A stretch of DNA of 26,786 nt, from the IMG/VR virus record IMGVR_UViG_3300021420_000109, positions 1 to 26,786 of that record; one strand, written 5' to 3'. The notes under the pieces are model-generated. The model did not search any database, had not been told where the DNA came from, and saw nothing but the letters and a program-made list of their open reading frames with translations. The stretch's first letter is position 1, and every line of letters begins with the position of its first letter. This document shows positions 1 to 26,786 of this stretch, one piece after another. A program made the position numbers and the translations under genes. Source of the DNA: a virus.

Positions 1-282
1 AGGAATAGCACTAACAAATTGTGAAAAATGATCAGGTGTCATTAAACCAAGATTAACTAATTTTTGACTTTCGCCTACAATATCATCAGCAGTAAGATCG
101 GGTTTATATAATAAAGAACCTAACGATTGATTAACAATTTGAAAATGCTGATTAGCTAATTGTAATTTTTGTTGGTCAATACCGATACGATTGCTTTCAA
201 GCCCTTGAAGCTTGCCAGCAATATCAAGAGGATTTTGCCCTTGTTGCGGACGAGGATATGAGGATATATCGATATCAGGCAT
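1..282 (-). CDS. Probable DNA-ejection/internal virion protein, N-terminal part (cut by window edge)
   Basis: An open frame starts with ATG at 282 and stays open to the left edge, giving 94 codons with no stop, so the C-terminus lies outside the window. The visible part starts MPDIDISSYPRPQQGQNPLD and is rich in Gln, Asn and Leu, with a helical QQKLQLANQHFQ stretch. It starts five bases after the stop of the gp7-like gene. In P22 the gene after gene 7 encodes gp20, another protein ejected with the DNA, and Gln-rich helical N-termini are common there. The assignment rests mainly on position. An ordinary structural protein cannot be excluded. Confidence 0.6.
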   Translation of the reverse strand, partial: MPDIDISSYPRPQQGQNPLDIAGKLQGLESNRIGIDQQKLQLANQHFQIVNQSLGSLLYKPDLTADDIVGESQKLVNLGLMTPDHFSQFVSAIP

Positions 283-287
283 TTAAT

Positions 288-980
288 TTATCCCGCAGGA
301 CGAAACGCATAAGGATTAGTAGCATTGCTGTTATTACCATATAATCCTTTATACATCGCATAACCTGCAATATTATTACCTACATTTCCAACTGCGCCGC
401 CAATTGCATTATCAGCAGCAGCTTGTGCATTACCTGCACCTATCTGTGCTCCTGATATTTGAGTAGCAGCTTGTTGTCCTAATACACCAGTTTGTGCAGA
501 AGCATTTTCACCAGTATCTACTAATCCCTTCAATCTATTATAAGCATTTGTTTGATTAGTAACGGCGTTTTGAAATTGTTGTTGATAAGTATTATCGGCT
601 AATCCAGTCGCAAAAGTAGCGGCACCTTTTAATGCTGCACCACTTTCGCCTAAACCTCTTGCAGCAGCAGAATTAGCAACAGCTTTTTCACCTTGATAAA
701 GATTAAACTGATATCCAGGTGTCTTTTCTAATGTCGCTTGATCCATCGTAATCGGAGCAGTTAATTCACCAAGACGATTAGTTAAATCAGTAGCGGCAGT
801 TTGACCTATTTGACGAAAGGGTGCTAAATCTCCCCTTGTCGTATTATACATATTCATTTGAGTTTGAGCAGCTAATTGAGCAGCTTGCTCCTGCGCGCTA
901 GCTGCTTTACTTGCTCCATAAGCGGTAGATGCGGCACTTACAACCGATCCACCTATAATAGCTGTCGCTACCCAAGCCAT
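288..980 (-). CDS. P22 gp7-like DNA ejection (internal virion) protein
   Basis: A 230-residue protein if started at the ATG at 980 (MAWVATAIIGG); a TTG fifteen bases upstream is less likely. The N-terminus is a Gly/Ala-rich hydrophobic helix (about residues 1-25), followed by an Ala/Gln-rich helix. The centre carries TPGYQFNLYQGEKAVANSAA and ARGLGESGAALKGAA, the pattern typical of P22 gp7-like proteins encoded next to tail genes in short-tailed phages. Such proteins sit in the capsid and are ejected with the DNA to cross the periplasm; the glycine-rich hydrophobic start fits membrane contact. The start overlaps the end of the cupin-like gene by 13 bases, suggesting coupling. Confidence 0.75.
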   Translation of the reverse strand: MAWVATAIIGGSVVSAASTAYGASKAASAQEQAAQLAAQTQMNMYNTTRGDLAPFRQIGQTAATDLTNRLGELTAPITMDQATLEKTPGYQFNLYQGEKAVANSAAARGLGESGAALKGAATFATGLADNTYQQQFQNAVTNQTNAYNRLKGLVDTGENASAQTGVLGQQAATQISGAQIGAGNAQAAADNAIGGAVGNVGNNIAGYAMYKGLYGNNSNATNPYAFRPAG

Positions 981-1411
981 TGCATCTGTCCACAAAATTC
1001 TAAATATTCATGCTCAGTTTGAGCAATAAAATATTCTTCAATCTTATCTAAATCTGTTTCATGCGTTCCATGAATAGTTAACCAAATACAATCTTCATGA
1101 GCTATCGCAATTCGTTTAGTACCAGCTTTAGAAACAACATAAAAAGGTGCTTTAATTCTCATTACATGATCATCAATCAAAACTGACATTTCGCCTTTAA
1201 TCAATATATTAAATTGACTGTATTTATGTATCTTACCTGTAAGCATTATACCTTTCGGAATAAACAATTCTCGTGTATAAGTACCATAAGCAAAATGATG
1301 TTTGACCTCTAATTTAACTTGCTCTTGTTGACGCATTAAATCTTCAAGAGTATTAATCTTTTCTCTTGTAGTTAATTGAGTAAGTTTGTCGTAATATGTA
1401 ATATCTGTCAT
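968..1411 (-). CDS. Cupin-fold phage protein of unknown role
   Basis: A 147-residue protein. After a helical N-terminus (1-35) comes a single-domain cupin-like pattern: HHFAYGTYTRELFIPKGI, then KIHKYSQFNILIKGEMSVLI, then a turn with PFYVVSKAGTKRIAIAHED and WLTIHGTHETDLDKIEE. The spaced His residues and beta-strand/Gly turns are what one expects of a small-molecule or metal-binding double-stranded beta-helix. Similar cupin proteins are common in tail regions of short-tailed phages, but their function is not established. The start overlaps the previous stop as ATGA. It could be a minor virion part or a metabolic accessory protein. Confidence 0.6.
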   Translation of the reverse strand: MTDITYYDKLTQLTTREKINTLEDLMRQQEQVKLEVKHHFAYGTYTRELFIPKGIMLTGKIHKYSQFNILIKGEMSVLIDDHVMRIKAPFYVVSKAGTKRIAIAHEDCIWLTIHGTHETDLDKIEEYFIAQTEHEYLEFCGQMQWLG

Positions 1412-1734
1412 AATGCCGATAAAAAGTTTATAACTGGTAATCCAGTATATGTAACCTTAATTATATCTTTAATATAGACTGGAATTAATTTTTGTCCTGT
1501 TACATCTATATTAATAGTTCCACGAATAAAAGCAATCGCCGAAACATTTCCACCAACAACTGCTATTAATCCAGGTTCTTTAACAATATAAATAAATGGA
1601 GAACTGCTTACAATCAAAGCTATTCCTGCACTAGGCGCTTGTACAAATTGCTGAAAAAACGTTGTCCACGGCGGCAACGCTAAACCATATTGATCTACAA
1701 GTCTAGCATCAAGTCGTGGTAATATTAGAGCCAT
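1408..1734 (-). CDS. Small conserved phage protein beside the gp10-like gene
   Basis: A 108-residue protein starting MALILPRLDARLVDQYGLAL. The N-terminus resembles short segments that begin many phage neck/tail proteins (Pro-Arg-Leu-Asp, then an aromatic PPWTTFFQQF helix). The rest is beta-rich: SSSPFIYIVKEPGLIAVVGG, VSAIAFIRG, and a C-terminal IKVTYTGLPVINFL. The 'SPF-Y ... GG-VS-I-F-RG ... D-I-VTYT--P' pattern recurs in phages next to gp10-like genes, so a minor tail or neck role is plausible but not proven. It begins directly after the stop of the previous gene. Confidence 0.5.
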   Translation of the reverse strand: MALILPRLDARLVDQYGLALPPWTTFFQQFVQAPSAGIALIVSSSPFIYIVKEPGLIAVVGGNVSAIAFIRGTINIDVTGQKLIPVYIKDIIKVTYTGLPVINFLSAL

Positions 1735-1944
1735 TTAATATCCATAAACACACATCCAATTTTTATCATAACCTAATCCAGTAACATTAAACCATTTGTA
1801 TTTACCATTAGGAATCATTTGACGCATAACTTTAATATCTTTTTTAGAAGGTTTTTCACCTTCTTTATCAACTAATATATCTATATGTTTACAAAATCCA
1901 GTATTTATTTCTTTTACTGATTTGTATATCTGAATATCGGTCAT
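1735..1944 (-). CDS. Small hypothetical protein (69 aa)
   Basis: Starts with ATG at 1944, two bases after the gp10-like stop, behind an AAGG ribosome-site-like tract, and ends directly before the next ATG. The product is charged in the first half (KEGEKPSKKDIKVMRQM) and aromatic at the end (YKWFNVTGLGYDKNWMCVYG). No family recognised. Its packing between two conserved tail genes is the main reason to regard it as real. Confidence 0.5.
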   Translation of the reverse strand: MTDIQIYKSVKEINTGFCKHIDILVDKEGEKPSKKDIKVMRQMIPNGKYKWFNVTGLGYDKNWMCVYGY

Positions 1945-1946
1945 TT

Positions 1947-3413
1947 TTAATGCCTTGATTTTGTAAATTCAATAAATACACCTTGAAATGCAGTTTGAAA
2001 TGGTGCTGACCATTGAAATCTAAAAACTTTATCTCTTGCCTCGCCTAATCGCCACCAAGATGGTTGTGTCAGATATTGACCACCTTTACCTAAACTTTGC
2101 TCAACCTCTTGACCAAATGTAATTCCACCATCATCAGACCAGCTTAACGAAATTGGAAAATCAACATTAGGGTCTTGCGGGTTTGCTGTACCTACTTTTA
2201 TAGAAGCTATAATTTGCTTATATCGTACTCTATCGCCGTCTTGTATCATATGTGCTAATCTTCTTTCACGAATAATGGGCATTCCATTATCAGTAAAAGT
2301 ATTAAAATCTAATATATAAATATTACCGTTAGTAAAATCACCTACAATAATTCGATCTTGCCAAAACATACAACAATTAGCAAGCGGTCTATTATAATTT
2401 CCATTTACATCGCTTGATAACCATTCACACCATCGTTTAGTTTTTAAATTATATAACCATCCCTTATTTGCTGTTGGAAATACCAATGCGTAAAATGCAT
2501 GATCATCAGTTTGAAAACAAAAACCTATTGCATCAGAAAATGTACCATAATTATTAATTTGATCTACTATATAAGGTGTAGATATTTCTTCAACGTCATA
2601 TCCTTCACCTTTTACAATAATGTTATGTCCTTCTCTATCTTGCATTAACCAAAATGTCAAAACATCTTGTGTTGCTGCTGAAAATGCAGCACCGCAACCA
2701 TGATCTATATATGCACCTTGAACCTGTTGAAAGAAAAAATCCGCCGAACCTGTACCAATCCAAATTTCAGTTGTTAAAGCACCAATTAACCATAAATTTT
2801 GATGAACGGTAAGAATAGTAACAATAACATCAGCAGAACCAGATTTAGCAGCTATATCTAATGGATCAAACGACGTACCGCCGGTTAATAAAGCATAAGT
2901 AACAAGAGCTAATGATATATAAAATTGATTAGTTTTAGGCCGATTAAATACAAAAAACGTATCAAGAAATAAAACAAAATTAGCACCGAGGAAACTAGGA
3001 TCAATAATAGTTCCAAAAGCATTATTACTTAAGTTAATAGCATAACCAGTAGTAGTACCATCGACTAAAACAACCGCCAAACCATTATCAGCCATATAAA
3101 CTTGTGTTGGCTGATCGAGAATTGTGCCCACAAGTACAAGCGCACCATTAATAGCCATAAAATAAACTGAAGGGCCAACTACAATATATCCTGCACCTGT
3201 ACTCGCACGATATGTACAACGTACCGTACCATTAGCACCAGGAGCAACAACAGCCGATGTAAATAATAAAGTACCCGGTGTTAAATATTCAGTAAATGGA
3301 AAAGGGCTTAATTGTGCTTCTGAATTATCTTCTGCATACAAATTAATTGCACGTTGTGCCGATGCTATAGAACTTCGACCTTGATATGGATTACCTAATA
3401 ATGGTAATTTCAT
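1947..3413 (-). CDS. P22 gp10-like tail accessory / packaged-DNA stabilisation protein
   Basis: A 488-residue protein. The N-terminus MKLPLLGNPYQGRSSIASAQ followed by RAINLYAE and, shortly after, a Thr-Pro-Gly (TPGTLLF) is the hallmark of P22 gp10-type tail hub proteins, which close the portal channel after packaging and bind the tail spikes. The body is a string of beta-repeats (for example GYIVVGPSVYFM, IWIGTGSADFFFQQVQG, VLTFWLMQDREGHNIIVKG, HAFYALVFPT), consistent with a beta-propeller-like fold. Length is close to P22 gp10. It lies downstream of the gp4-like gene, as in P22, with one small gene between. The start overlaps the previous stop (ATGA). Confidence 0.85.
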   Translation of the reverse strand: MKLPLLGNPYQGRSSIASAQRAINLYAEDNSEAQLSPFPFTEYLTPGTLLFTSAVVAPGANGTVRCTYRASTGAGYIVVGPSVYFMAINGALVLVGTILDQPTQVYMADNGLAVVLVDGTTTGYAINLSNNAFGTIIDPSFLGANFVLFLDTFFVFNRPKTNQFYISLALVTYALLTGGTSFDPLDIAAKSGSADVIVTILTVHQNLWLIGALTTEIWIGTGSADFFFQQVQGAYIDHGCGAAFSAATQDVLTFWLMQDREGHNIIVKGEGYDVEEISTPYIVDQINNYGTFSDAIGFCFQTDDHAFYALVFPTANKGWLYNLKTKRWCEWLSSDVNGNYNRPLANCCMFWQDRIIVGDFTNGNIYILDFNTFTDNGMPIIRERRLAHMIQDGDRVRYKQIIASIKVGTANPQDPNVDFPISLSWSDDGGITFGQEVEQSLGKGGQYLTQPSWWRLGEARDKVFRFQWSAPFQTAFQGVFIEFTKSRH

Positions 3414-3616
3414 TTACAGCGTCCGGCTGCACATCGCTCTAACATAACTCGTTTATTTCTAGCTTGTTTCTCCGTTATCCTTCCTTCATCTTTATCCATT
3501 TGGATATCTTCATAACGAAGATTATGATTTAATTGTTTGCTAATAGTTGCATTTGGGCGTTTATCCCCTTTAGCAAAAGAAAATTTACCTTCTTTATCAT
3601 GATTAGGATTAGACAT
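3410..3616 (-). CDS. Small basic hypothetical protein (68 aa)
   Basis: Starts with ATG immediately after the gp4-like stop and its TGA overlaps the gp10-like ATG. The protein is hydrophilic and basic, with NHDKEGKFSFAKGDKRPN at the start and RVMLERCAAGRCK at the end; two Cys lie five residues apart near the C-terminus. No family recognised. Its placement suggests a small assembly factor or head-tail joining protein, which is inference only. Confidence 0.5.
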   Translation of the reverse strand: MSNPNHDKEGKFSFAKGDKRPNATISKQLNHNLRYEDIQMDKDEGRITEKQARNKRVMLERCAAGRCK

Positions 3617-4354
3617 TTAATATCCATCTGGGTTCCACAATGAAAATGCTTTACCTTTTCTTAATCCAGGAGGCATTTGCATTTCAGGAATTTGAGTATT
3701 AGCGACTTTAATTGTATTCAATGCAACTTTAGCTAATCCTGCTGTTGAAGGCTTCGGATCAATATCATATGCAGAAAAAATACGCATTGCTAAATTATAA
3801 TGTACAGCTTCGGCATATTCTTCCGGCATCGTAAATACACTATCAAGCGTATTTGGCCAGCCTAAATCGCTTTCAACAATTATATGAATTGTATAAGAAC
3901 TATCTGGAATAGGCCAAACAAATAAATTACTTAAAGGAAATGCATTATCATAAAAGAAATTTTCAGGAAATGTAGCTAAATCCTTAACTGTAATTCTAGC
4001 ATAATCTTCATAACTAAAAATTTGACTAAGTGGTAAACTGACAGTTGCACCAAGACCAGCCGAAGCATTTAAAATAAAATAACCGGCTTTAATTTGTCGC
4101 GGTCTTGGAGTTACATTAAAAAAACCACCAGGACCGACAGTATTAGATTTAGCTCCGTTACCTATAGCAGATATATCGGTTAAACTCGGCACCATCCATC
4201 GCCGACGTTGCCATTGATTAGTCATTCGCTGAAGATATGTAAAACAATCGTTCATATCTTCCGCAAGTGCCGTCTGACCAACACCTAACACACCTGCTTC
4301 TTTCAAAGCAAGTGTGATAAAATCTCGTGCTGTTTTAGCATTAAGTGCAGGCAT
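3617..4354 (-). CDS. P22 gp4-like head-to-tail adaptor / tail accessory factor
   Basis: A 245-residue protein. The N-terminal half is helical (TARDFITLALKEAGVLGVGQ, then LQRMTNQWQRRRWM), followed by beta segments (FFNVTPRPRQIKAGYFILNA; NLFVWPIPDSSYTIHIIVES) and a late helix MPEEYAEAVHYNLAMRIFSA. This order of helix, aromatic/Arg turn, P-PIPD-SYT and 'MP-EY-EA-HYNLA-R' matches P22 gp4-type adaptors, which bind under the portal as the first neck protein. P22 gp4 is shorter, but longer homologues are common. It precedes the gp10-like gene as expected. Confidence 0.8.
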   Translation of the reverse strand: MPALNAKTARDFITLALKEAGVLGVGQTALAEDMNDCFTYLQRMTNQWQRRRWMVPSLTDISAIGNGAKSNTVGPGGFFNVTPRPRQIKAGYFILNASAGLGATVSLPLSQIFSYEDYARITVKDLATFPENFFYDNAFPLSNLFVWPIPDSSYTIHIIVESDLGWPNTLDSVFTMPEEYAEAVHYNLAMRIFSAYDIDPKPSTAGLAKVALNTIKVANTQIPEMQMPPGLRKGKAFSLWNPDGY

Positions 4355-4356
4355 AA

Positions 4357-4764
4357 TTAACTACGTTCTATTCTATTATATCCCTCTTCAAATACTTTAG
4401 CTGGCCACCAAGACTTATAACCATCTTCATAAATAACTATGTAATCACCTATAACGGGAATGCCACCACATTTAAAAGCATCATCTGGCATTTCGACTTG
4501 AAAATCATTATCATTACAATCTTCAACAATTGCAACAATCGGTTTTCCAGCAACAATAGCCTGTTTCAACTTGCCAGCTTTAATTATTTGATGACAACGA
4601 TATTCAGCTAAACCTGATTTCCAATGAGCCTTTACCACAACAAAAGGTCTTTTATTGTCTTGATAATCTTTGATTGTTTCAAATACTTTCAATTCATTAC
4701 TATAATCAGTAAATTTAACAGTCATTGGAAAATCAGCTTCAGTATAATATCTAAGTGTTTCCAT
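4357..4764 (-). CDS. Conserved phage protein with GDY-DGY-SW motif (135 aa)
   Basis: A 135-residue protein whose C-terminus reads IPVIGDYIVIYEDGYKSWWP then AKVFEEGYNR, a motif seen in many phage proteins of unknown function. The N-terminal part is a mixed alpha/beta domain with ILE/VAL-rich strands (FVVVKAHW, KPIVAIVEDC). The start is supported by an AGAAGG tract about 12 bases upstream of ATG at 4764. It directly follows the terminator at 4790-4837, so it needs read-through or its own promoter. A virion or small cytosolic role is possible. Confidence 0.55.
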   Translation of the reverse strand: METLRYYTEADFPMTVKFTDYSNELKVFETIKDYQDNKRPFVVVKAHWKSGLAEYRCHQIIKAGKLKQAIVAGKPIVAIVEDCNDNDFQVEMPDDAFKCGGIPVIGDYIVIYEDGYKSWWPAKVFEEGYNRIERS

Positions 4765-4789
4765 AATAAATATTTTCCTTCTAAAATTG

Positions 4790-4837
4790 AAAAACAGGGT
4801 TCAACAGTACCGGGGCAGGTTTTAAACTATTGAACCC
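4790..4837 (-). terminator. Probable intrinsic terminator after the 145-aa gene
   Basis: On the minus strand GGGTTCAA (4837-4830) pairs with TTGAACCC (4804-4797), followed by TGTTTTT (4796-4790). The eight-pair stem is perfect, but the loop is about 25 bases and contains further GC-rich sequence that could form an inner structure. It sits 17 bases beyond the stop of the preceding gene. The long loop makes it a weaker terminator than the two around the coat gene. Confidence 0.6.
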
Positions 4838-4853
4838 CGCTCCCACCCGCTAA

Positions 4854-5291
4854 TTATTTACCTCTAGCTTCAGGCCATACTTTAGTATCTTTATCTAACT
4901 TAGTTTGAGCTTGATCTCTTTCTAACTTATCTTTTTCAACAGTTTTCTTTGACGTCTTGTTAGCTGCTTTAGCTTCTACATGCGTAAAAAAATAACCATC
5001 TCCGTTAGCTTCTTTTTCTTCATCTTCATTATTAACAATTCTGGAATGTTGACTTAATGAAGGATGCTGAAGGCTATCGTAAGTGCTTCCCTTAGTTGGA
5101 TGGGTTAACTGAAGAACCACTTTATCATAAACAATGGCACCCTTATCATCATATTCATGAACGTATTTAGGATAATAAGTATGTCCCAATTCATTCATGA
5201 TATTAGGGTCTTTACCATGCATAGGATGAGGATTACTCGCACTATATTTGTGGGCATCATGTTGTCCGATACTGCTATCAAAATCAGCCAT
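4854..5291 (-). CDS. Hypothetical virion-region protein (145 aa) after the coat gene
   Basis: Starts at ATG 5291 (MADFDSSIGQHD); a GTG nine bases upstream lies within an AGGTG tract that better serves as the ribosome site. The product is hydrophilic: a His/Pro/Asn-rich N-terminus (HDAHKYSASNPHPMHGKDPN), an aromatic middle (YYPKYVHEYDDKGAIVYDKV) and a Lys/Asp/Glu-rich helical tail. It lies just after the coat terminator and before another terminator, forming its own unit. Position suggests a capsid decoration or assembly protein, but no family is recognised. Confidence 0.5.
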   Translation of the reverse strand: MADFDSSIGQHDAHKYSASNPHPMHGKDPNIMNELGHTYYPKYVHEYDDKGAIVYDKVVLQLTHPTKGSTYDSLQHPSLSQHSRIVNNEDEEKEANGDGYFFTHVEAKAANKTSKKTVEKDKLERDQAQTKLDKDTKVWPEARGK

Positions 5292-5314
5292 AATATTCAC
5301 CTATTAAAATAATG

Positions 5315-5342
5315 AAAAAATAGCCGGTGCCTTAACCGGCTA
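5315..5342 (-). terminator. Strong intrinsic terminator after the coat gene
   Basis: On the minus strand TAGCCGGT (5342-5335), loop TAAGGC, ACCGGCTA (5328-5321), then TTTTTT (5320-5315). The eight-pair stem is perfect and GC-rich at its centre with a six-base loop and a clean U-tract. It begins 16 bases past the coat stop codon. This is a textbook Rho-independent terminator. Confidence 0.9.
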
Positions 5343-5358
5343 AGTTTGGGGAGGCTCG

Positions 5359-6606
5359 TTAAATCTTACCAGCGACAACGCACAACCATTCGGGCTTAAT
5401 ATACTTAAACCCAAATAAAACATCAATACGTGTTGCCAATTGATCGGAATTAGTTAGATAATCAGTTAAAATACGAATACTAATTCCATCATAATTTGCT
5501 CGCGCTGCTTCTTCAACTGCCTTCTTTGGCATGACCAAATCAGCAGTAGCGAGTGTAACAGCCTTTTGCACATAAGCAATAGACTTGCGGTAAACAGAAC
5601 TTGCAGGCGTCACCAATGTCATCGCTGCGCCATTAATAGGCGAAGCATCAACAGTCTGATATTGAACATCGGGACCACCAACTAAGCCAGTCGCGCTAGG
5701 AATCAAACCAGGATAAATTGGAATAACGGTCGCACCAGAAATAACAGGAGCAGTGATAACAAACTGTGCAAGTGACCCGTTACTTTGCTTAGTAACCCTA
5801 TTGACTGAGTTAACATTCGCAAAAGTAACAATATCACCTTGATTTAATGTACCAGTAGTAGGATTAACAGTAATATTACCACCAGTAAATGGAGTAGTTT
5901 GACCGCCACCATTTACAGTACCACCAGCACTAAATGTACCAGTAGTGTGTTTAATAGCAGTTTGATCCCTAAACCAGCGACCGTATCCTAAACCAGATTT
6001 CATCGAACCGCTGCGAAACTGAGCCGAGATTTCCTGCGAAGGATTAAGTAATCCAGCAAGAGCCGAAACGGCACGAGCATCGGCAAACGGATCGAGAACA
6101 ATACGCCTATCCATAGTATCGGCACTAAAAGTATCTAATACTGCATTGCCAGCAAGAAAAGTATCCATTGTCGGATCGATAATATTACCGCCGCCATCAA
6201 CATTACTAACCAAATTGCAAACACCACCTTCTGAACCTAACATAACCGCTGCTGCAACCTTACCAGCAAGGTTATTGATCATAGGTGCCATAACAATTTC
6301 TGAATAATCATCAATTGCCATAGTACGTTCTGCGGTAGTAAATGGAACGTCAACACCACGTTGATCGGAAACAGTTAAAGTAGTAAACTGTTCATTAGTA
6401 GCCTGTAATTGCAATGCAGGACCTTGCCTAACAACATAATCGTTAGGTAATCTGATACGCAAAGTTGAACCGATCTTTGCACCATCAACGGCAAAAGAAC
6501 CGTCATATTGCGTATCCATATTCATAATAAAAAGATTAGAGTTTTTAAACAATCGCACCGCTTCTGCGGTGATCATGTCGATAGTTAATAAACTATTACC
6601 GGCCAT
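5359..6606 (-). CDS. Major capsid protein, P22 coat family
   Basis: A 415-residue protein. The N-terminus (NSLLTIDMITAEAVRLFKNS, then a MDTQYDGSFAVDGAKIG turn and LRIRLPNDYVVRQG) and the C-terminus (ARANYDGISIRILTDYLTNS, then DQLATRIDVLFGFKYIKPEW) follow the P22 coat protein pattern, including the conserved 'R-D-L-G---I-PE' ending. Middle residues about 220-330 are Gly/Thr/Val-rich beta sequence (TVNGGGQTTPFTGGN), where P22 coat carries its inserted domain. Length is near P22 coat (430). It is isolated between terminators, as expected for the most abundant virion protein. There is no strong ribosome site, only AAGAAAG about ten bases before ATG. Confidence 0.9.
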   Translation of the reverse strand: MAGNSLLTIDMITAEAVRLFKNSNLFIMNMDTQYDGSFAVDGAKIGSTLRIRLPNDYVVRQGPALQLQATNEQFTTLTVSDQRGVDVPFTTAERTMAIDDYSEIVMAPMINNLAGKVAAAVMLGSEGGVCNLVSNVDGGGNIIDPTMDTFLAGNAVLDTFSADTMDRRIVLDPFADARAVSALAGLLNPSQEISAQFRSGSMKSGLGYGRWFRDQTAIKHTTGTFSAGGTVNGGGQTTPFTGGNITVNPTTGTLNQGDIVTFANVNSVNRVTKQSNGSLAQFVITAPVISGATVIPIYPGLIPSATGLVGGPDVQYQTVDASPINGAAMTLVTPASSVYRKSIAYVQKAVTLATADLVMPKKAVEEAARANYDGISIRILTDYLTNSDQLATRIDVLFGFKYIKPEWLCVVAGKI

Positions 6607-6789
6607 TTAATTAACTTTCTTAAAATAAGAGGGTTAAAAGATAAGGTTATGCTATTTGCGCAAAAAGCACGCAGATACGCTTTAAAAATCAAATGTAGTC
6701 GGGAAGCACCTAGGTCTATTTATAGCGGACCTGAGAACGCATACGAATGTCTATAAGGCCGGCAAACAGGCAATTATAATCATTCACAT
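6607..6789 (-). promoter_or_regulatory. Coat gene leader with a possible promoter
   Basis: This non-coding stretch separates the terminator at 6790-6817 from the coat ATG, so a promoter is expected. The best sigma70-like match on the minus strand is TTCGTA (6747-6742), a 17-base spacer and TATAAA (6724-6719); the -10 is good, the -35 weak. A start about seven bases on would leave an RNA leader of roughly 105 bases. The leader contains a 10-base palindrome TTTGCGCAAA (6664-6655) next to an AAAGC/GCTTT stem. A phage-specific promoter read by another polymerase cannot be ruled out. Confidence 0.35.
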
Positions 6790-6817
6790 AAAAAAAGAGC
6801 GCCGTCAATAGCGCTCT
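6790..6817 (-). terminator. Strong intrinsic terminator before the coat leader
   Basis: On the minus strand AGAGCGC (6817-6811), loop TATTGACG, GCGCTCT (6802-6796), then TTTTTT (6795-6790). A perfect seven-pair GC-rich stem with an eight-base loop and U-tract. It lies 17 bases beyond the stop of the 57-residue gene and ends the long upstream transcription unit. Confidence 0.9.
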
Positions 6818-6834
6818 CGATATCCCCACAATTT

Positions 6835-7008
6835 CTACGGTCCAACAATAACTTGTTCGCGTCCTGTTGCTTTTGCTAACAATTCTACTAATAACCATCT
6901 TTCTTCTTCATTTAAAACTATTAATATTCGATGTTTCGTATCTTTTGGTGCACTAAATACTTTATGTAGCATCGATTCACCATGCATTTTAATTTCTTCA
7001 TTCGTCAT
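6835..7008 (-). CDS. Small hypothetical protein (57 aa) after scaffold
   Basis: Starts with an ATG that shares one base with the scaffold stop (TAATG) and ends in TAG at 6837-6835, just before the terminator. The 57-residue product (start MTNEEIKMHGESMLHKVF, end KATGREQVIVGP) has a strong amphipathic middle, ILIVLNEEERWLLVELLAKA, that should fold as a helix. No family recognised. The coupling and terminator support a real gene, possibly an assembly cofactor. A longer frame over 6716-6898 in another register is a shadow. Confidence 0.6.
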   Translation of the reverse strand: MTNEEIKMHGESMLHKVFSAPKDTKHRILIVLNEEERWLLVELLAKATGREQVIVGP

Positions 7009-7895
7009 TATCTATATCCTGCTGCTTTCATCTTTTGTCTTTCAGCAATTTGAATATTTCGCTTTCTAATAAATTCATTCATATTTTGAGTATCTTTATC
7101 AGTAATAACCATATCGTTATTTGTACCTGATGTTTTACCTCCAATAGGTTCGATAGGCTTAGGAACTTTAGAAACTGCTTTAGATGCAGGTTTCGCCGCA
7201 AGTTTAACTGATAATTTGGTCAATTCAACAGCCGCCTTTGCAGGAGATAAAGTTATAATACGTTCGTATTCATCAACATCATCAGCTAATGAAACTAACA
7301 CTGCACCACCATTATCAAGATCATCTAAAATTCCGATCATATGACCTGGAATAGGTGCTGTTTCTTCAGCAATAACTTTAATTTTCTTTATGAAATCTTT
7401 ATCAAGCTTTTCCGCAGCATCAGCAAGTCGATTGCTTGCATTTAAAAATTCACGTTCTGCAACTTTTTGCTCTGCTTTAGCGTTAGCTCGCTTATCAACT
7501 TCATCCTCATCAAACTTACCTTCCTTACCTTCTTTAGCAGCAGCAAGTTGACGTTTTGTTTCTGCAAGTTCTTCTTCAAGCGTCTTTCGCTTGGCAACCT
7601 CTTTATCAATCTTTCGTTGAATGCGTGACTTTTCAACTTGTGTTTTAGCTTCTTGCTTTTCAGTTTCTAATTCTTCTTCAGTCTTTTCACTAGCTGTTAT
7701 TTCTTCTTTAGTTTCTTCAGTTTTAGTTTCTTCAGTTTTAGTTTCTACAACAATTTCTTCTTTAGTTTCCTTTTTTGTTTCATCTTCTTTCTTTTCAATA
7801 ACATTACCATCATCATCCTTTGTTGCTAAACCAGTCATATTAACCATTTTACGTGCTGCTTCCAAAGAAGCAATTTCTTCAGGTGTTTTACTCAT
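7008..7895 (-). CDS. Capsid scaffolding protein
   Basis: A 295-residue protein located two genes before the coat gene. Residues about 30-80 are a low-complexity Glu/Lys/Thr tract; about 85-150 is a charged coiled-coil (RIQRKIDKEVAKRKTLEEEL, then AETKRQLAAAKE); the C-terminus is basic and helical (NEFIRKRNIQIAERQKMKAA). This acidic coiled-coil body with a basic C-terminal helix is typical of phage scaffolds, which co-assemble with coat through the C-terminal helix and leave the procapsid afterwards. P22 scaffold has a similar length (303). The start at 7895 has a good AAGAGG tract and overlaps the previous stop (ATGA). Confidence 0.75.
   Translation of the reverse strand: MSKTPEEIASLEAARKMVNMTGLATKDDDGNVIEKKEDETKKETKEEIVVETKTEETKTEETKEEITASEKTEEELETEKQEAKTQVEKSRIQRKIDKEVAKRKTLEEELAETKRQLAAAKEGKEGKFDEDEVDKRANAKAEQKVAEREFLNASNRLADAAEKLDKDFIKKIKVIAEETAPIPGHMIGILDDLDNGGAVLVSLADDVDEYERIITLSPAKAAVELTKLSVKLAAKPASKAVSKVPKPIEPIGGKTSGTNNDMVITDKDTQNMNEFIRKRNIQIAERQKMKAAGYR
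7711..7740. repeat. Two 15-bp direct repeats inside the scaffold gene
   Basis: The 15-base unit gtttcttcagtttta occurs twice head to tail (7711-7725 and 7726-7740) and begins again at 7741. On the coding strand it gives a tandem Lys-Thr-Glu-Glu-Thr repeat in the acidic tract. Being in phase with the codons, copy changes would lengthen or shorten the tract without a frameshift. Confidence 0.8.
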
Positions 7896-8143
7896 CTTAA
7901 ATTCCTCTTAACAATTTCTTGATCAATAGCTTCCATTAATCGTTTATATTCAGGATTAACATGATCTTTTAATGATGCTAATTTATCACATTGTTCATGA
8001 TCTTGACTTATAACTTTCCTTGTCTTTAATCGTTCGATATAAATATCATTACTTAAAGCATTCTTTCGATTATTATGCATATCGACCATCTTTTGACCGA
8101 ATGCTAATAATTCATCGTCCTTCATTTCTGAAACGTTAATCAT
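7892..8143 (-). CDS. Small hypothetical protein (83 aa) before scaffold
   Basis: The ATG at 8143 (MINVSEMKDDELLAFGQKMV) is preferred over a TTG at 8161; it overlaps the upstream stop by eight bases. The product is helical and charged, with a DELLAFGQKMVDMHNN first half and HVNPEYKRLMEAIDQEIVKR at the end. No family recognised. Its stop overlaps the scaffold ATG (ATGA), so it is co-translated with scaffold. Confidence 0.5.
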   Translation of the reverse strand: MINVSEMKDDELLAFGQKMVDMHNNRKNALSNDIYIERLKTRKVISQDHEQCDKLASLKDHVNPEYKRLMEAIDQEIVKRNLR

Positions 8144-8402
8144 CTTTATTCGCCGCTTCAATTAAAACATCTAAATCAGCAGCAGCTAATATGCAAAATC
8201 CTACAGGTGTTTCAGGATACCATTGTAATATCCAACATTCGTTCGTCTCAATAGCTTTTTGTTTTTGTTCTTCACTAACCCAATCGTCTTTATATCCGTG
8301 ATCTTCATCTTCAATAGATTGTTTAACTGTCCTATAATAAGACAAATGTTCATTATGCGTTAGATACATAGAAGCTTTATGCTTAGGCCAATTTATATTC
8401 AT
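8136..8402 (-). CDS. Conserved phage protein of unknown function (88 aa)
   Basis: Starts MNINWPKHKASMYLTHNEHL. The pattern LTHNEHLSYYRTV ... DDWVSEEQKQKAIETNECW ... LQWYPETPVGFCILAA is one I associate with small conserved phage proteins encoded near structural genes, function unknown. It is rich in Trp/Tyr with an acidic middle and an Ala/Leu helical end. The start overlaps the previous stop as ATGA. Confidence 0.5.
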   Translation of the reverse strand: MNINWPKHKASMYLTHNEHLSYYRTVKQSIEDEDHGYKDDWVSEEQKQKAIETNECWILQWYPETPVGFCILAAADLDVLIEAANKDD

Positions 8403-8740
8403 TGTAATTCACTCACCACATTCTTAACTGCATCAGGAGTAGGGCTAGATAACCGCTGTGGCACTTGCACAGGTGGCGATGGCGCGCCGCCAGATAATGT
8501 ATCGGGCAAAGGGCGGATAGGACCACCATTCGTAACACCCTTAAATTCTTCGTGAATGGCATTAATCTCATCACGTGTTTTATTTAATTCTGCGGCAGGC
8601 AATGCGAGCGCCGCCTTGGCATCAGCTTCTATTGTGGGCATCAAGGCTATTTGCTTATCAACTTCCGCAGCAATATTATCAACGAGCTTCTGTCGAGCCT
8701 TTCGCCATTTATCCATCATAGAACTTACCTCACCAGCCAT
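8399..8740 (-). CDS. Helical, Pro-tailed hypothetical protein (113 aa)
   Basis: I prefer ATG 8740 (MAGEVSSMMDKWRKARQKLV), which has GGGAAA about eight bases upstream; a GTG at 8800 would add a Cys-containing 20-residue extension. Residues 1-75 are predicted helical and Ala-rich (AAEVDKQIALMPTIEADAKA); the rest is Pro/Gly/Ser-rich (PLPDTLSGGAPSPPVQVPQR). A long helix with a flexible tail could fit a minor virion or assembly protein. Base composition is less AT-rich than its neighbours. Confidence 0.5.
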   Translation of the reverse strand: MAGEVSSMMDKWRKARQKLVDNIAAEVDKQIALMPTIEADAKAALALPAAELNKTRDEINAIHEEFKGVTNGGPIRPLPDTLSGGAPSPPVQVPQRLSSPTPDAVKNVVSELQ

Positions 8741-8805
8741 TTTAATTTCCCATTGCACTTTTAAAGTACACAATAAAATATGTTTTTCAAATGCCCACAC
8801 ATAAC

Positions 8806-8976
8806 TTATCTTCCAGCAGTACCGTAATTACAGTAAGGATCATCATTTCGTTCAATTAATGTTATCGAACCCTTTCCGATAGTTTCACTAGCCATTTGTT
8901 TAATTTTTTGTTCAAATTTAATCAATTTTAATGCTTCTTTAAGAGCTTGATCTATATCATGCATAGACTGTGACAT
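8806..8976 (-). CDS. Short hypothetical protein (56 aa)
   Basis: An open frame from ATG 8976 to TAA 8808-8806, filling the only space between two small genes. The product starts MSQSMHDIDQALKEALKLIK and ends IERNDDPYCNYGTAGR. The first 35 residues form a good amphipathic helix; the end holds one Cys and a Pro-Tyr/Asn-Tyr turn. Codon use is AT-ending as in neighbours. No family recognised. Confidence 0.5.
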   Translation of the reverse strand: MSQSMHDIDQALKEALKLIKFEQKIKQMASETIGKGSITLIERNDDPYCNYGTAGR

Positions 8977-9012
8977 TATTTACACACGTTGCTTAGGGTT
9001 AGCTATTTAATT

Positions 9013-9204
9013 TTAATCTTTTTTAACTATACCTTGCGCACAAAATGCGGCAATTACTTTAGGTGATCCAAAACCATCAATAAATGGCGAATATAATTCT
9101 TTTCCTATTGATTTATTAGCTTCATCTAAACATGATTGAAGATTATCATAAGGATTAATCATTAATGTAAATGGAGAATAAATAAGTATAAGAATAAACA
9201 TCAT
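9013..9204 (-). CDS. Small exported or membrane protein (63 aa)
   Basis: Starts one base after the previous stop. Residues 1-16 (MMFILILIYSPFTLMI) are strongly hydrophobic, like a short signal peptide or anchor without positive charges. The mature part has two Cys (SCLDEA and AAFCAQG) that could form one disulfide, and ends GIVKKD. It is the only clear exported protein within the head-gene block. No family recognised; a lysis or superinfection role is possible but unsupported. Confidence 0.5.
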   Translation of the reverse strand: MMFILILIYSPFTLMINPYDNLQSCLDEANKSIGKELYSPFIDGFGSPKVIAAFCAQGIVKKD

Positions 9205-9205
9205 T

Positions 9206-9613
9206 TTAATTTATCTTTCTATGATAAGATGAACCCAGTTTAATTGCAATATCATCTTCTTTCTTACCTTTTGGTAATAATTTCTCAATAGCTTTCATAT
9301 TCATATCGTGCGGATCAATTTCTTTTAAGTAAGGATCATTAGCACGTTCAAGGTAAGCGTTATATATCTCATCTTTCATTTCTTGATTGATATCAGGACG
9401 TTGTAGCATCGACAAACATAATTCAATGGCTTTTGGTAAGAATGTCGTGAACTTAGCTCGTGCAAAAGCTTTAGCACTTTTATATTCACTTTGCATACCC
9501 GATGAACGTGCCGCATCATAAAATACACCTGCGAGTTCACCTGCTACACGTTCAAAAAGTGTGTACTTAGCTTGATGCAATAAGTATTTTCTATGTTTTT
9601 CCGTTAAGTCCAT
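9206..9613 (-). CDS. Helical hypothetical protein (135 aa)
   Basis: A mostly helical protein: MDLTEKHRKYLLHQAKYTLF, then ERVAGELAGVFYDAARSSGM, FARAKFTTFLPKAIELCLSM and a charged end IEKLLPKGKKEDDIAIKLGS. No family recognised. Its start overlaps the preceding gene by 23 bases. Small helical proteins in this position may be virion cargo or assembly factors. Confidence 0.5.
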   Translation of the reverse strand: MDLTEKHRKYLLHQAKYTLFERVAGELAGVFYDAARSSGMQSEYKSAKAFARAKFTTFLPKAIELCLSMLQRPDINQEMKDEIYNAYLERANDPYLKEIDPHDMNMKAIEKLLPKGKKEDDIAIKLGSSYHRKIN

Positions 9614-10151
9614 TTAAATATCTTTCGACTAAAATACGACCTATTTGAACTTCTTTAGCAGTAGGTTTCCCTATCGGACCAACAGTAGCTTTTTTAGGAT
9701 CACCATCAGGATAAGTATCTTTAAATAAGTCTTTTGGAATATTATCAGCTTTACGCGCTGCAATCCTATTTAATATCGGAGTATATTTAGGCTCAATTTG
9801 TTTAGGATCAATTCCATGTGATCTATACCATGCATCTTCGGCAGGTTCCCCAAAATGCCAGAAACCAACTTTCAAAGCCGTTTCTCTATTCATGCCGCCT
9901 TTCATCATAGCAGTCATAGCAAATTGTTCAATATTTTCATGAACCACGGCAGGTTCCGCAGTATCAAACGTTACACCATTCACAGTCATTGATTTTGGAA
10001 AATCTTTATCTAGATAAGTGACGGGATTGTCAAGAGGTGTAGAACCTCCCCATGAATTAGGTATGGTATGAGTGTCATCAATAATAGGATTATCGATAAC
10101 TTTTTTCATTATCGGATTATCAAGAATAGCATTTATTAATGGATCAATCAT
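9591..10151 (-). CDS. Hypothetical protein with HExxE-like segment (186 aa)
   Basis: A 186-residue protein. The N-terminus has two short LxNPI repeats (INAILDNPIMKKVIDNPIID). The centre reads AEPAVVHENIEQFAMTAMMK, followed by an Ala/Gly helix and GFWHFGEPAEDAWYRSHGID. The His-Glu-x-x-Glu pattern with a later Glu recalls small phage proteins in which an HE--E helix precedes 'Y--AH--A---E', possibly a metal site, but a peptidase role is not shown since HExxH is absent. It follows the 77-residue gene with an ATGA overlap. Confidence 0.45.
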   Translation of the reverse strand: MIDPLINAILDNPIMKKVIDNPIIDDTHTIPNSWGGSTPLDNPVTYLDKDFPKSMTVNGVTFDTAEPAVVHENIEQFAMTAMMKGGMNRETALKVGFWHFGEPAEDAWYRSHGIDPKQIEPKYTPILNRIAARKADNIPKDLFKDTYPDGDPKKATVGPIGKPTAKEVQIGRILVERYLNGLNGKT

Positions 10152-10381
10152 TTTTCTTCCAATATATAATTAATCATAGCTTTATATGCATCACTAGCAT
10201 CTTCACTACAAATACTAGCATATAAATGACCAGCATCGATCATATCTTTTGTTGGTTCGCGTATTGCTTCGATAACTACTTTAGCAAGAATTTGTAAACG
10301 ATACTCTTTTGATGTTGGAATTAAAGCAATATTTTGCTCAGCTTTTTGTAAAGCTTCAATAGCTTTTTCAATCATTGTCAT
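10148..10381 (-). CDS. Small conserved phage protein (77 aa)
   Basis: Start ATG 10381 overlaps the stop of the large polyvalent gene (ATGA); a second ATG two codons on is also possible. The segment VVIEAIREPTKDMIDAGHLY followed by DASDAYKAMINYILEEK resembles the 'AI-AIREPT--MI-AG ... W-AMI' pattern of small phage proteins of unknown function. It is helical and acidic at the end. Confidence 0.5.
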   Translation of the reverse strand: MTMIEKAIEALQKAEQNIALIPTSKEYRLQILAKVVIEAIREPTKDMIDAGHLYASICSEDASDAYKAMINYILEEK

Positions 10382-13300
10382 TTTGTTTTAGCCGCTTCAC
10401 TACGAGATAAATTAGGATTTGGTGAACCTTTAATAGGTTCAATAGGTGTATTACTTACATCATGTGGATTATGATCTATAGGTATAAACATCCCTGGATA
10501 GGACGAACTAAATAATGGAAATCCCTTTTGCATAGCTTGATCTTTTAAACCTTGGGGAATATCGATATAAGGAACTGGTGTTTTTTCTTTATGAGAATTA
10601 ATTATGTTTTCAGCTTCTTCTTTAGAATATAATTTACTATTTTCTAAATACTTATCGTTATCTCTATCATAGATTAAATATTTATTTCTTGTAGTAGATT
10701 TTCTTAATTCATATTGAACGATAGGTTGAATACGGCCTAAATCACCTTGCTTCACCTTAACCCCATATTCCTTACCTATCTTTTCCAATGCTTTAGGTAT
10801 AATTTGATCATAAAAACCTTTCATACCTTCGCCGCCGACTTTAAGATCAAGACCTTCTAATTTATGAATATTACCGTATTTGCCGGTAAGAGGTTCTTTT
10901 AATAATTTATCACTAGTTTCTTTTCCGATATAATTGGGTAACTTTTCAGGTTCTACAACTTCATTCATAATTTGATTATTATTTTTATCAAAAGCATGTA
11001 ACGTTTTCATTTCTTTATTATATTCAACTTTATTTAAATGCTTACTTAAATCATATCGTTCCGCTTGTGCTTCTCCTGGGGTCCAACTTAATCTGTCATA
11101 TCCTTTTTCTGCCGCTTCCCTAATCATTCGCTTTAATACTAATTCATGCCAAGTTTTCTTAAATGGTGCATCGGGAACATCAGATGAATTTTGTATACTT
11201 TTTGCCCAACGATTTTGAAGATCAACAGAACCTTTATTAAATGCAATATCTGCTACAGAAACTCTATTTAAAGGTTTATCTATTCCAAGATTTCTTATTT
11301 CTTTACCTTCAGGAGTTTTTTCTAAATCTTGTTTAAACCCTTCTTTCCTTCCCTTCTGTAACCAATCACTTTGTATCTCTTCTAAATGTAATGATTTCTT
11401 TCCTTCAATATCTCTATCATTCATTCGAACATGAGCGAGGATATTAGGTTCATCAAAATGAGTTGATTGAAAATTGCCCGGCGCTTTACCAATTAAATTA
11501 GTTTCATCGGCTGCTCGAATCCATTCTTCTTGCTTAGCTTTTGTTAACCCTTCCCATTCAGGATCACCACCACGTTTAACCCAATTATCATAAAATTGTT
11601 TTGCAAATGCTTCAGGATCGAGTGTTTTAACAGGCAACGTTAATAGCTTCTCTCGATAATTTTCACCACCGGGTAATTGATATTGAGAAAATTTAGTATT
11701 ATCTCCTATACTTTGTTGATAAATATTTCCCATTCCCGAGGTATTTTGTCTTATACTATAAGTTTCTCTTTCTTTATATAATTCCCTATATCTTGCTTCA
11801 TCTTCTTGAGATGATGTGTGATCTAAAATTTTCTTTTGTAATTGTTGATATTCATCTTCATTTTGAAACTTACCTTTATTAACCTCTTTTAATTCAACTT
11901 TATTTGCATTTACATAATCTTGTATCTCTTGCTTAGTAAGCGTATTACCTTTATTCTCATTCAAATAATCTTTTAATCCAATCCAATCCATTTCTTCAGG
12001 TTTAACACCTTTGCTATTCTGAATAGTCGATAACCATTGCTCGGCTGGCGCTTTAGCCTGTTTAATATTATTAACTGCATTCTCAACTGCTGAATAAAAT
12101 GTAGGTGCAACCTTTGACAAAGCTTGCTCTGCTTGACTAGCCTCACTCGTATCCGATTTCAATAAACCAGATTGACCAAACTTATTAGGATCAAATTGAG
12201 CAAATCTTGATCGCACAGTACCAGGATCAAATGAAATATGAACAGTAGCACCTTTTCTAATTTGATTATCTCCATATTCCTCAGTTACATTTTTAATTGT
12301 TACACCTTTCTTACCTGCTTCTAACGCCTCTTGAATTGCTTTATGATTGACATTATCCCAATATTGACCTTTTGCATCATAAACATGATAATTACTAGTA
12401 TCTAACTTTAACGGTAATATTTGTGATCCAGGCGTATAATTACCTTTTAATTGTTGTCCTGTAAAGCCATGCGCTAAATCAACATCAGGAGTTGAATAAA
12501 ATTCTTTAGTATTTAATTTATCACCTTCAAATCCTACTGTCCCATGATAAGCATCTGTCGTATAAGGATTAGTAATTTTAGCTAATGATTGTTCCGCTTG
12601 CGATGCTTCTTGCGTATCACTCCTAAACATTGCTAACTTACTCTTTAATTGTCCGCTATCACTTACACCATATTGCTGATCTAATGTATCTCGCGATACA
12701 AACTTACCTTTATTATCAAGAAATCCAAACTTTTTAAAGTCAGGATTTTCACTTGATAAATCATCCATAAACTTTTGCTTAACAGCAGGATCGGCAATGT
12801 TATTTATAATATCCGAATGATCTAAATTTTCACCTACCTTACCAGCATAAATTTTACGTGTTTCAGGATCACGTATTGCAGGACGCATACCTTCTAGTTC
12901 GCGTTGCTTATTTAATATTTTACTAAAAGCACTTTGCGCTTGACTTGCTTCTGAGGTATCAGATTTTAATCCTAACCATTTTCCGTCATCACTCAAATAT
13001 TGTATTTTATCAGCGGGAACTTCTTTATTTGAATAAATATCACCTGTACTTTCTTGTTTAAAAGGATGATCGTTTTTATTTATTCTTAATAAAACCGATT
13101 GACCTTCTTCAGGTGCAAACTGCCATGTATTTTGTGCAGTAGAAGTAAAATAATTACGTTTAGCAGTAGAACCATCTGGCCAAGTTGCCTGATCAGTAAA
13201 ATCACCGGGTTTAAATAAACTTAATTTGCCACTTTCAGCAATATCATTAGCGCGTTCTACATTTGTAGCATGATAAACATAATTAGGATCACCTTCAACA

Positions 13301-13863
13301 GCTTTTTTAACCTCTGCAAATTTACGCATTGGTCCTGCACCTAACACTGCACCACCTTCACTTGTGCCCACAAATCCACCCGTTCCACCTAATCCCGCAG
13401 CTAACAATGCTTTAGGATAATTAGCAGGGTCTTGTGTCACATCTTTACCAGCCAATGCTTGTTCTGTCAAATCCTTTGCTGCTTTAATTGGTTCATAAAT
13501 TAAATTCTTTCCCAATAGAAATGGTGCAGCAGCACCAAAGATAGCTACTTTTCCTAATGGTGAACTTTCATCGTAGACTTGCGATAACGATTTAATCGTA
13601 CTCGGCTGATGCGTCATGCTTTGTTGATCCGACTTAAACGGATCATAATCAACCGGAACTAGGTTGTATTTAGGTTGTTCAACTGTAGATTGATTTACAG
13701 CATTAAATCGTTCGTTAAAATTTGTAGGTTGATCTTGAAAGTTGTTTGTTACATAATTCTGTAGATTATTAAATGCTTGCGATTGCTCAACTGGCAACCT
13801 TTGATCCTGATTATCATCAGAATTATCAAAATTGTATAATCTATTGCTGTCCTGCTGGGGCAT
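10378..13863 (-). CDS. Large polyvalent phage protein with two ADP-ribosyltransferase-like domains
   Basis: A 1161-residue protein after the portal. Visible parts: disordered N-terminus (1-95); Gly/Ala hydrophobic segments (103-120, 151-178) that could touch membranes; an ART-like domain (193-298) with YHAT at 197-200, RNYFTST at 236-242 and a Glu at 281 before VPADKI, a plausible H-Y-E set; a domain with GFLDNKGKFVSRDT (380-393); a second ART-like domain (431-563) with YHGT, FYST and VRSRFAQFDP; and a large C-terminal region (590-1115) with HLEEIQSDW, PFKKTWHELVLKRMI and LKVGGEGMKGFYDQI, segments shared by large phage proteins of unknown function. Three SDTSEASQAEQ-like linkers separate the domains. 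It is probably packaged and ejected to act on host proteins, which is inference. AGAGG precedes the ATG. Confidence 0.7.
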   Translation of the reverse strand: MPQQDSNRLYNFDNSDDNQDQRLPVEQSQAFNNLQNYVTNNFQDQPTNFNERFNAVNQSTVEQPKYNLVPVDYDPFKSDQQSMTHQPSTIKSLSQVYDESSPLGKVAIFGAAAPFLLGKNLIYEPIKAAKDLTEQALAGKDVTQDPANYPKALLAAGLGGTGGFVGTSEGGAVLGAGPMRKFAEVKKAVEGDPNYVYHATNVERANDIAESGKLSLFKPGDFTDQATWPDGSTAKRNYFTSTAQNTWQFAPEEGQSVLLRINKNDHPFKQESTGDIYSNKEVPADKIQYLSDDGKWLGLKSDTSEASQAQSAFSKILNKQRELEGMRPAIRDPETRKIYAGKVGENLDHSDIINNIADPAVKQKFMDDLSSENPDFKKFGFLDNKGKFVSRDTLDQQYGVSDSGQLKSKLAMFRSDTQEASQAEQSLAKITNPYTTDAYHGTVGFEGDKLNTKEFYSTPDVDLAHGFTGQQLKGNYTPGSQILPLKLDTSNYHVYDAKGQYWDNVNHKAIQEALEAGKKGVTIKNVTEEYGDNQIRKGATVHISFDPGTVRSRFAQFDPNKFGQSGLLKSDTSEASQAEQALSKVAPTFYSAVENAVNNIKQAKAPAEQWLSTIQNSKGVKPEEMDWIGLKDYLNENKGNTLTKQEIQDYVNANKVELKEVNKGKFQNEDEYQQLQKKILDHTSSQEDEARYRELYKERETYSIRQNTSGMGNIYQQSIGDNTKFSQYQLPGGENYREKLLTLPVKTLDPEAFAKQFYDNWVKRGGDPEWEGLTKAKQEEWIRAADETNLIGKAPGNFQSTHFDEPNILAHVRMNDRDIEGKKSLHLEEIQSDWLQKGRKEGFKQDLEKTPEGKEIRNLGIDKPLNRVSVADIAFNKGSVDLQNRWAKSIQNSSDVPDAPFKKTWHELVLKRMIREAAEKGYDRLSWTPGEAQAERYDLSKHLNKVEYNKEMKTLHAFDKNNNQIMNEVVEPEKLPNYIGKETSDKLLKEPLTGKYGNIHKLEGLDLKVGGEGMKGFYDQIIPKALEKIGKEYGVKVKQGDLGRIQPIVQYELRKSTTRNKYLIYDRDNDKYLENSKLYSKEEAENIINSHKEKTPVPYIDIPQGLKDQAMQKGFPLFSSSYPGMFIPIDHNPHDVSNTPIEPIKGSPNPNLSRSEAAKTK
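12124..12159 (-). repeat. Third copy of SDTSEASQAEQ linker (protein residues 569-580)
   Basis: Reads KSDTSEASQAEQ and is followed by ALSK. It sits between the second ART-like domain and the large C-terminal region. Codons for the shared residues differ from those of the other copies (for example Ser-Glu-Ala as agt-gag-gct here). Confidence 0.8.
12589..12624 (-). repeat. Second copy of SDTSEASQAEQ linker (protein residues 414-425)
   Basis: Reads RSDTQEASQAEQ and is followed by SLAK, directly before the second ART-like domain. Shared residues use partly different synonymous codons (Ser as tcg here, agt in copies one and three). Confidence 0.8.
12931..12966 (-). repeat. First copy of SDTSEASQAEQ linker (protein residues 300-311)
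   Basis: Reads KSDTSEASQAQS and is followed by AFSK. It marks the end of the first ART-like domain. Downstream of each copy a short helix with a conserved Lys about five residues later is retained. Confidence 0.8.
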
Positions 13864-16159
13864 TTGCCTCTACTCGCATAAATTGCCCATTAGGATGCTG
13901 TACGTAGTGGTTCCCGTCTGGCGCTAGCCGACTGCCCGGCACATCGGGAAGGCTATCCTGATCATTCCTAGGCTCTTGGCGAGGCATTGTAAACGTTTCG
14001 TCGGGTTCGCCAGCCCTTATCATACCTTTCAATAGCTGTTCCACGATTGGTTTAATAGTTTCAGGACTAATTGCAGGACCACTATTACCCAATGCAACAA
14101 GCCGTTTAGTTTCGGCTTCGTAATCCAATCTAGCTTGCTGTGCAGTTTCTTTCTTTAATTCCAAATCAAGTTGTTGTGCTTTAATTGCTAATTCTTTATC
14201 CTTATCTGCTAATTCTTTAGTCTGCTTAGCAATAACCGCAAGCTGTTGTTGAATTTGATCAGAAGCTTTGTGCATCGCTTCAGTAATAGCCGGATTTGGA
14301 GCATCACCTGTAATATTTGGAGGAATAATTTTGCGCCAGCGATCCGCTAATAACTGAGCTTCTGGGAAATCCGCAACCTTCCAAAGTAAGTCGCCAGCAA
14401 TTCCCATAAATTCTTTATTCTGCGCTGCAATCTGAGTAAGAGCAGAAAACGCCTCTTGTCGTCTCGTTGCAAATGAAGGACCAGTATCAGCCATAATATC
14501 ATATTGACCAAAACCAGGATTAAATATAATTTCCTCAATTGGTCTGCCTTTATCTTTTTGCATATTATTAGGATCGGTTACATTTTGCATTGCATATTGT
14601 GCATCAGGATCAATCATAACTTGCAACATACGACCATCACTTGTTTCAATCCTCTTAATCCGTTTTGTATCATAAATTTTAGGAATAAGATAAATTAAAT
14701 CTTTTCCAGTTCTCCTAATAGCGATAGCTTGATTATCAATAAAATGATAAGTAGCCCGATCACCTTGTCGTTGTCTTGCATTAATAGCAACGCCGGATTT
14801 AGCATTTTCATTTTCACCTAACTGTGCTTGATATTGACCGGACGCCATCATCATTTCATCTTGCGCAATCTTTAATCCTTCAACATAAGCGGGTGAAGGT
14901 TGTGGAGGATTAGGACGCTTAGGTTCTGGTAATGGGTTTCCATCTTCATCGAACGCATTCCAAGGCATGTAAGAATGATTTTTACTATTCGCAGTTTTAT
15001 AGTATTCTTCAAAGTTTTGAATAGCTTGTGTAGCAGCAAGCCACGGTGCTTTAGTTTGTAAAGCACCAAATTCAACATTAGCACTAGTATTATAATTATA
15101 TATTTGTTGAGGATTAATTAACGCTCGTGTATGACCTTTACAATCCCATTCACCATCAATAACAGTTTCGCTACCCCATACCGGAATAATAGGAATTGTA
15201 TTACCTAACCATTCACCACGATCAATAATTATATCACCAGCAATCTTAAACCATTCAATATTATCAGTAAAAACCTTTCGCTCTTGATAAGTTCTTAAAT
15301 CTCTTGATAATTGCTTTTCACGACTTTTAATTTCTTTATATAACTCTTTCTGTTGATCGGTTAATTCACTTAATAAACTTTCAATTTGTTCTTTATTTTC
15401 AGGATCAAAAAAAGATACATATTTATCTTCATCTCTTGTTTTACGAAAATATTCAACTTCGCGAATATTATTTTGCGTCAACCACATGTCGGTTGATGTA
15501 TTACCTAAAGGTGCAAAACCCACTTTATCTTTAAATTTAGGATTTTTAGCTTTCCATATATCTTTAGCTACATCTTCAAAAACAAATCCCCATTCCGCGT
15601 CACTACCATCAATTTCATTACGATTAGGATCAAGATAAACAGAACGAGGGTCTTTAATCTTTTTGATATATATTTCTTGATCGAATGTTTTACTATCTAT
15701 ATAATCAACATGCAATCTCCAATAACCCCATCCGGCTTCAACTTGAAATTTAGAAGCATAATCATAAACATTTTCAGCATTTGAAATATATTCAATATGA
15801 TAAACAATCTCTTGAAAGATTTGAGCACCTTCAAAAGTCGCTTCATCATTAACCGGGCGAATACGAATACCCGGCTTATTCTGCTTCATATCATTGAGAA
15901 TTTGAAGATTATGCTGATTTGTTTTATTAATTGTGAGACAAGGGCGATCCATTAATTCTCGATTAGTAAGAATTTCCTTGTCCCATTGATACTTATTGTG
16001 GGTATCTCCATTTGCAAACTTATAATCATAATCAAATCGAATACGTGCGACAGCTTCCCATTGCTCTGCTTTTTTAAAACGTTCCTTAGCTTCTTTAATA
16101 ATATCTGCATCGGGATCACCCGTACTTTCTTCCCAAGTAGTACCCCATGCAGTTGTCAT
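13841..16159 (-). CDS. Portal protein, P22 gp1-like
   Basis: A 772-residue protein between the HNH gene and the large polyvalent gene. The N-terminal third carries family features: YDYKFANGDTHNKYQWDKEI, then RPCLTINKTNQHNLQILNDM and KPGIRIRPVNDEATFEGAQI, then an EYISNAENVYDYASKFQVEA helix and KDPRSVYLDPNRNEIDGSDA. Residues about 650-690 form a Lys/Glu/Gln-rich coiled-coil (the C-terminal barrel region), and the end is Pro/Asp-rich. P22 gp1 is 725 residues. Portals form the dodecameric ring at one capsid vertex through which DNA is pumped. The start overlaps the HNH stop (ATGA). Confidence 0.85.
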   Translation of the reverse strand: MTTAWGTTWEESTGDPDADIIKEAKERFKKAEQWEAVARIRFDYDYKFANGDTHNKYQWDKEILTNRELMDRPCLTINKTNQHNLQILNDMKQNKPGIRIRPVNDEATFEGAQIFQEIVYHIEYISNAENVYDYASKFQVEAGWGYWRLHVDYIDSKTFDQEIYIKKIKDPRSVYLDPNRNEIDGSDAEWGFVFEDVAKDIWKAKNPKFKDKVGFAPLGNTSTDMWLTQNNIREVEYFRKTRDEDKYVSFFDPENKEQIESLLSELTDQQKELYKEIKSREKQLSRDLRTYQERKVFTDNIEWFKIAGDIIIDRGEWLGNTIPIIPVWGSETVIDGEWDCKGHTRALINPQQIYNYNTSANVEFGALQTKAPWLAATQAIQNFEEYYKTANSKNHSYMPWNAFDEDGNPLPEPKRPNPPQPSPAYVEGLKIAQDEMMMASGQYQAQLGENENAKSGVAINARQRQGDRATYHFIDNQAIAIRRTGKDLIYLIPKIYDTKRIKRIETSDGRMLQVMIDPDAQYAMQNVTDPNNMQKDKGRPIEEIIFNPGFGQYDIMADTGPSFATRRQEAFSALTQIAAQNKEFMGIAGDLLWKVADFPEAQLLADRWRKIIPPNITGDAPNPAITEAMHKASDQIQQQLAVIAKQTKELADKDKELAIKAQQLDLELKKETAQQARLDYEAETKRLVALGNSGPAISPETIKPIVEQLLKGMIRAGEPDETFTMPRQEPRNDQDSLPDVPGSRLAPDGNHYVQHPNGQFMRVEANAPAGQQ

Positions 16160-16413
16160 GCTAATTTCTTTTGATCAATACTATTTTTTCGCAAATTACA
16201 TTTATAATGCACCAATACAATATTTAAACTATTTACTTTTCCACCTTCGGATTTTCTTTTTAAATGTTCAAATGTCGCAAAATCTTTTGAGGGAGCACCG
16301 CATTGTCTTCTATTAAAAGACATTAATTTATTGCAATAATAACAATTACCATTTTGTTTTTCAAATAATTGTATTCTAAATTGATTTTTATATGGTCCTA
16401 TTCCTTTAGACAT
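16156..16413 (-). CDS. Small HNH endonuclease between terminase and portal
   Basis: An 85-residue protein if started at the ATG that shares a base with the terminase stop (TAATG at 16413); an ATG at 16428 would add five residues. Motifs: NGNCYYCNKLM (a Cys-x2-Cys zinc pair), DFATFEHLKRKSEGGK with the central His, and NSLNIVLVHYKCNLRK with the second Cys and Asn. This is the CxxC ... H ... N ... CN layout of compact HNH nucleases. In cos-type phages an HNH protein beside the terminase assists DNA cleavage; here it could do that or be a free-standing mobile nuclease. Coupling on both sides favours a resident late gene. Confidence 0.75.
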   Translation of the reverse strand: MSKGIGPYKNQFRIQLFEKQNGNCYYCNKLMSFNRRQCGAPSKDFATFEHLKRKSEGGKVNSLNIVLVHYKCNLRKNSIDQKKLA

Positions 16414-17795
16414 TAACCACTCATCCAACCATTTTGATGTCTATTCAAACTATGTACATTATGAGCAATCTTAGGTTTAGGTACTATTGCCATTTCAGGC
16501 TTTAAACTTAATGCAAATGTTTGAAATGCATCGGCACCATGCGAATACTCATCATGACGCGGATTTTGACTAAATTGACCATCTTCATTAACATCGTACT
16601 GATAACGAATTAAACACTGCCAGCCATCGGCAGTGTTTTCTTCATCAAAATTACATAAATCAAATACAGACCTTCCAGCCCTAATTCCCATTACTTTTTT
16701 AGATATTCTCGGAACAACTCTAACTTTACCTGGATAACTAGCACGCAATTGTTTAACCGGACTACGACCGGCTAACGTCTCATTATCTCCATCATGCGGT
16801 AAATTATGAAATCCGTAATTATATTTACAATCTTGAAGATAACTTATATAATAAGGCATCTTCTGTAATCTATCTTGAAAAAATCGAATTAAATTATAAT
16901 GCATTCCTACTTGTTGAATAAACCAAATAGATGTATAATCATCGTGCCCTAAATCCCAAAATGTATGAACAGGACGGCTAGGATCATATTCGACTTTCCC
17001 GCGCCGCCCTTCAAGTAAAACTTTCTTAATCTCTTGTGCATAAATTGCACCAACTAAGGTTTGTCGAGTTTGACCACCCCAAATATGCATCCATTCATCA
17101 TTATCACCAACTCTTAATAATTCACATTCTAATTTAAGATCATCTGGCAACCATGGATTATCTTTATAACTAAGCATTTGAACAAATGCATAACGAACTT
17201 TATCCCCACAATTATTAATTATAAAGTCAGGAGCATAAATATCTCGCTTTACTATAAAGCGTTTGTAAGTTTCATCAGTATCTAATTCAGGATTAAAACT
17301 AATCCAAATTTCAGTTCCTTTACCGAAAGGACCACCTTTATTGAAATCGATATTTTCTAATACAACTCGTTGACCACGACCACGAATTGTGGGGATAAGT
17401 TTATCCCATGAAGCTTTAGAAACGTTAACAGCTTCTTCAATCCATGCAATATCAATACGAGCAAGCGATTTAATCGAGTTAATATTGAAACGTAATCCAA
17501 AAAATATAAACTCTGCACCAGTACGCTTTGAAATTATTGTAGTTGCTTGTATATCAAATTCATTTGATAATCCCATATCCTCAATACGATTTACAATGGT
17601 TTGATATACACTTTCATTAATTGATTTTTGAATTTCACGAAAACATGCTATTCTTATTTTACATTTACAAGATAATATAATAAGTGCTAAAGCAATTGTT
17701 TCAGTTTTCATTCCTCCCCGACCACCATAGAGAATTTTATAGCGAGCAGGTTCGTTAATTAAAAATAAAAGTTTTTCGGGAAATTCTATCCTCAT
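16413..17795 (-). CDS. Terminase large subunit (packaging ATPase/nuclease)
   Basis: A 460-residue protein. ATPase: Walker A YGGRGGMKTE (residues 23-32), adenine-side CFREIQKSI (51-59), Walker B IDIAWIEEA (114-122), coupling motif ISFNPE (165-170). Nuclease: HTFWDLGHDD with Asp281, and HDEYSHGADAFQTF with Asp422; HDGDNE (334-339) may add a metal ligand. This order is that of the large terminase that cuts concatemers and drives DNA into the procapsid through the portal. Length is typical. The gene starts nine bases after the lectin-like gene. No small-subunit gene is seen upstream. Confidence 0.9.
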   Translation of the reverse strand: MRIEFPEKLLFLINEPARYKILYGGRGGMKTETIALALIILSCKCKIRIACFREIQKSINESVYQTIVNRIEDMGLSNEFDIQATTIISKRTGAEFIFFGLRFNINSIKSLARIDIAWIEEAVNVSKASWDKLIPTIRGRGQRVVLENIDFNKGGPFGKGTEIWISFNPELDTDETYKRFIVKRDIYAPDFIINNCGDKVRYAFVQMLSYKDNPWLPDDLKLECELLRVGDNDEWMHIWGGQTRQTLVGAIYAQEIKKVLLEGRRGKVEYDPSRPVHTFWDLGHDDYTSIWFIQQVGMHYNLIRFFQDRLQKMPYYISYLQDCKYNYGFHNLPHDGDNETLAGRSPVKQLRASYPGKVRVVPRISKKVMGIRAGRSVFDLCNFDEENTADGWQCLIRYQYDVNEDGQFSQNPRHDEYSHGADAFQTFALSLKPEMAIVPKPKIAHNVHSLNRHQNGWMSG

Positions 17796-17804
17796 TATAA
17801 AGTT

Positions 17805-19307
17805 TCAATTTTGCACCAATTTATCACTAAATTGTGATTGCCATACTTGAATTTTTTTTACGCTCATTGCCCAATTACCCATACCAGTCCCGACATTACA
17901 AGCTGTAGGCGTAAATGAAGCTGTGCAGCCACTTGAAATAATCAAAATGAATCCATTGCTACCATCTGCTTCTGTAAATGCTCCATCATAAGGGGATGCT
18001 GTACATGTTGCCTGCTTGCCGCTTCCTTTGGCGAAATAGGTGCAATTATTGGCATTGGTTGCGATCATCAGCGATGATGCGACTTGACCGCGGTTAAAAC
18101 TTAAAGCATATACACCAACCTTACCCGTAGTGCCGCTAGTTTGCGATGCAACAGTTGTTGCTGCCGTAGTTCCGTTATTATTCCCGATATAGCTTCCGAC
18201 GGCGATAGAACCAGCAGATAGCATTTGCGTGACATGCAGCGTCACGCCATCACTATCGATTGAGCCGGTGAAAACCGCATTACCGGGGCAGGTATCTGCA
18301 TCAACTAAATAGCCATAAAATCCCGTTCCGTTGTTTTTTGATGGAGGCACCCATAATTGATCGAAGGTATGAAAAGTATTGCCGTCTAAAACCGGATTGC
18401 ATTCTGTCGAACGCAGCGGCGGCGTACCAAAATAATCAGAGAAGATCGAGCCGCCAGAACACGAAACACCGCAAAGATTGTCATGCAAAAAATTATTTAG
18501 CAGTACATTACCATTATTACTAAAACAATCACAATTGTCGGTCTCGATGAAATTCGAACCAGGTATCGTTCCGGGCCATGAAGTTAACCACCACGCAGGC
18601 CATCGCCAAGGTGATCCCGCAATTCCGTTCGGCGCCTTGGTTTCATCGAATGAAACATATGCGCGCGCGTAAAGGCCATTTTTGAAACTAATACCCCGAT
18701 AAGTTTCCGGTACTCCTGAAGGAACATTTAAAGAAGTCCATGTACTGATACCATAATTACTATCGCCCTGTGAAACATTAGTTAGTGTCAACCCGGTAAC
18801 TGGATCAACCGATAAAGTGTTGGTAGCTTGAATGATCGAAGCCATGAACTCGCAACTAGCGAGTGTTTGCGCCGGACTAACCGTATATGTCCCCGTTCCA
18901 CCGGAACCTGCCGTGATAGTCGTCCCTATTGACGGAGCGCACCCTCCGGCTCCGACACCAGGACTCAATGTCATTCCAACTTTAAGTACCGCAGAAGACA
19001 CAGCCGTTACTGTCATCGTGCCAGTGTTGGCAATTGACGCAGTTAAATCTACACGAGTTAAACCTTGAGTACGCCAATTAAATCCAGCGGCATTAGTAGC
19101 GCCAAGATCGATCGTCGCAAGCGACGTCATCGGATCAAAAAATGTGCACGTATTAAATCCAAAAGCACCAGCAGTACTCGGAACGGCGTCAGGACAACCT
19201 TGTGAAGAACTAGTTGAAAAAACTTGAAATATAGCAAATCCTGCCATCGCTAATTTAGCGATCAATAGAATACCAATAATTGATAATGCAATTAGAGAAC
19301 GACGCAT
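17805..19307 (-). CDS. Exported GH16/concanavalin-A-like protein with two inserted beta repeats
   Basis: A 500-residue protein with a signal peptide or anchor (RRSLIALSIIGILLIAKLAM, end near MAG). A lectin/glucanase-like scaffold is visible: GLYARAYVSFDETKAPNG (211-228), WRWPAWWLTSWPG (234-246), FIETDNCDCF (253-262) and FHTFDQLWVPP (312-322), the order of strands seen in family-16 glycosidases, where E-x-D-x-x-E carries catalysis. Here the third acidic residue is Asp. Residues 91-158 and 346-416 hold two copies of a G-T/V-T-T-V-VG repeat common in phage fibre proteins. At least ten Cys fit an oxidising compartment. It may bind or cut a surface polysaccharide. Confidence 0.55.
   Translation of the reverse strand: MRRSLIALSIIGILLIAKLAMAGFAIFQVFSTSSSQGCPDAVPSTAGAFGFNTCTFFDPMTSLATIDLGATNAAGFNWRTQGLTRVDLTASIANTGTMTVTAVSSAVLKVGMTLSPGVGAGGCAPSIGTTITAGSGGTGTYTVSPAQTLASCEFMASIIQATNTLSVDPVTGLTLTNVSQGDSNYGISTWTSLNVPSGVPETYRGISFKNGLYARAYVSFDETKAPNGIAGSPWRWPAWWLTSWPGTIPGSNFIETDNCDCFSNNGNVLLNNFLHDNLCGVSCSGGSIFSDYFGTPPLRSTECNPVLDGNTFHTFDQLWVPPSKNNGTGFYGYLVDADTCPGNAVFTGSIDSDGVTLHVTQMLSAGSIAVGSYIGNNNGTTAATTVASQTSGTTGKVGVYALSFNRGQVASSLMIATNANNCTYFAKGSGKQATCTASPYDGAFTEADGSNGFILIISSGCTASFTPTACNVGTGMGNWAMSVKKIQVWQSQFSDKLVQN
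18060..18272 (-). repeat. Beta-repeat copy 2 in the lectin-like protein (residues 346-416)
   Basis: Reads through FTGSIDSDGVTLHVTQMLSA, GSIAVGSYI, TTVASQTSGTTGKVGVYALS to QVASSLMIA. Same order as copy 1: strand, '-TAVSS--L-VG', TT-x-TVAS, GT-G-Y, Q--AS. It interrupts the lectin scaffold after GYLVDADTCPG. Confidence 0.55.
18834..19037 (-). repeat. Beta-repeat copy 1 in the lectin-like protein (residues 91-158)
   Basis: Reads SIANTGTMTVTAVSSAVLKV, GMTLSPGVGAGGCAP, TTITAGSGGTGTYTVSPAQT, LASCEFMAS. Modules of this type (VTAVSSG-L-VGQ-L-G ... GTGGTGTYTV--SQTVAS) are frequent in phage fibre and environmental surface proteins. The two Cys in this copy have no counterpart in copy 2. Confidence 0.65.
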
Positions 19308-19317
19308 TAATCACCTA

Positions 19318-20229
19318 TTAGCTAGTTGGGCAAGAACCATGAACTGTCATAAAATAAGTACAAAGACGACCTTCAAGGTTTGTAACATCAGTAGATGATA
19401 AACTGCCTCCGATAGTGATTGCACCAAGCTGTAAAATACTCCCGAAATTCACCGTTGATCCGGCAACACGCTGAGCAAGGATAGCAACGTTACCATTGAG
19501 AACGGCGGCAGATGCTTCTGTGCTATCACCGACATCGGATGCATTCTTGTAATGTTGAACTGCACCGGCACTAGAACGATTAACCACATAATGACCAATA
19601 CTATCAGCATTCAATATCCCTGTAGCGTTTGTTGCGGAATTAGCATCACCGTAAAAGTTGCCATCATTATATTTCGGAAACAGTCTCGTGGAATTAGTTG
19701 CCGCCAATACAAGACCCATAACCGTACCGCCCGATGCACCGCTTGTAGCATTTGTGAAACTCCATGCCGATACGTGCGAAGAATTCTGCGTGAAATGCGG
19801 TGAAGTTGCAGTTGAAGGATTGAAACCAGTATCGATATAGATCGTTGTGCTGGCATCGACACCGCTCCATCCATTATTTGCGGAAAAACAGGCAGTAGCC
19901 CCAGCGCAACCCGTTGAAACATTGCCGTTTGCAGTTCCATTAAAAGTGCCAGGATTGACAGCATTGACGAGAGAATTTGCACTGGAATTGATGGCAAAAA
20001 TATAAAGCACATCAAGCTTGGCAAACACACCATCGGTCACGAGCCCGCAGATCAGTGTCGTAACCGCCGCGGAGTTTTGACCGCTGTCGAGCATACCGTT
20101 ATACGTAGTCGCTTGAGAGCATCCGCCACCTCCTGTCGAAGCCGAAACAAGCGGCAGCCAGCCAGCAGCGCGAACAGCGACAGCAGCAAGTACAAAGAAG
20201 ACACCAATGACGGCGGCGAGCCGTTTCAT
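19318..20229 (-). CDS. Exported beta-rich protein (303 aa), probable surface or fibre protein
   Basis: A 303-residue protein with a clear signal peptide (KRLAAVIGVFFVLAAVAV, cleavage near RAAG). The body has CSQATTYNGMLDSGQNSAAV, LICGLVTDGVFAKLDVLYIF, WSGVDASTTIYIDTGFNPST, HVSAWSF and LFPKYNDGNFYGDAN, ending SLSSTDVTNLEGRLCTYFMT. This type of protein (jelly-roll/LamG-like sequence with paired Cys) occurs in phages and prophages next to fibre genes; function unknown. The start overlaps the previous stop (ATGA), and the gene is about 50% GC, unlike the head genes. Confidence 0.55.
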   Translation of the reverse strand: MKRLAAVIGVFFVLAAVAVRAAGWLPLVSASTGGGGCSQATTYNGMLDSGQNSAAVTTLICGLVTDGVFAKLDVLYIFAINSSANSLVNAVNPGTFNGTANGNVSTGCAGATACFSANNGWSGVDASTTIYIDTGFNPSTATSPHFTQNSSHVSAWSFTNATSGASGGTVMGLVLAATNSTRLFPKYNDGNFYGDANSATNATGILNADSIGHYVVNRSSAGAVQHYKNASDVGDSTEASAAVLNGNVAILAQRVAGSTVNFGSILQLGAITIGGSLSSTDVTNLEGRLCTYFMTVHGSCPTS

Positions 20230-20486
20230 GGCTTCTTTTCCTCCCCGGCATTTTCCTTCGTTTTCTCGGCCGCATCGCGCTCGGCCTTCAACGCCTCGGG
20301 TAGCTTGACCTTCGCAAGATCACAAAAGTCCTGGAACCTCATGCGAAAGCCGTAAAGAGCCGCTTCACAGAGCAGCGGAATGATCGTCGCTTGATCGGCA
20401 AGCGTCAGCGGAATGTTGACCGTGGACTGCTGAGCGCCGGCACAAGATGGCGTAAGCAGAGTCAGAATGACTAAAATTCTTCGCAT
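20226..20486 (-). CDS. Small exported hypothetical protein (86 aa)
   Basis: Starts MRRILVILTLLTPSCAGAQQ, a short signal peptide with probable cleavage after AGA; the SCA is not a good lipobox. The mature part holds IPLTLADQATIIPLLCEAAL, two further Cys and a charged helical end rich in Ala, Lys and Glu. No family recognised. It is GC-rich, starts eight bases after the previous stop behind a GAGGTAAGG tract, and is coupled to the next gene. Confidence 0.5.
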   Translation of the reverse strand: MRRILVILTLLTPSCAGAQQSTVNIPLTLADQATIIPLLCEAALYGFRMRFQDFCDLAKVKLPEALKAERDAAEKTKENAGEEKKP

Positions 20487-20494
20487 ACCTTACC

Positions 20495-20839
20495 TCAATT
20501 CGGCGCGATCGGCACATAGGGCACGGCGTTCTGTAGAACCTGCAATTGAAACGCGTTGACTTGCCCCACGAACGTATCCCGCAAAGTTCCGGCCCAATAA
20601 TTGAGAACTTGCGCAGTCGTGCACGTTCCGTTGATGCTGGTATTGCAGCCGGATTGGAAGACCTGCACGATATTGGTTTGCAACGTGTTAGGCTTAGCCG
20701 TTCCCGCATCAGTGAAAGTCCGCGAACAGCCTGCCATACAAAGACCAGCAGGCGTTGTAAGCGTGATCGTGATCGTGTCAGCAGCGGCCGGCAGGGAAAG
20801 GCAGGCGAGTAACGAAGCGAGCAAGAGTTGTTTCTTCAT
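20495..20839 (-). CDS. Small exported hypothetical protein (114 aa), Cys-rich
   Basis: Start chosen at ATG 20839 (MKKQLLLASLLACLSLPAAA), a classical signal peptide, four bases after the fibre-like gene's stop; longer frames upstream overlap that gene. The mature part begins DTITITLTTPAG and holds four Cys (GLCMAGCSR; SGCNTSINGTC), then a helical end FVGQVNAFQLQVLQNAVPYV. Disulfide-bonded periplasmic or secreted protein is the natural reading. No family recognised. Confidence 0.55.
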   Translation of the reverse strand: MKKQLLLASLLACLSLPAAADTITITLTTPAGLCMAGCSRTFTDAGTAKPNTLQTNIVQVFQSGCNTSINGTCTTAQVLNYWAGTLRDTFVGQVNAFQLQVLQNAVPYVPIAPN

Positions 20840-20843
20840 GTGA

Positions 20844-22310
20844 TCAGTCCGTTTTCCATGAGGTTCCATCACAGTAGACCGAGGCGTGCGTGGTTCCGCC
20901 ACTAGCATAGGCGGTTAGAAACGTTGGCGTCAAAGCATCAGACACCGCAGCACGCGAACCTTCTGCGGCACCATTACAAGTCGGAAGCGGAGTACCGGCG
21001 GCGCTGAATACAACGTTATTTTGAATCACGCCAGTATTCTTAACTGTGAATACTGCTGCAAGAGCATTTTGAGACGTTCCAGTTGTCCCAGCTTTTGCTG
21101 TTTGAAAGATAATATCGCCACCTGCGCCGGTGCCAGTTCCTTGAGAACCATTAAAAGTCCAATTGACGCCTGCCGTGTTGCTGGTGCCAGCTACCACATT
21201 TTGAACTTGAAGCGTTTGAGCAACCGGAGCACCAGCATCAGCCTGTCCTAATTGCCACGCATTATTCGATGGTATTGTTATATACGTACTAGTCGAACCA
21301 GTCCAATTTTGCAATAACAAAGTTCCATTAGCAGAAGCACTAATATTGAATCTACTTTGAATTGATAATGATCCAGTTGTTCCAACTGTTAGATTTCCAC
21401 TTGAAATAATACTGCCGGAATTCACAACTCCAGAAAACGTATGCTGATTAGTTGTACCTATTCCATAATCATATCTAAGCGTTCCAGAAATAGCTAGACC
21501 TAATTTTGAAGCAGCCGTAACATACCATCCCGTATTATTTTCAAAATTATTCATCGCAAGAGACGGAGCCGCCACCGAGCCGGCTCCATTCACTGCAATC
21601 GAATCGGCACCAAGCGCCCAAGCTTTAGTAAGCGTGACATTGGTTCCAGCTACTGGAACCTTAATATATGCCCCATAATAATTCGTGAACGTCGTCGCAT
21701 TCGATGCGGCAACGGTATTGCCACCGAAAATATCTGTATAAGCATTCGCAACTGTACCGCTTGATGTGGTATCTGTCATCGTCGCCGTAACGTTCGCGTA
21801 ACGAATGCCAGCCGTTGTCCACGCTGCTGCGGAGATATTACCGCTCAAGCCGAAACTGCCACCTGCGACAGTGGTCTTTCCATTAAGCGTAGCCGTCCCG
21901 GATGTACACAGCACATCCGAACCTATGGTGCAGCCATCGATCGCAACCGAGGTCGCAGTCGCAACACCGAGAACAGGTGTAATCAGCGTCGGCGAGGTCT
22001 GCATCACCGCGACCGTGCCGGTGCCGGTCAGCGTATATTCTCCAAGCACTCCCGCATTGTCATAGAGAATGCGCGTCGTCGTCCCGCTCGTGATCGTGCT
22101 GGTTCCAACAGTGAGCCCACCGCCACTGCCACATGCGCCGGAGCCCACAGTACCGCTACTGATCGTGAGGCATTGGCCGTTTGACCCGCCCGTAACAGGC
22201 GTCGTATTGACGACAATCGTTGTCTGCGCCGAAGCCGTTATAGTCTGCGGGTAGGCAGGCGACAACGCGAAAAGTAGGCCAAAAAGAACACCAGCCAAGG
22301 TTCGTCGCAT
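20844..22310 (-). CDS. Tail-fibre-like protein with signal peptide (488 aa)
   Basis: Start chosen at ATG 22310, sharing one base with the previous stop (TGATG), followed by a signal peptide RRTLAGVLFGLLFALSPAYP. The body is Gly/Thr/Ser/Val-rich: SNGQCLTISSGTVGSGACGS, then TSTITSGTTTRILYDNAGVL and GEYTLTGTGTVAVMQTSPTL, a module well known from phage fibre proteins; later FTNYYGAYIKVPVAG and NNTGWYVTAASKLG; the end TPTFLTAYASGGTTHASVYC resembles fibre C-termini. The combination of fibre modules with a secretion signal is unusual. Composition changes within the gene (GC-rich first third, AT-rich middle). Confidence 0.6.
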   Translation of the reverse strand: MRRTLAGVLFGLLFALSPAYPQTITASAQTTIVVNTTPVTGGSNGQCLTISSGTVGSGACGSGGGLTVGTSTITSGTTTRILYDNAGVLGEYTLTGTGTVAVMQTSPTLITPVLGVATATSVAIDGCTIGSDVLCTSGTATLNGKTTVAGGSFGLSGNISAAAWTTAGIRYANVTATMTDTTSSGTVANAYTDIFGGNTVAASNATTFTNYYGAYIKVPVAGTNVTLTKAWALGADSIAVNGAGSVAAPSLAMNNFENNTGWYVTAASKLGLAISGTLRYDYGIGTTNQHTFSGVVNSGSIISSGNLTVGTTGSLSIQSRFNISASANGTLLLQNWTGSTSTYITIPSNNAWQLGQADAGAPVAQTLQVQNVVAGTSNTAGVNWTFNGSQGTGTGAGGDIIFQTAKAGTTGTSQNALAAVFTVKNTGVIQNNVVFSAAGTPLPTCNGAAEGSRAAVSDALTPTFLTAYASGGTTHASVYCDGTSWKTD

Positions 22311-23377
22311 CACATCACCATGCCATGAATAAAGCCCGTAGTCGCAAGCGTCAACGTCGCGCAAGTCGTGGAAGAAATTGCCGCAGTAATCCCTACCGAA
22401 TAAACAGCAGGCGGTCCGCCAGCATAATTAACCGATCCAAAACCGCCGGCTGAAATCGGAATACATTCGACCATATTGCCAGATGCAACACCTGCCGTAG
22501 TTGATCCATTACTCGGTGCAGAGGTCGAATTGAACACCATCAACCAGCAAGCCGCCGAACATTCAGCGTAGACACTATAAAGATTGCCGGCCGCATTTTT
22601 AAGAACAAGTGATGACGCTGCCGAACCACCAACGACCGGTGTTATGCCAACCAATGCCGAAGATGACGGAGCGGGACCAACAAATGGAACGGCGTTCGCC
22701 GCAGCAGCAGGACCAAGCGTGATAATGCCTGGACTATCCGGCCGGAGATCGACCACAAGCGCCGTATTAGTTGCCGTAACCGGAGCAGTGTTTACTGCAA
22801 CTTGACCTGTCGTAGTTGCAGTACCACCAAAAGCTGCAACATTAACTGGAATATTGGATTGATTGCTAGCAACCACAACTGGCGACGAATTTCCCATCGT
22901 CGCTTGACCATTAGCATTAGCATTCGCAACATTAACACGAACGTTTCCATTCGTGTCACAAGACAATGGATCAGTTTGCGCCGTTACATATGTCGGTGAT
23001 CCTGTCGTAACTGCACATTGAACAAGAAGACCTGTTTGACCTGATGTAGTTGAAGCTTGTGCAGCAGCAGTTGGTTGATTAGCTGATATAGCAAGTGCGG
23101 ATGTATTTAAATTAGTACCAGCATTAGCTGTAATAGTACCAGAAACAGGTTGTGTAACTGCCGAATTATCAACTTTAACTGCACCACCAGCACTTACAGC
23201 AGCACATTGATTAGCTGTAGTAGCATCACAAAATAATGATGAAACGAAATGAACACCACCAATTACAATAGAACCAAAATTAGTACCCATACCTTGTGTA
23301 GCAGCATAGTTACCTAATGCTATACCACCACAAACACTTATTAAAATTGCAGCAGTAGATAACCATTTTCTTAACAT
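22310..23377 (-). CDS. Tail-fibre-like protein with hydrophobic leader (355 aa)
   Basis: Start chosen at ATG 23377 (MLRKWLSTAAILISVCGGIA), two bases after the previous stop. Residues 1-25 are a signal peptide or anchor. The middle has GNSSPVVVASNQSNIPVNVA and repeated TGQ-V/TNTA phrases, a module common in phage fibres. The C-terminal third, KNAAGNLYSVYAECSAACWL then MVFNSTSAPSNGS and SVGITAAISSTTCATLTLAT, resembles fibre or receptor-binding tips. The first 140 residues are AT-rich, the rest GC-rich, suggesting a recombination joint around 22.95 kb. Confidence 0.6.
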   Translation of the reverse strand: MLRKWLSTAAILISVCGGIALGNYAATQGMGTNFGSIVIGGVHFVSSLFCDATTANQCAAVSAGGAVKVDNSAVTQPVSGTITANAGTNLNTSALAISANQPTAAAQASTTSGQTGLLVQCAVTTGSPTYVTAQTDPLSCDTNGNVRVNVANANANGQATMGNSSPVVVASNQSNIPVNVAAFGGTATTTGQVAVNTAPVTATNTALVVDLRPDSPGIITLGPAAAANAVPFVGPAPSSSALVGITPVVGGSAASSLVLKNAAGNLYSVYAECSAACWLMVFNSTSAPSNGSTTAGVASGNMVECIPISAGGFGSVNYAGGPPAVYSVGITAAISSTTCATLTLATTGFIHGMVM

Positions 23378-23379
23378 AA

Positions 23380-23562
23380 TTATAATCCGCCTAATGCCAT
23401 TGGTTGAACACATCCTGTTGAAAAATCAATAACACCAGCACAAGCACCACTAACAGCAGGATTACCCGAACTACCTACCCAAAAAAACAATATATTTCCT
23501 GCTTTCGCAGTTAACGAAAGTAAAATTATAATAAGCGTTACAAATAATAATTGCTTAATCAT
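23380..23562 (-). CDS. Short exported protein (60 aa)
   Basis: Starts MIKQLLFVTLIIILLSLTAK, a strong signal peptide with likely cleavage after AKA, leaving a mature peptide of about 40 residues: GNILFFWVGSSG, then ACAGVIDFSTGCVQPMALGG with two Cys. The start overlaps the previous stop (ATGA). No family recognised; small size and Cys pair suggest a secreted peptide or a periplasmic factor. Confidence 0.55.
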   Translation of the reverse strand: MIKQLLFVTLIIILLSLTAKAGNILFFWVGSSGNPAVSGACAGVIDFSTGCVQPMALGGL

Positions 23563-24026
23563 CGTTGCGGTTTATAATGTACATTAACAATATAAGTAGA
23601 TGCTGCAGGAGCATTAGTATCATTATCTGCAATTCCAGTAGTAACACACATTACTATTCCAAAACCATAAGCATCACCATTAATATTAGGTAATGCAAAT
23701 CCACCACCACTTGCCGAGGTACCAAACGGTATCATCATTCGATCTACAGGCGCAGGAGTTGTTTGCCCACAAGTAGCAGCTTGTAAACAAGTCGCGCTAG
23801 TTGCTGTTCCACAAGCATTATATAATTTGATAAAAGCTAAGGTGGTTCCATTATTATAAGCATCAACAAAATATAAAGCAGCAGGTTTATTAGAAATAAC
23901 AATAGCTGTAGTATTATTAGCAATTAAAGTAGATGTAACAGAAAGTTCACCATCCGCTTGAAAAAGCGGTGCTGCAAAAGATAAATTACTATATAATAAT
24001 AGTAATAATGCTAAAAAACGTTTCAT
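23559..24026 (-). CDS. Exported beta-rich phage protein (155 aa)
   Basis: Start chosen at ATG 24026 (MKRFLALLLLLYSNLSFAAP), a clear signal peptide ending at SFA; the longer frame from 24038 adds four residues inside the previous gene. The mature part, NNTTAIVISNKPAALYFVDA then NGTTLAFIKLYNACGTAT, continues VDRMMIPFGTSASGGGFALP and YGFGIVMCVTTGIADNDTNA, the pattern of a small beta-sandwich protein encoded beside phage fibres. Four Cys. Coupled on both sides (ATGA). Function unknown. Confidence 0.55.
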   Translation of the reverse strand: MKRFLALLLLLYSNLSFAAPLFQADGELSVTSTLIANNTTAIVISNKPAALYFVDAYNNGTTLAFIKLYNACGTATSATCLQAATCGQTTPAPVDRMMIPFGTSASGGGFALPNINGDAYGFGIVMCVTTGIADNDTNAPAASTYIVNVHYKPQR

Positions 24027-24487
24027 GTGCAACCCCAAACACCGTCTTTAGCTGACATGCAAGCTAATCTAACATGAGTAGCAAGAGTAATACTTGTACC
24101 AGCGTTAATAGTATCCTGCGAATTAGTGTTAGGATTATTCATAACCGATGGATAAATAGTTGCTGTGGTGCCAGTTGCATTATAAATATGTAAAACTGTT
24201 CCAGCAAATGCATATGGTAAATTAAATCCTGTATTTGCTGCTACCGTATCTAATTCATATAACCTAACACTACCAGGCAACGGTGTCGCTGTTGCTTGTG
24301 TAGTACCTGCACCAGTTAAATTATTGGCAAAAATATTATTAGTACCTTGTGCAATACCAAGTACCCATTGACTATCCATCAAACGAAAACCACCATTAGC
24401 AGGCGGTGGACGACCTGAAATAGCAGTAGCAACAACAACAGAACCAATTAATGCACCAATAGCCGCACCTAATAATAATTTCTTCAT
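24023..24487 (-). CDS. Membrane-anchored or exported small beta protein (154 aa)
   Basis: The N-terminus MKKLLLGAAIGALIGSVVVA is a signal anchor. After a Pro/Gly linker come GTNNIFANNLTGAGTTQATA, LYELDTVAANTGFNLPYAFA, GTVLHIYNATGTTATIYPS and a closing RLACMSAKDGVWGC. The 'GTTQA-A-PL ... N-G--LP-A--GT---IYN-TG-T--IYP' pattern is frequent in small phage proteins near fibres and may be a fibre-tip or chaperone-like domain. The start overlaps the stop of the TPR-like frame (ATGA). Confidence 0.55.
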   Translation of the reverse strand: MKKLLLGAAIGALIGSVVVATAISGRPPPANGGFRLMDSQWVLGIAQGTNNIFANNLTGAGTTQATATPLPGSVRLYELDTVAANTGFNLPYAFAGTVLHIYNATGTTATIYPSVMNNPNTNSQDTINAGTSITLATHVRLACMSAKDGVWGCT

Positions 24488-24807
24488 GGTATTTTCCTCT
24501 GAGATAAAACAAATCTAGTAAATGGGGCATCCGGTGCTAATTTATATAATGCCTTAAATTGTTCTTCGGCACCTTTATAATCATGCACATTCATCATATG
24601 ATTAATAAGTATTCGTCTTAAATTAATTGATTTAGGCTCTAATTTTTGTATTTGTAGTAAAGGGGTAATTAATAGGTTATCCAAATCGGCAACTTGAATA
24701 AAACCTTCTCTATATCTAAAATCAAAAGGAAATAGATTAATCGCTAATTGTAACTGATATAAATTTTGATTGTACATTCCTTGCGAATGAAAATATTCTG
24801 CTTCCAT
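24484..24807 (-). CDS. TPR-like segment, probable displaced C-terminus of the O-antigen polymerase
   Basis: The frame is open from 24936, but residues before about MEAEYFHSQG (ATG 24807) are a shifted reading of the polymerase's last membrane helix, so I report from 24807 (107 residues). The content, NQNLYQLQLAINLFPFDFRY then REGFIQVADLD and a second helical pair HDYKGAEEQFKALYKLAPDA, is that of TPR helices; 'A--LFPFD-RYRE' is the usual sequence after the membrane part of Wzy/ligase-type proteins. Its stop overlaps the next ATG (ATGA), which argues that this frame is translated. See the finding on the frame change. Confidence 0.5.
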   Translation of the reverse strand: MEAEYFHSQGMYNQNLYQLQLAINLFPFDFRYREGFIQVADLDNLLITPLLQIQKLEPKSINLRRILINHMMNVHDYKGAEEQFKALYKLAPDAPFTRFVLSQRKIP

Positions 24808-25750
24808 ATAAAAGCAAGCTGTTATCGGACCAATTACGCACGCATTCAATAATGCACAGCGCCATAATAAATAAGGTAGCTGGCATATGGCTTGGAAACC
24901 CAAACATAGCAATAATTCCAAAGGTCCATAAAACATATTTTATTCGACAATTAGAAAATAAAATAAAAGCAAAAGCACCAATAGGGATAATCCCAAAAAT
25001 ACCCAAATCATATAATAATTCTAAATAATCATTATGAATGTAAGTTACATTATAATTAAAATCAACAAATCCAGTATAATTTAAATAATCATTACGAAAA
25101 GATGAGATACCATTGCCTAACCAATGTAAATTACTAATTGCAAAAGACCATAATTCAATTCGATCTTGAAATGAATTTAAGTCAAATCGGAAATAAACTA
25201 TCACGCCACCAAGGAATAATAGAAGGGTAATTACCAAATATTGGTATATATTTAATTTCAATTTTTTGTAACAAATTATCCAAATCATACCCACAATAAG
25301 CAAAGCGAGCATCGAAGCCCTTTGCATCGGCAATAGCATTGCCGGTATCATTGGTAGCACATGAAGCCATTTGCGATATATGATGCATCCAACTATCACC
25401 AATGCTGTTGTTTCTGCGAGGATATTACCATTAACAAATAAACCAGCAGGACGCCAAGATAAACTAACAATCCAATATTGAATATCAGTATTTATATAAT
25501 CAGATGTAAAATTCAAATTCCAACGAAACCATTGACCTAAACAAATCAAACTATTAATAGCTATTCCATATGAAGCAAATACAAAAATCTTTTCTAAGTT
25601 AACTTTTCTCACAAACGGAAGAAATGTATATAAAATACACCATCTTAATGTCGTGGCCGGTGCTTCAATTCCAGGCCAATATGCAATCATTAAGAAGAAA
25701 GTTATTAAAGGCAACCATCCATTACGTTTAAACCAAGAAAATACGAACAT
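24737..25750 (-). CDS. O-antigen polymerase/ligase-like membrane protein (Wzy/WaaL type)
   Basis: From ATG 25750 (MFVFSWFKRNGWLPLITFFL) the product has 337 residues; ATG 25787 and GTG 25804 are alternatives, but would overlap the 30-residue gene more. About nine or ten hydrophobic helices are visible. Family marks: MQRASMLALLIVG, DRIELWSFAISNLHWLGNGI, HNDYLELLYDLGIFG (about residues 239-253) and FGFPSHMPATLFIMAL. These are the O-antigen ligase domain motifs of proteins that join or polymerise lipid-linked glycans at the periplasmic face. The last 33 residues, after IIECV, are unlike the family and probably follow a frame change. A phage polymerase can alter host O-antigen and block further infection. 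Confidence 0.65.
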   Translation of the reverse strand: MFVFSWFKRNGWLPLITFFLMIAYWPGIEAPATTLRWCILYTFLPFVRKVNLEKIFVFASYGIAINSLICLGQWFRWNLNFTSDYINTDIQYWIVSLSWRPAGLFVNGNILAETTALVIVGCIIYRKWLHVLPMIPAMLLPMQRASMLALLIVGMIWIICYKKLKLNIYQYLVITLLLFLGGVIVYFRFDLNSFQDRIELWSFAISNLHWLGNGISSFRNDYLNYTGFVDFNYNVTYIHNDYLELLYDLGIFGIIPIGAFAFILFSNCRIKYVLWTFGIIAMFGFPSHMPATLFIMALCIIECVRNWSDNSLLLYGSRIFSFARNVQSKFISVTISD

Positions 25751-25760
25751 ATTAAATTTG

Positions 25761-25853
25761 CTAATACAAAGGCCGCGATAATCCATAGTAACAAAGGATG
25801 ACACCGATCACACCTAGTATGACCGATATCATCCATATCGTGTCCTCAAACAT
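25761..25853 (-). CDS. Single-helix membrane miniprotein (30 aa)
   Basis: An ATG shares one base with the fibre-gene stop (TAATG at 25855-25851) and the frame ends in TAG at 25763-25761. The 30-residue product begins MFEDTIWMISVILGVIGVIL and ends CYYGLSRPLY: acidic start, one membrane helix, Arg near the end, so N-outside/C-inside or the reverse is possible. The ATG of the next gene follows ten bases after the stop. It fills a gap otherwise without coding. No family recognised. Confidence 0.45.
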   Translation of the reverse strand: MFEDTIWMISVILGVIGVILCYYGLSRPLY

Positions 25854-26786
25854 TACGGTTCCGCGGACCAGCCTAACACACCAGTACCAGTACCGGAACC
25901 ATCAAACGTAGTACCTTGACCAGCAGTAATAGCCGCATTGCCGCCAAGACCGCCTTGGTACTGATTATTAGTAAGCCCGGCAGTGCTTAGATTGGTAACT
26001 GTCTGTAAAGTACCAGCAGCATTAACTTTAAATCCACCAATAGTAATAGGTGTCGTAGTAGGTGTAATTCTCATACGATTTGGAAACTGACATACAACAT
26101 TAAAAGCATTAGTAGTGGTAGCTTGACCAGGACAATAAATAACAGTTCCCGAACCATTTTCACTAATCTGATAATAGCGAGCGGTTTCAAGCTGCCATTC
26201 ATCACTTAATAAATGTCTATCATAAGGCGAAGCTGCAAAAGATGTACCAGAACGATATTCTAATTGAGCATTACCAATTTCAAACCAATCGTTAGCACCA
26301 GCAGTGCCAACAGGAGTTACACAAAGCTTAACGCCAACACCAAGAATATTTGTAGTAGTACCTGGAACATTTAACGGAATAGTGGCAGCAACACTATAAC
26401 GTGTCCATGTAGTAGTAACCGGTGTAAGAGTGTTAACCGCTTCGGTATAGTTAGTAATATTCTGAGTACCAGGAACCGATGTAGCAAAAGTATTGGTATT
26501 AGTACCTTGACCGTTTGCACTTGCCGCAGCATCGGCAGCAGTATGATATGCAATTACCATATTAACACCAGCAGGAGAAAAGTTTGCTCCTGCAAGCATA
26601 TCAACACTAAATACGGCAGTACGCTGATTAGCAGCGATGTTTGAATTAAGAGTATTTTGTGTGCTAACAAATGGCGGTGTAGTATCATCAGGCGTTAATT
26701 GACCAGTACAAACTTGTCCAACACCAGTTTGCGCATTAACACGTTGAATACGCATTGATGCAGCCGAACCCGGCGGTTGATCAGTA
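25853..26786 (-). CDS. Tail fibre / receptor-binding protein, C-terminal part (5'-truncated by window)
   Basis: The first Met is at 26755, but the frame is open to the right edge (TDQPPGSAAS precedes MRIQRVNAQT), so the start lies outside the window. The visible 311 residues show a carbohydrate-binding-like beta-sandwich: TVFSV-type strands (RTAVFSVDMLAGANFSPAGV), WTRYSVAATIPLNVPG, VGVKLCVTP, NDWFEIGNAQLEYRSGTSFA, then ASPYDRHLLSDEWQLETARY and YQISENGSG. This 'W--iGN-QLE-G---s-fe---y--E---c-RYYQ' layout is typical of phage fibre domains. It ends with a Gly/Thr-rich segment. Its stop overlaps the ATG of the 30-residue gene. Confidence 0.7.
   Translation of the reverse strand, partial: TDQPPGSAASMRIQRVNAQTGVGQVCTGQLTPDDTTPPFVSTQNTLNSNIAANQRTAVFSVDMLAGANFSPAGVNMVIAYHTAADAAASANGQGTNTNTFATSVPGTQNITNYTEAVNTLTPVTTTWTRYSVAATIPLNVPGTTTNILGVGVKLCVTPVGTAGANDWFEIGNAQLEYRSGTSFAASPYDRHLLSDEWQLETARYYQISENGSGTVIYCPGQATTTNAFNVVCQFPNRMRITPTTTPITIGGFKVNAAGTLQTVTNLSTAGLTNNQYQGGLGGNAAITAGQGTTFDGSGTGTGVLGWSAEP

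Follow-up and report, generated by a model that had tools for sequence, protein, structure and literature searches.

A conserved junction peptide between the modules of a polyvalent-type protein in P22-like phages

The window, a virus record 26,786 bases long and analysed from end to end, carries P22-like terminase, portal, scaffold, coat and tail genes, all on the minus strand. The gene for a protein of 1161 residues sits between the P22-like portal gene and the scaffold and coat genes, with TerL upstream. The features of this region are as follows.

13841..16159, minus strand: P22-like portal protein (context)
10378..13863, minus strand: multi-module (polyvalent-type) protein, 1161 aa, directly downstream of the portal gene
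13321..13863, minus strand: N-terminal region without a module, residues 1-181, containing a hydrophobic stretch rich in Gly
13636..13662, minus strand: LVPVDYDPF, residues 68-76
12967..13320, minus strand: module M1, residues 182-299, homologue of the C-terminus of mycobacteriophage I3 gp88 and of a solo ORF in a relative (L084)
12931..12966, minus strand: junction peptide copy 1, KSDTSEASQAQS, residues 300-311
12631..12888, minus strand: module M2, residues 326-411, RPAIRDPETRKIY...GFLDNKGKFVSR, present in about 25 relatives
12589..12624, minus strand: junction peptide copy 2, RSDTQEASQAEQ, residues 414-425
12166..12576, minus strand: module M3, residues 430-566, YHGT..., ADP-ribosyltransferase-like by eye
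12124..12159, minus strand: junction peptide copy 3, KSDTSEASQAEQ, residues 569-580
10720..12108, minus strand: module M4, residues 586-1048, FYSAVE..., with a predicted GNAT-like fold, shuffled widely in phage polyvalent proteins
10462..10488, minus strand: FIPIDHNPH near the C-terminus, residues 1126-1134, corresponding to the L.PV..NPF tag at the end of many relatives
7008..7895, minus strand: scaffolding protein (context)
5359..6606, minus strand: P22-like coat protein (context)

Elsewhere in the window, about nine ORFs, most of them starting with signal-peptide-like stretches by eye, lie between TerL and an O-antigen ligase gene (17805-24487, minus strand), an arrangement unusual for a P22-like phage. 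The latter gene (24737-25804, minus strand) encodes an O-antigen ligase family protein (Wzy_C, PF04932, above the cut-off), which may possibly serve to change the host surface.

The 1161-residue protein contains at least four modules, of which M2 and M4 are also found in proteins of other architecture. It had no Pfam match at E<=1, and Pfam and NCBIfam gave no family. M1 and M3 look ADP-ribosyltransferase (ART)-like by eye; a fold search with the M1-M3 model (mean pLDDT 55) returned nothing usable. For M4, GNAT acetyltransferases filled nearly all top VIA-align rows (Z up to 9.9), while Foldseek gave no match below E 0.05 and the M4 sequence profile matched no solved chain. One relative carries an intein-like insertion within M4 at a conserved YQLPGGENYRE site (L095:5536-8775; LAGLIDADG_3 above the cut-off, Hint match weak).

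This anatomy resembles that of the phage polyvalent proteins, which (Iyer et al. 2017, PMC5512222) likewise combine many domains beside portal and terminase genes, undergo extensive domain shuffling and are proposed to be packaged and injected. The known polyvalent domains include ART, GNAT, ParB and peptidase domains; the window protein has no Pfam match, its M4 gives GNAT folds in the VIA-align comparison, and relatives contain ART-PolyVal. Its gene position and these relatives suggest that it is packaged and ejected.

The motif [KR]SDT.EASQA occurs at residues 300, 414 and 569, as originally predicted. Gapless pair scores over 20 residues were 65, 65 and 57, far above those of shuffled sequences (maximum 43, mean 36.5, sd 3.8), and the lysine described after the motif is conserved (KI or KV). 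The proposed placement at domain borders also held: the mycobacteriophage and PHROG match to M1 stops at residue 296-299, M2 ends just before the joint, and the match to M4 starts at about residue 585-589 in most relatives. In AlphaFold models, copies 1 and 2 fall in helices lying outside the cores of the modules, and copy 3 forms a low-confidence coil with a short helix; the helical state comes from one low-depth model (mean pLDDT 55).

Searches for relatives revealed that the joint exists in a second form. In about 20 distinct, more distant proteins (each sequence counted once, since several loci overlap within one and the same contig), the same register holds a homologous joint that reads [LM]xADSSKPGxAIEAM. 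When M2 was used to set a gapless register, the two forms scored a mean of 19.4 against each other versus -0.3 for column shuffles (P ~0.0008), and each is far more alike internally (scores 46-63 and 49.6). The copies share one form in all six multi-copy proteins (6/6). The motif thus exists as two lineage dialects of a conserved inter-module junction peptide, each consistent within a protein, and its use by relatives in another spelling shows it to be genuine, conserved punctuation between modules.

The exact window-type motif was found in one other contig among 2.9 million, and this dialect is known from two closely related phages only. The relatives' version occurs at 17 viral loci, of which those identified all belong to this protein family, and at 18 genome loci, one of them (L146) in the protein family. 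A widespread phage motif can therefore be dismissed. A search of GenBank phages with the L005 protein turned up no isolate carrying the joint. In giant polyvalent proteins, comparable repeats were limited to isolated pairs such as MFQQ and FMPERPTE; four of these proteins (L015, L031, L024 and L051) have tandem N-terminal DPF-like peptides.

The joint is not tied to one kind of module. Besides following M2, it recurs behind unrelated modules in four relatives (L004, L005, L089 and L091): six residues after a Pfam ART-PolyVal domain in L091, where this domain occupies the same slot as in L092; after a module that is acetyltransferase-like by eye, with no Pfam match, in L005; and after uncharacterised modules in L004 and L089. 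Since the motif follows unrelated modules and M2 also occurs without it, we rejected the idea that it is part of a module fold. Copy number varies and tracks module number, with three copies in the window, two in its near-identical relative L002, one or two in other relatives and none in L007, which has no module. Where a module lies at the C-terminus, the joint is absent (L109, L112 and L104). The same motif occupies 3/3 joins in the window protein and 2/2 in that of L002; some joins in relatives have no peptide, namely ParB-like to M4 in L005, L088 and L091, and M2 to a second M2-like domain in L096 and L104.

The copies were predicted to be old and kept at the protein level, and this was borne out. 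Those of the window share 57-61% DNA identity over 18 codons, with pS of 0.45-0.98 against pN of 0.24-0.37 and TCN to AGY codon switches at conserved serines. L002 and four relatives with two family-type copies each show the same pattern. Across the set, DNA identity between copies within one protein is 52-70%; synonymous sites approach saturation while the protein is conserved, and pS far exceeds pN between most copies. Near-saturation at synonymous sites rules out recent duplication. In the relatives' dialect, the majority-residue frequency is 0.89 in the ADSSKPG core, which exceeds the 0.76 of the M2 fold and the 0.34 of the positions immediately downstream. The junction motif is conserved in protein rather than in DNA.

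Comparison with L002 showed how the gene changes. The two phages are 99.8% identical in the coat protein, about 98% in the portal (215 residues compared) and 99% in the tail factor; the counterparts of the 1161-residue protein are only 72% identical. L002 lacks exactly M1 and copy 1. In the orthologous copies the differences are mostly synonymous, one copy being identical in protein and the other having one residue changed. Residues 665-721, 743-800, 942-1003 and 1043-1110, in or just after M4, are highly divergent from L002 and alternate with near-identical blocks, which suggests rapid exchange within the M4 domain. Change is concentrated in this gene, including within M4.

These data bear on the proposal that the motifs are recombination joints allowing domain exchange. 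Taken alone, this would make the peptides by-products of short shared DNA used for module insertion, with no role in the protein. The exact module-plus-linker indel in L002 fits such a history, as does the copy that follows the ART domain in L091 (the same contig as L128), which is 89% identical in DNA to the copies following M2 in other phages and 69% identical to the first copy of its own protein. In addition, window and L002 have zero nucleotide differences in codons 587-627, just past copy 3. A role of the linkers as units of domain exchange has some support from the indel and the L091 copy; however, most mosaic breakpoints between the two phages lie inside M4 and outside the linkers. The excess of pS over pN, between copies that have diverged so far in DNA and are still conserved as protein, further weakens recombination as the sole explanation, and we give it a slim chance. 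Ongoing shuffling of protein fragments between phages has likewise been described as domain mosaicism (PMC10684548); the available part of that text does not mention 'linker' and describes no conserved joint.

A second suggestion was that each copy is a docking motif to which a partner (the portal, the scaffold, a chaperone or some other molecule) binds while the protein is loaded or ejected. High conservation regardless of the flanking module would be expected of such a motif, and the lineage dialects could mirror co-evolution with the partner. A loading signal, however, would not need to follow the number of modules or to be missing after terminal ones; a count of one copy per module, with none behind a terminal module, agrees better with a connector or a cleavage site. 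A better candidate for a loading signal is the retained C-terminal L.PV..NPF tag. The motif L.PV..[DN]PF lies near the N-terminus and/or in the last 10-15 residues in the window, L003-L008, L024, L090-L092 and L096, and it may be a terminal loading tag, because short relatives that lack M4 (L090, L092 and L096) still end in it. We consider docking at the junction copies unlikely.

The main rival is a processing site, at which a host or phage protease would cut the junctions during assembly or after ejection and free the modules, as in a polyprotein. One sequence at nearly every join, and consistently another in the sister lineage, is what would be expected if the site tracks protease specificity, and the absence after terminal modules also fits. 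Host cleavage of such proteins has precedent, because the P22 ejection protein gp7 is processed by the host protease OpdA (PMC8402733), and the window belongs to a podovirus with P22-like portal, coat and scaffold. We claim no homology with gp7, which is cut near its N-terminus and not at repeated joins. P1 DarA is also cut and incorporated into the head (PMC5512222). On the other hand, no S78 or ClpP family protease (PF04586, PF00574) was detected in 13 related virus records; these records may be incomplete, and a host protease or one of another family would not show in this search. The joins that lack the peptide also speak against processing, and the predicted helix would be unlike an extended cleavage site. 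Processing is thus possible and, in our judgement, somewhat doubtful.

Our preferred reading is a connector under selection, which moves as a cassette together with each cargo module; we assign this mechanism about an even chance. The peptide is found between modules, behind modules unrelated to one another but not behind terminal ones; it is gained or lost with the preceding module, and the partly helical prediction favours a connector. The unit of exchange would be a cargo module together with its junction peptide. As a capped, partly helical connector, the peptide would string unrelated cargo domains together, allowing the modules to fold independently and then to be packaged and ejected in line, and selection would retain one lineage-specific version at nearly all joins. 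Counting against a connector are the joins without the peptide and the single low-depth model behind the helical state. Such strict conservation of sequence is also more than a passive connector would require, and suggests that a partner recognises the peptide. More speculatively, the peptide could be a lineage-specific 'punctuation code' read by one dedicated factor, such as a protease or chaperone. Phages would then swap cargo freely and retain one shared signal for release or threading, with code and reader co-evolving into dialects; we regard this as a tentative idea.

Polyvalent phage proteins are already known, and the available parts of the literature yielded no account of a junction peptide repeated within them. 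The accessible text of Iyer et al. 2017 (PMC5512222) does not contain the word 'linker' and shows no such peptide; compared with that account, a conserved peptide recurring at joins is a feature of this family. We conclude that a family of P22-like phage cargo (polyvalent-type) proteins has a conserved junction peptide between its modules; the anatomy and the selection are shown, and the mechanism is inferred. Polyvalent proteins of phages are considered to be single chains that deliver a series of effectors. The junction peptide provides a sequence handle for module borders, including those of the uncharacterised domains M2 and M4, and makes cutting of polyvalent chains after delivery directly testable.

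Follow-up and report, generated by a model that had tools for sequence, protein, structure and literature searches.

What a gene of the O-antigen polymerase and ligase type does among phage late genes is the question raised by a 26,786-base phage fragment from IMG/VR, hereafter called the window, which carries P22-like late genes. All main genes of the window share the minus strand. They comprise a fibre-like gene, the Wzy region, several successive genes for exported-looking proteins, and genes for terminase (PF04466), a P22-like portal, scaffold, coat, head-closure and tail proteins.

Gene layout of the Wzy region

The fibre-like gene (25853..26785, minus strand; phrog_4492 tail fiber, E 2.1e-8) is truncated by the end of the window and lies directly upstream of the Wzy region. 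As an earlier note on this DNA had reported, a Wzy_C membrane protein with the motif HNDYLELL is encoded on the minus strand just 3' of this gene. The same note had taken 24484-25853 to be a single gene, which was not borne out: the stretch holds two overlapping frames, wzy and a second frame designated ORF2. The wzy core frame (24737..25804, minus strand, frame 0) comprises 355 codons from a GTG at 25804 and matches Pfam Wzy_C with an E value of 3.4e-10; alignment with its counterpart in contig L141 points to an ATG at 25750 as the likely start. Residues 150-273 make up the Wzy_C stretch (24986..25357, minus strand), with HNDYLELL at 25013-25036. ORF2, the helper gene (24484..24849, minus strand, frame +1), has a probable TTG start at 24849 in a frame that is open from 24936 to 24484, and shares 24737..24849 on the same strand with wzy. 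The TPR-like part described as an extension of the Wzy protein is present in the predicted model, but it sits in the +1 frame as a separate open frame and not on the Wzy chain.

Base 25853 is not the Wzy start. The fibre stop codon ends on this base, which also serves as the A of the ATG of a 30-codon hydrophobic frame (25761..25853, minus strand); that frame overlaps the stop (TAATG) and is possibly not a gene. The description of the region as a coupled late chain was upheld, as the genes are co-directional and, besides the TAATG after the fibre gene, the ORF2 stop overlaps the ATG of the next gene (ATGA), which encodes an exported-looking product (24023..24487, minus strand). A promoter search of the region returned 34 promoter-like sites against a mean of 30.2 in shuffled sequences, which is no excess. 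Between the fibre gene and wzy (25796-25834) a hairpin of 18 pairs was seen, followed by a short T-rich tail. About 90 bases between these two genes, hairpin included, are missing from L141, where the gap is 8 bases, and the hairpin may be a terminator, an attenuator or a small insertion.

Relatives and distribution of the pair

The feature is more than a chance arrangement, because it is repeated across 16 phage contigs, namely the window, L004, L030, L036, L073, L074, L076, L077, L078, L080, L082, L083, L084, L085, L140 and L141. A search with the terminase yielded 68 viral loci, of which 50 were searched as whole records, and the available stretches of all 68 were scanned. Of the 50 loci searched whole, 3 contained Wzy_C, and 3 of the 68 stretches contained the wzy pair, many of these loci being short; the pair is an accessory feature of this phage group. 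A profile built from four cores returned 14 loci, namely three known contigs, ten new ones and L086, which was left out of the set on account of its weak profile match and lack of ORF2. The fibre search gave four loci, two of them with wzy. A relative of the window's terminase was located downstream of wzy in 9 of the 13 other contigs compared, and PF04466 was found in 9 of 14 records, the window included.

A quick tree of 52 proteins placed 14 of the phage cores in a single group (SH-aLRT 100), to which none of the 33 bacterial or 5 other viral proteins belonged. No match was obtained for the window core alone against viral contigs, for two cores against 50,697 phage records, for the core and ORF2 against PHROGs, against PDB sequences, for the phage proteins against NCBIfam, or at E 0.001 against a viral structure library. 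Recent capture from a host was considered and dropped: 34 matches in species genomes had best segments 21-39% identical, from one short scan pattern in which the absence of closer kin weighs little.

Several other features were noted in these records. Another viral group is represented by L132 and L133, two different wzy-like genes of one record (IMGVR_UViG_3300028146_000022), with no TPR partner on the same chain. The 48 kb contig L139 (IMGVR_UViG_3300020580_000022) breaks off within a fibre gene 99% identical to that of the window and may be the complementary part of a nearly identical phage. The terminase frame (839 codons) and portal frame (~1150 codons) at L122 6531-9047 and L124 6995-10447 are much longer than those of relatives and possibly contain inteins or insertions. 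In L030, a 176-residue frame (7331-7861) that resembles an HNH-type endonuclease by eye lies between an exported-protein gene and wzy.

The core protein has the family signature and fold of WaaL

The window core scored 40.3 bits with Pfam Wzy_C (PF04932), above the curated cut-off of 31.7 bits, as did those of L073 (40.1) and L036 (38.6); two relatives scored alone fell below it (L076, 26.2; L004, 24.9). Membership of the ligase/polymerase family, as the earlier note had proposed, is thereby supported, and the WaaL-like fold of the predicted core supports it as well. PF04932 is common to O-antigen polymerases, O-antigen ligases and protein glycosyltransferases, so a family match judged from sequence would not separate these activities. 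PglL_A (PF15864) was not reported at E <= 1 for the cores of the window, L036, L004, L073 or L076, a search in which HMMER filters may drop weak matches.

H257, N258, D259 and G268 were invariant in an alignment of four cores, as were R162 and R215. Ten residues separate H257 from G268, and the equivalents of R162, R215, H257 and G268 are invariant in the 14-core set. Two arginines and one histidine (R215, R288 and H338) are described as essential in Escherichia coli WaaL (PMC3643930); core R162, R215 and H257 were paired with these by motif order and not by residue alignment. The structure of the window core was predicted from 35 aligned sequences with a pLDDT of 78.4 and a pTM of 0.80. WaaL (7tpg) was its best solved match, with a Z score of 15.3 over 275 aligned residues, far above unrelated structures, and a modest Foldseek E value of 0.028; FtsW and RodA came next (Z 7.4-11.2). 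At 457 codons, the wzy frame of L140 (6886-8259) seems to hold an insertion within the core that its relatives lack.

ORF2 resembles the TPR part of bacterial Wzy_C proteins

The predicted model of the ORF2 protein (pLDDT 89) consists of one long helix, assigned to the membrane, and three TPR-like hairpins. The Pfam TPR score of 14.2 bits is below the cut-off of 23.5, and in a comparison of the model with the PDB, TPR proteins ranked first with a best E value of 5e-3, none reaching 1e-3. An ORF2 profile matched the C-termini of bacterial Wzy_C-TPR proteins (E 1.5e-5, probability 79.5). Because TPR-bearing bacterial relatives such as L105 and L099 have Wzy_C and TPRs on one chain, the phage pair is a divided form of this known single-chain architecture. 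ORF2 was present in 14 of the 14 wzy records searched, a result that holds partly by construction, the profile having been built from the same 14 ORF2 rows, and was found in none of the 65 terminase loci whose examined stretch is without wzy. The helper is short in L077, L078, L083 and L084, with one helix and at most about one hairpin.

The two frames overlap in a fixed register

The frames overlap in 15 of 16 contigs (13 of the first 14, plus L140 and L141), a count over loci that are not independent, L083 and L084 being near copies and L036 and L074 close. The exception is L030, in which the wzy stop is followed by a small hydrophobic frame and then by a separate ORF2 with its own ATG. That one gene had been split by a sequencing error was rejected as an explanation, since the frame arrangement recurs in the 15. 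In these 15 of 16 contigs, the distance from the FPxH/Y motif of the core (frame 0) to an Asp/Glu of the helper (frame +1) is exactly 33 codons without gaps. This register is fixed although the cores are only 22-70% identical to that of L036 and differ by many gaps.

Selection on the two frames could be followed in L036 and L074, the sole informative close pair, the window and L141 being too diverged for a test based on silent changes. From codons -60 to 15, frame 0 carries 12 amino-acid and 21 silent changes, as against 29 and 4 in frame +1; from codons 22 to 59, the corresponding numbers are 20 and 2 in frame 0 and 4 and 17 in frame +1, with 1 base change in the 18 bases of the intervening codons 16-21. 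In this pair, constraint passes from frame 0 to frame +1 where the last core helix ends. The near-identical L083 and L084 show a switch in the same direction, with few changes. At codon 15, alanine is encoded by GCG in all 9 overlapped loci that have it, yielding Arg in frame +1, and the TCG of L082 also gives Arg in that frame; the un-overlapped L030 uses GCC. Because the choice of GCG or TCG always yields Arg there, frame +1 is read at this codon. A product over loci of the probability of frame opening was set aside, as the +1 frame of L083 and L084 closes before the wzy stop.

Separate initiation or frameshifting of ORF2

Three routes of ORF2 production remain: internal initiation without a ribosome-binding site, translational coupling, or +1 frameshifting. 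A TTG, GTG or ATG occurs at or just before the membrane helix in 15 of 15 overlapped loci, and where the window has TTG, L141 has ATG at the corresponding position. Each locus had a chance of 0.36-0.96 of containing a start codon within 7 codons, and that of all 13 having one is ~0.02, which is modest. No ribosome-binding site was detected at the proposed start, the mean energy being -1.3 kcal/mol over 14 loci (L030 included) versus -1.65 at random positions; 36 other gene starts averaged -4.6 kcal/mol. A start farther upstream (ATG 24936 in the window, ATG 5112 in L036) was rejected because the +1 frame is not conserved there; in L036 and L074, 10 of 16 codons of this frame before the switch change amino acid.

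Programmed +1 frameshifting near the end of the last core helix would yield two products, a fusion of Wzy with the TPR part and free Wzy. It would account for the abutting of the conserved parts of the two frames, the 33-codon register, the lack of a ribosome site and the fused form of the bacterial relatives, yet no shared slippery sequence was seen at the switch, and we consider this route somewhat unlikely. Separate initiation is favoured for three reasons: a stretch of 33 codons seems too short to hold two membrane helices with a turn; frame 0 retains Lys/Arg at codon 20, past the switch, in 10 of 16 contigs; and the ORF2 of L030 is free, with its own ATG and a ribosome-site energy of -4.9.

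Exported-looking proteins beside the pair

Tandem genes with signal-peptide-like N-termini were observed just upstream of terminase in phages with or without wzy. In the window this block spans 17805-24487; 14 of 15 other loci have it in the 7 kb that precede terminase, and L031 is without it. In the window it is closed downstream of wzy by the gene for the terminase large subunit (16413..17795, minus strand; PF04466, E 2.8e-38). To our knowledge, exported proteins are unusual among tailed-phage late genes. With a home-made signal-peptide rule applied to 16 of 22 loci, those with long flanks, 59 of 103 frames upstream of terminase looked exported, compared with 4 of 95 downstream. Such frames were equally common in the four loci with wzy (18 of 30) and the twelve without (41 of 73).

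Proposed function and alternatives

An even chance is given to the explanation that best fits the computed family, fold, split, conservation and late position of the pair: a two-part glycan transferase of the WaaL/Wzy family, core plus anchored TPR helper, that would act late and alter the host surface. At the periplasmic side, enzymes of the PF04932 family transfer glycans carried on lipids, and phages are known to use them for surface conversion (PMC4815439, PMC13228068). We infer the contact of the two parts, the periplasmic side of the TPR domain, the activity and its purpose as follows. The core, with about ten membrane helices, the Wzy_C loop and the conserved Arg, Arg and His, would act on lipid-linked sugar chains at the periplasmic side. 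The ORF2 protein, from the overlapping +1 frame, would be anchored by its one N-terminal helix and set a short TPR domain beside the core. Expressed from the late block, the enzyme would be active in the infected cell during lytic growth, most likely changing the linkage or type of the host surface polysaccharide, and the altered surface could hinder superinfection or the loss of progeny on spent cells. Action in lytic growth is weakly suggested by the late-block position, the tight coupling to neighbouring genes and the failure to find an integrase or resolvase in records that are all fragments, and surface conversion in this phase is our best guess from the sequence.

An ordinary lysogenic converter, in which, as with D3 or epsilon15, a pair expressed from the prophage would give the lysogen a new serotype, would match the known use of phage Wzy genes (PMC4815439, PMC13228068), but the late-block position and the lack of an excess of promoter-like sites speak against it. 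No tyrosine integrase (PF00589) was found in 18 records (16 with wzy, nine of at least 46 kb, L139 included), which is weak evidence, all being fragments, and no resolvase-type recombinase (PF00239) in 14 records, again all fragments; we hold lysogenic conversion to be unlikely. The foremost rival on function is a protein O-oligosaccharyltransferase, PglL-like in action, which would transfer a lipid-linked glycan to the exported phage proteins rich in Thr/Ser; the TPR part would present these proteins. Such proteins crowd the region, and 21 of 31 pglL genes are reported to adjoin a target gene (PMC3643930). This reading is likewise improbable in our estimation, as the exported genes are as frequent in phages without wzy and PglL_A was not reported for the window core and four relatives. 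Its elaboration into a lytic-cycle machine for protein glycosylation, in which a split oligosaccharyltransferase would use its TPR subunit to present the many neighbouring Sec-exported, Thr/Ser-rich phage proteins, so that surface proteins of viral origin receive a sugar coat before lysis, is slightly less probable still.

The window copy could also be a decaying gene, that is, a shortened and frame-disrupted remnant. Its core is without ~43 profile columns, corresponding to two helices, relative to its own relatives, its start is uncertain, and the hairpin lies ahead of that start. Decay is nevertheless very unlikely, as the frame arrangement is kept in 15 of 16 contigs and the closest relative of the window, L141 (44% identity over 338 columns), has the same shortened core, of 319 residues. 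Because of this similarity, the short core looks like a trait of the lineage and not like damage.

Comparison with known systems

The two-part surface-converting transferase favoured here has its nearest known phage counterparts in the Wzy-beta of D3 and the epsilon15 converter. Wzy-beta too is phage-encoded, membrane-bound and equipped with a Wzy_C domain (PF04932), and a His motif is essential in it (PMC4815439). The D3 and epsilon15 converters are serotype-converting units used in lysogeny, whereas the pair lies in a late block in which no integrase was found; a separate TPR subunit in an overlapping frame also sets the pair apart. The Acinetobacter prophage proteins Wzy1Ph and Wzy2Ph are likewise encoded by phage wzy genes, and the prophages concerned have a gene for a tailspike depolymerase as well (PMC13228068), so a phage wzy near a tailspike gene has precedent. 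Unlike the phages examined here, those prophages have an integrase, and the portion of that source drawn on mentions no split TPR partner for Wzy1Ph or Wzy2Ph. No split or late-operon phage Wzy was found in searches of open-access journal literature, nor was the conserved pair found in the annotated collections searched.

Among cellular systems, WaaL 7tpg is the closest solved fold, yet it shares 14% identity with the core, and no TPR part is reported for it. The bacterial Wzy_C-TPR proteins (L099 and L105; TIGR03097-like) have the core, an extra membrane helix and the TPR in the same order as the pair, on one polypeptide, whereas the phage pair is encoded by two overlapping genes and its cores form a separate clade. 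PglL shares with the core PF04932 and a gene position close to exported proteins, and differs in the PglL_A signature, not reported for the core.

Whether the TPR part can function as a subunit of its own in Wzy/WaaL-type enzymes is a question to which the pair lends itself naturally; it is also a clean case of dual coding or frameshifting, and a hint that host-surface remodelling forms part of the lytic growth of some phages. It is a variant of the phage-borne serotype-converting Wzy and not a new kind of system: phage Wzy proteins are known as prophage converters, and here a separate phage clade has one in the late block, split in two and held in a fixed register.
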